Below are positions 1 through 40,955 of a stretch of DNA of 40,955 bases, piece by piece. Both the position numbers and the translations under genes were made by a program. The notes beneath the pieces are model-generated. The model saw only the letters and a program-made list of their open reading frames with translations, ran no database searches and was not told where the DNA came from. This DNA comes from Actinomycetota bacterium (lineage in GTDB: Bacteria; Actinomycetota; Thermoleophilia; Gaiellales; Gaiellaceae), in NCBI GenBank assembly GCA_005883355.1, contig VAXG01000029.1, forward strand, positions 14,445-55,399, written 5' to 3'. Each line of letters begins with the position of its first letter. Position 1 is the stretch's first letter.

Positions 1-172
1 CGTCGTCCATCGAGACGGGCACCGAAACGACGAGCGCCTTCTTGCATTCCTGGAGGACGTTCACGAGGTTGGGATTGATCGCGAACGTATCGGCGACCTT
101 CCTCAGCTGGGACTTCGCGATCTCGTAGGGGTTCTCGCGAAGGTGCGAGACGGGCGCGTCGACGGTGGTCAC
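1..172 (-). CDS. gdhA: Glu/Leu/Phe/Val dehydrogenase, N-terminal fragment
   Basis: Only the first 57 codons lie in the window; the gene runs off the left edge. It starts at a GTG (170-172) five bases after a strong Shine-Dalgarno AAAGGAG. The translation contains NPYEIAKSQLRKVAD and then ECKKALVVSVPVSMDD, the characteristic entry into the dimerisation domain of the glutamate dehydrogenase family, which interconverts glutamate and 2-oxoglutarate using NAD(P)H. The catalytic lysine and the Rossmann domain are outside the window, so glutamate versus leucine or valine specificity cannot be decided; glutamate is most likely from the N-terminal sequence. It is on the same strand as the subtilase gene, 58 bases downstream of that gene's stop, but its own strong ribosome site does not require co-transcription. 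Confidence 0.85.
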   Translation of the reverse strand, partial: MTTVDAPVSHLRENPYEIAKSQLRKVADTFAINPNLVNVLQECKKALVVSVPVSMDD

Positions 173-230
173 GTCAGCTCCTTTTTCCGCGCAAATGGGA
201 ACATTTTCGGCTGGGCCAAGCTCGGCGAGC

Positions 231-2810
231 CTACTTGATCGTGAAACCGACCGTGCGGACCGTCGGCGGCCCGGCATCCGTCGCGAAGGCGACCAACCTG
301 AGCTGATAATCGCCGCTTCCGAGTACGGAGCCTGTCGGGTCGCGACCGGTCACCCCGAACGAGTAGCGACCCGGCAGCACGTCGCGGAGGCGCGCAAGGA
401 GTCCGATGCGGCCGCGGTCGCGGCTCCACAGTTCGAGGTCGAGGCGGGACAGCGGCAGCACGTCGGGCTCGCCGGCCGCACGCCGGACCGAGCCCGCGAC
501 GAAGCTCAGCAGCGCAGGTGCGGCATCCGAGGGCGAGAACGCGTGCGTCGAAAGGCGAACGGAGCCGAGGCCCGCGGGGACGCGTGGCCCGAACGTAATC
601 GTCCACGGCACGCGGATTTCTCTGCCCGCGGCCGGCGTGACGATTACGACGCCCTCCGCGGGCGCCGTGCCCACGAGCTTGCTCGTCACTCGCGCGCGAA
701 CCTGGACCCGGATCGATGTTCCGGGATCGAGCGACACATGCTGCGGGCTGAGCTTGAATTGAAGCGAGGCGGCTCCCTCGCGAGAGACACGGGCGTCGAG
801 CGAGAGGATGAGTCGGCGGAAGGACACGTTCCGGAGGACGAATTCCTGATTTTCCGTGTGCCAGTTTCGGCTGCCGGCTCGGCCGAGAGCAAGCGATGCG
901 GGGCTCGCGCCGACCTCGGTGGCGGTCGCACCCCCGAGGTCGATCAGTCCCACTCCTTGCGCCGTGACCGGATCGTCGGGAAGCGGTCGTGCCGCGCCCA
1001 CGAGCAGGCTCTTCAGCGCATCCGCGTCGAGATACGGGCGCGCCTGTGCTAGGAGCGCGGCCGACCCGGCGACGAGCGCCGCCGCCGCGCTGGTCCCGTT
1101 GACGGTGCCATAGCGAGCGGAGCCGTCGGCGTTGGCTCCCGGCTCGGCTGTCTCGAGTGCGACACCGGGCGCGACGACCTCCGGCTTCACGCGTCCGTCG
1201 AATGCCAGTCCTGTCGACGAGAAGCCCATCACTCTCCCCTCGCCTGCATTCGACTCGGTGTGCACTGCGCCGAGCGAGAGGGTTGTCTGCACCCCGCTGC
1301 GAATTCTGTCCAGGAGCGCATGTGCGACGTCAACGGGAACGGACACCGCCGGTATCGGAGTGCGCTCGTCGAGCCCGATCCCGCCCGCCGGAAGATCCGC
1401 GCCGTAGAACAGCACCGCGACGGCTCCTGCCTGAGCCGCGTTCGCGACCGCTCCATTCGGATCGATTCCGGCAGGGACGAGCGCCGCGCGGCCGGCGACG
1501 AGGCTGGAGCCGCGGCGATCGAAGAAGTCGAGCAGCGGGACGGCTCCTTGATAGCCGGCGGGCTCGGTCGTCTGCGATCTCGGCCCACCGATGCCGACGT
1601 CGAGCGGCCGCGTCGGCGTGACCGCTCCTGCAAGTGGTCGCATCGCGTCGAGCTCGACGCGAAGTCCTGCGCGCAGCACGACACGCACCTGGCCGAAGCG
1701 TGGTCGTAGGTCCACCGCACCGACCGTCAACACCGCCGGCGACCCTCCTGGGCCCGCGACGCTGCCATACCCGGGTCCGGCAGAGCCATCGTTCCCGGCG
1801 GGAGCGACGACGAGCGTGTCGAGTCGAGTGGCACCGGCGGCGGCAAGTGCAAGGGGCCCGTCGGCAAATCCCGCGAACGGCTCCCCGACGCCTATCAGTG
1901 CGACACGCGCGGCATCGTGAGCATCGCCGTCGCCGTTCGGGTCGACTGCACGTTCCAGCCCGGCGAGAACCTGATCCGTGCGTCCGTACACAGCCCAGTT
2001 CGCGCTCGCGTCTCGCTGCCACCCGGCGACGCGGATCGGGAGCACCGTCGCACCGGGCGCGACCCCCGCCAGGGCCCCGGGACCGCCGGAGCCGACGAGC
2101 AGGCCCGCCATCTCGGTTCCGTGCCGCTCGAGCTGCGCAGGCTCATCAGGTCGCGCAGCGGCCAGCGCGCCGGCCTCGCCACCGACGATGTCGATGCCAC
2201 TCGCGACACGGCCGCGCAGGAAGGGCTGAGCGCGATCGACCCCCGTGTCGAGTAATGCGATCGTCACGCCGCGGCCGTCCTTGTCGGAAAGCCCGATGTT
2301 GGGGCGCTCGCCGAACGGGGAGCTCGTCAGGAGTCCGGAGCTGAGCGAAGCCGGATACGCGGCGCGAACCGGATAGACGCCCGCGACCTCCGGGGCACGT
2401 TCGAGCAGCGCGATGCCCCGCGCGTCGAACGCCGCCGAGAAACCGTTGACGGTGCGTGTGTAACTGAACTCGGGCTGGACGATGACGCCCTGGACGCGCA
2501 GGCGCGCGACGAGCAGCTTTTGCGACGAGAGGGCGGTCTGCATCCATCGGCGCTCCTCTTCGTCCGTGGCCAGGCCTCCGACACGGCCGACGCGATCGGC
2601 TAAGGCCGGTGTCTTCAGCAGGACGATGACCCGCTGGCCGACCGCGACGCGCGGACGTTGTGCGCCTGCTAGCCCCTGCCAGCTCGGCTCGCCCTGCTGG
2701 ACGACGCCCTTGCTGCCACCTCCTGCGGCAATGAGGACCCCAGTGACGACGACCGCAAGAGCCGCAAGCACCAGGGCGTTGAACGGCTCACGCGGTGGAC
2801 GCGTAGGCAT
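231..2810 (-). CDS. Secreted subtilisin-like serine protease (S8) with PA insert
   Basis: About 859 residues. A basic start followed by a hydrophobic segment (residues 9-30) gives export or an N-terminal anchor. Residues about 52-150 resemble the I9 propeptide. The catalytic triad is visible: Asp188 in ALLDTGVD, His230 in RHGTEMAGLL, Ser574 in VNGTSAAAALVAGSAALL, with oxyanion Asn340 in PAGNDG. Residues about 370-515, between Asn340 and the catalytic Ser, look like a PA (protease-associated) insert. The last about 250 residues are beta-rich with no catalytic motif. I chose the ATG at 2808-2810; a TTG nine bases upstream is also open. Neither has a clear ribosome site, and the gene overlaps the end of tsaD by 23 bases, so it is probably translated by coupling. 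Its substrate cannot be inferred. Confidence 0.88.
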   Translation of the reverse strand: MPTRPPREPFNALVLAALAVVVTGVLIAAGGGSKGVVQQGEPSWQGLAGAQRPRVAVGQRVIVLLKTPALADRVGRVGGLATDEEERRWMQTALSSQKLLVARLRVQGVIVQPEFSYTRTVNGFSAAFDARGIALLERAPEVAGVYPVRAAYPASLSSGLLTSSPFGERPNIGLSDKDGRGVTIALLDTGVDRAQPFLRGRVASGIDIVGGEAGALAAARPDEPAQLERHGTEMAGLLVGSGGPGALAGVAPGATVLPIRVAGWQRDASANWAVYGRTDQVLAGLERAVDPNGDGDAHDAARVALIGVGEPFAGFADGPLALAAAGATRLDTLVVAPAGNDGSAGPGYGSVAGPGGSPAVLTVGAVDLRPRFGQVRVVLRAGLRVELDAMRPLAGAVTPTRPLDVGIGGPRSQTTEPAGYQGAVPLLDFFDRRGSSLVAGRAALVPAGIDPNGAVANAAQAGAVAVLFYGADLPAGGIGLDERTPIPAVSVPVDVAHALLDRIRSGVQTTLSLGAVHTESNAGEGRVMGFSSTGLAFDGRVKPEVVAPGVALETAEPGANADGSARYGTVNGTSAAAALVAGSAALLAQARPYLDADALKSLLVGAARPLPDDPVTAQGVGLIDLGGATATEVGASPASLALGRAGSRNWHTENQEFVLRNVSFRRLILSLDARVSREGAASLQFKLSPQHVSLDPGTSIRVQVRARVTSKLVGTAPAEGVVIVTPAAGREIRVPWTITFGPRVPAGLGSVRLSTHAFSPSDAAPALLSFVAGSVRRAAGEPDVLPLSRLDLELWSRDRGRIGLLARLRDVLPGRYSFGVTGRDPTGSVLGSGDYQLRLVAFATDAGPPTVRTVGFTIK

Positions 2811-3756
2811 CGAGGCCAAGATAGCCGGGATAGTGGATGGGGTTGGAGAACCGCGCAGCCGAGGCGATCATGGCCGCGTTGTCCGTGCAGAGCGCGAGTG
2901 GCGCGGCCCTGGCTTCAGCCAGAGCGGCCCTCAGCTCGGAGTTCGCAGCAACGCCCCCTACCACAGCGATCCTGGTCGCTCCGATCTGCTCCGCGGCTTG
3001 TCGTGTCCGCTCCACGAGCGCCCGGACGATTGCGCGCTGATAGCTCGCGGCCAGATCGGCTCGGCGGCGTTCGCCCTCTTCAGCCGTCAGTTTCCTGACG
3101 GCGTACAAGAGGGCGGTCTTCAGACCGGAGAAGGAAAAGTCGAGCCCCGGGACGCGCGCAACGGGAAATGCGTATGCGCTCGGGTCGCCATTGCGAGCGA
3201 CGTGGTCGAGCTCGGCGCCTCCGGGATAGCCGAAGCCGAGGAGGCGCGCTCCCTTGTCGAATGCCTCTCCCGCTGCGTCGTCGAGCGTGGCGCCGAGCAC
3301 GCGGGGTTTGCCGTTGCGCTCCTGGACGTCGAGCAGCATCGTATGGCCACCGCTCGCCAGCAAACACAGGAACGGCGGCTCGACTGGATCCGGCTCGAGA
3401 TAGAGCGACGCGACATGGCCTTGCAGATGGTCGACCGCCGCGAGAGGCAGCCGCCGCGCCCAGGCGATCGCCTTGGCGGCGGCGACACCGACCAGGAGCG
3501 CACCGATCAGCCCGGGTCCCGCCGTCACTCCGACGAGGTCGACGTCGTCGAGCGTGGTCCCCGAATCGCGCAGGGCCTCCTGCACGACCGGCGTGACCAG
3601 CTCGAGGTGGCGACGCGACGCCACCTCCGGCACGACACCGCCGTAACGGGCGTGCAGATCAGCTTGCGACGAGACGACGTTCGAGAGGATCCGCCCATCC
3701 GGTGTGATCACCGCCGCGGCGGTCTCGTCGCAGGAAGTTTCGATCCCCAGGATCAT
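2788..3756 (-). CDS. tsaD: tRNA N6-adenosine threonylcarbamoyltransferase TsaD
   Basis: 322 residues, close to the usual 335-345. TsaD transfers the threonylcarbamoyl group from TC-AMP to A37 of ANN-decoding tRNAs, together with TsaB and TsaE, in the cytoplasm. Visible marks: MILGIETSCDETA at the N-terminus (ASKHA phosphate-1 motif), the metal ligands His110 and His114 in VDHLQGHVASL, FSGLKTALLY, VVGGVAANSELR, and the late metal-binding Asp292 in LCTDNAAMIAS. In many high-GC Gram-positives tsaD directly follows tsaE-tsaB-rimI. Here a nuclease gene on the other strand (3826-4245) separates it from rimI, so it must have its own promoter, in the 69 bases before 3756 or inside the nuclease gene. 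The start follows no strong Shine-Dalgarno. Confidence 0.97.
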   Translation of the reverse strand: MILGIETSCDETAAAVITPDGRILSNVVSSQADLHARYGGVVPEVASRRHLELVTPVVQEALRDSGTTLDDVDLVGVTAGPGLIGALLVGVAAAKAIAWARRLPLAAVDHLQGHVASLYLEPDPVEPPFLCLLASGGHTMLLDVQERNGKPRVLGATLDDAAGEAFDKGARLLGFGYPGGAELDHVARNGDPSAYAFPVARVPGLDFSFSGLKTALLYAVRKLTAEEGERRRADLAASYQRAIVRALVERTRQAAEQIGATRIAVVGGVAANSELRAALAEARAAPLALCTDNAAMIASAARFSNPIHYPGYLGLDAYASTA

Positions 3757-3812
3757 GCGCGTTCGCTTCGCGAAGGCGCCAACTGGTTACAGACACGGCG
3801 CAGACTTCGCGT

Positions 3813-3818
3813 TAACTT
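3813..3818 (+). promoter_or_regulatory. -10-like hexamer of the ERCC4 nuclease gene
   Basis: TAACTT (form TANNNT) ends seven bases before the GTG at 3826, with no Shine-Dalgarno in between. Transcription would begin at or within a base or two of the start codon, giving a leaderless mRNA. No convincing -35 is visible. This spacing supports GTG 3826 as the start. Confidence 0.4.
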
Positions 3819-3825
3819 TGTCCCC

Positions 3826-4245
3826 GTGCCTCCGGTTCCCATTCGAGCCGACGTATTTGAGAGACGCAGCGAAATCCCCCGGTTCCTCGGAGAACTCGGC
3901 GCATTAGTTCGCATGGAACGGCTTCCGGTCGGTGATTACGACGTTGGGGGCAACACGCTCGTGGAACGGAAGAGCGTTCTCGATCTGCACAGCTGTCTCG
4001 TGACGGGACGTTTGTGGACTCAAATCGGAAACCTGCGAAAAGAAGCTCGATATCCCTTTCTCTTAGTCGAGGGCCGAGACATCGATCATGGTCCCCTCTC
4101 GCCCTCTTCCCTACGCGGGGCATGTCTGTCAGCGATGCGTCTCGGCATCAGGTTCATTCAGACAAAGAACCAACGCGACTCAGCACTCTGGATGTACAGG
4201 TTGGCGACATTGTGTCAGCGCCGCCCTGGTCCACATGCCAGCTAG
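3826..4245 (+). CDS. Stand-alone XPF/ERCC4-family nuclease domain protein
   Basis: 139 residues consisting of one ERCC4 nuclease domain, the fold used by XPF, Mus81 and archaeal Hef to cut branched or flap DNA. The diagnostic motif GDx(n)ERKx3D is complete: Gly36-Asp37 in VGDYDVGG, Glu47-Arg48-Lys49 in LVERKSVLD and Asp53. It is followed by GRLWTQI, as in eukaryotic XPF, and by the core strand YPFLLVEG. There is no helicase part and no C-terminal helix-hairpin-helix pair, so DNA targeting must come from elsewhere or from a homodimer. The open frame continues far upstream, but only as the antisense of tsaD; similarity begins at the GTG 3826. By hand count 3841-4080 is about 56% GC, against about 70% in neighbouring tsaD, which suggests acquisition by transfer. 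Its stop overlaps the rimI stop by four bases. Confidence 0.85.
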   Translation: MPPVPIRADVFERRSEIPRFLGELGALVRMERLPVGDYDVGGNTLVERKSVLDLHSCLVTGRLWTQIGNLRKEARYPFLLVEGRDIDHGPLSPSSLRGACLSAMRLGIRFIQTKNQRDSALWMYRLATLCQRRPGPHAS

Positions 4246-4730
4246 TCGCTCGCAGCATCGCTGCGAGCGACAGGATCTCGCCACATGATCAACGCGTCTT
4301 CACGATTATCGGTGTAGTAGCCGCGTCTGACTCCGCGCGCTTTGAAGCCGGCCTGTTCGTACAGCTTGATCGCTACGTCGTTCGACACCCTGACCTCCAG
4401 TGTGTACCCCCGACGCGTTTCTCCGCCGGTTAGCTCGAACAGCCGCTCGAGCAGTCCGCTGGCGACGCCCTTGCGCCGGTGTTCCGGCGCAACGGCAAGG
4501 TTCATCACGTGCCACGCATCGACGTAGCGCGAGATGATCAGATAGCCGAGTAAGTCGCGCGTGTCGGGCTCGAATGCGCCGAGGGAGATCGAGGACGGCT
4601 TGGCCAGCTCGCCCGCGAACATCGACCGCGACCAGGGCGTTGGATACGAATCGCGCTCGATCGTCTCGATCGCATTCAGGTCGCGCAGCTCGAGACGACG
4701 GAAGTCCACCCGATTCGCAGTCGTACTCAT
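4242..4730 (-). CDS. rimI: Ribosomal-protein-S18-alanine N-acetyltransferase-like GNAT protein
   Basis: 162 residues with the GNAT fold. The acetyl-CoA motif is clear (LAVAPEHRRKGVASGLLERL), preceded by the beta4 strand and followed by YTLEVRVSN and LYEQAGFK, which carry the Glu and Tyr used by RimI. RimI acetylates the N-terminal alanine of protein S18; RimI homologues in tsa clusters may have broader N-terminal substrates. The ATG overlaps the tsaB stop in ATGA, so translation is coupled. The 3' end overlaps the oppositely oriented nuclease gene by four bases, the point where the tsa operon is interrupted. Confidence 0.9.
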   Translation of the reverse strand: MSTTANRVDFRRLELRDLNAIETIERDSYPTPWSRSMFAGELAKPSSISLGAFEPDTRDLLGYLIISRYVDAWHVMNLAVAPEHRRKGVASGLLERLFELTGGETRRGYTLEVRVSNDVAIKLYEQAGFKARGVRRGYYTDNREDALIMWRDPVARSDAASD

Positions 4731-5320
4731 TTCCTTGTTTTATCAGCGTCGGGGACTCTCAGGTACATCGGCTCCACGGCTTCGGCCGGCCCGAAGTCCC
4801 GAGCCAACTGCGCATGGAACCGCGCCCGGGGGACGTGACGCTCGTCCTGGTCAGCCGGAATCTCGGCCCCGGCAGCTTCCAGAACCGACCGGTAGCGGAC
4901 GGCGCCGCTGCCCACGCAGAGCGTTCCGGGAGACGGCCGAAGCTCTGCTGGCGCCAGAACGCGGGGCTCGTCCTCGAGCACGAAAACCTCGCCGCGCCTG
5001 GCATCCACGACGGGCAGGGCACCTAGAGCGCCGGCGGCGAGGGCGTCGAGCGTGGAGACGCCGGCCACCGGTACGCCAAGGGCGAGCGCAAGCCCACGCG
5101 CGGTCGCGAGCCCGATGCGAACGCCGGTGAAGCTCCCCGGGCCGATCCCGACCGCGATTCCTTCGAGCTCGCGGGTGTGAGCGCCTGCCTGACGCAACAA
5201 GGCGTCGATGTCCTCGAGCACCGTTACAGCGCGGGACCTCCGCTCTCCCAACACCTCTCCGTCGGAGACCAGCGCGCTCGTCGCGACATCAGTCGCCGTG
5301 TCGAAGGCCAGGATGAGCAT
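4727..5320 (-). CDS. tsaB: tRNA t6A biosynthesis protein TsaB
   Basis: 197 residues, somewhat short for the family. TsaB is the non-catalytic partner of TsaD in the threonylcarbamoyl transfer complex. It has the ASKHA N-terminus MLILAFDTATDVATSALV and the family signature GIAVGIGPGSFTGVRIGLATARGLALAL, then VVDARRGEVF, whereas the metal ligands of TsaD are absent as expected. The start is the ATG at 5318-5320, since similarity begins exactly there although the frame is open further upstream. It overlaps the end of tsaE by 32 bases and the start of rimI by four. Confidence 0.94.
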   Translation of the reverse strand: MLILAFDTATDVATSALVSDGEVLGERRSRAVTVLEDIDALLRQAGAHTRELEGIAVGIGPGSFTGVRIGLATARGLALALGVPVAGVSTLDALAAGALGALPVVDARRGEVFVLEDEPRVLAPAELRPSPGTLCVGSGAVRYRSVLEAAGAEIPADQDERHVPRARFHAQLARDFGPAEAVEPMYLRVPDADKTRK

Positions 5321-5726
5321 CGTCCCGAATCGTGACAAGCCTCTGCCCTTCTTCGTCGCCGTGCTCGAGCCGCACCTCGACGCGCGGCTTCGGCAGGACG
5401 CCCTCTCCCGCCTCTGGCCACTCGACGAAGACGACCGCGTCCTCGAAGTACGGCTCGAGGTCCCCCCACTCCGCCGCAGAAACACCGCGAAAGCGAAAGA
5501 GGTCGAGATGGGACACGTCGACGCGCCCCTTGTACCGGTGACCGATGGTGTACGTGGGGCTGGTGACCGCTCCTTCGACGCCGAGAGCCCGGCAGGCACC
5601 GCGGACGAACGTCGTCTTGCCCGATCCGAGCTCGCCCGAGACCGTCACGACGTCGCCCGGCCGGAGATCTGCGGCAAGCCTCGCGGCGACCTCTTCCGTC
5701 TCTTCCGGCGAACGGGTTTCGATCAG
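5289..5726 (-). CDS. tsaE: tRNA t6A biosynthesis ATPase TsaE, apparent CTG start
   Basis: 145 residues if started at CTG 5724-5726. TsaE is the P-loop ATPase that resets the TsaBD complex. Seen: Walker A GELGSGKTTFVRG (residues 31-43), SPTYTI, HLDLFR, and the late FVEWPE signature. The frame contains no ATG, GTG or TTG in the codons just before the conserved N-terminal segment LIETRSPEETEEVA. The next standard start is the GTG at 5648, only four codons before the P-loop, which would remove the first strand and helix. The CTG overlaps the TGA of the upstream uracil glycosylase gene (CTGA), an arrangement analogous to ATGA coupling, so CTG initiation is my preferred reading. Confidence 0.9.
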   Translation of the reverse strand: MIETRSPEETEEVAARLAADLRPGDVVTVSGELGSGKTTFVRGACRALGVEGAVTSPTYTIGHRYKGRVDVSHLDLFRFRGVSAAEWGDLEPYFEDAVVFVEWPEAGEGVLPKPRVEVRLEHGDEEGQRLVTIRDDAHPGLRHGD

Positions 5727-6382
5727 AAAAGCCCGAGCTGCACGGCGGGCTCTGCCCCAATCGGGGCAACGTAGACGGGCTCCGGCGGAGGAACCTCGCG
5801 GCCCATCAGCTCGGGCAGCCTCGCGAAGTCCGACTTGAGCACCTCGAGCATGCGCGGTGTGTACAGCGCGGCCGCCGGGTGATAGATCGGGTAGAGCAGC
5901 ACACGACGTCCGCCGAGCGTCACCTCCTGCTCCTGACCGTGGACGCGTGTGATCCCGGTCGGCCGGCCCGAGAGCAGCTTCGTCGCGAAGTTCCCGAGCG
6001 TCGCCACCACGCGCGGATCGATCAACTCGATCTGCCGCCAGAGATGCGACTCGCACGCCTGGATTTCTTCGGGGAGCGGATCGCGGTTGCCGGGAGGTCG
6101 GCACATCAGAACATTCGCGATGTACACCTCTTCGCGCGAAAGCCCGATGCCTGCGAGCAGTTGCTCGAGTAGCTTTCCGGCCGCGCCCACGAACGGCACT
6201 CCTTGCTTGTCCTCGTGGAAGCCGGGCGCCTCGCCGACGAACATCAGGTCGGAGTTGGGATCGCCGGCACCGAAGACCACCTGAGTGCGGCCCCCGGCGA
6301 GCGCGCACTTGGTGCAGCCCGCAACCATCTCGCCGAACGCGCGCAGCTCGTCGGCTCGGGTCAGCTCAGTGACCGCAGCCAC
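5723..6382 (-). CDS. udgA: Type-4 (Fe-S) uracil-DNA glycosylase
   Basis: About 219 residues. It removes uracil from DNA at the start of base-excision repair. The four Fe-S cysteines of family 4 are present: Cys23 and Cys26 (GCTKCAL), Cys94 (VLMCRPPGNRDP) and Cys110 (EEIQACESHL). So are the motif-1 segment GEAPGFHEDKQGVPFVG and the motif-2 segment YPIYHPAAAL. The frame is open upstream, but that part only mirrors the zinc-ribbon gene. I chose the GTG at 6380-6382, which overlaps that gene's 3' end by 17 bases; a CTG at 6364 is the alternative. It heads a chain of overlapping genes continuing to tsaE, tsaB and rimI. Confidence 0.93.
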   Translation of the reverse strand: MAAVTELTRADELRAFGEMVAGCTKCALAGGRTQVVFGAGDPNSDLMFVGEAPGFHEDKQGVPFVGAAGKLLEQLLAGIGLSREEVYIANVLMCRPPGNRDPLPEEIQACESHLWRQIELIDPRVVATLGNFATKLLSGRPTGITRVHGQEQEVTLGGRRVLLYPIYHPAAALYTPRMLEVLKSDFARLPELMGREVPPPEPVYVAPIGAEPAVQLGLF

Positions 6383-6575
6383 AGCTTCCGCCGCAACAGC
6401 CGCCGCCACTCGTGAATGCGCCGGCCTGCCCGGCGGTGCCGACCATCGAGAACGTCGAGAGCTGCCGGGCGACCTTGGTCGCGCCGCATCCCGGGCACGC
6501 AACCACCTGATCTCCCCGGACGAGCTCCTCGAAGTGCTCCTCGCACTTCATGCAGACGTACTCGTACATCGGCAT
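6366..6575 (-). CDS. FmdB-type zinc-ribbon protein with Cys-rich tail
   Basis: 69 residues. The start MPMYEYVCMKCEEHFEE is the hallmark of the FmdB/CxxC regulatory domain. Two CxxC knuckles (Cys8/Cys11 and Cys27/Cys30) would bind one zinc. The tail is rich in glycine and cysteine (CCGGSCGCGH, Cys60, 61, 65, 67) and may bind a second metal. The precise role is unknown; the name derives from a regulator of formamidase genes. It is the first gene of the chain leading to udgA and the tsa genes and has its own leaderless-looking promoter (6585-6590). Confidence 0.85.
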   Translation of the reverse strand: MPMYEYVCMKCEEHFEELVRGDQVVACPGCGATKVARQLSTFSMVGTAGQAGAFTSGGGCCGGSCGCGH

Positions 6576-6584
6576 CGCTCGGGC

Positions 6585-6590
6585 AGTTTA
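6585..6590 (-). promoter_or_regulatory. -10-like hexamer TAAACT of the zinc-ribbon gene
   Basis: On the minus strand TAAACT stands nine bases before the ATG of the FmdB-type gene, with no Shine-Dalgarno between. The same hexamer at the same distance precedes uvrA. This is a likely promoter for the whole FmdB-udgA-tsaE-tsaB-rimI chain with a nearly leaderless mRNA. No clear -35 is seen. Confidence 0.45.
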
Positions 6591-6620
6591 GGGAAGGTGC
6601 CGGACGGGCGGCAAACGGGA

Positions 6621-8459
6621 CTAGTACGAGCCTTTGACCGGCCGCCCGCCGAGCCTGCCTGAGACCGAGTTCTTCGAGAAGCTCAGCGTGCCGGAGACGG
6701 CCGCCGCCCCGGAGACACGGACTGAGCCCTTGTAGGAAAGGGGCAATTGTCCAGGCACGAACGTCACTTTCCCACTCAACTGGACACCGCTGACCGCGCT
6801 GTAGCGGCTCAACGTGAAGCTCAGCGCCTTCTGGGAAAGGACGAGCTTGCCGCCGTAGAGACCTCGGGGAGCAAACGCCGCCGAGGAGAGCACGATTTGA
6901 AGCCAGGTCGACTCCGCCTCGCGCAGAGTCCTCGCCGCAGCCGTCAGCGTGGCCTTCACCGACGCGCTCGCCGGGCGACCCGGAAAGGCGCCCAGGATCT
7001 TCCCCACCGGCGGGACTCGCGGACAGGATGCCGCGCGGAAACTCGGAAGCGTCCCGAGGATCCAACGTCTGATCGCATCGGCGGCGCAACCCGAGAAGTC
7101 CGCGGAGGACACGCTGTGTCCGACGCCGGGCACCGTGATCAGCTGGCCTTTGGGAAACGCGGAGATCACAGCGATCGCATTCGCGATCGGGGTCCGCAGG
7201 TCGAAGCCACCGTTGACCGCGAGTACGGGCACGTTCGGCAGCGGCCCCGGTCCGAGCGGCGTGTTTCCGGTTGGTGCGGGCCACTGCTCGCAGAAGTAGG
7301 CAGTCCCGATGCGCGCCGCCCAGTTTCCGAACGGTCCGACGCTGCCGGGTGGAAACGCTCCGACGGTTGCATCGAGAATCGCCGGGCGCGCAGCGGGTGG
7401 AGTGTCCGGAGCGAACGGGAAGCTACCGTCCGCACAATTCGTCGCGGCATACAGGCCGAAGCTCAAATCTTCCGCGGACAGGACGCTCGTCCGCAGGTCG
7501 AGGTCGTACAACCGCAGCAAGGGGCGCGCGTTGCCGAGCAAGGCGGCGTGAACCGCAGCCGGCGCCTCGGCGGCCAGGCCGGGTGAGAGATCCGCATCGA
7601 TGATCAGCGAGATGAGCTCTTCACCGTTCATGTGCAGAACCCGCAGCTTCCCGTTAGGCGCAATGACCTTTCCGTTCACAGGATGAGCCTCGAGCCGATT
7701 CGCGAGTTTGACGACGTCCCCGGCGAAATTCTGCGTGGCGCCACGGCAGATGCCGCCCGCGCAGAACGCGGTGAGAGTGCCCGGCATCTCCCTCAGGACG
7801 TTTCGCTCGAACGGGTCGGGATACGCGGGCGCGACGACGGAGTCCAGGACGATCCGCTCGACTGCATCCGGGTGAGCAAGCGCGTAAGCGAGCGCCAGCT
7901 TGGTTCCGTACGACACGCCGAAGAGCCCGATGCGTCCGGCTCCCAGCGCAACCCGGACCGACTCCAGGTCTTCGGCGTGGTCGCGCGTCGCATAGAAGCG
8001 TCGCCCCGGTCCGATGATGGTCGCGCAGTCGCGGGCGAGGGCTGCGTCCTGTTCGATCGTCGTCAGCGTCGAGGTCTGCAGCCCAGGGCAATCGATGAGG
8101 CCGGATTTCCCGGTCCCTCGGTTGTCGAAGGCCACGAGCGTGTAACCGGGAAACATGGTCTGCATCTCCTGAGCAGCGCTTGCAGAGCCAAGTCCGTAGG
8201 CACCGGCCGATCCCTGGCCCGGACCGCCCGCGATCAGGAACATCGTCCCACGCGAGAGCCCACTCGCCGGCAAGACCTCCACGTGAAGCGGGATCGTGCC
8301 CGGCACGGCGCCGCTCCGATCGAGCGGGACGTCAACCGTCCCGCATTGGACGCCGTCCGTGGTCTGTGGACAAGGCGAGAGGGCGATCGCCGCGCGCGCC
8401 TGGCCCGGTGTGGCCAGCACGAAGACGACGGCAAGACCCAGGAGGAGACGACGACCCAC
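6621..8459 (-). CDS. Secreted alpha/beta hydrolase, TAP-like peptidase
   Basis: 612 residues beginning at a GTG. A signal peptide ends near residue 23 (LATPGQARA-A). The catalytic triad of the tripeptidyl-aminopeptidase/prolyl-aminopeptidase group is visible: Ser183 in FGVSYGTKLAL, Asp420 in VNGGFDLRTP and His448 in PGVGHSVSS; the oxyanion segment is AGGPGQGS (residues 77-84) and FDNRGTGKSG precedes the nucleophile. Actinomycete relatives release N-terminal peptides from proteins outside the cell. About 130 residues follow the hydrolase domain (480-612); these are Ser/Gly/Val-rich and probably a beta-sandwich of unknown role. It has its own -10-like element ten bases before the start. Confidence 0.86.
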   Translation of the reverse strand: MGRRLLLGLAVVFVLATPGQARAAIALSPCPQTTDGVQCGTVDVPLDRSGAVPGTIPLHVEVLPASGLSRGTMFLIAGGPGQGSAGAYGLGSASAAQEMQTMFPGYTLVAFDNRGTGKSGLIDCPGLQTSTLTTIEQDAALARDCATIIGPGRRFYATRDHAEDLESVRVALGAGRIGLFGVSYGTKLALAYALAHPDAVERIVLDSVVAPAYPDPFERNVLREMPGTLTAFCAGGICRGATQNFAGDVVKLANRLEAHPVNGKVIAPNGKLRVLHMNGEELISLIIDADLSPGLAAEAPAAVHAALLGNARPLLRLYDLDLRTSVLSAEDLSFGLYAATNCADGSFPFAPDTPPAARPAILDATVGAFPPGSVGPFGNWAARIGTAYFCEQWPAPTGNTPLGPGPLPNVPVLAVNGGFDLRTPIANAIAVISAFPKGQLITVPGVGHSVSSADFSGCAADAIRRWILGTLPSFRAASCPRVPPVGKILGAFPGRPASASVKATLTAAARTLREAESTWLQIVLSSAAFAPRGLYGGKLVLSQKALSFTLSRYSAVSGVQLSGKVTFVPGQLPLSYKGSVRVSGAAAVSGTLSFSKNSVSGRLGGRPVKGSY

Positions 8460-8469
8460 CAGGCACGGC

Positions 8470-8475
8470 AGAGTA
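8470..8475 (-). promoter_or_regulatory. -10-like hexamer TACTCT of the TAP-like hydrolase gene
   Basis: TACTCT on the minus strand lies ten bases before the GTG start of the hydrolase gene, with no ribosome site between. It fits the TANNNT-plus-short-spacer pattern seen before several genes here. Confidence 0.35.
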
Positions 8476-8531
8476 GCACCGCCCGTGTACGCTTCCGGTG
8501 CCCGGTATCCGCTACGGAACTGGAGCTTGGA

Positions 8532-9188
8532 GTGTTCGAGAGCATCAAGGTGATCGGTTCAGGCCGCGTCGGCTCGGCCGCCTCGGCTCGCTTGCGCGAG
8601 CGCGGGATCGCCGTGGTCGACGAGGGCCAACTCGTGCTGCTCTGTGTGCCGGACGCCTCCATCGCCGATGTTGCGGTCGCGCTCGACGAGGGCCCGTGGG
8701 TGGCCCATGTTTCCGGAGCGACGCCGCTGTCCGCGCTCGAGCCGCATCGCCGCCGCTTCTCGATGCACCCGCTTCAGACATTCGCACGCGCGCGCGGGCC
8801 CGAGCAGTTCGACGGAGCCTGGGCCGCCGTGACGGCCGAATCGGAAGAGGCGCGGACGGCCGGTTTCTGGTTGGCGGAAACCCTCGGGCTGCAGCCGTTC
8901 GAGCTCGCCGACGACGCGCGGCCGCTGTACCACGCGGGCGCCGCGATCGCGTCGAACTATCTCGTCACGCTGCACGCGGTGGCGTCGGAACTCTTCCGCG
9001 CGGCCGGTGCTCCTCCCGAAGCACTCGTTCCACTGATGCGCAGGACGATCGACAACGGGTTCGAGCTGACCGGGCCCATCGAGCGCGGCGACTGGGAGAC
9101 AGTGGAGGCGCACCGGCGCGCGATCCGCACCGCGAGGCCCGAGCTGGAGCCCCTGTACGACGTGCTGGCCGAGGCGACGGCGAAATGA
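8532..9188 (+). CDS. Rossmann-like/DUF2520 protein, candidate ketopantoate reductase
   Basis: 218 residues. The N-terminus IKVIGSGRVGSAASARL is a dinucleotide-binding Gly motif. The middle carries FSMHPLQTFA, typical of the DUF2520 family, and the C-terminal helical half has AGAAIASNYLVTLHAVASEL, as in 6-phosphogluconate-dehydrogenase-like reductases. It lies directly before panC, overlapping it by ATGA. No panE is present in the window. DUF2520 proteins often sit beside pan genes and an alternative ketopantoate reductase (PanG) has been described, so NADPH-dependent reduction of ketopantoate to pantoate is my inference. The start is the GTG at 8532, six bases after GGAG; the long open frame upstream is the antisense of the hydrolase gene. 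Confidence 0.82.
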   Translation: MFESIKVIGSGRVGSAASARLRERGIAVVDEGQLVLLCVPDASIADVAVALDEGPWVAHVSGATPLSALEPHRRRFSMHPLQTFARARGPEQFDGAWAAVTAESEEARTAGFWLAETLGLQPFELADDARPLYHAGAAIASNYLVTLHAVASELFRAAGAPPEALVPLMRRTIDNGFELTGPIERGDWETVEAHRRAIRTARPELEPLYDVLAEATAK

Positions 9189-9973
9189 AGACGCTGCGAA
9201 CGATCGCGACGGTGCGTCAATCGCTTGCGGGTAGGGGACGCGTCGGGCTCGTACCGACGATGGGTGCGTTCCACGAAGGACATCTCGCACTCTTCCGCGC
9301 CGCGCGAGAGGAGTGCGAGACCGTGGTCGTGTCGTTGTTCGTCAATCCGGCCCAGTTCGCCGCGAACGAAGATCTTTCGCGTTATCCGCGGGACGAGACG
9401 CGCGACGCGGAGCTCGCAGAGGAAGCGGGCGTCGACATCCTGCTCGTCCCTTCAGCGGAAGAGATGTACCCGGATGGATACGCCACGTGGGTCGACGTCG
9501 AGGAGATCGGAGCCGAAGGGGCTGCGAGGCCCGGTCACTTCCGCGGCGTCGCAACGGTGTGCCTGAAGCTCTTCAACATCGTGCAGCCCCAAGTGGCGTA
9601 CTTCGGCCAGAAGGATGCGCAACAGGCTGTGCTCCTGCTTCGAATGATCCGCGACCTGAACGTCGATCTCGACCTACGCATCGTTCCGACGGTCCGCGAC
9701 GTGGACGGCCTGGCACTTTCGTCTCGCAACGCCTACCTCTCGGAGCGGGAGCGGCGGCAGGCGCTCGCTCTGCCGCGTGCGCTGGAGGCCGGCCGCGCCG
9801 CAAACGTCGAGGATTCCGACCCTGTCGCTGCAGTCCGAGGCGCGCTCAACGGGCTCGAGCCCGATTACGTCGAACTGCTCGATCTCGACGGCATCAAGAT
9901 TCTCGCCGCCGCCGCGCGAGTCGGCTCCACACGGCTCATCGACAACGTCGTTCTGGAAGGAGATCTGAAGTGA
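9185..9973 (+). CDS. panC: Pantothenate synthetase (pantoate-beta-alanine ligase)
   Basis: 262 residues, slightly shorter than the usual 280. It joins pantoate and beta-alanine using ATP. The nucleotidyltransferase HIGH-like motif is PTMGAFHEGH (residues 24-33), followed by VSLFVNPAQF, YFGQKDAQQA and the KMSKS-equivalent region GLALSSRNAYL. The shortness lies in the C-terminal lid domain, which is compact. The ATG overlaps the stop of the DUF2520 gene (ATGA), and its own stop overlaps the GTG of panB (GTGA), so the three genes form a tightly coupled pantothenate operon. panD is not in the window. Confidence 0.97.
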   Translation: MKTLRTIATVRQSLAGRGRVGLVPTMGAFHEGHLALFRAAREECETVVVSLFVNPAQFAANEDLSRYPRDETRDAELAEEAGVDILLVPSAEEMYPDGYATWVDVEEIGAEGAARPGHFRGVATVCLKLFNIVQPQVAYFGQKDAQQAVLLLRMIRDLNVDLDLRIVPTVRDVDGLALSSRNAYLSERERRQALALPRALEAGRAANVEDSDPVAAVRGALNGLEPDYVELLDLDGIKILAAAARVGSTRLIDNVVLEGDLK

Positions 9974-10872
9974 CAACCCGACCGCGCAAGCCGGCTCCGA
10001 ACACTCCCGGGCCCGGGAAGCTTCCACTTCCCGAACTGGAGGACCTCAAGCGGCGCGGGGAGAAGATCGCCATGGTCACGGCCTACGACGCTCCGAGCGG
10101 CCGCCTCGCCGACGCAGCTGGAGTCGACATCGTCCTCGTCGGCGATTCGGCGGCAATGGTCGTCCTCGGCTACGACTCGACGGTCCCCGCGACGATGGAC
10201 GAGATGCTGATGCTGACCCGCGCAGTGACGCGCGGTGCGCACCGTCCGCTCGTGGTCGCCGACATGCCGTTCGGCTCGTTCCAGATCTCGGACGAGGAAG
10301 CGCTCGCGAACGCAATCCGCTTCGTCAAGGACGCCGGTGCAGACGGCGTCAAGCTCGAAGGCGGCGGATCGTCGATCTCACGCGTGCGCGCCCTCGTCGG
10401 AGCAGGCGTTCCGGTGATGGGGCACATCGGCCTCACGCCTCAGTCGGCCACCATGCTCGGGGGTTTCAAGGCGCAGGGCCGCTCGGCCGAAAAGGCCCGA
10501 GCCTTGCTCGCGGACGCGCGCGAGCTCGAGTCCGCCGGCTGCTTCGCACTCGTGCTCGAAGCGGTTCCGGCGCCGGTGGCGAAGCGCATCACCTCGACGC
10601 TGTCGATTCCAACGATCGGGATCGGCGCAGGCGCCGACTGCGACGGGCAGGTGCTCGTCTGGCACGACCTGCTCGGCCTCTACGACGGTCACGCACCGCG
10701 GTTCGTGAAGCAATATGCAAATCTCGCCCCGGAGATCATCGCCGCCCTGAGGCGTTACGTCGACGATGTGCGGAGTGGCGCCTTTCCCGAGACGAAGCAC
10801 ACCTATGCGATGCCGGACGAGGAGCTCGCGGTGTTCTCAGAGGGCGTAGAGCACGCTCACCGCGACGGCTAG
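9970..10872 (+). CDS. panB: 3-methyl-2-oxobutanoate hydroxymethyltransferase
   Basis: 300 residues with an extra Pro-rich N-terminus of about 20 residues before the TIM barrel. It makes ketopantoate from 2-oxoisovalerate and methylene-tetrahydrofolate. Seen: IAMVTAYDAPSGRLAD, LVGDSAAMVVLGYDST (metal-ligand region), VVADMPFGSF, DGVKLEGG, VMGHIGLTPQS and IPTIGIGAGADCDGQVLVWHD. It starts at GTG 9970-9972, overlapping the panC stop. Its 3' end overlaps the convergent membrane-protein gene by 36 bases. Confidence 0.97.
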   Translation: MTTRPRKPAPNTPGPGKLPLPELEDLKRRGEKIAMVTAYDAPSGRLADAAGVDIVLVGDSAAMVVLGYDSTVPATMDEMLMLTRAVTRGAHRPLVVADMPFGSFQISDEEALANAIRFVKDAGADGVKLEGGGSSISRVRALVGAGVPVMGHIGLTPQSATMLGGFKAQGRSAEKARALLADARELESAGCFALVLEAVPAPVAKRITSTLSIPTIGIGAGADCDGQVLVWHDLLGLYDGHAPRFVKQYANLAPEIIAALRRYVDDVRSGAFPETKHTYAMPDEELAVFSEGVEHAHRDG

Positions 10873-11490
10873 CCCTGCAGCGATCGCGGCGCCGAATCCG
10901 ACTCCGGCTAGCGAGCGGCTCCAACTCCACCCGTGCACGGTGCGAACGCCGATGACGAGCAAGACAAGCGCCCAAAACACGAACGCGTAGAACGCCCACG
11001 CGAACAGGTTTCCCGTGCCGTGGCCGTCCGCACCGCCGGTCCGAAAAAGATCCCAGCCATAGACTCCGATCCGGATCGGCCAGTAGACGACCAGCGCAAG
11101 CGCAATCGGCACGGCGGCGAACGCAAGAACGTGCCGTGCCCTCCGAAAGCTGCCGCGGCCTCCGAGTTTCCGGAGCGCGACGTGCAGCACCTTTCCGACG
11201 ACGAAGTAGAGCGTGAAGCCGTAGAGCCCCCCGGCGAGAAAAGCCCAGACGGTGAGCAGTGTCCCGTCGATCTGGACGTCGTCGAGCAGCGTGCTCGCGA
11301 CCGTCGTGGCCAGAACCGCGGCGATTCCGGCAAGCCAGACGATCGCGCCGGCTGTGTCCGCGCGCGCTTCGGCGGCCTCATCCGAATCGTCACGTAGGGA
11401 AGCGAAGACACTCCGCGGGCTGTGCAGGACGAGCAGCGCCCGGAGGAACCACTCTCTCTCGTCGCGGCGCGACTCCGCCCTCGTGGCCAC
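10837..11490 (-). CDS. Yip1-like multi-pass membrane protein
   Basis: 217 residues. A charged N-terminus (about 45 residues) is followed by about five hydrophobic segments: around AGAIVWLAGIAAVLATTVAS, LTVWAFLAGGLYGFTLYFVV, LAFAAVPIALALVVYW, FAWAFYAFVFWALVLLVIGV and GFGAAIAAGLAVAVSVLYAL. The arrangement resembles the bacterial Yip1/DUF1282 membrane families, whose function is unknown. It starts at GTG 11488-11490 with GGAG close by and TACGCT just before it. It is convergent with panB (36-base overlap) and divergent from the gene at 11540. Confidence 0.75.
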   Translation of the reverse strand: MATRAESRRDEREWFLRALLVLHSPRSVFASLRDDSDEAAEARADTAGAIVWLAGIAAVLATTVASTLLDDVQIDGTLLTVWAFLAGGLYGFTLYFVVGKVLHVALRKLGGRGSFRRARHVLAFAAVPIALALVVYWPIRIGVYGWDLFRTGGADGHGTGNLFAWAFYAFVFWALVLLVIGVRTVHGWSWSRSLAGVGFGAAIAAGLAVAVSVLYAL

Positions 11491-11539
11491 GTCTCCAGCG
11501 TAGTGGACCGCGAGCCGCCGGACGTTCGTAGACGTAGAG

Positions 11540-12700
11540 ATGCTCCGCTGGGTCGTCCTCCTCGTCCTGCTCTTCATTGCGGCGCCCGCTCGTGCGGGGA
11601 CGCGCTGCGACACGCAGGGACCGCGCGGCCCGGTCGGCCTTCCAGACACGATCCTGGTCAAAGGCGCCTGCGGAACGTTCGCCTTCCACCCCGATGGAGT
11701 CGCCGAACTGGTGCATCCGCGCCCTTGGGCTCCGTCCTGGGCGCCGGGCGCCCTGGCTCGGGCCGATGAGCGCACGTACATCGCCCATCCGCGGCGTCAC
11801 CTGGTGCTCTTGCGTGACGCCGGAGTCCTGTGGCGCTCACGTCTTGCGCATGGCAGCGACAACGTCGTCGTTCGCGGTGGCACGATCGCGTTCACCGCGT
11901 ACGAGCGTCCCGCCCCCGACCTGTGGATGGCTCGGGTCGGGGGTCCCGAACGCCTGGTCGGCCGGGGTGAGGATCTGCATGGGTGGGCGCATGCCGGCGG
12001 CTTCTTCACGCAACGCGGGTTCGACGTACGAGTCCGTGCGGGGGACGGTCGGTTGCTCAGACGTCTGGGATCTGTCCGGTGGACCGCCTACGAACGCGAG
12101 ACGCAGTCATTGCTTGCGATCAGCACTTCGAATCTGCTCCTACGGAGCGATGGTCGACAGTGGACGACGCTGGCGGACCTCCGCTCACTTGGGCTCGCCC
12201 GGCACCCGTGGCTCGAAGTGCTGCCGCGCGGGCTGATCCACGTCGGCTCCGGCAACCGCATGCTTCTCCTTCGCCGTGACGGGACGCGCTTCGCCTCCGC
12301 CTCGCTGGCCCGAAAGCCGCACGGCAACCGCGGCGAGACGATCGTCAGCAGCTTGCTCCCGCTCCCCGCGCAACGGGGGGTGGTCTTCGCCGTCAATTAC
12401 CGGGGGGTCGGTAAAGCCGGCGCTACCGATCGTGTGCTCTTACTGGAGCGCGGCCGGCACGTGCCTCGAGTTCTGTACGAGCGACGCGCGAATCCGGTGC
12501 AGTGTGGCTACTGGGCGAATCTCTCCCTGCACGGCAACAGCCTCTTGTACTGGCCAAGCCAGGGTCGCGCGCTGGTCGTGCTCGACACGCTAAGGAGACG
12601 CGCGCCGGTCGATCTGTGGCCGACCGTGCTCCGCACGCCCGGGTTCCGGCATCGTGGCTGGCTTCGACGAGCCGCTTGGGCCTCAGCCTGGAACGGCTGA
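11540..12700 (+). CDS. Secreted hypothetical protein, probable beta-rich fold
   Basis: 386 residues. The signal peptide is clear: MLRWVVLLVLLFIAAPARA, with cleavage expected after ARA. The mature part has no motif I recognise. It consists of short alternating hydrophobic strands with recurring Arg/Asp turns (for example RRHLVLLRDAGVLWRS, DVRVRAGDGRLLRRLGSV, NRMLLLRRDGTRFASASLA), which suggests repeated beta-sheet blades as in a propeller. Cysteines are few. It is convergent with uvrA (seven bases between stops) and has no other partner on its strand. Confidence 0.72.
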   Translation: MLRWVVLLVLLFIAAPARAGTRCDTQGPRGPVGLPDTILVKGACGTFAFHPDGVAELVHPRPWAPSWAPGALARADERTYIAHPRRHLVLLRDAGVLWRSRLAHGSDNVVVRGGTIAFTAYERPAPDLWMARVGGPERLVGRGEDLHGWAHAGGFFTQRGFDVRVRAGDGRLLRRLGSVRWTAYERETQSLLAISTSNLLLRSDGRQWTTLADLRSLGLARHPWLEVLPRGLIHVGSGNRMLLLRRDGTRFASASLARKPHGNRGETIVSSLLPLPAQRGVVFAVNYRGVGKAGATDRVLLLERGRHVPRVLYERRANPVQCGYWANLSLHGNSLLYWPSQGRALVVLDTLRRRAPVDLWPTVLRTPGFRHRGWLRRAAWASAWNG

Positions 12701-12707
12701 CCTCGGT

Positions 12708-15545
<2,838 letters not shown>

Positions 15546-15554
15546 AACCGGCCC

Positions 15555-15590
15555 AGTTTAGCTAGGTGGATCGGATCGAACAAGTGTTCG
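15555..15590 (-). promoter_or_regulatory. uvrA promoter with LexA (SOS) box
   Basis: The palindrome CGAACAAGTGTTCG at 15577-15590 matches exactly the CGAAC-N4-GTTCG operator of LexA in Gram-positives and actinomycetes. On the minus strand TTGTTC (15583-15578) is followed after 17 bases by TAAACT (15560-15555), then nine bases to the uvrA ATG. The operator thus covers the -35, the classic arrangement for LexA repression. Confidence 0.85.
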
Positions 15591-15631
15591 TTTGACAGCC
15601 GGGAAACCCGCTCGGGGAGCCGAGAAACGAG

Positions 15632-16057
15632 TCAGCCGCTGAGCCGCTCGACCAGGCCGTAAACCCGTCGCGGCTTCGGTACGTAATCGATCTCGAGATC
15701 GCCGGCCACGATCGTCCCGTAACCCATGAACCGACCGGCCAGGCTTTGCTCGATCTCGACCGCCCCCAGGCGCGAAAGGCGCACCGCGGCCGCCCGGCGG
15801 TGGAACGTCCCATGCACCACGAACAGCTTCTCGGTGGTCAGGACGACACGCGTTCGCTCCCACATCCATACGGCTCGGAGCGCGATCCCGGCCCCGGCGA
15901 GCTGGAGTACAACGCCCGCGATCGTCGCCGGCCAGCCGATCGCCATGCAACCGATCCCGACGACCGCGAGGCCGAGCGCGCGCACGAACGGACCGGCGAG
16001 CACGACTGCATGTCGCCGCTCGTCGAGACAGACTCGTTCCCAGCCCGAGGTGATCAT
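15632..16057 (-). CDS. Bacterial PH-domain (bPH2-like) membrane protein
   Basis: 141 residues. The N-terminal part has two closely spaced membrane helices (about residues 20-65, around LGLAVVGIGCMAIGW and VVLQLAGAGIALRAVWMW). The C-terminal part has VVLTTEKLFVVHGTFHRRAAAVRLSRLGAVEIEQSLAGRF split over strands, the pattern of the YdbS/YdbT-type PH domain in which 'Tt.rl....G...r....ipl..i..v' recurs. Such proteins are membrane-associated with unknown ligand. It is divergent from the transporter gene at 16099, 41 bases away. No good Shine-Dalgarno is seen. Confidence 0.75.
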   Translation of the reverse strand: MITSGWERVCLDERRHAVVLAGPFVRALGLAVVGIGCMAIGWPATIAGVVLQLAGAGIALRAVWMWERTRVVLTTEKLFVVHGTFHRRAAAVRLSRLGAVEIEQSLAGRFMGYGTIVAGDLEIDYVPKPRRVYGLVERLSG

Positions 16058-16098
16058 CGCGTTTGCCGCTTTCGCCGGACGGCGAAAGATCCCTGGTC

Positions 16099-17154
16099 AT
16101 GAAGGAAACAGCGCAGCGGGTCGCTCTCTCGACGTTGATCGTCATCGCCATCGTCGCGACGGCGCTCGCCCTCTGGAAGCTGAAGGTTGTTCTGGCCCTC
16201 GTTTTCCTCGCCTTCATCCTCGCCGCGGCGCTGCGCCCCGGGATCGAGAGGCTCGCACGGGCCGGCATCCCGAGAGGGTTCGGCCTGCTCATCCACTACG
16301 TCGTTCTGACCGGACTGATCGCCCTCGCCCTCTGGATGGTCGTGCCGCGCGCCGTCGACCAGGTGCAGAGCGCCCTGGGAGGAACGACCAAGGCCCAGAT
16401 CCACCAGGAGGCGAAGAACTCCAAGGGGATCAAGCACGAGGTCCTCACCGCAATCGACAAGCGTCTGCGCGAGGTGCCCAAGGCGGGCGACCTGCTGCAT
16501 CCGGCGGTCGAAGTGACGTTGAAGGTCTTCGAGATCTTGCTCGGGATCTTCTTCGTCCTCGCGACGGCCGCTTACTGGATCTTCGAGCGTGAGCGAGCGG
16601 TCGATTTCGTCGCCTCGCTCTTACCAAGGCCGAAGCGGAAGAAGATGCGCGACACCTGGGACCTGATCGATCTCAAGCTCGGGGCATTCGTGCGCGGACA
16701 CGCGCTCCTGATCCTCCTCGTCGGAACGGTGCTGTCGCTCGCGTTCTGGGCCGTGGGCGAGCCGTACTTCATCCTGATCGGAGCCTTCGCCGGAGCAGTC
16801 GAGATCGTCCCGGTCATCGGGCCGATCTCGGCGGGCGTGCTGGCGGTCGGCGTCGGGGCGACCGTGTCCTGGCACGTGGCGCTGGCCGCCGGGATCTGCG
16901 TCCTCGTCGTACGGTGGGTCGAGGACTACCTGATCGTGCCGCGCGTGCTCGGGGAGGCGGTCGGCCTGTCACCGCTCCTCGTCCTCGTCTCGGTCACCGC
17001 AGTGGGGATCCTCCTGGGCGGCTTCGCGGTCGTGCTCGCTGTCCCGCTCGTGGCGGTGCTCGTCACCGTGCTCGACGTCGTCGTGCGCGATGTCGACCCG
17101 GCCGAGGAAGACGTGCCGACGGTGCTCTTCCCGGCCAAGGACGCCGAGACGTAG
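16099..17154 (+). CDS. AI-2E family transporter (TqsA/PerM-like)
   Basis: 351 residues from the ATG at 16099; a TTG at 16063 would add 12 residues. The layout is typical of the family: two membrane helices at the start (LIVIAIVATALALWKLKVV and LVFLAFILAAALRPGIERL), a soluble loop with VPRAVDQVQSALGG, then helices at ILLGIFFVLATAAYW, LILLVGTVLSLAFWAVG and LIGAFAGAVEIVPVIGPI, ending with WVEDYLIVPRVLGEAVGLSPLLVL spread over the last re-entrant region and two helices. Family members export autoinducer-2 or act as cation antiporters; the substrate here is not predictable. The last 20 residues are acidic and cytosolic. Confidence 0.9.
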   Translation: MKETAQRVALSTLIVIAIVATALALWKLKVVLALVFLAFILAAALRPGIERLARAGIPRGFGLLIHYVVLTGLIALALWMVVPRAVDQVQSALGGTTKAQIHQEAKNSKGIKHEVLTAIDKRLREVPKAGDLLHPAVEVTLKVFEILLGIFFVLATAAYWIFERERAVDFVASLLPRPKRKKMRDTWDLIDLKLGAFVRGHALLILLVGTVLSLAFWAVGEPYFILIGAFAGAVEIVPVIGPISAGVLAVGVGATVSWHVALAAGICVLVVRWVEDYLIVPRVLGEAVGLSPLLVLVSVTAVGILLGGFAVVLAVPLVAVLVTVLDVVVRDVDPAEEDVPTVLFPAKDAET

Positions 17155-17180
17155 GACTTAAGTGGCTCAGAGCAGCCGAG

Positions 17181-17507
17181 TCAGGCTGCGAGCGCCGAGA
17201 CGATCGCCGCCTCGAGGTCGCGGAGGCGGAAAGGCTTGAGTAGGTACGCAATGGGGCTGAGCGCACGAGTCTCGTCGCTCGGCGGAGAGATGCTCGTGCA
17301 GATGATCGGGAAATTCTCGAGCCGGCGCCGTAGCCGGGCCGCCGCAGCCAGGCCATCCGCAGAGGCCGGCTCGAGAATCATCACCGCAGGCGTGTCGCCG
17401 CTGGTCAGCTCGCCGTGACCGACCGGCTCGTGGCCGGCCCTCCTGACGACCGCCTCTAGCAGGACCCTGAGGTCGGGATGAGGCTCGCTGATCAGGATCC
17501 TTGCCAT
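17181..17507 (-). CDS. Degenerate receiver-domain protein, Glu at phospho-Asp site
   Basis: 108 residues with the length and pattern of a lone CheY-like receiver: ARILISEPHPDLRVLLEAVV at the start, a hydrophobic strand VMILEPASADG at 43-52, FPIICTSISPPSDE (switch Thr/Ser strand) and AYLLKPFRLRDLEAAI (conserved Lys91-Pro). The acidic pocket is altered (SEPHPD where DDD is usual) and the phosphoacceptor position is Glu46, not Asp. It therefore cannot be phosphorylated normally; Glu may mimic the phosphorylated state. The start is the ATG at 17505-17507 after GAGG. It is divergent from an intact OmpR-type regulator gene only 58 bases away, so the two may share control. Confidence 0.8.
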   Translation of the reverse strand: MARILISEPHPDLRVLLEAVVRRAGHEPVGHGELTSGDTPAVMILEPASADGLAAAARLRRRLENFPIICTSISPPSDETRALSPIAYLLKPFRLRDLEAAIVSALAA

Positions 17508-17565
17508 GCCCTCAATGTCGGCAGGGCTGGTAGGGAACGCGCTTTCGGCCCAGTATGAGACAGGT

Positions 17566-18255
17566 ATGAACGGCGCCCGCGTCCTCGTGATCGACGACGA
17601 TGCCGACATCCGCGCTCTCGTTGCCGAGTTGCTTGGTCGCGCAGGGCTGTCCGTGGAGCAGGCCGAGGACGGGCGCTCAGGTCTTCGGGCCCTCCACAAG
17701 ACCCCTCCCGACCTCGTCGTGCTCGACGTGTCGATGCCCGACCTCGACGGCTGGCAGACGCTCGAGCGGATCCGAGACCTCAGCGAGGTGCCGGTTCTGA
17801 TGCTGACCGCCCGCGGAGACGAGCTGGAGCGAGTGCGGGGCCTGCAGGCGGGCGCCGACGACTACGTCGTCAAGCCCTTCGGGAGACAGGAGCTCGTGGC
17901 ACGCGTTCAGGCACTGCTACGACGGGCTGGCCGAGACGCTGCCCAACAGCAGGAGCACTACGTCGACGATCGTCTGACGATCGACTTCGCGCAGCGTGCA
18001 GTCACCTTCAACGGTGAGGCGATCGCGCTCACGCCGCTCGAGTTCAAGCTACTCGGCGCCCTCGTCCGCCACCCGCGCCAGGTGCTCTCTCGCGATCAGC
18101 TGCTCGAGCTCGTCTGGGGCAATACGTACGGCGTCTCCGGTGACCAGGTGAAGCTGTATGTTGGGTACCTGCGCCGCAAGCTGGCGCCCAAGGATCCCGC
18201 CGGAGCCCCGATCGAGACCGTTCGCGGTTTCGGCTACCGGTACAAGCCGGGTTAG
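17566..18255 (+). CDS. OmpR/PhoB-family response regulator
   Basis: 229 residues. The receiver domain is canonical: VLVIDDDADIR, phosphoacceptor Asp54 in VVLDVSMPDLDG, Thr81 in MLTARGDE, Lys103 in YVVKPFGRQEL. The winged-helix domain (about 130-229) carries LTPLEFKLLGALVRHPRQVLSRDQLLELVWG split over helices and ends in ETVRGFGYRYK, the usual wing. It binds DNA as a phosphorylated dimer. No histidine kinase is adjacent on its strand; the nearest is the gene at 18620, convergent with it, whose own receiver partner is at 18252. Start at ATG 17566, where similarity begins. Its last four bases overlap the stop of the convergent receiver gene. Confidence 0.95.
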   Translation: MNGARVLVIDDDADIRALVAELLGRAGLSVEQAEDGRSGLRALHKTPPDLVVLDVSMPDLDGWQTLERIRDLSEVPVLMLTARGDELERVRGLQAGADDYVVKPFGRQELVARVQALLRRAGRDAAQQQEHYVDDRLTIDFAQRAVTFNGEAIALTPLEFKLLGALVRHPRQVLSRDQLLELVWGNTYGVSGDQVKLYVGYLRRKLAPKDPAGAPIETVRGFGYRYKPG

Positions 18256-18623
18256 CTCAACAGCTCCGCGACGCGCGCCACGAGGTCGCGTGGGCTGAAA
18301 GGCTTTTTCATGTACGCGCTCGCACCGGTCGCGAAACCTCGCACGACGTCGGCCTCCTGTGCTTGTGCGCTGAGCAGCACCACGGGTAGTGCGGCCGTTT
18401 CCGAATCTGCGCGCAGGCGGCGGAGTACCTCGAGGCCGTCGACGAGTGGCATCGTGATGTCCAGCACGGCGAGGTCGGGCCTGTGCATGCGAACGCCGGC
18501 GAGCGCCTCCGCCCCGTCCGCCACAGCCACCACCTCGTGACCCGAGCGCTCGAGCACCGCCTTGATCAGCGCGAGGATGTCCGCGTCATCGTCTGCGACG
18601 AGGATCAGTCGTCGTCCGGTCAT
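18252..18623 (-). CDS. Single-domain response regulator (CheY-like)
   Basis: 123 residues, receiver only. All key residues are present: acidic pocket Asp11-13 (VADDDADI), phosphoacceptor Asp55 in LAVLDITMP, Ser85 in VVLLSAQAQ and Lys107 in AYMKKPFSPRDL. The ATG overlaps the stop of the kinase gene (ATGA), so kinase and receiver are a coupled pair. With no output domain it probably acts by protein-protein contact or passes the phosphate on, perhaps to a downstream regulator; the OmpR-type protein encoded convergently is one candidate (inference). Confidence 0.93.
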   Translation of the reverse strand: MTGRRLILVADDDADILALIKAVLERSGHEVVAVADGAEALAGVRMHRPDLAVLDITMPLVDGLEVLRRLRADSETAALPVVLLSAQAQEADVVRGFATGASAYMKKPFSPRDLVARVAELLS

Positions 18624-20341
18624 CCATGTGCACCGGTCGGCAGCTCGACGCAGAAGGAGGTCCCCTCGCCAGGTTCGCTACGGACGGCAATCGAGCCCCC
18701 GTGAGCTTCGACGATCGCGCGGGCGATGTAGAGGCCCAGACCGGTGCCGGGAATCTGCCGGTCGGAGGCCGTCGACGCGCGGAAGAAACGCTCGAAAAGG
18801 CGCGTCTGCTCCGCGGTAGCGATGCCGATTCCCGTGTCGCTGACCTCGAGGCGCACGACACCGTTCACCGGCGTGAGCGAGACGCGAACGTCTCCACCTG
18901 CAGGCGTGAACTTGATCGCGTTCGAGACGAGATTGTCCAGCAGCTGGAACATCCGACCTCGGTCGGCCTGCACAGCCGCAACGTCGCTCGCCTCGCAGGT
19001 GAGCTCGATTCCTCCTGCTGCGGCACGCGGCTCGGCCTCTGCGACCGACTGCCTCACGACCGCGGCGAGGTCGAGCTCCCCAGGGTGGAGATCCAGCTGG
19101 CCGGCCTCGAGCCGAGCAACGAAGAGCAGGTCGTTGACGAGGCGAAGCAGACGGTCGGCGTTGCGATTGACGATGTCGAGATACCGCTGCTGCTCCTCGG
19201 TCAGGTTGCCCTCGTCGATTGTGAGCTCGAGGTAGCCCATGATCGACGTCAGCGGCGTCCTGAGGTCGTGGGAGATGAGCGCGACGAATTCGTCCTTGAC
19301 CCGACCCGCTTCGAGCAACTGCTCGTTCTGCAGTGCGAGCTGACGCTGGGCGGACTCCGACTCGTCGCGTGCGGCCTTCTCGGCGCGCCGGAGACCGTCG
19401 AGCGACCGGATCAGCCCGGCGAGCCTGACGAGAACCAGCGCGGAGAGCGCCGCCGATCCGACCGCAAGCGCTACGGCGTCGACCGGACGATGGGCCAGGT
19501 GTTCGACCAGGAGAAGAATCGGCGCGGTCGCGACGGCTGCGGCGAGCACGACCAACCGAGTGGTGCTGAGCCCTGGGCCACGCGCGGCTCTGGACGATGA
19601 CAGGTCACGCATCGACGGGGTGAGCGCTGCAACGCCCCAGAGGACGTACGACAGGAGCCAGCCAGCATCCAGAGCCGACGTGCCCGAGGCGCTCTCGGGT
19701 TTGATGCCGTAGACCTCGTCGACGACGAGGAGCAGCACGATGCTCGCGGCCAGGTACCGGTAGGCGGGGGTGCGCCACGTTGGTGTCAATGCAAGAAAGA
19801 CCAGCGACGCGAGGAGGAGTACGTCCATCGCCGGATACGAAAGCGCGACGATGTTCGCCACCCAGTCGCTCGAGCCCTCCACCAGGGGGTGCATGACAAA
19901 GATCCATTGGCAGATCGCGAATGCAACGGTGAGGAGCGCGGCATCCACGATTCCGACTCGGCGATCGACCGGACGAACGCGCAGGACGAGCAGTACCAGA
20001 CCGGCCGCCAGAAACGGGTAGCCCGCGAGATAGAAAACGTCGGCCACGGACGGAATCGGCGGATCGCGATGCCAGACCGACGCATAGAGGTTGAAGATGA
20101 CGTCGCCGACGGCGAACGCCATCAGACCCGCGGCGAACAAGTACCAGGCCACGGCGAGCGACGGACGATGCTTGCGCGTGCCCACGACGACCGCGACAGC
20201 CGAGCTTGCGCCGATCAGGTCGTAGAGGAGCGATTGCCCTCGGCTGTTCCAAGGCAGCACGAAGTACAGCCCGGTGGCTGCGAGGCCCGCGAGGAGATAC
20301 ATCCGCGCGAGCGTCATCGTGCGGAGGCCGGCGGCAGTCAA
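18620..20341 (-). CDS. Membrane sensor histidine kinase
   Basis: 573 residues. The first about 310 residues hold eight or nine hydrophobic helices with short loops (from MYLLAGLAATGLYFVLPW to ALSALVLVRLAGLI) and no large extracellular domain, so the stimulus is sensed in or near the membrane. A short coiled linker (312-348) leads to HisKA with the phospho-His358 in ALISHDLRTPLTSIMGYLEL. HATPase_c follows with N-box Asn474 (LLDNLVSNAIKFTP), DTGIGIA and GTGLGLYIARAI. It starts at a TTG (20339-20341) preceded by GGAGAG; ATG 20317 is the alternative. It lies 40 bases downstream of the Ig-like protein gene on the same strand, without a visible terminator, so it may be co-transcribed with the TasA-like operon. 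Confidence 0.93.
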   Translation of the reverse strand: MTAAGLRTMTLARMYLLAGLAATGLYFVLPWNSRGQSLLYDLIGASSAVAVVVGTRKHRPSLAVAWYLFAAGLMAFAVGDVIFNLYASVWHRDPPIPSVADVFYLAGYPFLAAGLVLLVLRVRPVDRRVGIVDAALLTVAFAICQWIFVMHPLVEGSSDWVANIVALSYPAMDVLLLASLVFLALTPTWRTPAYRYLAASIVLLLVVDEVYGIKPESASGTSALDAGWLLSYVLWGVAALTPSMRDLSSSRAARGPGLSTTRLVVLAAAVATAPILLLVEHLAHRPVDAVALAVGSAALSALVLVRLAGLIRSLDGLRRAEKAARDESESAQRQLALQNEQLLEAGRVKDEFVALISHDLRTPLTSIMGYLELTIDEGNLTEEQQRYLDIVNRNADRLLRLVNDLLFVARLEAGQLDLHPGELDLAAVVRQSVAEAEPRAAAGGIELTCEASDVAAVQADRGRMFQLLDNLVSNAIKFTPAGGDVRVSLTPVNGVVRLEVSDTGIGIATAEQTRLFERFFRASTASDRQIPGTGLGLYIARAIVEAHGGSIAVRSEPGEGTSFCVELPTGAHG

Positions 20342-20381
20342 ATCGCTCTCCGGTGCCTATCGGCAACAAGGCTCGACTCGA

Positions 20382-21788
20382 TTAATGCGTATCGCTGAAG
20401 ACGAGGGTCGTGACCGCGCTCGTGTTGCCCGCCGCATCCGTCGCGGTGATCGTGTAGGTCACGCTGATCGGCGGATTCGGCTTCCCGTTGACGATCGCGA
20501 CCGCGACGCTGTACGAACCGGCGCCGTCCGCCGTGGTCGAGTACCCGCTGCTGGGAGCAGGCGCCGTCTTCGTGACGCTGATCGACGCGTTCGCCTCGGC
20601 GGCGCCAGCCACGACATCCGCCACGTTGTTGTTGTCCGTGTAGGAGGCCGTCGGCGCGCCGGGCGCCACGGTGTCCTTGGTCACGGTGATGGTTCGAACC
20701 GATGAGACGTTCCCGGCGAGGTCTGTCGAGATGACGGAGAGGCTCAACGTGCCGTCGCCGAGTCCCGAGACGTTGACGCCGTTGAAGTTGACGGTGCCTG
20801 CGCCGGCCGAGCCCGCATGTGTGGCCGTCACGGTGCCGCCGACTGTTGCGGTCAACTGGACGACGTCTGTGGTCAGCGAGCCTGCCGGAAGCGCAACGGC
20901 GATGCTGATGCTGGAGGAATTCCCGGAGTTGACATAGGCGGAGCCGGCGCCCGCGCCGTTCGTGAGCGTGATCGAGGTCGCCTGACCCGGGGCCGTTGCG
21001 TCCGCAGTGACGCTCACGGTCGTGCTGTCGAGGCTGTCGAGCACGGGTGTCCCGCTCGAGACGGCATGGATCTTGTACGTGTAGGCCGTTCCGTCGACGG
21101 TCGCGGTGTCGCTGTACGTCAGCGCTGCTTGAGGGGTCGCCGTCAGCTTGGTATAGGCGCCGCCGCTCGAGCGGTACACGTCGTAACCGGCGAGGTTCGT
21201 CGTCGTGGTCGACGCGCCCCAGGCGAGGTCGATACGGCCGGCAGGCTTCTGGATCCCGGTCGGGGCGCCCGGTGCCTCCGGAGCCTCGTCGACGTGGAAC
21301 GAGTAGTCGCGATAGAGCCAGCTCGATCCGGAGAGGCCCAGGCGGAGCGTTCCGGTTCCTCGCCCCGCGACGGTCGCCGAGGTGGTGACGCTGAGCGTGG
21401 TGGAGGCGCCGGCGGCCAGCGAGACCGAAGTGCTCGAGCTCGACGCGAAGAGGGCCGACGCAGCCTGTGGGACCGACGAAAGGCTCAGCGTCGCGGTTCG
21501 CGTCGCGCTACTGACGTTCGTGATCCGGAAGACGTTGGAGAAGTTTCGGGCCGACGGCACCGTGCCGAGGTCGATCGAGAGCCCGTCGACGTTCCCAGCG
21601 GCGACGGCGGTCGACGTGCCCGGCCGAACATCGGTGCCGGGTGAGACCGAGAAATAGTTGTGCAGCGCGTCCGAGGTGATGCTGTTCCCCGGCGCTGCGA
21701 TCGAGCCGGTGAACGCCGCCGAACTGAGCTGCGTGAAGAGGCCGGCGGCGGCGAGCGAGAGACACGCGATGACAACGAGCCTGCGCAT
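20382..21788 (-). CDS. Secreted FN3/Ig-like protein with TasA-like N-terminus
   Basis: 468 residues. The N-terminus MRRLVVIACLSLAAAGLFTQ continues with SSAAFTGSIAAPGNSITSDAL, the AFT..x..N.f.a pattern of SipW-processed proteins. Residues about 40-165 hold a Ser/Thr/Val-rich beta-sandwich with FSNVFRITNVSSATRTATL, as in TasA/camelysin relatives. A fibronectin-III domain follows (about 175-265, with IDLAWGAST, YDVYRSSGG and TYKIHAVSS). The rest (about 268-468) is bacterial Ig-like repeats (GTLSLSVISTDLAGNVSS, ISVTYTITATDAAGNTS). It is a likely surface or matrix protein. It starts four bases after the signal peptidase stop, so translation is coupled. Confidence 0.85.
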   Translation of the reverse strand: MRRLVVIACLSLAAAGLFTQLSSAAFTGSIAAPGNSITSDALHNYFSVSPGTDVRPGTSTAVAAGNVDGLSIDLGTVPSARNFSNVFRITNVSSATRTATLSLSSVPQAASALFASSSSTSVSLAAGASTTLSVTTSATVAGRGTGTLRLGLSGSSWLYRDYSFHVDEAPEAPGAPTGIQKPAGRIDLAWGASTTTTNLAGYDVYRSSGGAYTKLTATPQAALTYSDTATVDGTAYTYKIHAVSSGTPVLDSLDSTTVSVTADATAPGQATSITLTNGAGAGSAYVNSGNSSSISIAVALPAGSLTTDVVQLTATVGGTVTATHAGSAGAGTVNFNGVNVSGLGDGTLSLSVISTDLAGNVSSVRTITVTKDTVAPGAPTASYTDNNNVADVVAGAAEANASISVTKTAPAPSSGYSTTADGAGSYSVAVAIVNGKPNPPISVTYTITATDAAGNTSAVTTLVFSDTH

Positions 21789-21792
21789 GAAG

Positions 21793-22314
21793 TTATGCGC
21801 TCACCGGGGCGGTCGTTTCCTTGCGCCAGATCCACCCCAAGACGGCGACCAGAAGCGAGAGAGCTGCCACGCAGATGAGGAGGCCGCGCACCTCGCGGGT
21901 GTGCGCATAGAAGAGGATGTAACCGGCGACCGGCACGCTGAACGAGACGCGACCGACCTGTCCCGAGAGGCGAATCGTCCAGGGGTCGCGGCCCGAATTC
22001 GCATCGCCCTTGGTGCGATACGCGAGCCCGCGAGGAGTCGACAGGATGTCGATCACCCGATGGGTCACGAGCCGCCCCTTGACGTACGGATCGGAGAACG
22101 TGATCACGTCGCCCACCCGCACGTTCTTCGACGGGATCGCGCGATCGAGCGCGAGGCCACCGACGGGGATGGTGGGCTCCATCGAGCCGGAATAGACGGC
22201 CACAGGCTTGTAGCCGAGGACGGTCAGCGAAACGTACGCGAGAGCGAAGGCGACGGCGGCCCCCGAGAGGAGGCCCACCGTCACCTTGCTCGCCTTGTTG
22301 ATGAAACGTCGCAC
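21793..22314 (-). CDS. sipW: SipW-type (Ser-His) signal peptidase I
   Basis: 173 residues. It has one N-terminal membrane helix (residues 12-34), the nucleophile Ser44 in YSGSMEPTIPVG, VGDVITFSD, and His85 in RLVTHRVIDI where ordinary bacterial signal peptidases have Lys. Later comes the TKGDAN..RDPW motif of the S26B (ER/SipW) class, then a second hydrophobic region (about 130-165). SipW enzymes process TasA-type matrix proteins, and genes encoding two such candidates flank this one. It starts at GTG 22312-22314, five bases after AGGA, which overlaps the stop of the TasA-like gene. Confidence 0.93.
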   Translation of the reverse strand: MRRFINKASKVTVGLLSGAAVAFALAYVSLTVLGYKPVAVYSGSMEPTIPVGGLALDRAIPSKNVRVGDVITFSDPYVKGRLVTHRVIDILSTPRGLAYRTKGDANSGRDPWTIRLSGQVGRVSFSVPVAGYILFYAHTREVRGLLICVAALSLLVAVLGWIWRKETTAPVSA

Positions 22315-22321
22315 CGTCGTC

Positions 22322-22849
22322 CTACGCCTGGGTCGCTGACCAGGTGAACGTCGTGCTGGCGGACAGGCCCTGGAGGACGTTGTCGCCTGCGTCCGTCCCG
22401 GTCGTCGGGAAGGTGACGTGGAAGTAGAACGTGTGAGCTTCTCCGGCAGCGAACGTTCCCAACGCCGCTGAGCTGATTGCACCCAGCGAGCCGTCGTAGA
22501 GAGCGGTGCCGCCGTCGACGTCCTTGTAGATCTTCAGGTTCAGCTGGCTTGCGAGAGGCGCACTGCCGGTCGTCGAGCCGGACAGCGAGTACACACCGGC
22601 GAGTGTGCCGGTGTTCGTGATCGTGACCGTGCCGGTGGCCGAGTCGCCGATCTTCATCGCCGAGGCGTTGAAGATGGCACCGGAGCCCGACCGGGTCATC
22701 GAGAGCGTGCCCGAGGCGAAGGCGTTGGACGCGATCGCGGTCGGGGTCGCCGTGAAGTTGGCGAAGGTCCCTCCCACGGCCGCGACGGCAAGAACAGAGA
22801 CGGCCGCGAGGCTGAGGAGGATCTTCGACAGTGGGAGGTTCTTGGGCAT
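22322..22849 (-). CDS. TasA/CalY (camelysin)-like secreted protein
   Basis: 175 residues. The signal peptide (about 1-28) ends in AAVGGTFANFTATPTA, comparable to the GGGTWAAFND region of Bacillus TasA. Then come NAFASGTLSM, MKIGDSATGTVTITNTGTLAGVYSL and a C-terminal FYFHVTFPTTGTD...NVLQGLSASTTFTWSATQ, matching the order of TasA-fold features (FASGTLDL, L.PGD, N.GsL). TasA proteins form extracellular fibres. Its gene is followed at once by a SipW-type peptidase gene. The ATG is preceded by an 8-bp hairpin with the ribosome site in its loop (22853-22883). Confidence 0.86.
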   Translation of the reverse strand: MPKNLPLSKILLSLAAVSVLAVAAVGGTFANFTATPTAIASNAFASGTLSMTRSGSGAIFNASAMKIGDSATGTVTITNTGTLAGVYSLSGSTTGSAPLASQLNLKIYKDVDGGTALYDGSLGAISSAALGTFAAGEAHTFYFHVTFPTTGTDAGDNVLQGLSASTTFTWSATQA

Positions 22850-23213
22850 CTTGCGTGTCAGTCCTTTCGGTTGGTTGACACGCTCTCCATCGGCCCGCCC
22901 AGAATGTGGATGGGGCCTATGTCCGAATGAATCCGGTAGGAACCGAAACCGGGCGAAAGCTGCGCTTTCGCCGGAGTTCTATGGCTTACAACCCGCACTC
23001 GATCCCTAGGCCGGAGGCTAAGACCAGGCGAAGCCGGGCTTAGCCGCAGGCGTACTCATGTGGGCACGGCCGCGTCAGCGCCCGTGCCCACACGGTTGAG
23101 GACAACCGCGAACCGCAGACGCGGCAAGAGTGCGCGGGCTCCGCCCGCGCACGTTCAGCGCGAAGCGCCGTACCCAATCCCGGGCGAAAAGCGCAGCTTT
23201 CGCCCGGAGGCCG
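22850..23213. repeat. Gene-free hairpin array bracketed by two like palindromes
   Basis: No gene is credible in these 364 bases. They hold successive inverted repeats: 22952-22972 (GGCGAAAGC/GCTTTCGCC, loop TGC), 23016-23045 (GGCTAAG/CTTAGCC with inner pairing), 23059-23092 (11 bp, GTGGGCACGG core), 23093-23108 (CGGTTG-AGGA-CAACCG), 23130-23152 (10 bp, loop TCC) and 23180-23207 (12 bp with one bulged A). The first and last share the sequence GGCGAAA-GC/GCTTTCGCC. It lies between a small membrane protein gene and the TasA operon, both read on the minus strand. It could be a REP/MITE-like element, a structured leader RNA or a set of terminators without U-tracts. Confidence 0.75.
22853..22883 (-). 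promoter_or_regulatory. Hairpin enclosing the ribosome site of the TasA-like gene
   Basis: On the minus strand GCGTGTCA and TGACACGC form a perfect 8-bp stem around a 15-base loop that contains GAAAGGA. The stem ends three bases before the ATG. The unpaired distance from AGGA to ATG is 12 bases, too long for an ideal site, but folding of the stem would alter it. A role in controlling translation is inferred. Confidence 0.5.
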
Positions 23214-23453
23214 CTAGGCCTTCCGCCAGCGGCCGAAGATCAGGCCCCCGAGGGTGAAGCCTAGGCCGAAGGTGCCTACGGCGAAGCCGCCGATTGCGAG
23301 AGCCTTGCGCCAGGTCGAAAGTCGCTGCCAGCGGCCGAGCGCCTCGCGCTCTTCCGTCGTCAAAGGCTCCCCTCGGCGTTGCTTGCGGATCGCGCCGCCC
23401 GCCCGGAGACCGAGATAGACGTCGTCGAAGATCTCGGCAGACTCTTCGGTCAC
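23214..23453 (-). CDS. Small membrane protein, hypothetical
   Basis: 79 residues. An acidic N-terminus VTEESAEIFDDVYLGLRAGGAI is followed by a basic patch (RKQRRGEPLTTEEREALGRW) and one C-terminal glycine-rich membrane helix, ALAIGGFAVGTFGLGFTLGG, ending in FGRWRKA. I do not recognise the family. It starts at GTG 23451-23453, nine bases after TATAGT and without a ribosome site, so leaderless expression is likely. It is divergent from the phosphoesterase gene with only 28 bases between start codons. A hairpin (GGCCGCT/AGCGGCC, 23209-23234) covers its stop. Confidence 0.65.
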   Translation of the reverse strand: MTEESAEIFDDVYLGLRAGGAIRKQRRGEPLTTEEREALGRWQRLSTWRKALAIGGFAVGTFGLGFTLGGLIFGRWRKA

Positions 23454-23462
23454 GCGGGTCAG

Positions 23463-23470
23463 ACTATAGC
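23463..23470. promoter_or_regulatory. Shared bidirectional -10 element
   Basis: The 28 bases between two divergent start codons contain ACTATAGC. Read on the minus strand it gives TATAGT, nine bases before GTG 23453; read on the plus strand it gives TATAGC, eleven bases before GTG 23482. The palindromic core CTATAG could serve as the -10 in both directions, with transcription starting at or very near each start codon. Confidence 0.5.
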
Positions 23471-23481
23471 CTCCACCGGCT

Positions 23482-24303
23482 GTGCTTACACGTGTTTTAC
23501 ACCTGTCCGACCTCCATTTCGGAGCCGGCGACGATAGGGCGATCGAGCGCGGTGCACCGCTTCTGATCGACCGGTTCCAGCCCGAGCTCGTGATCGCCAG
23601 CGGGGATCTCAGCCATCGGGGCCGTGACGGCCAACTCGGCGACTCCGCTCGATTCCTGCAGAGCCTCGGCCGGCCGGTGTTGGCAATTCCCGGCAATCAC
23701 GACATCCCTTACTCCTTTCCGGCGCGCTTCACGCACCCGTTCCGTGCCTTCGAGCGACAGTGGGAGACGACGGAGCCGGCATATTCCTCGGCGAGGCTCC
23801 ACGTGATCGGTCTCAACTCGGTCCGCCCGTGGCGGCATCAGTCGGGCGGCATCCGCGGCGGCCAGCTCGAGCGCGCAGAGGAGCGATTGCGACGCGGGGC
23901 CCCTGACGCCTTCCACATCGTCGTGCTGCACCATCATCTGATCGGCGCGCCCTGGCGCTCGCGGAAGAAACCCGTCGCCCGCCGCAACCATGTGCTCGGC
24001 TCACTGGTGGCCGCAGGCGCCGACCTGATTCTCGCCGGGCATATCCACCAGGCGGCCGTGAGCGAGCGGCACGAGTTCGAGATCGTGCACGGCGGCGAAC
24101 GTTCCGTGGTCGTTTCGGTCGCGCCCGGGCTGGGCCAGCCTCGTCCAAAACGACAGGGCGAGGCTCGCGGGCTGCATCTCTACGAGGTCGACGCGAGCTG
24201 CCTCCGCGTCCGCACCTACGTGTGGGCGGACACGGACTGGGGTCTCACTGCCGAACGCCGGTTTCCGCGCGGCCGAGAGACCCTCGAGTCCGAACCCGCC
24301 TAA
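23482..24303 (+). CDS. Calcineurin-like metallophosphoesterase (CpdA-type)
   Basis: 273 residues, GTG start. All five metal-binding blocks are present in order: LSDLHFG (residues 8-14), ASGDLSHRG, PGNHDIP, VLHHHLIG and AGHIHQAA. The pattern and size fit class-III cyclic-nucleotide phosphodiesterases and related Icc/CpdA proteins, which hydrolyse cAMP or other phosphodiesters using two metal ions. No signal peptide is present, so it is cytoplasmic. The next gene downstream encodes a protein with a class-III cyclase-like domain, which makes cyclic-nucleotide turnover a plausible but unproved role. Confidence 0.9.
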   Translation: MLTRVLHLSDLHFGAGDDRAIERGAPLLIDRFQPELVIASGDLSHRGRDGQLGDSARFLQSLGRPVLAIPGNHDIPYSFPARFTHPFRAFERQWETTEPAYSSARLHVIGLNSVRPWRHQSGGIRGGQLERAEERLRRGAPDAFHIVVLHHHLIGAPWRSRKKPVARRNHVLGSLVAAGADLILAGHIHQAAVSERHEFEIVHGGERSVVVSVAPGLGQPRPKRQGEARGLHLYEVDASCLRVRTYVWADTDWGLTAERRFPRGRETLESEPA

Positions 24304-24351
24304 ACGGTTCTCGCAGCTCCGCGGTTCGCCAGCAGCCGCCCGACGAGGGCG

Positions 24352-27114
24352 ATGTCGATCACGACAGACCTGGAACCACATCCGGCCGCGTCGTACTCTT
24401 CATACGTGTCGGGCAGCTTGCCCACAGGCACCGTCACCATGCTCTTCACGGATGTCGAAGGCTCGACGCGCCTGCTCGGCGAAGTCGGCCCCGCCGAATA
24501 CGCAGACGTCCTGAAGGAACAGCAGCGACTCATCCGGCAGACGGCGGCCGAGCATGACGGCATTGAAGTCGACACTCAAGGCGATGCGTTCTTCTTCGTC
24601 TTCCGTTCGGCACGTAGCGCAGCCGCGTGCGCGCAGAGCGCACAGGAGAGGCTCGCGAAGACGTCTGTCAGGGTGCGAATGGGACTTCACACGGGAGAGG
24701 CGCTGCTCGTGGACGGTCGCTACGTGGGGATGGATGTCCATCGTGCCGCGCGCGTCGGTGCGGCCGGCCACGGTGCTCAGGTCCTGCTTTCACCGGCGAC
24801 GGTGGCGTTGCTCGAGCCGGAATCCTTTCAGCTGCGCGATCTCGGACAACATCGGCTGAAGGATCTCTCCGACCCGATCCGTCTCTACCAGCTCGGAACG
24901 ACGGACTTCCCGCCGCTCAAGACGCTCCACCGGACGAATCTTCCTGTGCCGGCAACACCCTTCCTGGGGAGGACGCGTGAACTCGCGACGGTGATCAGGC
25001 ACGCCGCCGATCCTTCGGTCCAGCTGCTCACGCTGACAGGGCCGGGCGGGACCGGCAAGACGCGACTCGCGCTTCAAGCCGCCGGCGAGCTCGCCGAGCA
25101 GTTTCCCGGAGGAGTGTTCTGGGTGCCGCTCGCGCCCCTCCGAGACTCTCGTTTGGTCGCGTCCGCGATCACGGAGGCACTTGGATTCGAACACGAGGGC
25201 GATGACGACAGCATCGATTCGATTGCGAGCGCGATCGACTCCCGCACACTCTTGCTGGTCGACAACTGTGAGCATCTCCTCGATGGCGTGGCCGCGGTGG
25301 TCCGAAAGATCGTCGGCGTCCTTCCTGATCTTCAGATCGTCACGACGAGCCGTGAGCCACTCTCGCTTGGAGGCGAACGTGTGATTCCGATCGACCCGCT
25401 CCTGCGATCGGACGCGGTCGCGCTCTTCAGGACGCGCGCGGAGGCGGCCGGCGCCACTATCCTGGACGACGATGTCGTCTCGACGTTGTGCGCACGTCTT
25501 GACGATCTCCCGCTTGCGGTCGAGCTTGCGGCCGCGCGTGCCGCCGCACTTCCCCCGCGGCTCCTCCTCGACCGGCTCTCGGACCGGCTCGACCTGCTCC
25601 GCGGTCCGCGTGATGCCGACGAGCGCCAGCGCACCCTGCGGGCGACGATTTCATGGAGCTACGATCTGCTCGGTCCCGAGGAGCAAAGGCTCTTTCGATG
25701 GTTGTCTATTTTCGCCGGCGGAAGCGCACTCGACGCCATCGAGGCAGTCACAGATGCAGATGTCGACGACCTCGCCTCGCTCTGTGCGAAGAGCCTCGTG
25801 CGGATGACCTCGACCCCCCGTGAGCCCCGTTACTGGCAGCTCGAGACAATCAGGGAGTTCGCAGACGAGCAACTGATCGCAGCGGGCGAAGCCGAGTCAG
25901 TCCGCGCCCGGCACGTACGTTGGTTCGCGAGCCTCGCTTCAGAGGCGGATGCACACCAATGGGAGGTCGACGCCGCAGAGTGGCTCGAGCGCCCCGAAGC
26001 AGATCTCGGGAATCTCCGGGTCGCGTTCGCACAGGCCCTGATGTCCGACCCGGGGGCGGCAATCGCGCTCGGCTCATTCCTCGGGCACCTCCACACGTTG
26101 CGGGGCCGGTATCCGGAAGCAGAGGGCGTGCTCGAGCAGGCGATCGGCCTGGCCGACGACCCCGTGCGCGGGTCACTGCTCCGTCGCCGCCTCGGCTATC
26201 TCCTCGTCCGCCGCAAACAGATGGCGGGCGCCGCGGCGATCCTCGCCGAAGCAGAGGAATTCCTCGGACCGCCGGGCAATCACGCCGACGAGTCGTACTG
26301 GCGGGCGTGGTTCGACGTGAAGGTCGGGCAGGGGAATCTCCACTACTGGAGCGCCGACACGGTTGCGCTCGGACGGGTGGCCGAGGAGATGCGTCCGCAT
26401 GTTGAAGACCATGCCACTACGAAACAACGCGCCGAGTTCCTGAGTCTGCTGCTCTTGAACGCGTGCCGCCAGGAGCGATACGTGTTGTCGGCAGAGTCGG
26501 AGGAAATTGCGAGAGCGGCCTACGCCGCATCGCAAGAAGCAGGCGACTGGGACGCCGAGTTCCAGCTCGGGTTCGCGCTGCTGTGGCGGGGAAAGATCGA
26601 GGAGGCCGAGCGGCATCTACGGGCCGGACGCGACGACGCACACGTGGTCGGAGACGTCCTCACCGAGATTCGTTGCCTTGTCTACAGCTCGATAGCCCGG
26701 CGAAAGCTCGGTGACGTGGAGGGCGTCCAGGCCCTCGCCGAGGAGATTGCGAAGCTCGAGGACACCTACGGCTACACCGGCCTCGTCGACGGCAACCGGG
26801 CGTGGCTTGCATGGCGAAAGGGTGACAGCGGGGCCGCCGAACGTTGCGCAAACGCTTCGCTGTCAAACATGTCGGCGACCGGTCCCTCAGGACCCGGCTT
26901 CTTCCAGTGGACGGCGCGATTTCCGCTGCTCGCCGTCTGCGTCGAGCGCGACGAGCTCGCAGCAGCTGCTCGACATGCGGTCGCCATGCTCGACGAAACC
27001 CAACAGCCGCTTCCCCCGGAGCTCGAGTCCGCCCTGCGAGAGGCACTCGACGGCGGAAGCCGACGGGCTTTTGCCCGCGCGCTGGAGCTTGCAACGGCGG
27101 CTGGTTACGTCTGA
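24352..27114 (+). CDS. Cyclase-homology/STAND ATPase/TPR regulator
   Basis: 920 residues in three parts. Residues about 24-190 are a class-III nucleotide cyclase homology domain with metal Asp34 (LFTDVEGSTRL) and Asp78 (TQGDAFFF). Residues about 205-500 are an AfsR/LAL-like STAND ATPase: FLGRTRELATV, Walker A TGPGGTGKTRLA, Walker B TLLLVDNCEHLLD, VTTSREPLSL, LDDLPLAVELAAAR. The rest is a TPR-like helical array. In the cyclase domain the purine-selecting Lys is Asp74 (VDTQGD) and the transition-state Asn is His (MDVHRAARV), so catalysis is doubtful. No LuxR-type helix-turn-helix is seen at the C-terminus (ends LELATAAGYV). ATG 24352 follows GAGGG closely. It lies 48 bases after the phosphoesterase gene. 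Confidence 0.9.
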   Translation: MSITTDLEPHPAASYSSYVSGSLPTGTVTMLFTDVEGSTRLLGEVGPAEYADVLKEQQRLIRQTAAEHDGIEVDTQGDAFFFVFRSARSAAACAQSAQERLAKTSVRVRMGLHTGEALLVDGRYVGMDVHRAARVGAAGHGAQVLLSPATVALLEPESFQLRDLGQHRLKDLSDPIRLYQLGTTDFPPLKTLHRTNLPVPATPFLGRTRELATVIRHAADPSVQLLTLTGPGGTGKTRLALQAAGELAEQFPGGVFWVPLAPLRDSRLVASAITEALGFEHEGDDDSIDSIASAIDSRTLLLVDNCEHLLDGVAAVVRKIVGVLPDLQIVTTSREPLSLGGERVIPIDPLLRSDAVALFRTRAEAAGATILDDDVVSTLCARLDDLPLAVELAAARAAALPPRLLLDRLSDRLDLLRGPRDADERQRTLRATISWSYDLLGPEEQRLFRWLSIFAGGSALDAIEAVTDADVDDLASLCAKSLVRMTSTPREPRYWQLETIREFADEQLIAAGEAESVRARHVRWFASLASEADAHQWEVDAAEWLERPEADLGNLRVAFAQALMSDPGAAIALGSFLGHLHTLRGRYPEAEGVLEQAIGLADDPVRGSLLRRRLGYLLVRRKQMAGAAAILAEAEEFLGPPGNHADESYWRAWFDVKVGQGNLHYWSADTVALGRVAEEMRPHVEDHATTKQRAEFLSLLLLNACRQERYVLSAESEEIARAAYAASQEAGDWDAEFQLGFALLWRGKIEEAERHLRAGRDDAHVVGDVLTEIRCLVYSSIARRKLGDVEGVQALAEEIAKLEDTYGYTGLVDGNRAWLAWRKGDSGAAERCANASLSNMSATGPSGPGFFQWTARFPLLAVCVERDELAAAARHAVAMLDETQQPLPPELESALREALDGGSRRAFARALELATAAGYV

Positions 27115-27142
27115 CCGGCGCTCGTGGTTGGGCGCGCCGGGA

Positions 27143-27616
27143 CTAAGCACCGCCGCCCAGCTGGCTCTTCTTCAGCTCGTATTCCTCGTCGGTGAGGATT
27201 CCGGCGTCGTGGAGATCGCTGAGCTTGCGGAGATTCGAGTCGGCCGCGCTCTCGGCCTGCGCGCCCTGGGCCTGCCGCACCAGATCCTCCATCTTGTGAC
27301 GCCGCTCCTGGAACTTGTCGATGCCGATGCCACGTTCCGGGAACTTGAGCGCGTCGGGGCCGGTCAACGGGCGCTTCTGGACGAAGCGCCGGTACGCGAC
27401 AACGAGTAGAACCGCGCCCAGGAACGAGAGCAGCCCGATCGCCTGCGTCCCCCTCCCCCAGATCGCAATCGCGATCCCGCCCCCGACCGCCGAGCCCACC
27501 AAGCCGATCGCCACCGTCAGCCATGCCGGCATCGGATCAGGCCCGGGCACTGCGAGCCTCGCCAGCCCACCTGTGATGAAGCCGAAGATCATGATGAGAA
27601 TGATCGAGCCGAACAT
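27143..27616 (-). CDS. GlsB/YeaQ-like membrane protein with SHOCT tail
   Basis: 157 residues. The N-terminal 80 residues hold three membrane helices with the glycine pattern of the transglycosylase-associated GlsB/YeaQ/YmgE family (IFGFITGGLARLAVPGPDPM, VGSAVGGGIAIAIWG). A charged linker leads to the C-terminal SHOCT module, KLSDLHDAGILTDEEYELKK, a short helical hairpin found at the ends of many bacterial membrane proteins. Function is unknown; relatives are general-stress proteins. It starts 11 bases after the uvrB stop on the same strand and has its own -10-like TAAAAT that overlaps that stop. Confidence 0.85.
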   Translation of the reverse strand: MFGSIILIMIFGFITGGLARLAVPGPDPMPAWLTVAIGLVGSAVGGGIAIAIWGRGTQAIGLLSFLGAVLLVVAYRRFVQKRPLTGPDALKFPERGIGIDKFQERRHKMEDLVRQAQGAQAESAADSNLRKLSDLHDAGILTDEEYELKKSQLGGGA

Positions 27617-27624
27617 TTGCGGAG

Positions 27625-27630
27625 ATTTTA
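27625..27630 (-). promoter_or_regulatory. -10-like hexamer TAAAAT of the GlsB-SHOCT gene
   Basis: On the minus strand TAAAAT begins within the uvrB stop codon and stands eight bases before the ATG of the GlsB-like gene, with no Shine-Dalgarno. It could give a leaderless transcript independent of uvrB. Confidence 0.4.
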
Positions 27631-29649
27631 GGTGGTCGCCGAAGCCGGAGCCCGGGCCGCAGCCATCAGCTCGCGGCGGAGCTCCTTGATCTCGTCGCGA
27701 AGCTTGGCGGCGTACTCGAACCGGAGCTCCTCCGCCGCCGTGAACATTTCTTCCTCGAGCTCGATGACGAGCTTCTCGAGGTCACTGGGCGCCAAGCCTT
27801 CGAGATCCTTGCGGCCGCGGCGGCGCTTCGAGCTGGGAACGGTCGGCGATTCGAGCGTCAGGAACTCGGCGATGTCGGACACTCCCTTGACGATCGATTC
27901 CGGCGTTATCCCGTTCTCCTCGTTGTAAGCCAGCTGCACCGCGCGGCGGCGGTTCGTCTCGCTCAGAGCACCTTCGATTGCTTCCGTCCGCTTGTCGGCG
28001 TACATCAACACCTTCCCGTTGATGTGGCGGGCCGCGCGGCCGATGGTCTGGATCAGAGCCGTCTTGCCGCGCAGGAAGCCCTCCTTGTCTGCATCGAGAA
28101 TCGCAACCAGTGACACCTCCGGCAGGTCGAGCCCCTCACGCAGGAGGTTCACGCCGACGAGCACGTCGTAGTCGCCGAGTCGCAGCTCTCGGATGATCTG
28201 AATTCGCTCGAGCGTGTCGATCTCCGAGTGGAGATAGCGCGCCTTGACGCCCGACTCGAGGAGATAGTCCGTCAGATCTTCGGCCATCTTCTTCGTCAGC
28301 GTCGTGACGAGCACACGCTCGCCGATCTCCTCACGGCGGCGGATCTCGTTGAGCAGGTCGTCGATCTGGTTGTGCGTCGCGCGCAGCTCCACCTCGGGGT
28401 CGACGACACCGGTCGGTCTGATCAGCTGCTCGGCCACCCGGGTCGCGTGGCGCCCCTCGAACGGCCCCGGCGTCGCGGACACGAACACCAGCTGCGGCAC
28501 CTTCTCGAGGAACTCGTCGAAACGAAGCGGCCGGTTGTCGAGCGCAGAAGGGAGCCGGAAGCCGTAGTCGACCAGCGTCTGCTTGCGCGACCGATCGCCC
28601 TCGTGCATGCCGCCGATCTGCGGGATGGTCTGGTGCGACTCGTCGACGAAGACGACGAAGTCGTTCGGGAAATAGTCGAGCAGTGTAAACGGGTGCGTTC
28701 CCGGGGCGCGGCCCTCGAGGATGCGCGAGTAGTTCTCGATCCCGTTGCAGAAGCCGAGCTCCTGCATCATCTCGAGGTCGTACTCCGTGCGCTGCCGCAG
28801 CCGGTGCGCCTCGAGCATCTTCCCCTCGACCTCCAGCTGCTTGACGCTCTCCTCCAGCTCGTGCCTGATCTCGGAGACCGCCCGCTCGATCGTCGGCCGC
28901 GACGTCACGTACTCGGTCGCCGGCCAGATCGCGATGTTGTCGAGCTTCGCGTAGATCTCGCCCGTGAGGGGATCGAAATGGCTGATCTGCTCGACCTCAT
29001 CGCCGAAGAAGGAGATGCGATATGCCGTCTCCTGGTTCGCGGGCTGCACCTCGACGACGTCGCCCTTCACCCGGAAGCGCCCGCGTCCCAGCATCGTGTC
29101 GTTGCGGACGTACTGCGAGTCGATGAGCTTCCGCAGCATCAGATCGCGGTCGTGCTCCTCCCCGACCTCGAGGATGATCACGCGCTCGCGCCACTCTTCC
29201 GGCGAGCCGAGCCCGTAGATGCAGGAGACCGACGCGACCACGACGACGTCGCGTCGCGTGAAGAGCGCCGACGTCGCCGCGAGCCGAAGCCGCGCGATGT
29301 CGTCGTTCTGGGAGGAGTCCTTCTCGATGTAGAGGTCGGCTTGCGGGACGTAGGCCTCGGGCTGGTAGTAGTCGTAGTACGAGACGAAGTACTCGACGGC
29401 GTTCCCTGGGAAGAACTCCCGGAACTCGTTGCAAAGCTGCGCCGCAAGGGTCTTGTTGTGGGCGATCACCAGAGCAGGACGGCCCACCTTCTCGATCGTC
29501 CAGGCCATCGTCGCCGTCTTGCCGGTGCCGGTCGCGCCCAGCAGCGTCTGGTACCGCTCGCCGGCCTGGAGCCCCTCAGCGAGGGTCGCGACTGCTGTCG
29601 GCTGGTCGCCGGTCGGGCGGTAAGCACTGGTTGTTTCGAACTCCGCCAT
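27628..29649 (-). CDS. uvrB: Excinuclease ABC subunit B
   Basis: 673 residues, full length. UvrB is the damage-verifying helicase-like ATPase of nucleotide excision repair. Seen: Walker [16 protein letters not shown], the beta-hairpin region [20 protein letters not shown], the DEAD-like [20 protein letters not shown], helicase motifs V-VI ([36 protein letters not shown]), and the C-terminal UVR motif ([24 protein letters not shown] over two helices) that contacts UvrC. A TACGCT hexamer lies eight bases before the ATG. No LexA box like that of uvrA is visible in the 126 bases upstream. Confidence 0.99.
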
Positions 29650-29657
29650 TCAGGCCA

Positions 29658-29663
29658 AGCGTA
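29658..29663 (-). promoter_or_regulatory. -10-like hexamer TACGCT of uvrB
   Basis: TACGCT on the minus strand is eight bases before the uvrB ATG, with no ribosome site between; it fits the leaderless pattern of uvrA and the FmdB-type gene. The -35 is not evident. Confidence 0.35.
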
Positions 29664-29775
29664 GCCTCGATGGATGTCGTGACCGAGTGACCGCACGCAT
29701 CCTCCGCACCGCGCCTACGCCCAGGGGAGGCGTCGTTGCGCTGACCGAGAAGGCCAACGCGGGCGAAGGCTAGCG

Positions 29776-32700
29776 CTAACTCGAATGCAGCCGGCGCTTC
29801 GCGACCTGGAGGAGCTCGTCGATGCCGCCGCAGATATCGCAGTGGTAGACCCGAATCGTGCCGTCTTTGCTCGCCGTGATGATCGTCCGGCCGTCACGCC
29901 CGCCGAACGCTGCTCCGATCAAAGGCCTGGAATGGCCATGAAGCAGTAGCAGCCGGCGCCCGGTCGACACCGAGCCCACACCTGCGGTGCTCGGGCCTGC
30001 GGTCACGACCCAGCGACCGTCACGGCTGAAGGCGGCTCCGCCGAGCGGCCCGAAGTGCCACCGAATGACCTGCTTCGGAGGCCCTCCGTGCACATCCCAG
30101 ATTCGTGCCTCGTGGTCCGCGCTTGCAGTAAGCAGCAGGCTCGCATTCGGCGAGAACATCACGGCGGTGATCGCGGCCTGGTGAGCCGAGAACGCACGCA
30201 GCATCCGTCCTGAGCCCAGTTCCCAGAGCCGGACCGTGCCCTTGCTGTCCCCGCCAGCAAGGAGGGTTCCGTCGGGACTGAAAGCGACTGCGGTCGCGGC
30301 GAGACCCTTTCCACCCAGAACCTGCTCGCGGCCGCCGGCTCCCCGAATCGCAACCGAGCCGTCACTCCGTCCGCGCGCGACTCTGTTCGTGCGGTCGGAC
30401 ACGGCAAGGCTAAGCGTGGGCCGCGTGGCGACGATGGGACCTCGCGGTCCGAACGCAACGGCAGTAACGGGTCCGTGGATCCGCACTGATCTGAGCACGC
30501 GTCCTCGCCCGACCTCGCGCACTCGTGCGACTCCGCTAGCGTCGCCGGTGATGACGCGCCTGCCGTCGGCGCTCAGGCCGAAGGCGGTGAGCGACGGTTG
30601 GCGCGCGGCCATCCGGAGATCTGGCTCCGTCTCGGAAGCCCAGAGACGTGCAGTTCCGTCCTCGCTCGAAGTGAGAACCAAGCGACCGTCGGGGCTGAAT
30701 GCGACTGAATTGATCGCGCCGTTGTGCCCCAGCAGGATTCTGACGGGCTTACCGCTCGCCAGTCCCGTACGGGCCTTGGTGTCGCGGCTTCCGGTCGCGA
30801 TCGCCTTGCCCGTGGGATTGAAAGCGATCTTGGTCGTGGGGTTGGAGTGGCCGAACATTATTCCGCTCTGGAATCCCGTCCGCGCTTCCCAGATCCGCGC
30901 CGTGCCGTCCGCAACCGCTGCCGCGACCAGGATTCCATTCGGACTGAAGACGGCATCGATAATCGAACTGCCCGGCTCCGGGCCGCGGAGGACCTGGATC
31001 TGCCGATCGGTCACCGTCGACCAGACGCGCACGACGCCTTCGTGGCCGCAGGTAAGGAACGACGACCCATTCGGGCTGAAGGACGCACACTGGACCAGAC
31101 CCTTGTGTTCCAGCCGGCTCACGAGCAGCCCCGTGAGGAGCGAGTACACGCGGGCGAAACGATCCTGCCCGAACGTGACCAACAGGTTCCCCTTCGGACT
31201 TACCGCGCCCCCTTTCGCCAGAGCCTTACCCTGGGTTCGGATCGTCCGGAGCAACTTCCCGTCATTCGACCGCCAGAGTCGGATGAGTCCGTTGCGCGCG
31301 ATCGTCAGCACACGCAGTGAATGACTCACGAAGAACGCAGTCGTGACCGGGCCTCCCGCGTCGAGCCGCTGGAGCGGAGAGTCACCTGCTCCCCAAATTC
31401 GAGCTACGCCGTCCCGGCCAGCCGCCAGGATCAGTTGTCCGTCGCCGTTGTAGGTCGCGGCGGTGACCGGGCCGCCGTCATCGAGGATCCGCTCCGGAGT
31501 GCTGGAGCCGACGCGGTAAACCCGGACTTTCCCGTCCTTCGAGCCGGTGACGACGTGCCCTCCGGACGGGTCGAACCTCGCGATGCGGACGGGGCCGTCC
31601 GCCCGATAGACCGCGCGTTGCTGAGCGGCCAGGAGGGCATCCCGTAGGACGTCTTCCTCGTGTACGCCGCGTTCGAGCTGTGCCGCCTGGATTGCGAGCT
31701 CGATGCTTCTCTGGGGATCCACATCGAGGAAGCTGTTCGCGGCAGCGGCGAGCTCGCGTGCGTGCGCGCGCCGGGCCTGGGCGCGAGAGTGGCTCCGCTC
31801 GACGAGTGCAAAGACGGCGATGGCCGCCACCAGGACGAGGCCGACCAGTGCTGCCGTCGCGACGCCGAATGCGCGACGGCGACGACGCTCGGCGTCATGA
31901 ACCGACCGTTCGGCGCGGTAACGGGCCCCCCAATCCGCGACTGCGTCGGCGAGCACATCGTGATAGATCTCGTATCGAGTGCCTGCGCCGTCGTCGGAGC
32001 TCGCGCGAACGATCCGCTCGGCGGCAAGTCGCCGCAAGACGTCGGCGGCCTCTTGCTCTTCGATATCGGCGTAGCCGGCGAGATCGCGCGTCCGATGTGC
32101 GATCTTTGATCCGGAAGGTGTGACGAGAAAGTTGTACATCGCTGCCGCGGCATCCTTCTGCCGAGGCGAAAGATCGGCCATCGCATGCTCGAGATGGTCC
32201 TCGACGATCCGCATGGCGCCCCCGAGCTCGGCCAGAGTCTCCCGCCGAAGCAACCTCGATCCCCGATCCGCCTCCACCTCCCACAGCCTGCTCATCACAA
32301 GCTGCAGATACGGCGCCTCGATGCGATCGTCGTTGCTCGGGGCGGTTACGACACCCCGACCGAGCGCGCCGAGTTCGACCCGCCCAGCCGCGACCTCGTC
32401 GAGGACAGCCACGACGAGAGCCGGCTCCACCTCGACCCGACGTTCGGAAGGAACGAGCTCGTTGAAGCGCTCCAACGGACCGCGGATCGCTGCTTCCCCG
32501 CCCGCACGGTCGAGGTTCTCCAACCTCAGCCGGTTCGACAAAAGGTTGGGAATCGCCGCCTTGAAGGCGTCGAGCAAGGCCAGAGCGTCTTCTCGTATTC
32601 CGATCAGCACGTTCACACGCAGGTCCGGACGGCGAAGCACGGCGGCCAGCTCCTCGACGAACGTGCGATCACCCTCGTGGTAGAGAAAGAACTCCTCGAA

Positions 32701-33024
32701 TTGATCGAGCATCAGATAGATGTCGCCCCCCGTCCGTGGTGCCAGACCCGCGAGCGCTTCGACGGGATCTCCGATCCAGGAGGAGTGAATCCGCACGTCG
32801 ACGCCGGCTTCCTGTCGGAGCTTGTATGCGACGCCCGCTCGAAGCACGGATGTCTTTCCGACACCGGTGGGTCCGAACAGGACGGTCACCCGCGAGGCCA
32901 TGAGGTTCGCCGCGATCACCTGGCTATCCCGATCGCGCCCGAAGAAGAACAGTGCGTCGACACCGGAATCTTCGAACGCAGCCAGGCCCTTGTAGGGCGA
33001 GGAGGGAGCCGGCACTTCGCTCAT
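29776..33024 (-). CDS. nSTAND1 NTPase - membrane helix - WD40 propeller protein
   Basis: 1082 residues. The N-terminus SPYKGLAAFEDSG...ALFFFGRDRDS is the nSTAND1 entry motif. Walker A is LFGPTGVGKTSVLRAG (residues 49-64) and Walker B IYLMLDQFEEFFLY (Asp107). A winged-helix-like region around 290-375 follows. One membrane helix, FGVATAALVGLVLVAAIAVFAL, lies at about 391-412 after an RRRRR stop, then the helical ELAAAANSFLDVDPQRSIELA segment and about 14 WD40 blades to the C-terminus (AVAFSPDGTLLAGGDSKGTV is typical). A few blades have lost the WD pair (for example ATGSRDTKARTGLASGK). The switch-like NTPase is likely cytosolic and the propeller is a candidate sensor across the membrane (inference). 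It overlaps the SARP-SIR2 gene by ATGA. Confidence 0.93.
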   Translation of the reverse strand: MSEVPAPSSPYKGLAAFEDSGVDALFFFGRDRDSQVIAANLMASRVTVLFGPTGVGKTSVLRAGVAYKLRQEAGVDVRIHSSWIGDPVEALAGLAPRTGGDIYLMLDQFEEFFLYHEGDRTFVEELAAVLRRPDLRVNVLIGIREDALALLDAFKAAIPNLLSNRLRLENLDRAGGEAAIRGPLERFNELVPSERRVEVEPALVVAVLDEVAAGRVELGALGRGVVTAPSNDDRIEAPYLQLVMSRLWEVEADRGSRLLRRETLAELGGAMRIVEDHLEHAMADLSPRQKDAAAAMYNFLVTPSGSKIAHRTRDLAGYADIEEQEAADVLRRLAAERIVRASSDDGAGTRYEIYHDVLADAVADWGARYRAERSVHDAERRRRRAFGVATAALVGLVLVAAIAVFALVERSHSRAQARRAHARELAAAANSFLDVDPQRSIELAIQAAQLERGVHEEDVLRDALLAAQQRAVYRADGPVRIARFDPSGGHVVTGSKDGKVRVYRVGSSTPERILDDGGPVTAATYNGDGQLILAAGRDGVARIWGAGDSPLQRLDAGGPVTTAFFVSHSLRVLTIARNGLIRLWRSNDGKLLRTIRTQGKALAKGGAVSPKGNLLVTFGQDRFARVYSLLTGLLVSRLEHKGLVQCASFSPNGSSFLTCGHEGVVRVWSTVTDRQIQVLRGPEPGSSIIDAVFSPNGILVAAAVADGTARIWEARTGFQSGIMFGHSNPTTKIAFNPTGKAIATGSRDTKARTGLASGKPVRILLGHNGAINSVAFSPDGRLVLTSSEDGTARLWASETEPDLRMAARQPSLTAFGLSADGRRVITGDASGVARVREVGRGRVLRSVRIHGPVTAVAFGPRGPIVATRPTLSLAVSDRTNRVARGRSDGSVAIRGAGGREQVLGGKGLAATAVAFSPDGTLLAGGDSKGTVRLWELGSGRMLRAFSAHQAAITAVMFSPNASLLLTASADHEARIWDVHGGPPKQVIRWHFGPLGGAAFSRDGRWVVTAGPSTAGVGSVSTGRRLLLLHGHSRPLIGAAFGGRDGRTIITASKDGTIRVYHCDICGGIDELLQVAKRRLHSS

Positions 33025-34649
33025 GCTGTGGTCTCACTGAGCACGATGCCGGCGTACCGCGCCAGAATTCCCGCGTATTGCTCGAGTGGAAGCTCGTGCA
33101 CCTCGACATCACGCCGCCTCCAGAATTCCCGCTCGAGCGGCATCGGCTGTGGTTGCACTGCCCACGAGCGATAACTCAGAGGCTGATCGCTCCAGAGCCG
33201 GTTCAGAATCACGCGGAGATTCCAGTCCGCCATCGTGTAACCGAGAAAGAGAAAATGACTACGCCGTAGCTTGGCTGCCAAGGACACGGGCACGGCGCCG
33301 GTGAGATCGGTCTGTGCCAGATAGTCGATGTAGTCGTCCTCGGTGACCACGAAGCTCTCCCATTCACGCTCGGCCCCGCGATCGACTTGGCCGTGAAGCT
33401 TGAGGATGACCGTGCGCCGCTCGAGTGAAAGCTCCGTGGCGTAGGTGTTCGGCAGATCGATGAGCCGGCCGCGGCCATCGGGGGTGATGTGGCAGAACTT
33501 GCCTCGGGCCGGGCCGGTCGCGATGTAGGAGACGACGTCGAACTCTTCGCCTGCTTCGAGAAAGGCGGCCTCGAGGGCGAGATCGTAGCTCGTCGTCACG
33601 ATCAGTTGGTGCGGCACCCCTCGTTCCCGCAAGACTGGAGGAATCGACGCGAAGAACCGGTGAACGGCCGTCGGGGGAACGTCCGCGTCGAGGAGGGCAT
33701 GCAATTCGTCGTAAAGCGGCCCCGAGCCCTTCATCACCGACACGTACTGCGCGACACGTGGAAGCCCGGCTTCGTTCTCCGCATAGTCGAAGCGCTCCGC
33801 GAGCATGCCGGCCAGCTCACCAACATCCGCACCGAGAACGGCAACCAGCCGACCGTCGAGCAAGATCCGAAGCACTTCGTCGAAGTGATCCTCAGCGGGC
33901 GGCGCGGCGTCCGGCGCCCGCAGCCCTGCATCCTGTCGGAGGATCTGACCGTGCAACTGCTGGAGATCGGGGCCGGGCTCGATCCCGAGTTGCTCGACGA
34001 GCGTGCGCCGAGCGTCCTGGTAGGTGTCCAATGCTTCCGCCTGTCGGCCGGAGCGATAGAGCGCAAGCATCAAATGCGCGCGGAGCCGCTCCCGAACCGG
34101 ATATTGGCGGACCAGGGCCTCTAACTCCCCCGTCAGCTCGCTGTGACGGCCTGCCTCCAGATCGGCGTCGATCCGCTCCTCCAGCACAGCCAGCCGCTCT
34201 TCCGCCAACCGTGTGATCTCCGATTGCGCGAAGGCCTCGAACTCGACGTCGGCGAGAGGCGGCCCGCGCCAGAGGTCGAGGGCGCTCTGCAGGATCGAGG
34301 CGCGGTCATCGGCCTCAGGCTCGGCGCGAGCCTCTGCGACCAGCTGCCTGAAGCGCTCGAGGTCGAGCTGTTCCGGACGAATCGACAATGCATATCCCGG
34401 AGGCTTCGTCACCAGAACGTCGGCGCCGACGGTCTTCCGGAGCTGCGAGATGAAGTTTTGTAGCGAGGTCGCGGCCGTCCGCGGTGGCTGCTCGCCCCAG
34501 AGCGCATCGATGAGCCGGTCGGTTGAGACTGGTCTCGGCGCCTCGAGAAGAAGCAAGGCAAGCACGGAGCGCTGCTTCTGGCCGCCCAGCAAGAGCGGAC
34601 CGGTCTCGTCCGAGACCTCGAGCGGTCCGAGGATCCGAAAGTCAGGCAC
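33021..34649 (-). CDS. SARP (wHTH-BTAD) regulator fused to SIR2-like domain
   Basis: 542 residues. Residues 1-92 are an OmpR-like winged helix of the SARP type (FRILGPLEVSD, LLALLLLEAPRPVSTDRLID pattern, TKPPGYALSI). Residues 95-240 are the BTAD helical domain (LWRGPPLADVEFEAFAQSEI, HLMLALYRSGRQAEAL, LGIEPGPDLQQLH). Residues about 255-535 are a SIR2_2-type fold: VAVLGADVG (272-279), IVTTSYDLALEAAF (350-363), ILKLHGQVD with His419, SFVVTEDDYIDYL and RRSHFLFLGYTMADWN. The usual Asn of TTNYD is Ser354. GTG 34647-34649 follows AAGG by five bases. Translation is coupled to the nSTAND1-WD40 gene. The fusion suggests a DNA-bound regulator whose NAD-binding or NAD-consuming domain is controlled by the STAND partner (inference). 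Confidence 0.9.
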   Translation of the reverse strand: MPDFRILGPLEVSDETGPLLLGGQKQRSVLALLLLEAPRPVSTDRLIDALWGEQPPRTAATSLQNFISQLRKTVGADVLVTKPPGYALSIRPEQLDLERFRQLVAEARAEPEADDRASILQSALDLWRGPPLADVEFEAFAQSEITRLAEERLAVLEERIDADLEAGRHSELTGELEALVRQYPVRERLRAHLMLALYRSGRQAEALDTYQDARRTLVEQLGIEPGPDLQQLHGQILRQDAGLRAPDAAPPAEDHFDEVLRILLDGRLVAVLGADVGELAGMLAERFDYAENEAGLPRVAQYVSVMKGSGPLYDELHALLDADVPPTAVHRFFASIPPVLRERGVPHQLIVTTSYDLALEAAFLEAGEEFDVVSYIATGPARGKFCHITPDGRGRLIDLPNTYATELSLERRTVILKLHGQVDRGAEREWESFVVTEDDYIDYLAQTDLTGAVPVSLAAKLRRSHFLFLGYTMADWNLRVILNRLWSDQPLSYRSWAVQPQPMPLEREFWRRRDVEVHELPLEQYAGILARYAGIVLSETTA

Positions 34650-34818
34650 GTGACCTTTGTAACACGGTGTCTTCCTCCTGGATAGCGGCACGTCTGTGCT
34701 GCCGGGCGGCCTGCGCTGAACGATCACGGCCGTTCCTAACCCCCCGCTAATCGCCGCAGTTAGCAGCCCGTGAGTCGGGCGTGAGTGAGCCGTTGCGGCC
34801 CCCTTCGACGGTGGCCGC

Positions 34819-36432
34819 ATGGCTACCTCATTCTTCATCTCAACACGCGGCGCGCTCGCGCGCGCCTGCCTCCCGCTCCTGCTGCTCGTTTCGGTCCTTG
34901 CTCCGGCCGCCGCGAACGCGACGGGTGCGGCCGTCACGGACATCTCCCTGACGAACGGCGGCCGTCCTTTCTCAGGAGACAACCGCCTGCTCACCACGAT
35001 CAGTCCCAACGGCGACGGCATTCGGGACCGGGCGACGATCCACTTCCGCCTGAGGGCAACGGCCGTCGTGCACTTCGAGATTGCCACGGTCGACACTCAG
35101 ACGCCGAAGCAGGTCGAATCGCGGACGATCCGCCTGGGCCCCGGGCGACACTCAATCGTCTGGGCGCCTTCACCCAAAACCGAGCCCCGCACCTACCTCG
35201 CCCTCTTGCGGGTGGGAGGAATCACCTATGGCGCCCGGCGCTACGCGCAGGCCGGCCGACTCATCACACCGGTGATCCGCGTCCGGGGTGTCGACGCGTC
35301 GTTTTCCCAGGAGAGCTATGCCCCGAGGAGCACGGCACGGCTGACGGTCTCCACGGACGCCCGGTCACTCAGGCTCGATGTTCTGCAGTCCGGTCCGGGT
35401 CGCGATCCTCGACTCACGAACTTTGACGTCTTCGGCCCTGTGATGAGCGAGCCGATCACTGTGCCCTGGAGCTATCCGAACTCGCCGCACGCGATCAGCC
35501 TGTCGATCGGAAACTGGCCGAGCGGTGTGTATTTCGTTCGCCTGACGGCGGACGACGGCCGGGTCGGTTATGCACCTCTGATCGTCCGACCGGCGCACCT
35601 CGGCGAGCATCGGGTCGCCGTGGTCATGCCGACGTTCACCTGGCAGGCCTACAACTTCGAGGACGAGAACGGCGACGGGTGGGGAGACACCTGGTACGCC
35701 TCTTGGGACGAACACGCAACCGTACGCCTCGGCCGGCATTACGTCGGCCGTGGCATTCCCCCACACTTCCGTCAGTACGACCTCAACTTTCTTCACTGGC
35801 TGACGTGGCGTGACCGCGGCGTTGACTACCTCACCGACAGTGACATCGCCTCAGGTACGAGTGCTGCAAATCTCGCGCACGCATACGACCTGATCATCTT
35901 TCCCGGCCATCACGAGTACGTCACACCCCGCGAGTTCCGAGTCATGCGCGGCTATCGCAATCTGGGCGGCAATCTCGCCTACCTCTCCGCAAACAACTTC
36001 TACTGGCACACCGTGAGACATGGCGATCGTCTGCTCCGCACCGCGACGTTCCGGTCGCTGGGCAAGCCGGAGGAGGAGCTGACGGGCGCCCAGTATCGCG
36101 CTAACAACGGCGGCCAGCACCAGAAGCCGTGGGTCGTCGTCCACGCCGAGGTTGCTCCGTGGCTGTTCGTCGGCACCGGGCTCCACAACGGTTCGAGCTT
36201 CGGACGGGGCGGCGTGGAGATCGACGAGATCGGAGCGGCATCGCCCGCCGGCACGAGAATGATCGCAACGATCCCGCATGTGATCGGCAACCTGAGCGCC
36301 CAGATGAGCTTCTATGAGAAGAATGGGGCAAAGGTGTTCTCCGCCGGTGCTTTCACCCTCGCCGGACAGGCCACGTCCTCCGAAGTCAGTCCCCTCTTGG
36401 ACAACCTGTGGCGATACATGACGAAGCCCTGA
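34819..36432 (+). CDS. Secreted DMF-hydrolase-beta-like (DMFA2) domain protein
   Basis: 537 residues. The signal peptide LARACLPLLLLVSVLAPAAANA ends near residue 35. Residues about 45-260 are two beta-sandwich domains (ISPNGDGIRDRATIHFRL resembles FlgD-like Ig domains). Residues about 270-535 resemble the C-terminal domain of N,N-dimethylformamidase beta subunit: MPTFTWQAYNFEDENGDGW, YDLIIFPGHHEYVTPREF, YRNLGGNLAYLSANNFYW, then a Trp/His-rich part. In that enzyme this region helps form the iron site; here it is secreted and the substrate is unknown. It is divergent from the SARP-SIR2 operon across 169 bases. Confidence 0.8.
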   Translation: MATSFFISTRGALARACLPLLLLVSVLAPAAANATGAAVTDISLTNGGRPFSGDNRLLTTISPNGDGIRDRATIHFRLRATAVVHFEIATVDTQTPKQVESRTIRLGPGRHSIVWAPSPKTEPRTYLALLRVGGITYGARRYAQAGRLITPVIRVRGVDASFSQESYAPRSTARLTVSTDARSLRLDVLQSGPGRDPRLTNFDVFGPVMSEPITVPWSYPNSPHAISLSIGNWPSGVYFVRLTADDGRVGYAPLIVRPAHLGEHRVAVVMPTFTWQAYNFEDENGDGWGDTWYASWDEHATVRLGRHYVGRGIPPHFRQYDLNFLHWLTWRDRGVDYLTDSDIASGTSAANLAHAYDLIIFPGHHEYVTPREFRVMRGYRNLGGNLAYLSANNFYWHTVRHGDRLLRTATFRSLGKPEEELTGAQYRANNGGQHQKPWVVVHAEVAPWLFVGTGLHNGSSFGRGGVEIDEIGAASPAGTRMIATIPHVIGNLSAQMSFYEKNGAKVFSAGAFTLAGQATSSEVSPLLDNLWRYMTKP

Positions 36433-36460
36433 GACGCCGGCGCGCCATTGGCATCGTCGC

Positions 36461-36488
36461 GCGGCCCGGCTAACCTTGGCCGGGCCGC
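36461..36488 (+). terminator. Strong hairpin after the DMFA2-like gene
   Basis: GCGGCCCGGC (36461-36470) and GCCGGGCCGC (36479-36488) form a perfect 10-bp GC stem with an 8-base loop, 29 bases past the stop at 36432. There is no U-tract, as is common for hairpin terminators in high-GC Gram-positives. It also lies just before the M23 peptidase start. Confidence 0.5.
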
Positions 36489-36504
36489 CTCCGTCCTACC
36501 AGCC

Positions 36505-37506
36505 GTGCGCTTCCGAATCTTCTTCCTCACCTGTGGTCTGGCTCTGTGCGCAAGCGCTACCGCCTCGGCCTACCCGTGGCCGGTCAAACCGTTCAAGGAG
36601 CAACATCCGATCCGCGCGAACTTCGGGGACCCGCGTACGGTCTTCCTCAACACGATGCTCACCGACGGCCTGCAAGGGCCCGGCACCTTCCTCTTCCACA
36701 ACGGCATCGACATCGCCGCGCCCGGGGGGACGCCCGTCTATCCAGTCATCTCGGGGAAGGTGCGCTACATCGACGAATCAGCCATCTCGGTCAAGACGGA
36801 GGGCCGCGGCGTCTTCCAGTACTTCCACCTCGTCGTGAAGGTCCGTGACGGACAGCACGTCGTCGCGGGCAAGACCGTGCTCGGGACGGTCTTGCCTGTC
36901 TATGGCCACGTCCACCTGTCCGAGATTCGTGGCGGCCGGGTCTGGAATCCACTTGCACGGGGCGGCATCGCTCCGTACCGCGACCACACCGTCCCGCAGG
37001 TCCGTGCGATCAACGTGCGCCCCGCAGGTTCGTTGCTGCCGTTCGACTCCGCGACTGTGTGCGGCACCGTTTCGCTCGTGGCCGCTGCGGACGACGTCGC
37101 GCCGATGGCGGTGCCGGGCGTGTTCGCGGGCTTCCCGCTCTCGCCCGCGCTCATCACCTGGTCGCTCGCGAGGGTCTACGGGATCACGTATGTACGCGAC
37201 GCCACGGCAGCCGACTTCCGCACGACGATGCCAAGCTCGAGGTACTTCTGGAGCGTCTATGCACGCGGCAGCTACCAGAACGCGCCCAGGTTCTCGAATC
37301 GCCAGTACTTCATGCCCGGCCGGTTCCTCTACAACCTCGCCAGCTTCGTCGACACGCGCACGTACCCGAACGGGCTGTACGAGATCACAGTGCGGGTCGC
37401 CGACATGCGCGGGAACAGCTCCGACGCCGCCCTGCAGTTCAAGATCGAGAACCGCGCCGGCAGCGAGACCGGCTGTTCGCCTCAGGTTCCGAGCTCGGCC
37501 CCGTAA
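36505..37506 (+). CDS. Secreted M23-family metallopeptidase
   Basis: 333 residues from GTG 36505. The signal peptide FRIFFLTCGLALCASATASA starts at once. The M23 (LytM-like) zinc site is visible: His65 and Asp69 in FHNGIDIAAPGGTPVYPVIS, and His135-x-His137 in VYGHVHLSEI. The glycine-rich turn and order match the family, which cleaves peptidoglycan cross-bridges or acts as a structural activator. About 180 residues after the domain form a beta-rich C-terminal part with unknown role. A TTG at 36448 is also open, but it would place a hairpin in the coding region and the signal peptide 19 residues inside. Its 3' end overlaps the convergent lytic transglycosylase gene by 25 bases. Confidence 0.86.
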   Translation: MRFRIFFLTCGLALCASATASAYPWPVKPFKEQHPIRANFGDPRTVFLNTMLTDGLQGPGTFLFHNGIDIAAPGGTPVYPVISGKVRYIDESAISVKTEGRGVFQYFHLVVKVRDGQHVVAGKTVLGTVLPVYGHVHLSEIRGGRVWNPLARGGIAPYRDHTVPQVRAINVRPAGSLLPFDSATVCGTVSLVAAADDVAPMAVPGVFAGFPLSPALITWSLARVYGITYVRDATAADFRTTMPSSRYFWSVYARGSYQNAPRFSNRQYFMPGRFLYNLASFVDTRTYPNGLYEITVRVADMRGNSSDAALQFKIENRAGSETGCSPQVPSSAP

Positions 37507-38027
37507 GCGCGGCGGTAGATCCGCTTCAGTTCCTCGACGCGCGTGACGTAGGCGCGCGTCTCCGAGAACTGGATGCCCTCGCCCGCGCGGCGCCAGCGGT
37601 CGACGTTGTCCTGGCCCGCGTTGTACGCGGCGAGAGCGTCCTGTTCGTCGCCGTATTTGTCCAGGAGGTGGCGGAGGTACCAGGCGCCATAGCGCACGTT
37701 GATCTCGGGGTCGTAGAGATCCTCGACTCGAAACTGAGAGCCGCCGGTATGGATGGCGATTCCCTTGGCCGTGTCGGGAAGGAGCTGCATCAACCCGATG
37801 GCGCCCGACCTCGACCGGGCGTCGGCCTTGAACTTTGACTCCTGGTAGATGACCGCGGCGAGGAGAGCCGGATCGAGGTCGTAGTTGCGCGCATGGTCGC
37901 GAACGATCTGCTGGTACGAGAGCGGGTACCACAGCCGCTCCCACCAGCCCGGCTTGGACGACTGCAGCGTGGCGAACGTCGCGAGCAGGGCGCCGGCGAG
38001 CACGATCATCCCGAGGATCCGTTTCAC
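37482..38027 (-). CDS. Lytic transglycosylase (SLT domain)
   Basis: 181 residues. A signal peptide or anchor (ILGMIVLAGALLATFATL) is followed by the SLT catalytic domain: catalytic Glu63 in VIYQESKFKADARS, then SGAIGLMQLLPDTAKGIA, and AAYNAGQDNVDRW. It cleaves the MurNAc-GlcNAc bond of peptidoglycan outside the membrane. It starts at GTG 38025-38027, overlapping the coaE stop (GTGA). Together with the M23 peptidase convergent to it, it puts two wall-cutting enzymes side by side. Confidence 0.93.
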   Translation of the reverse strand: MKRILGMIVLAGALLATFATLQSSKPGWWERLWYPLSYQQIVRDHARNYDLDPALLAAVIYQESKFKADARSRSGAIGLMQLLPDTAKGIAIHTGGSQFRVEDLYDPEINVRYGAWYLRHLLDKYGDEQDALAAYNAGQDNVDRWRRAGEGIQFSETRAYVTRVEELKRIYRRAYGAELGT

Positions 38028-38659
38028 GTCACGAGGTCTGCCATCACACCGGCGACGAACGCGTCGAGCTCTGCGAGCGTCCCGTCGTTGACGTACGTGT
38101 AGTCACCGAGCAGGATCTTCTCGTCCTCTGGGAGGAGCCGCTGCTCTCGTTCGTCGGCGATCGGCCTCCGCTTCGCCCGCACGTCCGGCGGTGCCGTGAT
38201 CACGACGACGGCGTCGAAGCGCTTCTCGCCGCCGGTCTCGTAGAGGAGCGGCACCTCGGTCACGATCAGCGCGGGCGGATCGGGACCGTCGGCGAGCTCC
38301 TGACGCCAGGCGGAGTAGTCCTGCACGACTCTCGGGTGCAGCAGCTCTTCGAGCCAGTCGAGCTGCTCGGGATCGTTGAAGACGATCCGTGCAACCGCGG
38401 CCCGGTCCACTCCGTCGCTCCCGATCACCTCCGGGCCGAACCGCTCGACGAGGTCGCGGCGAATCTCCGGATCGCTCCGAAGCAGACGGTGCACTATCTC
38501 GTCACTCGACCTCGTCGCCGCACCGTGGCGCGCAAACGCCTCGAGCGCCGCGCTTTTGCCGGCGCCGATTCCACCGGTGATCGCGACTGCGAGTGGGCGC
38601 TTCGCGTTAGTGCTCGTCGGACACGGGCTCGGCGTGAGCCGGCGCCTCGTCGGCCGCAC
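38024..38659 (-). CDS. coaE: Dephospho-CoA kinase, start uncertain
   Basis: It phosphorylates dephospho-CoA in the last step of CoA synthesis. The kinase begins at LAVAITGGIGAGKSAALEAF (P-loop), then SSDEIVHRLL (the usual DAD-like substrate motif), LLHPRVVQDY, VTEVPLLYETG and the lid segment. No ATG, GTG or TTG occurs close to the P-loop. The nearest is GTG 38657-38659, which adds an Arg/Pro-rich 21-residue leader and overlaps rpsA by 53 bases. I use it provisionally; initiation at a non-standard codon near 38590 is the alternative. In rpsA-coaE clusters of actinomycetes this order is usual. It is a single domain without the C-terminal UPF0157 extension of mycobacteria. Confidence 0.9.
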   Translation of the reverse strand: MRPTRRRLTPSPCPTSTNAKRPLAVAITGGIGAGKSAALEAFARHGAATRSSDEIVHRLLRSDPEIRRDLVERFGPEVIGSDGVDRAAVARIVFNDPEQLDWLEELLHPRVVQDYSAWRQELADGPDPPALIVTEVPLLYETGGEKRFDAVVVITAPPDVRAKRRPIADEREQRLLPEDEKILLGDYTYVNDGTLAELDAFVAGVMADLVT

Positions 38660-39941
38660 CCGGATCGACTTCGTCGCCTGTGCCCACGGCCTCGCGCTCG
38701 ACCGCCTTGTCGCTGGACGGCGGTGCGTCGAGCTCGGGGGCCAGCGGCGCCGAGGCCGAATCGCTGAAGACGTCCTCGGAAAGGTCGAGGTGCGGTGTCC
38801 CTTCGATCGGTCCCTCCGACTCGGCGCGGCGGTCGGCGTCCACACGCTTGAGCGACAACGACAACCGGCGGCGTTCCGCATCGACCTCGAGGATCAGCAC
38901 CGGCACGGTGTCACCCTGCGACACGACCTCTCGCGGATTCTCGACGTGATGCTGCGCGAGCTCGGAGATGTGTACGAGACCTTCGACGCCGGGGAGAATC
39001 TCGACGAACGCGCCGAATGTGACGACCTTCGTCACCTTCCCCTCGACGACGTCACCTTCCTTGTGCTGCTCGAGCACTTGCTGCCACGGGTCGGACTGCG
39101 TCTGCTTGAGACCGAGTGAGATGCGCTGGCGCTCGCGGTCGATGTCGAGCACCTTCACCTTCACGGTCTGGCCGATCTCCAGCACCTCGGACGGATGGTT
39201 CACGTGCGACCACGACAGCTCCGAGATGTGAATGAGGCCGTCCATCCCGTCGAGATCGACGAACGCGCCGAAGTCGACGATGTTCGAAATCTGGCCTTCG
39301 ACGACGTCGCCTGGGTTGAGCCGATCGAGGATCGCCTGGCGCATCTCCTTGCGCTCGTCCTCGAGAACGGCGCGACGGGAGAGCACGACGTTGTTGCGGG
39401 AACGGTTGAGCTCGATCACCTTGGTGCGCAGCTCCTGGCCCATGAACTCGTCGAGATCCTGGACCCTGCGAATGTCGACCAGCGAGGCTGGGAGGAATCC
39501 GCGCACGCCCAGGTCGAGGATCAGTCCGCCCTTCACGACCTCGATCACGCGGCCGTTCACCGGCTCACCTGACTCGGCGGCGCCTTCGATCGCCTTCCAT
39601 GCGAGCTCGAACCGGGCGCGCTTCTTCGAGAGGATCAGCCTGCCTTCGGCGTCCTCCTTGGTCATCACCAGCGCGTCGATCTCGTCTCCGACCGACACCT
39701 CGTCGGCCGGGTTCACAGAACGCCGGATCGAAAGCTCGGCGACCGGGATCACGCCTTCTGACTTGTAACCGATGTCCACGAGCACCTCGTCCTTGTCCAC
39801 CCGAACGACCTGGCCGTGGACGACCTCGCCCTCGTTGATCGTCGGGAAAGTGGACTCGTAATCCGGGATCAGTTCGCCGTCCGGACCTGTGATCCAGACG
39901 CCGTCGCCCGCGATTCTCTGCTCGGTTTGCTCGGTCGCCAT
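38607..39941 (-). CDS. rpsA: 30S ribosomal protein S1
   Basis: 444 residues with four S1 RNA-binding domains at about 37-107, 125-190, 208-280 and 293-366. The last two are most canonical (VVEGQISNIVDFGAFVDL and VVEGKVTKVVTFGAFVEI, both followed by HISELS/A). The final 75 residues are acidic and low in complexity. Four domains fit actinomycete S1. It binds mRNA at the ribosome; its effect on leaderless mRNAs differs from that on leadered ones. A TATACT -10 lies 12 bases before the ATG. Confidence 0.98.
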   Translation of the reverse strand: MATEQTEQRIAGDGVWITGPDGELIPDYESTFPTINEGEVVHGQVVRVDKDEVLVDIGYKSEGVIPVAELSIRRSVNPADEVSVGDEIDALVMTKEDAEGRLILSKKRARFELAWKAIEGAAESGEPVNGRVIEVVKGGLILDLGVRGFLPASLVDIRRVQDLDEFMGQELRTKVIELNRSRNNVVLSRRAVLEDERKEMRQAILDRLNPGDVVEGQISNIVDFGAFVDLDGMDGLIHISELSWSHVNHPSEVLEIGQTVKVKVLDIDRERQRISLGLKQTQSDPWQQVLEQHKEGDVVEGKVTKVVTFGAFVEILPGVEGLVHISELAQHHVENPREVVSQGDTVPVLILEVDAERRRLSLSLKRVDADRRAESEGPIEGTPHLDLSEDVFSDSASAPLAPELDAPPSSDKAVEREAVGTGDEVDPGAADEAPAHAEPVSDEH

Positions 39942-39953
39942 AAGCGGTCGATC

Positions 39954-39959
39954 AGTATA
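39954..39959 (-). promoter_or_regulatory. -10 hexamer TATACT of rpsA
   Basis: TATACT on the minus strand, near consensus, ends 12 bases before the rpsA ATG. The expected -35 zone coincides with a small hairpin (39975-39989) and has no good TTGACA match. No Shine-Dalgarno is visible in the short leader. Confidence 0.5.
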
Positions 39960-39974
39960 GCCAGGGGCCTTCGA

Positions 39975-39989
39975 GCGCTTCGAAAGCGC
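39975..39989 (-). terminator. Small hairpin after the Ig/PKD gene
   Basis: GCGCTT-CGA-AAGCGC forms a 6-bp stem with a 3-base loop, 25 bases past the stop of the gene ending at 40014. There is no U-tract, so termination is only possible, not shown. Confidence 0.3.
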
Positions 39990-40013
39990 CCAGAGACCTC
40001 GAAGAGAAGGTCG

Positions 40014-40955
40014 TTAGAGCCTGGCCGCCAGGAGCGTCAGCTCGGCGGCCTGCGCCGGAGTGAGGCCCTTGTCGGTCTTGGCGCCGACCTGACCGACGAA
40101 GGCGGCGAGGAGGCCCTCCCGACCGCCCGCCGTCGGGGCGGTCGCCGCCCGTTCGAGCTTGTCGCAGAGATCGTCGGCGACCTTGGGATCCGTCGAGTAG
40201 GCCCGCACGAGGTCGCAGAGGCTCGAGAACGTTACGACGACGACGGAAACACTGCCCCGGTACTCGGAGACCCCGCCGTCCTTGTCACGGATCTTGCCGC
40301 CCACCGAAGTCACTCCGACATCCGTCGTGGGGCACGAGGCGCTCGCCGACCCACCGAATGCTCCGTAACCGTCGCCGCAGTCGAAGGCATACTCGAGACC
40401 GGCGCTCGTATCCGCGGCAGAGGGATCGTGCGCGCTCGTCAGAGAGAGCGTGAACGGGAAACCGGCTGGGCTGGATGCTGGTGCGTCGAAGGTCGCCACC
40501 GGGGCGACGTTCGCAATCGTCACAGTCGCGGTGTCGGTTGCCGTCAGACCGCCGTCGTCCGTGACGCGCACCGCGATCGTGCGGGTCGCGGGGCCATCGA
40601 TCGCCGTCGCCGAGAACGACGCCGTCTGACCTGGTGTCTCGAACGTGCCGTTGTCATCGAGATCCCAGGCGTACTGAAGCAGGCCGCCCTCCGGATCGTT
40701 GGCGCCGGCGGTGACGTTGACAGAGGATCCTTCGTCGACCGAGTAGGGCCCGCCTCCCGAGACGGTCGGCGGCTCGTTTACCGGCGCCGCAGCTGCAGTC
40801 GTAAAGCTCCACACGTAATCGCTCGCCATCGCGTCTGGTGGATCGTCAGTGTCCTGATCCGTGACATCGGCTGCGGTGACGGTGACCGTGCACAATTCAC
40901 CGGCCGCAAAGTCCGTACCTGGATCGAGCAGATAGCTCTGTGGTCCTCCGGTGAC
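40014..40955 (-). CDS. Secreted Ig-like/PKD protein, C-terminal part
   Basis: The frame is open to the right edge, so the N-terminus lies outside; 313 residues are visible. The first about 50 end a Big_5-type Ig domain (SYLLDPGTDFAAGELCTVTV...MASDYVWSFTT). A PKD domain follows (PPTVSGGGPYSVDEGSSVNV, YAWDLDDNGTFETPG, IAVRVTDDGGLTATDTATV), then a second PKD-like domain with three cysteines. The last about 80 residues are helical (SSLCDLVRAYSTDPKVADDLCDKL, LTPAQAAELTLLAARL) with a likely disulfide between CDLV and CDKL, a C-terminal helical module seen after PKD repeats in some actinomycete surface proteins (inference). It has no LPXTG or membrane anchor. Confidence 0.85.
   Translation of the reverse strand, partial: VTGGPQSYLLDPGTDFAAGELCTVTVTAADVTDQDTDDPPDAMASDYVWSFTTAAAAPVNEPPTVSGGGPYSVDEGSSVNVTAGANDPEGGLLQYAWDLDDNGTFETPGQTASFSATAIDGPATRTIAVRVTDDGGLTATDTATVTIANVAPVATFDAPASSPAGFPFTLSLTSAHDPSAADTSAGLEYAFDCGDGYGAFGGSASASCPTTDVGVTSVGGKIRDKDGGVSEYRGSVSVVVVTFSSLCDLVRAYSTDPKVADDLCDKLERAATAPTAGGREGLLAAFVGQVGAKTDKGLTPAQAAELTLLAARL

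What the first reader, a model, noticed from the sequence alone, without database searches (positions are those of the whole stretch)
29776..34649. Two-gene SARP-SIR2 plus nSTAND1-TM-WD40 operon
The sequence shows a DNA-binding SARP/BTAD protein with a SIR2-like domain where the STAND module often sits. It overlaps by ATGA a separate nSTAND1 NTPase with a membrane helix and a WD40 propeller. SARP-STAND-WD40 single chains are known in actinomycetes, and SIR2 domains are effectors in several anti-phage systems, but I do not know of this split with SIR2 on the regulator. It could be a membrane-gated switch that changes transcription and NAD chemistry together, or a defence system.
Basis: partly seen in the sequence, partly recalled or inferred. 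Interest (0 to 1): 0.85.

Follow-up and report, generated by a model that had tools for sequence, protein, structure and literature searches.

The report
Dead-sirtuin transcription switch with membrane partner
A two-gene bacterial switch pairs a DNA-binding protein carrying a worn-out (probably inactive) sirtuin domain with a membrane sensor ATPase, and it appears to control neighbouring secreted cell-envelope genes; this suggests that parts of a phage-defence machine were turned into an ordinary gene regulator.

Summary
Gene A (33021-34649, minus) is SARP/BTAD plus SIR2_2. Gene B (29776-33024, minus) is nSTAND1, one membrane helix and WD40 propellers. They overlap by ATGA. The pair is a conserved unit: all 23 related loci with readable downstream sequence have the nSTAND1 gene next, and 23 of 24 with a readable N-terminus carry the SARP fusion.

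The "NAD chemistry/defence" reading is not supported. The SIR2 fold is there (model matches KomC, ThsA, DSR2, Avs5), but the active site is degraded: GAGxN/S lost in 20/21 SARP-fused copies, catalytic Asn in 18/21, His in 9/21. The domain is still under strong purifying selection, so it probably works as an adaptor.

The output is most likely transcription. All 23 SARP-fused loci (one weakly) have four 7-bp direct repeats at 11-bp spacing, the SARP operator signature, in front of a secreted DMFA2_C-like or M23-peptidase gene, nearly always the divergent neighbour. The operator is absent around 17 unlinked DMFA2_C paralogues and from loci with an intact, SARP-less SIR2.

Best reading: a membrane WD40/STAND sensor controls a SARP through a pseudo-sirtuin and so regulates envelope genes, probably derived from a SIR2+STAND conflict system. 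Signal, contact and sign of regulation are unproven.

The parts
33021..34649 (-). gene A, SARP-pseudoSIR2 regulator, 542 aa, GTG start
   Evidence: model
33930..34649 (-). SARP part (winged helix + BTAD), residues 1-240
   Evidence: Pfam; Foldseek match to AfsR 8k60, TM 0.91 of target
33051..33893 (-). SIR2-like domain, residues about 253-533
   Evidence: PF13289 1.3e-20; Foldseek match to KomC/ThsA/DSR2/AVAST5
33819..33833 (-). GADVG, in place of the NAD-binding GAGxS/N motif (residues 273-277); the loop after it is deleted
   Evidence: intact GAGAN and loop in L041 and L070
33588..33590 (-). Ser354 in TTSYD, in place of the catalytic Asn of TTNxD
   Evidence: Asn essential in Avs5 (PMC12931631)
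33021..33024 (-). ATGA overlap of the two genes
29776..33024 (-). gene B, nSTAND1-TM-WD40, 1082 aa
   Evidence: model
31900..33024 (-). nSTAND1 NTPase region, Walker A residues 51-58, Walker B Asp107
31801..31857 (-). single transmembrane helix, residues about 390-408, K/R-rich N-terminal flank
   Evidence: present in every gene B of the 18 SARP-fused or family-f1 relatives tested; absent in L070
29842..31620 (-). WD40 propellers, residues about 469-1061, probably two 7-bladed
34656..34661 (-). TACAAA, -10-like box of gene A, 6 bp before its GTG (leaderless arrangement)
   Evidence: same layout in most relatives
34757..34796 (+). SARP operator: CAGTTAG-n4-CCGTGAG-n4-GCGTGAG-n4-CCGTTGC (heptamers at 34757, 34768, 34779, 34790)
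   Evidence: leave-one-out score 27.3 against a shuffle mean of -4.4 (max 7.7)
34807..34812 (+). GACGGT, -10-like box of the divergent gene, 6 bp before its ATG
   Evidence: same spacing in most relatives
34819..36432 (+). predicted target: secreted DMFA2_C-like protein, 537 aa
   Evidence: PF20254 7e-51; signal-peptide-like N-terminus
36448..37506 (+). predicted co-target: secreted M23 metallopeptidase, 352 aa
   Evidence: PF01551 4e-8; zinc-ligand motifs HNGIDI and HVH present

Best explanation
A transmembrane transcription switch. Gene B is the sensor: WD40 propellers, probably outside the membrane, and a cytoplasmic nSTAND1 ATPase that changes state on a signal. Gene A is the output: a SARP transcription factor whose C-terminal SIR2 domain has lost NAD catalysis and serves as the adaptor through which the STAND protein controls (recruits, oligomerises or releases) the SARP. 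The SARP binds four 11-bp-spaced heptamers at 34757-34796 and controls transcription of the divergent secreted DMFA2_C-like and M23-peptidase genes. The module probably arose when a SIR2 + nSTAND1-WD40 conflict pair gained a SARP on its SIR2 and the SIR2 active site then decayed. Shown by sequence: the two-gene unit, the degraded active site, purifying selection, the operator and its specificity. Inferred: physical contact between A and B, the signal, activation rather than repression, and membrane topology.
For: Strict two-gene linkage: 23/23 loci with readable downstream sequence, a dedicated nSTAND1 clade, correlated divergence of SIR2 and STAND (r 0.81, 0 of 2000 permutations as high). Degraded SIR2 site with the fold kept: GAGxN lost 20/21, Asn 18/21, His 9/21, yet dN/dS about 0.05-0.15, lower than the SARP part. 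In Avs5 the N110A change, and Gln at the His/Asn position, abolish defence (PMC12931631); the LQG variant seen in seven copies here has that Gln. Operator: clear in 22 of 23 SARP-fused loci and weak in the 23rd. Three of these (L040, L050, L060) were not used to build the motif. In L060 the M23 gene and the operator lie together downstream of gene B, so the operator follows the target and not the regulator. Controls: no operator in L041, L069, L070 (no SARP), none elsewhere in the window, no comparable site among the loosest pattern hits of the host genome (next score 14.8 against 31.2), none around 17 DMFA2_C paralogues without the module. Heptamers with 4-bp spacers are the classical SARP site (PMC5930380; PMC10972967). 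Intact SARP-less SIR2 + nSTAND1-WD40 pairs exist (L041, L070) and group apart from the fused ones (98/91).
Against: No experiment. Physical contact between A and B was not modelled (no complex prediction available). A degraded active site does not exclude NAD or ADP-ribose binding; L040 keeps a complete motif set and L048 and L060 keep the Asn. Similar heptamer operators occur near other SARPs in related genomes (G001, G028), so the site is typical of SARPs rather than unique to this one. The ancestor-descendant direction rests on two intact SARP-less loci and a poorly resolved tree.
Confidence: 0.68

Rival explanations
1. Anti-phage or cell-death system with a transcriptional trigger: the STAND/WD40 senses infection, and the SARP switches on a secreted wall hydrolase (M23) that kills or changes the cell.
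For: STAND and SIR2 parts are typical of defence. The WD40 part diverges fastest (33% identity where SIR2 keeps 76%). Distribution is patchy: 4 of 10 genomes of the genus, 24 of 399 of the class with a convincing homologue.
Against: In several genomes the module lies in the same neighbourhood (uvrB on one side, or coaE and the S1-domain protein gene on the other) in window, L012, L039, L040, L043, L045 and L049, unlike a mobile defence island. Targets are exported proteins. PADLOC has only weak partial ThsA/PDC-S25 hits.
Confidence: 0.17
2. The SIR2 domain still binds NAD+, ADP-ribose or a related nucleotide as a regulatory ligand, so the switch reads cell NAD status instead of being gated only by the STAND protein.
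For: The SIR2 fold is kept; acidic and TED motifs and the Gly of HG remain invariant; the window clade keeps His419.
Against: The phosphate-binding GAGxN motif and the loop after it are gone in nearly all copies; the obligatory STAND partner would have no obvious role.
Confidence: 0.1
3. The SIR2 domain is still an active NADase, with transcription as a second output.
For: L040 has complete GAGVN, TTNYD and HG motifs.
Against: The catalytic Asn is Ser, Gly, Ala or Asp in 18/21 and GAGxN is lost in 20/21; equivalent single changes kill Avs5 function (PMC12931631).
Confidence: 0.05

Closest known systems
AfsR and large SARP regulators (SARP-NB-ARC-TPR; SARP-LAL such as PimR)
   Same: SARP DNA-binding and BTAD part (44% identity and TM 0.91 to AfsR); STAND-controlled transcription; heptamer repeats at 11-bp spacing; AfsR site repeats CGTT(T/C)ATCGNN resemble CCGTTAGnnnn (PMC10972967)
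   Different: The STAND module is a separate membrane protein with WD40 propellers; a SIR2 fold sits where NB-ARC usually does; targets are envelope genes, not antibiotic clusters
Avs5 / SIR2-STAND defence proteins
   Same: SIR2 fold coupled to a STAND ATPase (9nc9 is among the Foldseek hits)
   Different: Two proteins instead of one; SIR2 site degraded; SARP fused; WD40 sensor with a membrane helix; an operator and target genes
Intact SIR2 + nSTAND1-WD40 pairs (L041, L070; Nonomuraea L069 without WD40)
   Same: Same gene order and domain families; gene B of L041 has the same membrane helix
   Different: No SARP, complete GAGAN/TTNYD/HG motifs, no operator, no DMFA2_C or M23 neighbour
Apaf-1-type STAND-WD40 proteins
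   Same: NTPase followed by two WD40 propellers
   Different: Membrane helix between them; partner is a transcription factor instead of a caspase

Membership tests
SARP (AfsR/SARP) regulators | winged-helix DNA-binding domain plus BTAD | tested here: met
   Pfam; structure match to AfsR
SARP (AfsR/SARP) regulators | operator of heptamer direct repeats at 11-bp spacing near the -35 of the target | tested here: met
   sequence only; binding itself not tested
Large SARP / AfsR class | NB-ARC/STAND domain in the same chain | tested here: not met
   gene A has SIR2 instead; STAND is in gene B
SIR2 NADase effectors (ThsA, DSR2, Avs5) | SIR2 fold | tested here: met
SIR2 NADase effectors (ThsA, DSR2, Avs5) | GAGxS, TTNxD and HG (or NG) motifs | tested here: not met
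   window GADVG / TTSYD / HG
SIR2 NADase effectors (ThsA, DSR2, Avs5) | NAD+ hydrolysis on activation | not testable with these tools
   needs enzyme assay
STAND NTPases (nSTAND1) | P-loop with Walker A and B plus C-terminal sensor repeats | tested here: met
Avs (AVAST) defence systems | STAND protein fused to the effector, protects against phage | tested here: not met
   two separate proteins, no Avs profile hit; phage protection itself not testable

The most novel reading that the evidence does not exclude
A SIR2-STAND conflict pair was converted into a dedicated transmembrane transcription switch: the sirtuin effector became a catalytically dead adaptor that links a membrane STAND-WD40 receptor to a SARP activator of cell-envelope genes. 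This would be a signalling class of its own.
Probability: 0.5. Interest if true: 0.85.

Novelty: new variant of a known kind. Interest (0 to 1): 0.72.

Why it matters
It would show how an immune effector can be tamed: the NAD-consuming site decays while the surface coupling it to a STAND switch is kept and reused to drive a transcription factor. It gives SARPs a split, membrane-bound input module and a predicted target outside antibiotic biosynthesis. Because operator, promoter and target are all predicted to the base, the claim can be tested by a gel shift and a reporter assay. It also warns that SIR2 plus STAND annotation alone should not be read as defence.

Tried and rejected
Active NADase was rejected as the main reading. 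Mobile defence island was disfavoured. Plasmid records gave only distant SIR2 relatives, with Nonomuraea the sole one shown beside an nSTAND1. A viral-contig scan found no relative. Two weak class hits, G331:C24 and G271, carry no module (L062 and L063). Operator uniqueness was tested in 61 relatives: strong sites outside the module exist at G001:C54, and a weaker one at G028:C18 beside another SARP, so the motif is not exclusive to this SARP. One partner prediction is missing: A-B complex modelling was not possible.

Full report
What is there. Gene A (33021-34649, minus strand) encodes 542 residues: a SARP winged helix and BTAD, then a SIR2_2 domain. Gene B (29776-33024, minus) encodes 1082 residues: nSTAND1 with intact Walker motifs, one membrane helix and WD40 repeats. 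They overlap by ATGA. The model of gene A (pLDDT 86.8) matches AfsR over its first half and KomC, ThsA, DSR2 and AVAST5 SIR2 domains over its second half. The model of gene B shows the NTPase followed by beta-propellers, about 15 four-stranded blades, with Apaf-1 among the best matches.

It is a conserved unit. Searching the SIR2 part in relatives and across the class, and one scan of public genome contigs, gave 25 distinct loci in 24 genomes, nearly all in one unnamed actinobacterial family. All 23 loci with readable downstream sequence have the nSTAND1 gene immediately next, and 23 of 24 with a readable N-terminus carry the SARP fusion. In the reverse direction, every strong hit to this nSTAND1 clade in 199 genomes is in a SIR2-bearing genome; the next best are unrelated STAND proteins below 50 bits. 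SIR2 and STAND divergence are correlated (r 0.81).

The SIR2 domain is probably not an enzyme. Against intact relatives (L041, L070: GAGAN, TTNYD, KIHG), the GAGxN motif is lost in 20 of 21 SARP-fused copies, usually with the loop after it; the catalytic Asn is Ser, Gly, Ala or Asp in 18 of 21; the His is Gln, Tyr or Arg in 9 of 21. The window has GADVG, TTSYD and an intact HG. In Avs5 changing the Asn to Ala, or the His-equivalent residue to Gln or Ala, abolishes defence (PMC12931631). Despite this the domain has lower dN/dS (about 0.05-0.15) than the SARP part (0.13-0.21), while the WD40 part is the most variable (0.19-0.52). A conserved, non-catalytic role fits best. L040 keeps all motifs and L048 and L060 keep the Asn, so decay was gradual or repeated.

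The output. The gene divergent from gene A is conserved: a DMFA2_C-like secreted protein (window 34819-36432) in 14 SARP-fused loci, an M23 peptidase (window homologue 36448-37506) in 8; in L060 an M23 gene lies downstream of gene B instead. The two intact SARP-less loci, L041 and L070, have neither. The intergenic region carries four heptamers, consensus CCGTTAG, at 11-bp spacing, followed by a GACGGT-like box and, 6-7 bp on, the ATG of the divergent gene. With leave-one-out scoring 19 of 20 loci exceed every shuffle clearly (18.7-37.7 against means near -5); L051 is weak (6.6). L040, L050 and L060, not used in training, score 29.7, 33.8 and 24.2. In L060 the operator sits before the M23 gene downstream of gene B, so it travels with the target. 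L048 has a second operator before a second M23 gene.

Controls. No site reaches the threshold in L041, L069 or L070 or elsewhere in the 41-kb window. A loose pattern search of the host genome returned 16 places; the next best after the window's own scores 14.8 against 31.2. Seventeen DMFA2_C paralogues at unlinked loci, 41-48% identical, have neither operator nor SARP, SIR2 or STAND neighbours, apart from one weak WD40 hit in L166. Related sites do occur near other SARP regulators in relatives (G028) and before a small secreted peptide (G001), so the heptamer is of general SARP type. SARP sites are described as heptamers with 4-bp spacers, 11 bp in all (PMC5930380).

Mechanism. Most likely, WD40 propellers and STAND ATPase at the membrane sense something and, through the pseudo-SIR2, control the SARP, which then regulates the divergent exported proteins. 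The K/R-rich flank before the helix suggests a cytoplasmic STAND and an external WD40 part, but this is inference. The SARP-less intact pairs group together outside the fused ones (98/91), which suits an origin from a SIR2+STAND conflict pair; the root is not firmly placed.

Known or new. SARP reviews list small, medium (NB-ARC), large (NB-ARC-TPR), SARP-LAL and AfsR forms (PMC10972967), not a SIR2 form. Full-text searches for SARP or BTAD with SIR2, STAND or WD40 found no description; the library is open-access only. I rate it a new variant of a known kind (STAND-gated SARP), with a plausible case for more.

Noticed in passing
window 24352-27114 (+): A second STAND-type protein: guanylate/adenylate cyclase domain, weak NB-ARC and TPR, 2.7 kb beyond gene B.
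   Followed up: no
L040:7932-10514 (-) and L050:862-2997 (-): The open frame of gene A continues upstream into a guanylate-cyclase-type domain in front of the SARP; in L040 the operator lies inside the open frame, so the true start is unclear.
   Followed up: partly
L177 (G001:C54, about 515) and L176 (G009:C141): SARP-like heptamer operators in front of a small secreted-peptide gene, in L177 beside the end of a TPR-type protein; a possible second SARP circuit in the genus.
   Followed up: no
L193 (G028:C18) 661-4473: Single-chain SARP-cyclase-STAND-TPR regulator with heptamers between it and a divergent gene for a secreted protein; suggests the SARP/divergent-secreted-gene layout is general here.
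   Followed up: partly
window gene A start (34649) and 34819, and relatives: Both divergent genes appear leaderless: -10-like box 6-7 bp before the start codon in most loci.
   Followed up: partly
gene B C-terminus (about 29800-29840) and relatives: A conserved CxxC in the last WD40 blade (consensus YxCxxCG); could be a disulphide or metal site if the part is outside the cell.
   Followed up: no
L042 and L049, upstream regions: A PQQ-type beta-propeller membrane protein gene follows the divergent DMFA2_C gene in L042 and also lies in L049; related frames in about 13 loci.
   Followed up: no
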